The notes: generated by a model not told the origin, from the sequence alone. DNA of 6,716 nucleotides from Gemmatimonadota bacterium (GCA_002686955.1 NYZA01000105.1:1-6716); one strand, 5' to 3'; counted from the first letter of the stretch, positions 1-6,716 are shown. Numbers and translations are program-made.

Positions 1-2
1 CT

Positions 3-275
3 TTCCTTCCGGGAAAGACACCACGCCCCATCGACTCGGCCGAGGTCGCAAAGATCCTCCGCAGACTCTTGCGGAGGCACTTCCCCGGCCAGAAGTTCTA
101 CGTCCAGTGGGTCGAGCTCAAGGGCGATCTTTTCAGCCGCCGGCGGCTCCTTTGCGGCACGCTCTGCTCGGGGCTTCGAAGGAGAGCGCTCGAGCTCGAC
201 GATGACTGGAGGCGGTCTGGAGGATCTCTTGGGACGCGGCCACCTCTCGAGCTTCAAACGAGGAGCGAGCGGTGA
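3..275 (+). CDS. 3' end of an ORF with an LPD29-like segment (5' end outside window)
   Basis: The frame is open from the first bases and stops at a TGA (273-275) that overlaps the GTG start of the next gene, so translational coupling is plausible. The first ~35 residues include IDSAEVAKILRRLLRRHFPG followed by QKFYV. This resembles the start of LPD29, a large-polyvalent-protein-associated domain (pattern: T/S-A-E-V-A-K-L-I-R, then FPG-x-KFSV). LPD domains are known from polyvalent proteins of phages and conjugative elements. The usual continuation of LPD29 (a GGSS-D-x-W-like strand pair) is not seen. Instead the tail is Arg- and Leu-rich and ends in RSER. Either the domain is divergent or the 3' part is frameshifted: another frame gives a Glu-rich tail from about 135 to 324. 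A TTG at 69 is an internal start only and is unlikely to be the real one. The match is from memory of the motif, not a search. Confidence 0.5.
   Translation, partial: FLPGKTPRPIDSAEVAKILRRLLRRHFPGQKFYVQWVELKGDLFSRRRLLCGTLCSGLRRRALELDDDWRRSGGSLGTRPPLELQTRSER
261..265 (+). promoter_or_regulatory. Shine-Dalgarno site for the ATPase gene
   Basis: AGGAG lies six bases before the GTG at 272. It sits inside the end of the upstream ORF and supports this GTG as the start rather than a later ATG. Confidence 0.7.
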
Positions 276-1771
276 AGAAGAAGCGACGCAGGAGCAAGGC
301 TCAGAGATTCGCAGCGCTCGATGAGCTAAACCAAGGCGGCGGGAACGACGAAGAGATCCTCACGGCGATCTCCGATGAGGCGATCCTCTTCCACACCCCC
401 AGCCGAGAGAGCTTCGCCTCCGTTCCGGTGGGGAAGCACCGGGAGAACTGGCCGGTCCAGTCGAAGGAGTTTGCGCTCTGGCTCACCAAGAGGTTCTTTG
501 ATGAGCGCCACCGGGCGCCGAACCCGGCGCTCCTTAGAGAAACCCTCTACCAGATCGACGCACGAGCACAGTTCGGGGCGCGAGAGGAGGAGGTATTCCT
601 GCGTGTTGCCGGAGATGCGCGAAAAATTTCCGTCGACCTCTGCGACCCACAGTGGCGACTCATCGAAGTAAGCCGCAGAGGCTGGAAGATCGTCGCGCGG
701 CCGACGGTGCGCTTCCGTCGGGCTCCCGGCATGCTTCCCCTCCCGAGCCCTTCCCCCCGAGGCTCCATCGAAGAGCTCCGGCCCTTCCTCAACCTGCGCC
801 CCGCTTGCCCTCCGGCTGATGACTGGTACCTGCTGATCGCCTGGCTCACCGCGGCGCTCCGTCCCCGCGGACCATACCCGATCCTCATCCTCGGCGGCGA
901 GCAGGGCACGGGGAAGAGTACCACGGCGCGGCTCCTCAGGGCGCTCATCGACCCGAACACGGTCCCGCTCCGTCGCCCGACTCGCGATGAGCGCGATCTC
1001 ATGATCGCCGCGGGAAACTCGTGGCTCGTGAGCATGGACAACCTCTCGCGGATCGGCACGCGCTTCAGCGACTCTCTCTGCGCCCTCTCGACCGGCGGCG
1101 GCTTCTCGACCCGAAAGCTCTTCTCCGATGCCGATGAGGCGCTCTTCTCAGCCCAGCGGCCGGTGCTCCTCAACGGCATCGACGACCTCGCCGAGCGCGG
1201 CGACCTGCTGGACCGAAGCCTGTTGGTGAGCCTGCCCAGGGTCGCCGAGAGGAAGCGCCTGGCCGAGGAGACGCTCTGGCGGCGCTTCGAGAAGGCCTAT
1301 CCGGCGATCTTCTCAGGCGTCCTCGAGACTTTGAGTCGAGCTCTCGGAGAGCTTTCGCGGGTGCGGCTCCGGACTCTTCCCCGCATGGCGGACTTTGCCC
1401 GCTGGGGAGTGGCGTGCGAACGGGCGCTCGGCTGGCCCGAGGGCACGTTCCTCGCCGCCTACGAGCGCAACCTCAGAGCGGCGAACGATCAAGCGATCGA
1501 GGCCTCGAGTCTGGGGCCGGTGATCGTCGAGTACGTCGCGAGCCAGCCCCGCTCGCGCTGGGTGGGCACCTCGGGCGAGCTCCTCGAGGGGCTCCTGCAG
1601 CATGCCGGCAGGCGTGCGGGAGGAGATCGCCACTGGCCGCGGAGCCCACAGCAGCTGGGGCAGCTCCTTCGGCGTCTGGGGGTGAACCTGCGCCGAGGCG
1701 GCTTCGAGATCCGCTACTGGCGCCAGGGCAAGCAGAGCACCCGCATGGTCTCGATCAGGAAGGTGGGCTGA
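272..1771 (+). CDS. P-loop ATPase of the D5/prim-pol-associated type (replication helicase-like), 499 aa
   Basis: This is a probable replicative helicase-like ATPase of mobile elements. The N-terminus is very basic (MKKKRRRSK). Residues ~65-160 match the region that precedes the ATPase in this family: a short helical part, then D-L-x-D-x-x-W-x-x-I-E-V, then V-R-F-R-R-x-P-G-M-x-P-L-P. The ATPase core has Walker A GEQGTGKST (209-217, Lys215), a Walker-B-like strand WLVSMDN (251-257, Asp256) and STGGGFSTRKL (273-283). A sensor-1-like VLLNGI follows (298-303, Asn301), then an Arg-finger-like LLDRSL (312-317, Arg315). The last ~90 residues look like a winged-helix module. This type of ATPase is often fused to or paired with a prim-pol primase in phages and integrative elements; no primase domain is present here. 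The start overlaps the upstream stop (GTGA), and ku follows 70 bases later, suggesting one transcript. The biochemical role is inferred from family resemblance. Confidence 0.87.
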   Translation: MKKKRRRSKAQRFAALDELNQGGGNDEEILTAISDEAILFHTPSRESFASVPVGKHRENWPVQSKEFALWLTKRFFDERHRAPNPALLRETLYQIDARAQFGAREEEVFLRVAGDARKISVDLCDPQWRLIEVSRRGWKIVARPTVRFRRAPGMLPLPSPSPRGSIEELRPFLNLRPACPPADDWYLLIAWLTAALRPRGPYPILILGGEQGTGKSTTARLLRALIDPNTVPLRRPTRDERDLMIAAGNSWLVSMDNLSRIGTRFSDSLCALSTGGGFSTRKLFSDADEALFSAQRPVLLNGIDDLAERGDLLDRSLLVSLPRVAERKRLAEETLWRRFEKAYPAIFSGVLETLSRALGELSRVRLRTLPRMADFARWGVACERALGWPEGTFLAAYERNLRAANDQAIEASSLGPVIVEYVASQPRSRWVGTSGELLEGLLQHAGRRAGGDRHWPRSPQQLGQLLRRLGVNLRRGGFEIRYWRQGKQSTRMVSIRKVG

Positions 1772-1826
1772 AGGAAGGATGCGTAGGAGAACGACGATTG
1801 GAAGTGATAGAAGGCCCCGAAGCACC

Positions 1827-1834
1827 AAGGAGGT
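1827..1834 (+). promoter_or_regulatory. Shine-Dalgarno site that sets the ku start
   Basis: AAGGAGGT, a near-perfect anti-16S complement, lies seven bases before the ATG at 1842. An in-frame ATG at 1779 would add 21 residues that do not look like Ku, and its purine-rich stretch (1771-1778) directly abuts the ATG, which is too close. The 1842 start is therefore preferred. Confidence 0.85.
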
Positions 1835-1841
1835 ACGCAGC

Positions 1842-2726
1842 ATGAGTGCCCGCGCAAGTTGGAAAGGATTCCTCAGGATCTGTCTCGTCTCGATCCCCGT
1901 TAAGGCCTACAGCGCTGCGGCCAGCGGCTCGAAGATCCACCTTAATCAGCTCCACCGCGATTGCCACAGCCCGATCAAGTACCGAAAGGTCTGTCCCGTT
2001 CACGGCGAGGTCGAGGGCGAGTCCATCGTCTCGGGCTACCACTACGCCAAGGGCCGCTACGTGGTGATCGACTCCGACGAGCTCGAGAAGCTCCGTCGCG
2101 AGAGCGACAAGGTGGTGGAGGTCGAAGGGTTTCTTCCCAAAAACGCGGTCGACGCGCTCTACCTCTGCGGGAAGGACTACTTCCTCGTCCCTGAGGGGCC
2201 CGTGGGGCAGAAGGCCTATCGGCTCATCCGAGAGGTCATGACCGAGAGGGGCCAGAGCGCGCTCGGAAAGATCGTCCTCACGGGCCGCGAGCAAATTGTT
2301 CTCCTGCGGCCCCTCGGGCGCCTCTTCGTCATGTCGGTCCTCAGCTACTCCGGCGAGGTCAAGGACCCCACGGCCTTCGAAGACGAGGTCGAGGAGGGGG
2401 CGATCGCAGCCCCAGAGCTTGAGCTTGCCGGGAAGCTCCTCGACGCGGCCAGCCTCGATACGTACGACCCCGCCGGCTACAGGAACGAGTACACCGAGCG
2501 GCTCACCGAGCTCATCGAGGCGAAGGTGTCAGGTAAGGAGATCGTCCGAGCGCCGGCGCCGGAGGAGCCGCAGGTGATCGAGCTCCTGGAGGCTCTGCGC
2601 TCGAGCGTCGCCCGTACGCAGAAGGCGCAGGCACGGACTCCTCGCAAGAGGACCGCGGCGAAGAAAGTGGCGCCGAGCGCCCGAGCGAAGCGGACGGCGT
2701 CCGCGCGCAAGCGAAAGACCGGCTGA
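1842..2726 (+). CDS. ku: Ku, DNA-end-binding protein of bacterial NHEJ, 294 aa
   Basis: Bacterial Ku forms a homodimeric ring that threads onto double-strand break ends and recruits the NHEJ ligase. The typical Ku opening is clear: SWKGFLRICLVSIPVKAYSA (6-25), then the HLNQLH segment (33-38), IKYRKVCPVHGEV (45-57), and GYHYAKGRYVVI-D-x-D-E-L (65-81). Further core signatures are KDYFLVPEGP (111-120), AYRLIREVM (125-133), GREQIVLLRPLG (148-159) and the D-x-Y-x-x-E-Y-T-E-R-L-T-E-L-I-E-A-K helix (about 209-228). Residues 244-256 (QVIELLEALRSSV) match the conserved short C-terminal helix after the core. The end is a basic tail (261-294, 14 Lys/Arg of 34), a feature known in some bacterial Kus, where such tails bind DNA. 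The length is normal. The Cys-Pro-Val-His form replaces the more usual Cys-x-x-Cys. The gene lies 70 bases after the ATPase gene and 73 bases before the ligase start, all on the same strand, so co-transcription is likely. Confidence 0.96.
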   Translation: MSARASWKGFLRICLVSIPVKAYSAAASGSKIHLNQLHRDCHSPIKYRKVCPVHGEVEGESIVSGYHYAKGRYVVIDSDELEKLRRESDKVVEVEGFLPKNAVDALYLCGKDYFLVPEGPVGQKAYRLIREVMTERGQSALGKIVLTGREQIVLLRPLGRLFVMSVLSYSGEVKDPTAFEDEVEEGAIAAPELELAGKLLDAASLDTYDPAGYRNEYTERLTELIEAKVSGKEIVRAPAPEEPQVIELLEALRSSVARTQKAQARTPRKRTAAKKVAPSARAKRTASARKRKTG

Positions 2727-2743
2727 AGCTACAACGGCGTCCT

Positions 2744-2780
2744 TGCGGCTGCGCTCCGGTCCCTGTGGGGCGCAGCCGCA
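2744..2780 (+). repeat. Strong inverted repeat (hairpin) between ku and the ligase gene
   Basis: TGCGGCTGCGC (2744-2754) pairs perfectly with GCGCAGCCGCA (2770-2780) across a 15-base loop, and the stem can be extended inward by a G-U and a C-G pair. It ends four bases before the ligase Shine-Dalgarno sequence. No T-tract follows, so it is not a classical intrinsic terminator. It could be an RNA-stability or attenuation element that sets the ligase-to-Ku ratio, or a protein-binding site. The pairing is seen directly; the role is inference. Confidence 0.7.
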
Positions 2781-2785
2781 GGCTG

Positions 2786-2792
2786 GAAGGAG
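2786..2792 (+). promoter_or_regulatory. Shine-Dalgarno site that sets the ligase TTG start
   Basis: GAAGGAG lies seven bases before the TTG at 2800. The reading frame is open further upstream, but that part encodes the hairpin and this ribosome-binding site and has no ligase-like residues. An ATG at 2795 is out of frame and reads only two codons. Confidence 0.7.
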
Positions 2793-2799
2793 AGATGAG

Positions 2800-3729
2800 T
2801 TGACCCTCGAAAAGGAGCTCCCCGCGTTCGTCTCGCCCATGCTGGCGCGAGCCTCCGAACCCTTCGATTCCGACCATTACCTCTTCGAGCTCAAATGGGA
2901 CGGCATCCGGGCGCTCGTCTTTCGCGACCGGGACGGGTACCGGATCAGGAACCGCCACGGGGTCGACATCACCTGCCGCTATCCCGAATTCGAGTGCTTC
3001 ACAGGGCTCGAGAAGGGAGCGGTCCTTGACGGTGAGATCGTGGTCCTCAGGGACGGGAAGCCGGACTTTTCTCTCCTCGAGTCGCGCGACAAATCCGCGA
3101 GCGCACTCCGTCAGCGCACGTCGGCGAGTGCCTATAGGGCGACCTTCATCGCCTTCGACCAGCTCTACACGCGTTACCGCTCGCTCGTAGGGGAGACGCT
3201 CCAGGAGCGCCGCAGGTCTCTTGAGGAGACGGTCGCCGCGCTCTCCCAAGCAGCCCGCCTCATCTTTTCTGAGGGCGTCGTGGGCGGCGGCGTGAGACTC
3301 TTCGACGAGGTCTCGCGCCAAGGGCTCGAGGGCGTCATGGCAAAACGGCTCGGCAGTCGCTACCACCCCGGGAAGCGCCATCGCGCCTGGCTGAAGATCA
3401 AGCCGAAGCACAGGCTCGTTTGCTCCATCATGGGTTTCGTGCCCGCCGCCGACGGTGGCTTCAAATGCCTCGTCCTCGCCGCCGAGGAGGACGGAGAGCT
3501 CCGCTCGGTCGGGCGAGTCACGAGCGGCTTCACCGCGCCGGTCCGAAGGCGCCTGAGCGCTCTCCTTTGGCGGAGGCGTCGTCCGAGCCCGCTCGTCTCT
3601 TGCCCGAGCCGTGCCCGGTGGGTCGAACCAGGACTCTACTGCACCGTGAGGTACCTGGGGCGCACACGGAGGGGGAGCCTTCGAAACCCGGTTTTCGAGC
3701 GGCTTATCGTCGAGGAGGAAGTCGGTTGA
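2800..3729 (+). CDS. LigD-type ATP-dependent DNA ligase, ligase domain only, 309 aa
   Basis: It seals nicks and ends by lysine adenylation, and next to ku it is very probably the NHEJ ligase. The order of motifs is complete. PMLA is at 13-16. Motif I is ELKWDGIRA (30-38) with adenylated Lys32. The motif-Ia-like R-N-R-H-G-V-D-I-T spans 50-58. Motif III is LDGEIVV (76-82, Glu79), and IIIa-like TFIAFDQLY is at 115-123. Motif IV is EGVMAK (177-182) and motif V is WLKIKP (197-202). The remaining ~105 residues form the OB-fold part, with VGRVTSGF, RARWVEPGL and a G-x-L-R-N-P-V-F-E-R-L end typical of LigD/LigC ligases. No polymerase or phosphoesterase domain is fused, so it is a stand-alone ligase rather than full LigD. 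The start is TTG, chosen by its ribosome-binding site. All catalytic motifs look intact. Low-level expression through the TTG and the upstream hairpin is possible. Confidence 0.94.
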   Translation: MTLEKELPAFVSPMLARASEPFDSDHYLFELKWDGIRALVFRDRDGYRIRNRHGVDITCRYPEFECFTGLEKGAVLDGEIVVLRDGKPDFSLLESRDKSASALRQRTSASAYRATFIAFDQLYTRYRSLVGETLQERRRSLEETVAALSQAARLIFSEGVVGGGVRLFDEVSRQGLEGVMAKRLGSRYHPGKRHRAWLKIKPKHRLVCSIMGFVPAADGGFKCLVLAAEEDGELRSVGRVTSGFTAPVRRRLSALLWRRRRPSPLVSCPSRARWVEPGLYCTVRYLGRTRRGSLRNPVFERLIVEEEVG

Positions 3730-3736
3730 GAGGGGA

Positions 3737-3751
3737 GGCGCCCTTCGCGCC
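3737..3751 (+). terminator. Weak hairpin after the ligase gene
   Basis: GGCGC (3737-3741) and GCGCC (3747-3751) form a 5-bp stem with a CCTTC loop eight bases after the ligase stop. There is no T-run, so termination function is uncertain. Confidence 0.25.
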
Positions 3752-3769
3752 ACCGGTGCGTGACCGTCT

Positions 3770-3785
3770 GGTATTTCGGTATTTC
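3770..3785 (+). repeat. Tandem 8-base repeat, two copies of GGTATTTC
   Basis: Two exact adjacent copies of GGTATTTC lie about 40 bases after the ligase stop. They may be a simple slippage product or a paired binding site; nothing else supports a function. Confidence 0.5.
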
Positions 3786-3988
3786 AGGTTTCCGACCCCC
3801 GCGGTACCCCACCGTCGAGGACTTCCCACCCTGCGTACCACATGAAAGGTTTCACCAGCATGGACGAGACGACTTGACGGGGAAGCCTCGCACGAAGACG
3901 GCGAGTCGGGGCGCGGTGCTACAACGGTGACTGTGCGGCGGGAAGCGAGAGGATTTCCCGAGATACGAACCCGCTGAAGGGATGCAAT

Positions 3989-4219
3989 TTGAACCGTAAC
4001 TGCCACTACTGCGGCGAACCAGCGGAGACCTGGATTGACGAGATCACAATCATGAGTCCGACCGCCTGTAGCGCGCCGGAGAAGTTCTCCAGAGCGGTCA
4101 CGACGGCGGGCGGTCTGCGCCGCCTGTGCCTCGATAAAGTTGGTGTCTCTCGAAACCGATGCTTCATGGCAGCGAGTATCACAGCATCGCGACGTCGCAA
4201 CGTCGCATTGACCGCCTGA
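3989..4219 (+). pseudogene. Possible remnant of a CxxC zinc-knuckle / HNH-like protein
   Basis: From a TTG at 3989 the frame reads NRNCHYCGEPAETWID, which resembles the opening of small HNH endonucleases (C-x-Y-C-G-x-P-A-x-T-x-D-H). The expected His after Asp and the rest of the HNH core are missing in this frame. A neighbouring frame around 4095-4210 contains VCAACASIK followed by a charged stretch, which could be the second Cys pair and the C-terminal helix of such a protein after a frameshift. No clear Shine-Dalgarno site precedes the TTG. I treat it as a possible decayed gene. It may equally be a chance ORF. Confidence 0.25.
4189..4198. repeat. 10-bp palindrome GCGACGTCGC with an adjacent half site
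   Basis: A perfect palindrome (4189-4198) is followed by ACGTCGC (4200-4206). It lies about 30 bases upstream of the small membrane ORF, a position suitable for an operator. The nearby XRE gene suggests a possible binder, but this is inference. Confidence 0.35.
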
Positions 4220-4229
4220 TAGGTGACCG

Positions 4230-4409
4230 ATGGAACTGATTCTCGCCGCCTTACTCCTCCTTTGGCTCGGACGGAAGCCCCGAAACGAATCCGAACAGAT
4301 CGAACAGGGGTTATTGGCAGCGTTGCTGTTGATCGCCCTTACCATCGCTTTCGGCGCTTCGCTGGTGTGCAACGAAGAAGGGAACAGGACCAAGCCGCCA
4401 TCCTGCTGA
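4230..4409 (+). CDS. Small two-helix membrane protein, 59 aa
   Basis: I do not recognise a family. The ATG at 4230 is preceded by AGGTGA (4221-4226), a usable though closely spaced ribosome-binding site. The peptide has a short hydrophobic first segment (residues 3-13, LILAALLLLWL), a polar linker with R-K-P-R and several Glu (14-27), and a second hydrophobic segment (28-47, LLAALLLIALTIAFGASLVC). It ends in a short charged tail. The arrangement predicts a helical hairpin in the membrane. Such peptides are common as small toxins, holin-like proteins or accessory membrane proteins on mobile elements, but nothing here identifies which. It lies 25 bases upstream of a broken XRE regulator on the same strand. 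Overlapping frames on both strands are open but lack any such pattern. Confidence 0.5.
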   Translation: MELILAALLLLWLGRKPRNESEQIEQGLLAALLLIALTIAFGASLVCNEEGNRTKPPSC

Positions 4410-4434
4410 CCGGGGAACCAGTCGTCGGCGTGCC

Positions 4435-4648
4435 ATGATTTCTTTCGCCCCGCCATTTCTTCCTCAAGGCGAGCGGGTCAGGCGCGAACGTAAGCGCCTC
4501 GGACTGTCACAGGAAGACCTCGCCTTCGAGGCGGACTTGCACCGGACGTACATCGGCAGCGTTGAGCGCGGCGAACGGAACATCAGCCTGCTTCAAGGTC
4601 CACCGTCTCGCCAAGGCGCTCAAGGTCAAGCCAAGGGACCTGGTGTGA
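4435..4648 (+). pseudogene. XRE (Cro/C1-type HTH) transcriptional regulator, frameshifted
   Basis: Residues 12-53 from the ATG at 4435 form a standard HTH_XRE: GERVRRERKRLGLSQEDLAF, then EADLHRTYIGSVERGERNIS-LL. After Leu53 (codon 4591-4593) the frame loses sense. Reading +1 from 4598 restores the family ending VHRLAKALKVKPRDLV with a TGA at 4646-4648. One extra base (or two missing) between 4591 and 4598 explains this. The repaired protein would be about 70 residues, a normal size for a single-domain XRE repressor. In the unrepaired frame translation runs on to 4782 with unrelated residues. No good ribosome-binding site precedes the ATG. The break may be real decay or a base error in the assembly. 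Confidence 0.85.
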
Positions 4649-4774
4649 CGTTTTCCGACTTACCATTTCCAGGCTTTCCCGCGCTAACTCTTGTCTCGTC
4701 TCTCTCCTATTCGCAACGATCGTCATTCCGCATCTCGTCGGCTGTGGTGCTGTTCCACGTCGCCACCACGCTTC

Positions 4775-4793
4775 CGGCGTGAATTACACGCCG
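4775..4793. repeat. Inverted repeat CGGCGTG-N5-CACGCCG
   Basis: Seven-base arms (4775-4781 and 4787-4793) enclose AATTA. It forms a compact hairpin or an operator-like palindrome about 130 bases after the XRE remnant. No T-tract follows. Confidence 0.45.
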
Positions 4794-5183
4794 CAGGCGC
4801 GGAATCTCAACGACGACATGGAGGGATTAAGGAAAAGTCTTCGCCTCCTGTCGCTCGCAGCGAGTGAACATCGGTCGGCGGCAGGCGGGTTCTGGAAGTT
4901 CCTTGCATCCAAGGCTCTAACAGAAAACGAGTTGACGCTCCAGCAAGTTCGTCAGGAAGCCAGCAGACGCAGGGGCGCTCTTGCGCCTTTGAAAAAAGCG
5001 GAGAGGAGAAGGCGAGCTAAGCAGAAAGAAGCCGAGGCGGGGCTCCAGGTTTTTTTGGGCGCGGGGAACGCGACCCTTCCTCGCTCCGAATCGACTCTGT
5101 GCTCCCACGGCTTGCAGATTGACAGTAATCCAAGGGGAAGCCCGGAGTTGCGGAAATCGGAGGGGTTGAAAGCAGATTATTAA
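4779..5183 (+). CDS. Doubtful hypothetical ORF, basic and helical, up to 134 aa
   Basis: No family is recognised. The frame opens with a GTG inside the 4775-4793 inverted repeat. An ATG at 4818 is an alternative start, and neither has a clear ribosome-binding site. Roughly residues 15-95 could be helical, with a strongly charged stretch (RRR...KKAERRRRAKQKEAEAG). The C-terminal 40 residues are low in hydrophobic pattern and look like read-through. Codon third positions are less GC-biased than in the ATPase, Ku and ligase genes, so it may be a chance ORF or a decayed gene. Confidence 0.25.
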   Translation: MNYTPQARNLNDDMEGLRKSLRLLSLAASEHRSAAGGFWKFLASKALTENELTLQQVRQEASRRRGALAPLKKAERRRRAKQKEAEAGLQVFLGAGNATLPRSESTLCSHGLQIDSNPRGSPELRKSEGLKADY

Positions 5184-5273
5184 GGTTTTTCCCGAAATGT
5201 GCCTATTCTCGACAAGCCTATGGCTGCGGAATGTAAGGATCGAATCGGCCAGTCAAGAAGAACCCGTAAGCGT

Positions 5274-5293
5274 TTCTCGAGAAGCCTCGCGAG
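5274..5293. repeat. Two neighbouring palindromes, TTCTCGAGAA and CTCGCGAG
   Basis: A 10-bp palindrome (5274-5283) and an 8-bp palindrome (5286-5293) lie two bases apart, directly upstream of the twin hairpins. They share a CTCG core. They could be operator half-sites or parts of a folded RNA. Confidence 0.4.
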
Positions 5294-5309
5294 CAGTGAA
5301 TGCCCGATG

Positions 5310-5344
5310 GGGTACGGTGGTTACCCGGAGCTCGTAGAAAGCTC
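5310..5344 (+). repeat. Twin adjacent hairpins, each a 5-bp stem with a 7-base loop
   Basis: GGGTA (5310-5314) pairs with TACCC (5322-5326), loop CGGTGGT. GAGCT (5328-5332) pairs with AGCTC (5340-5344), loop CGTAGAA. Only one base separates them. The stem and loop sizes resemble tRNA arms, but the loops do not match T-loop or anticodon-loop consensus and no acceptor stem is visible. A structured RNA is possible but unproven. Confidence 0.4.
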
Positions 5345-5572
5345 TGCGGGATTAACGCCGCCACGACCCAAGCCGTAATTGCTGAGTCGCTGTGTCCCCC
5401 AGGCGCCGCTGATCTCATGCCACTAATCTCACGCCGTTAATTTTTACGCGTCAAATCCCGAGCCGTTAATCCCTGGCAAGGCAAGAGCTTCCGGAGCTTT
5501 CCGTGGCAAGCTTTGGGGGTTCTGGCCTATAGAGCTTTCTAGTTCTGCTGCGTTTCTCTTGACGCATCCGCC

Positions 5573-5590
5573 CGTCTGGATTGCCGGACG
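5573..5590. repeat. Hairpin with 7-bp stem and ATTG loop
   Basis: CGTCTGG (5573-5579) pairs with CCGGACG (5584-5590) with one G-U pair. No T-tract follows. Confidence 0.35.
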
Positions 5591-5896
5591 TAGGCCCGAA
5601 CTCGCAAAAGCGGCTCTGACAGCCAAACCGAACCGCTGCGTGAACTTGCGACTCAAAGTCCAAAGCCGTTAGCTTCCGTTGATTCCATCCTCAGTGGTGT
5701 CCGCAAATGGGCGCGAAACTATGTTGCTCCTCCATAGGGGGACCGAAGGTTCTGGGCATCGATTCGACGCGGGCTAAGCTGTCGTTCCCCTCTGTTTCCC
5801 GGGTTCACCGCATTGGTGCTCACGCGTGCGTGGGTAACTCAAGCTGCACAACGACCATGTGGCTTTGTCGATGGCGACGTTCACCGTTCACAGACC

Positions 5897-5941
5897 CGGA
5901 AATCGGTGTCCCACCGGTGGCCTATCGGGGAACCATTTCCG
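5897..5941. repeat. Inverted repeat enclosing a 10-bp palindrome
   Basis: CGGAAAT (5897-5903) pairs with ATTTCCG (5935-5941). Between the arms lies the palindrome CCACCGGTGG (5911-5920), and CGGTG (5904-5908) can pair with CACCG (5912-5916). Function is unknown. Confidence 0.35.
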
Positions 5942-6162
5942 TTTGGAAGTACCTTACCTTCCGGCAGGTCCGATTACGGCTCCAATGGATCGGAGCGCTC
6001 CTGGCAACGCTACTCTTGATCGACTCGCCTGGGACTCGTCGACGTCGCTGGAAACACCTTGAATTTGGGGAGGATACGGCGAACCATTGGTCGACCAAAG
6101 GGCTCGAGGAAGCGATCCTCAGGCACGCATCGTGCGGTTCAGCAAGGGCCTTGCGGCATGGG

Positions 6163-6174
6163 CGACGATCGTCG
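6163..6174. promoter_or_regulatory. 12-bp perfect palindrome just before the hydrolase ATG
   Basis: CGACGATCGTCG is fully self-complementary and ends five bases before the ATG at 6180. It occupies the place of the ribosome-binding site, so a regulator bound there could block expression. If the true start is the in-frame GTG at 6132, it would instead be coding sequence. Confidence 0.4.
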
Positions 6175-6179
6175 GGTAC

Positions 6180-6716
6180 ATGACAGCAACAAAAGTCAGG
6201 AAGAACCCTAAATCTTTGAAGAAGGTGTTCTGGCGCATCATTCGCAGCGCCTGCCTGATCTACGTCACCGTCGCCGCGATCGTGTACATTTTCCAGCGGC
6301 GGCTGCAGTATTTGCCGGACAGTTCCGACGTGCCGCTGCCCACCGTCGGGCGCTTCGAGGGGCTGAAGGAGGTGGAACTCGTCACGTCCGATGGCGTTCG
6401 CGTTCTCGGCTGGTACTGGCCGGGGACACGGCCTCTGACGATTGTGCTATTCCACGGCAACGCCGGTCACCGAGGGCATCGGCTGGACTGGATGGCGGGT
6501 TTCCATGACCGAGGCTTCGCCGCCTTTCTTCTCGACTACCGCGGCTACGGCGGCAGCGGCGGCTCGCCCACCGAGGAGGGACTCTACCTCGATGCCACGG
6601 CTGCCGTGGAATGGCTACAGGAAAAAAGCGCCGGGAAACTGATTTACTTGGGCGAATCGATCGGCTGCGGGGTTGCAGTGGAGATGGCGGTCCGCAAACC
6701 TCCCGCCGCGCTCATC
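6180..6716 (+). CDS. Membrane-anchored alpha/beta hydrolase, BEM46/ABHD13-17-like (3' end outside window)
   Basis: This is a serine hydrolase of the alpha/beta fold; substrates of these bacterial relatives are mostly unknown. A basic N-terminus is followed by one hydrophobic segment (about 20-38), then FQRRLQYLPD (38-47), a signature of this group. The enzyme would be anchored in the inner membrane with the catalytic domain probably outside. The oxyanion-hole motif FHGNAGH (91-97) and the strand-turn DYRGYGGSGGSPTEEGLYLD are clear. The nucleophile elbow GESIG carries Ser160. The window ends at residue 179, so the catalytic Asp and His are not seen. An upstream in-frame GTG (6132) would add 16 residues. 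The ATG at 6180 gives the more typical N-terminus, although it lacks a good Shine-Dalgarno site. It is separated from the NHEJ block by about 2.4 kb of gene-poor DNA and is probably unrelated to it. Confidence 0.9.
   Translation, partial: MTATKVRKNPKSLKKVFWRIIRSACLIYVTVAAIVYIFQRRLQYLPDSSDVPLPTVGRFEGLKEVELVTSDGVRVLGWYWPGTRPLTIVLFHGNAGHRGHRLDWMAGFHDRGFAAFLLDYRGYGGSGGSPTEEGLYLDATAAVEWLQEKSAGKLIYLGESIGCGVAVEMAVRKPPAALI

Follow-up and report, generated by a model that had tools for sequence, protein, structure and literature searches.

A predicted mobile-element helicase gene next to a nonconventional Ku-ligase pair: ordinary parts, not conserved as a whole

In the DNA analysed here, a single stretch of 6716 bp (hereafter, the window), a gene coding for a replication-type ATPase is followed by genes coding for Ku and for a DNA ligase. 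The original prediction proposed that the three genes form a conserved non-homologous end joining (NHEJ) unit carried by a mobile element. The question raised by this locus is whether such a unit exists, or whether two unrelated modules are simply neighbours. The window corresponds to an entire contig (G000:C105), cut on both sides, which comes from a bin of 4.28 Mb, made of 270 contigs and 84.5% complete.

Inspection of the window showed that the three genes lie, with intact frames, in the predicted order and on the same strand (Table 1). They start with GTG, ATG and TTG codons, respectively, are all preceded by a good ribosome-binding site (AGGAG at 261-265 in the case of the ATPase gene, which codes for 499 residues), and are separated by 70 bp (ATPase-Ku) and 73 bp (Ku-ligase), in agreement with the short gaps originally described. 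As these gaps are small, the strand is shared and no terminator-like site was detected in between, the three genes could be co-transcribed. The long GC-rich hairpin contained in the gap between ku and the ligase gene has a modest z-score; the hypothesis that it is a dispersed repeat was rejected, because no copies were found in 480 kb of the bin. At the other side, the stop codon of the partial upstream ORF overlaps the start of the ATPase gene. The product of this ORF matched the Pfam LPD29 model with 20.6 bits (E = 7.6e-4), below the 27-bit cut-off, and no homologue of it was found beside other ATPases in the ATPase loci that were compared.

On the 3' side of the ligase gene, about 2.3 kb of DNA contain no convincing gene, save a frameshifted HTH gene, and are followed by a gene coding for an alpha/beta hydrolase. 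The frameshift of the HTH_3 regulator gene (4435-4648) is located near its 3' end, and the gene-poor stretch (3730-6080) has a lower GC content and resembles decayed element DNA. No integrase, relaxase, partition or capsid gene is present on the 6716-bp contig, which is itself cut on both sides, and no tRNA or Rfam element marking an integration site was found. Direct repeats were considered as candidate attachment sites and rejected, being weak, chance-like pairs; membership of a defence system was also rejected, since PADLOC gave no match.

Table 1. Position of the features identified in the window.
Feature	Position	Strand	Basis or remark
Partial upstream ORF	3..275	+	extends beyond the contig end; weak match to LPD29 (polyvalent-protein domain)
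Predicted D5/SaPI primase-helicase-type replicative helicase ATPase, stand-alone, without primase domain	272..1771	+	structure model, conserved residues
Ribosome-binding site of ku, AAGGAGGT	1827..1834	+	sequence reading
ku, bacterial Ku, 294 aa, lysine-rich C-terminal tail	1842..2726	+	TIGR02772, PF02735, Ku grouping
GC-rich stem-loop between ku and the ligase gene	2743..2781	+	fold z -2.11
Ribosome-binding site of the ligase gene, AAGGAG	2787..2792	+	sequence reading
Stand-alone LigD-type ATP-dependent DNA ligase, LIG only (adenylation + OB), 309 aa	2800..3729	+	PF01068, PF04679, TIGR02779

The ATPase is named by no Pfam or NCBIfam model. Among solved structures, the best match of its AlphaFold model (m4754fda21389; pLDDT 90.8, pTM 0.88) was the SaPI5 primase-helicase (7ola; Z 20.1, 384 residues), and the poxvirus E5/D5 helicase was matched with Z values of 18.9 (8wh6) and 18.7 (8apl). 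For this reason, the original label of D5/prim-pol-associated ATPase is right, as far as the fold is concerned. In a profile of 33 relatives, the Walker A K215, N257 and R315 are invariant and D256 is near-invariant; the three invariant residues, together with a fold shared over most of the model, place this protein among the D5/SaPI-type primase-helicases. The best match among viral models is a phage protein described as 'ATP-binding protein', which is 30% identical over 487 columns.

The relatives of the ATPase either stand alone or are fused to a Toprim domain, a CHC2 zinc finger, or a Prim-Pol or RepB primase. Small plasmids of Methanothrix, Methylobacterium and Streptomyces carry them (in Streptomyces the gene adjoins a prim-pol gene), as do larger plasmids, a Microbacterium phage and viral contigs. 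The 109 ORFs that neighbour these relatives in 21 loci include matches to serine resolvase (7), tyrosine integrase (5) and DNA methylase (6) families. A helicase function in mobile elements has been predicted for related AAA+ domains that are joined to primases (PMC5862659). The primase fusions, the occurrence on phages and plasmids and the integrase neighbours show that the ATPase was correctly attributed to a replication family of mobile elements, which is an uncharacterised family of D5/SaPI-type helicases. The window ATPase itself is predicted, from its sequence and its structure model, to be an active and hexameric replication helicase of this kind.

Bacterial Ku binds broken DNA ends and recruits a ligase. 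The Ku protein of the window, which is the only one in the bin, is a member of the TIGR02772 family, with which it aligned over the entire model (positions 1-259 of 259; 242.2 bits with respect to a cut-off of 150, E = 5.8e-72). It also matched PF02735 (144 bits, 7.4e-42) and, in a search of known structures, solved bacterial Ku proteins. In the Ku tree it falls inside a clade with 16 Planctomycetota Ku proteins (support 100/99). The ligase protein consists of the LIG domain alone and carries both the adenylation domain (PF01068, 4.3e-31) and the OB domain (PF04679, 3.4e-15), each over its cut-off. The ExKWDGxR motif is intact, and KWDG, E79, E177, K199 and K201 are invariant with respect to its relatives; the presence of both domains, with the KxDG and downstream motifs intact, identifies the protein as a LigD-type LIG module. 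Among proteins of known structure, the best match to its sequence is the ligase domain of M. tuberculosis LigD (1vs0). The alignment with TIGR02779 runs end to end, but its score of 205.4 bits (1.1e-60) does not reach the cut-off of 227.75, and therefore the ligase is to be considered a divergent relative of this family and not a proper member. No LigD polymerase (POL) domain was found in the bin, at 84.5% completeness.

The relatives of the pair were sought in a sample of 392 genomes of Planctomycetota, the phylum to which Singulisphaera sp. GP187 (locus L004) belongs. Ku was present in 46 of these genomes, the best proteins being 45-53% identical to the window Ku. When 16 planctomycete Ku loci were opened, ten of them (L137, L139, L141-L147 and L149) contained a gene coding for a LIG-only ligase after ku and on the same strand. 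These ligases are 43-48% identical to that of the window, and their genes mostly follow ku with no gap or at a distance of up to about 200 bp (about 840 bp in one case). The window-type ATPase is absent from all ten loci, and none of the 25 families listed near the pairs (TPR, MerR, trypsin, LigD domains and the like) is of integrase type. Given that its nearest relatives are adjacent Planctomycetota pairs, the window pair is an ordinary set of the nonconventional NHEJ class, which in bacteria consists of Ku and a LIG-domain ligase without POL, and in which LIG-only ligases are able to act in joining (PMC7719229). The proposal that Ku and ligase are a genuine NHEJ pair is upheld, with an activity that is predicted from sequence. 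No paper on NHEJ in Planctomycetota was found in the literature searched.

The three-gene arrangement was sought in both directions, by searching ATPase loci for Ku and ligase, and Ku and ligase loci for the ATPase, in collections of genomes, viral contigs, plasmids and phages. The ATPase-Ku-ligase order was found in none of about 80 ATPase loci, of more than 100 Ku or ligase loci and of the 392 genomes. Neither Ku nor ligase lay close to 20 ATPase loci of GTDB genomes, to five viral and four plasmid ATPase loci, or to further viral (with the exception of L132, described below) and Planctomycetota ATPase loci. When 16 ATPase-bearing genomes or records were searched as a whole, Ku was absent in 12 and was encoded elsewhere in the other four. 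The ATPase is present in 31 of the 392 Planctomycetota genomes, and it occurs together with Ku in two, on different contigs, as compared to 3.6 expected by chance (Fisher p = 0.56). The window-family ATPase was found near the ligase in none of the best 80 of 276 candidate viral contigs with a LigD-type ligase, and in none of 15 viral contigs with Ku, which were identified with an alignment of close Ku proteins. A conserved three-gene unit was rejected on this basis. Since the arrangement was seen in no further genome or virus record among those searched, the trio looks like a one-off neighbourhood and not like a new repair system: its parts are ordinary, and as a whole it is not conserved. As regards the original reading, the element ATPase and the NHEJ pair stand, while the pair as a conserved part of the element is not borne out, the three genes being neighbours in this genome alone among the collections searched.

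Ku and ligase genes were nonetheless encountered in mobile genomes. An apparently complete 79-kb prophage (L132, IMGVR_UViG_2654587921_000002), which has genes for capsid, portal, tail sheath, integrase and FtsK, contains a Ku gene at 4.7 kb from a distant relative of the window ATPase, and no ligase. Within about 7 kb of this prophage (4326-11347), Ku, an FtsK-like ATPase and the window-family helicase ATPase are all encoded. Among the best 80 of the 276 viral contigs with a LigD-type ligase, only two had Ku close by, and in the contigs L197 and L198 the two genes are adjacent. In L198 (IMGVR_UViG_3300047160_024602), the Ku-ligase pair (38% and 41% identity) lies beside a large serine recombinase at the contig end; it may be element-borne, being located either inside or just outside the element. 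The region 6146-10615 of this contig contains genes for a DUF2924 protein and the serine recombinase, then the pair, with terminase-like and ParB-methylase genes upstream. Ku matches were also obtained on 690 plasmids, and phage Ku proteins are 28-31% identical to the window Ku. In the literature, NHEJ genes have been described on plasmids in 60 genomes (PMC7719229), kuC is plasmid-borne in Streptomyces (PMC5124664), and phage Ku, as in mycobacteriophage Corndog, has been linked to genome circularisation (PMC4351075). Considering these reports of plasmid-borne NHEJ and of phage Ku, mobile NHEJ genes are in themselves not new.

The contig may be misbinned, given that it is not typical of its bin and that the hydrolase encoded at its end shares 60% identity with that of a planctomycete (G513). 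In the family mate of the bin (G001), the hydrolase match was 33% over a short stretch (E 7e-4), and in the other families sampled it was at best E 6e-30. The tetranucleotide profile of the contig falls at the 2.5th percentile of size-matched pieces of the bin, with a correlation of 0.59 with G513 as compared to 0.46 with the bin, and the nearest relatives of Ku, ligase and ATPase are all in Planctomycetota. However, this phylum was sampled more deeply than other groups, the total GC content fits the bin, and the left 3.7 kb are in its range (17th percentile). We consider the chances evenly balanced that the contig derives from a planctomycete and was wrongly binned, in which case the gene order would be that of an unsampled planctomycete and would tell nothing of the phylum of the bin itself. 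This reading is compatible with the explanation that we favour below.

We think it probable, though with some reserve, that an element helicase and a nonconventional NHEJ pair of known kind lie here as two unrelated modules side by side. The helicase, of the D5/SaPI-PriRep type, would form a hexamer that unwinds DNA for element replication, with a primase encoded elsewhere, and would take no part in end joining. Ku and the ligase would join ends without it, as a minimal planctomycete-type pair: Ku would slide onto broken ends, which would then be sealed by the LIG-only ligase, a protein that has neither a polymerase nor a phosphoesterase domain. The modules may have come together when an element inserted beside the pair, or when the pair was captured as cargo. 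What the analysis demonstrates is the identity of the genes, the helicase fold of the ATPase, the integrity of the conserved motifs, the ancestry of the pair and the absence of a conserved linkage in the collections searched; the enzymatic activity of the proteins and the independence of the two modules are inferred. Several observations favour this explanation: the closest Ku-ligase relatives are paired without the ATPase in ten Planctomycetota loci; the ATPase relatives adjoin recombinases, integrases and methylases, are fused to primases and reside on plasmids and phages; only two planctomycete genomes combine Ku and ATPase, on separate contigs; and Ku is missing from 12 of the 16 ATPase-bearing genomes or records. 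On the other hand, the tight spacing on one strand and the possible co-transcription speak against it, as do the presence of Ku and a same-family ATPase in the prophage L132 and the serine recombinase that adjoins the pair in L198. In addition, rarer conserved cases may exist beyond the genomes, viral contigs, plasmids and phages searched.

The short gaps and the common strand, as well as the overlap of the ATPase gene with an ORF that weakly matches an element-type domain, would also agree with a different origin, possible but doubtful in our opinion. In this view, the window would stem from a plasmid, phage or integrative element whose Ku and ligase circularise or repair its own DNA, by analogy with the presumed use of Ku by Corndog (PMC4351075), here with a ligase of its own. 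The Corndog precedent, the true prophage L132 and the adjacent genes of L197 and L198 point in this direction, whereas the contig lacks genes for an integrase, a relaxase, partition or a capsid, no second case of the arrangement came up in the collections searched, the genes around the closest Ku-ligase relatives are not of the mobile-element type, and the ligase gene is followed by gene-poor DNA and then by an ordinary hydrolase gene. That the pair rides on an element at all seems to us rather doubtful, and we hold it unlikely that a planctomycete-type element carries a self-sufficient Ku and ligase, transcribed with its own replicative helicase, and mends or closes its own ends by this means. 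Were the pair such cargo, the phage-Ku idea, in which a virus or plasmid recruits the end joining of its host, would be extended to an element equipped with Ku and ligase alike; otherwise, the useful by-products of this analysis are a well-defined collection of neighbouring Ku and ligase genes in Planctomycetota and the uncharacterised helicase family described above. Apart from gene order and spacing, nothing argues for a three-part machine, with the helicase unwinding or remodelling ends for Ku and ligase. This new, helicase-assisted NHEJ is highly improbable, considering that the unit recurs in no collection searched, that the ATPase family is tied to primases and not to repair genes, and that the two genes are unlinked in the two of 392 genomes that have both.

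Going back to the two modules, each has counterparts among known systems. The ATPase fold is alike, over nearly its whole length, to those of the SaPI5 primase-helicase (PriRep1 type) and of poxvirus D5/E5; with respect to these, the window protein is 8-12% identical, has no primase domain and belongs to a bacterium or its element. The locus resembles that of phage Ku (Corndog and others) in having Ku near replication genes, as in a mobile genome, but in Corndog the phage supplies Ku, whereas in the window ku is followed by a ligase gene and there are no phage genes. The Planctomycetota Ku-ligase pairs have the same order and strand as in the window (Ku about 41-53% and ligase 43-48% identical); they lack the ATPase, and in some of their genomes a full LigD is encoded nearby, in contrast to the bin of the window, where LigD POL was not found. 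Finally, the pair is like the nonconventional NHEJ sets made of Ku and LIG without POL or PE (PMC7719229), the two genes being adjacent and on the same strand and the motifs intact: nothing essential differs, and what distinguishes the window is its upstream neighbour, a predicted element helicase.
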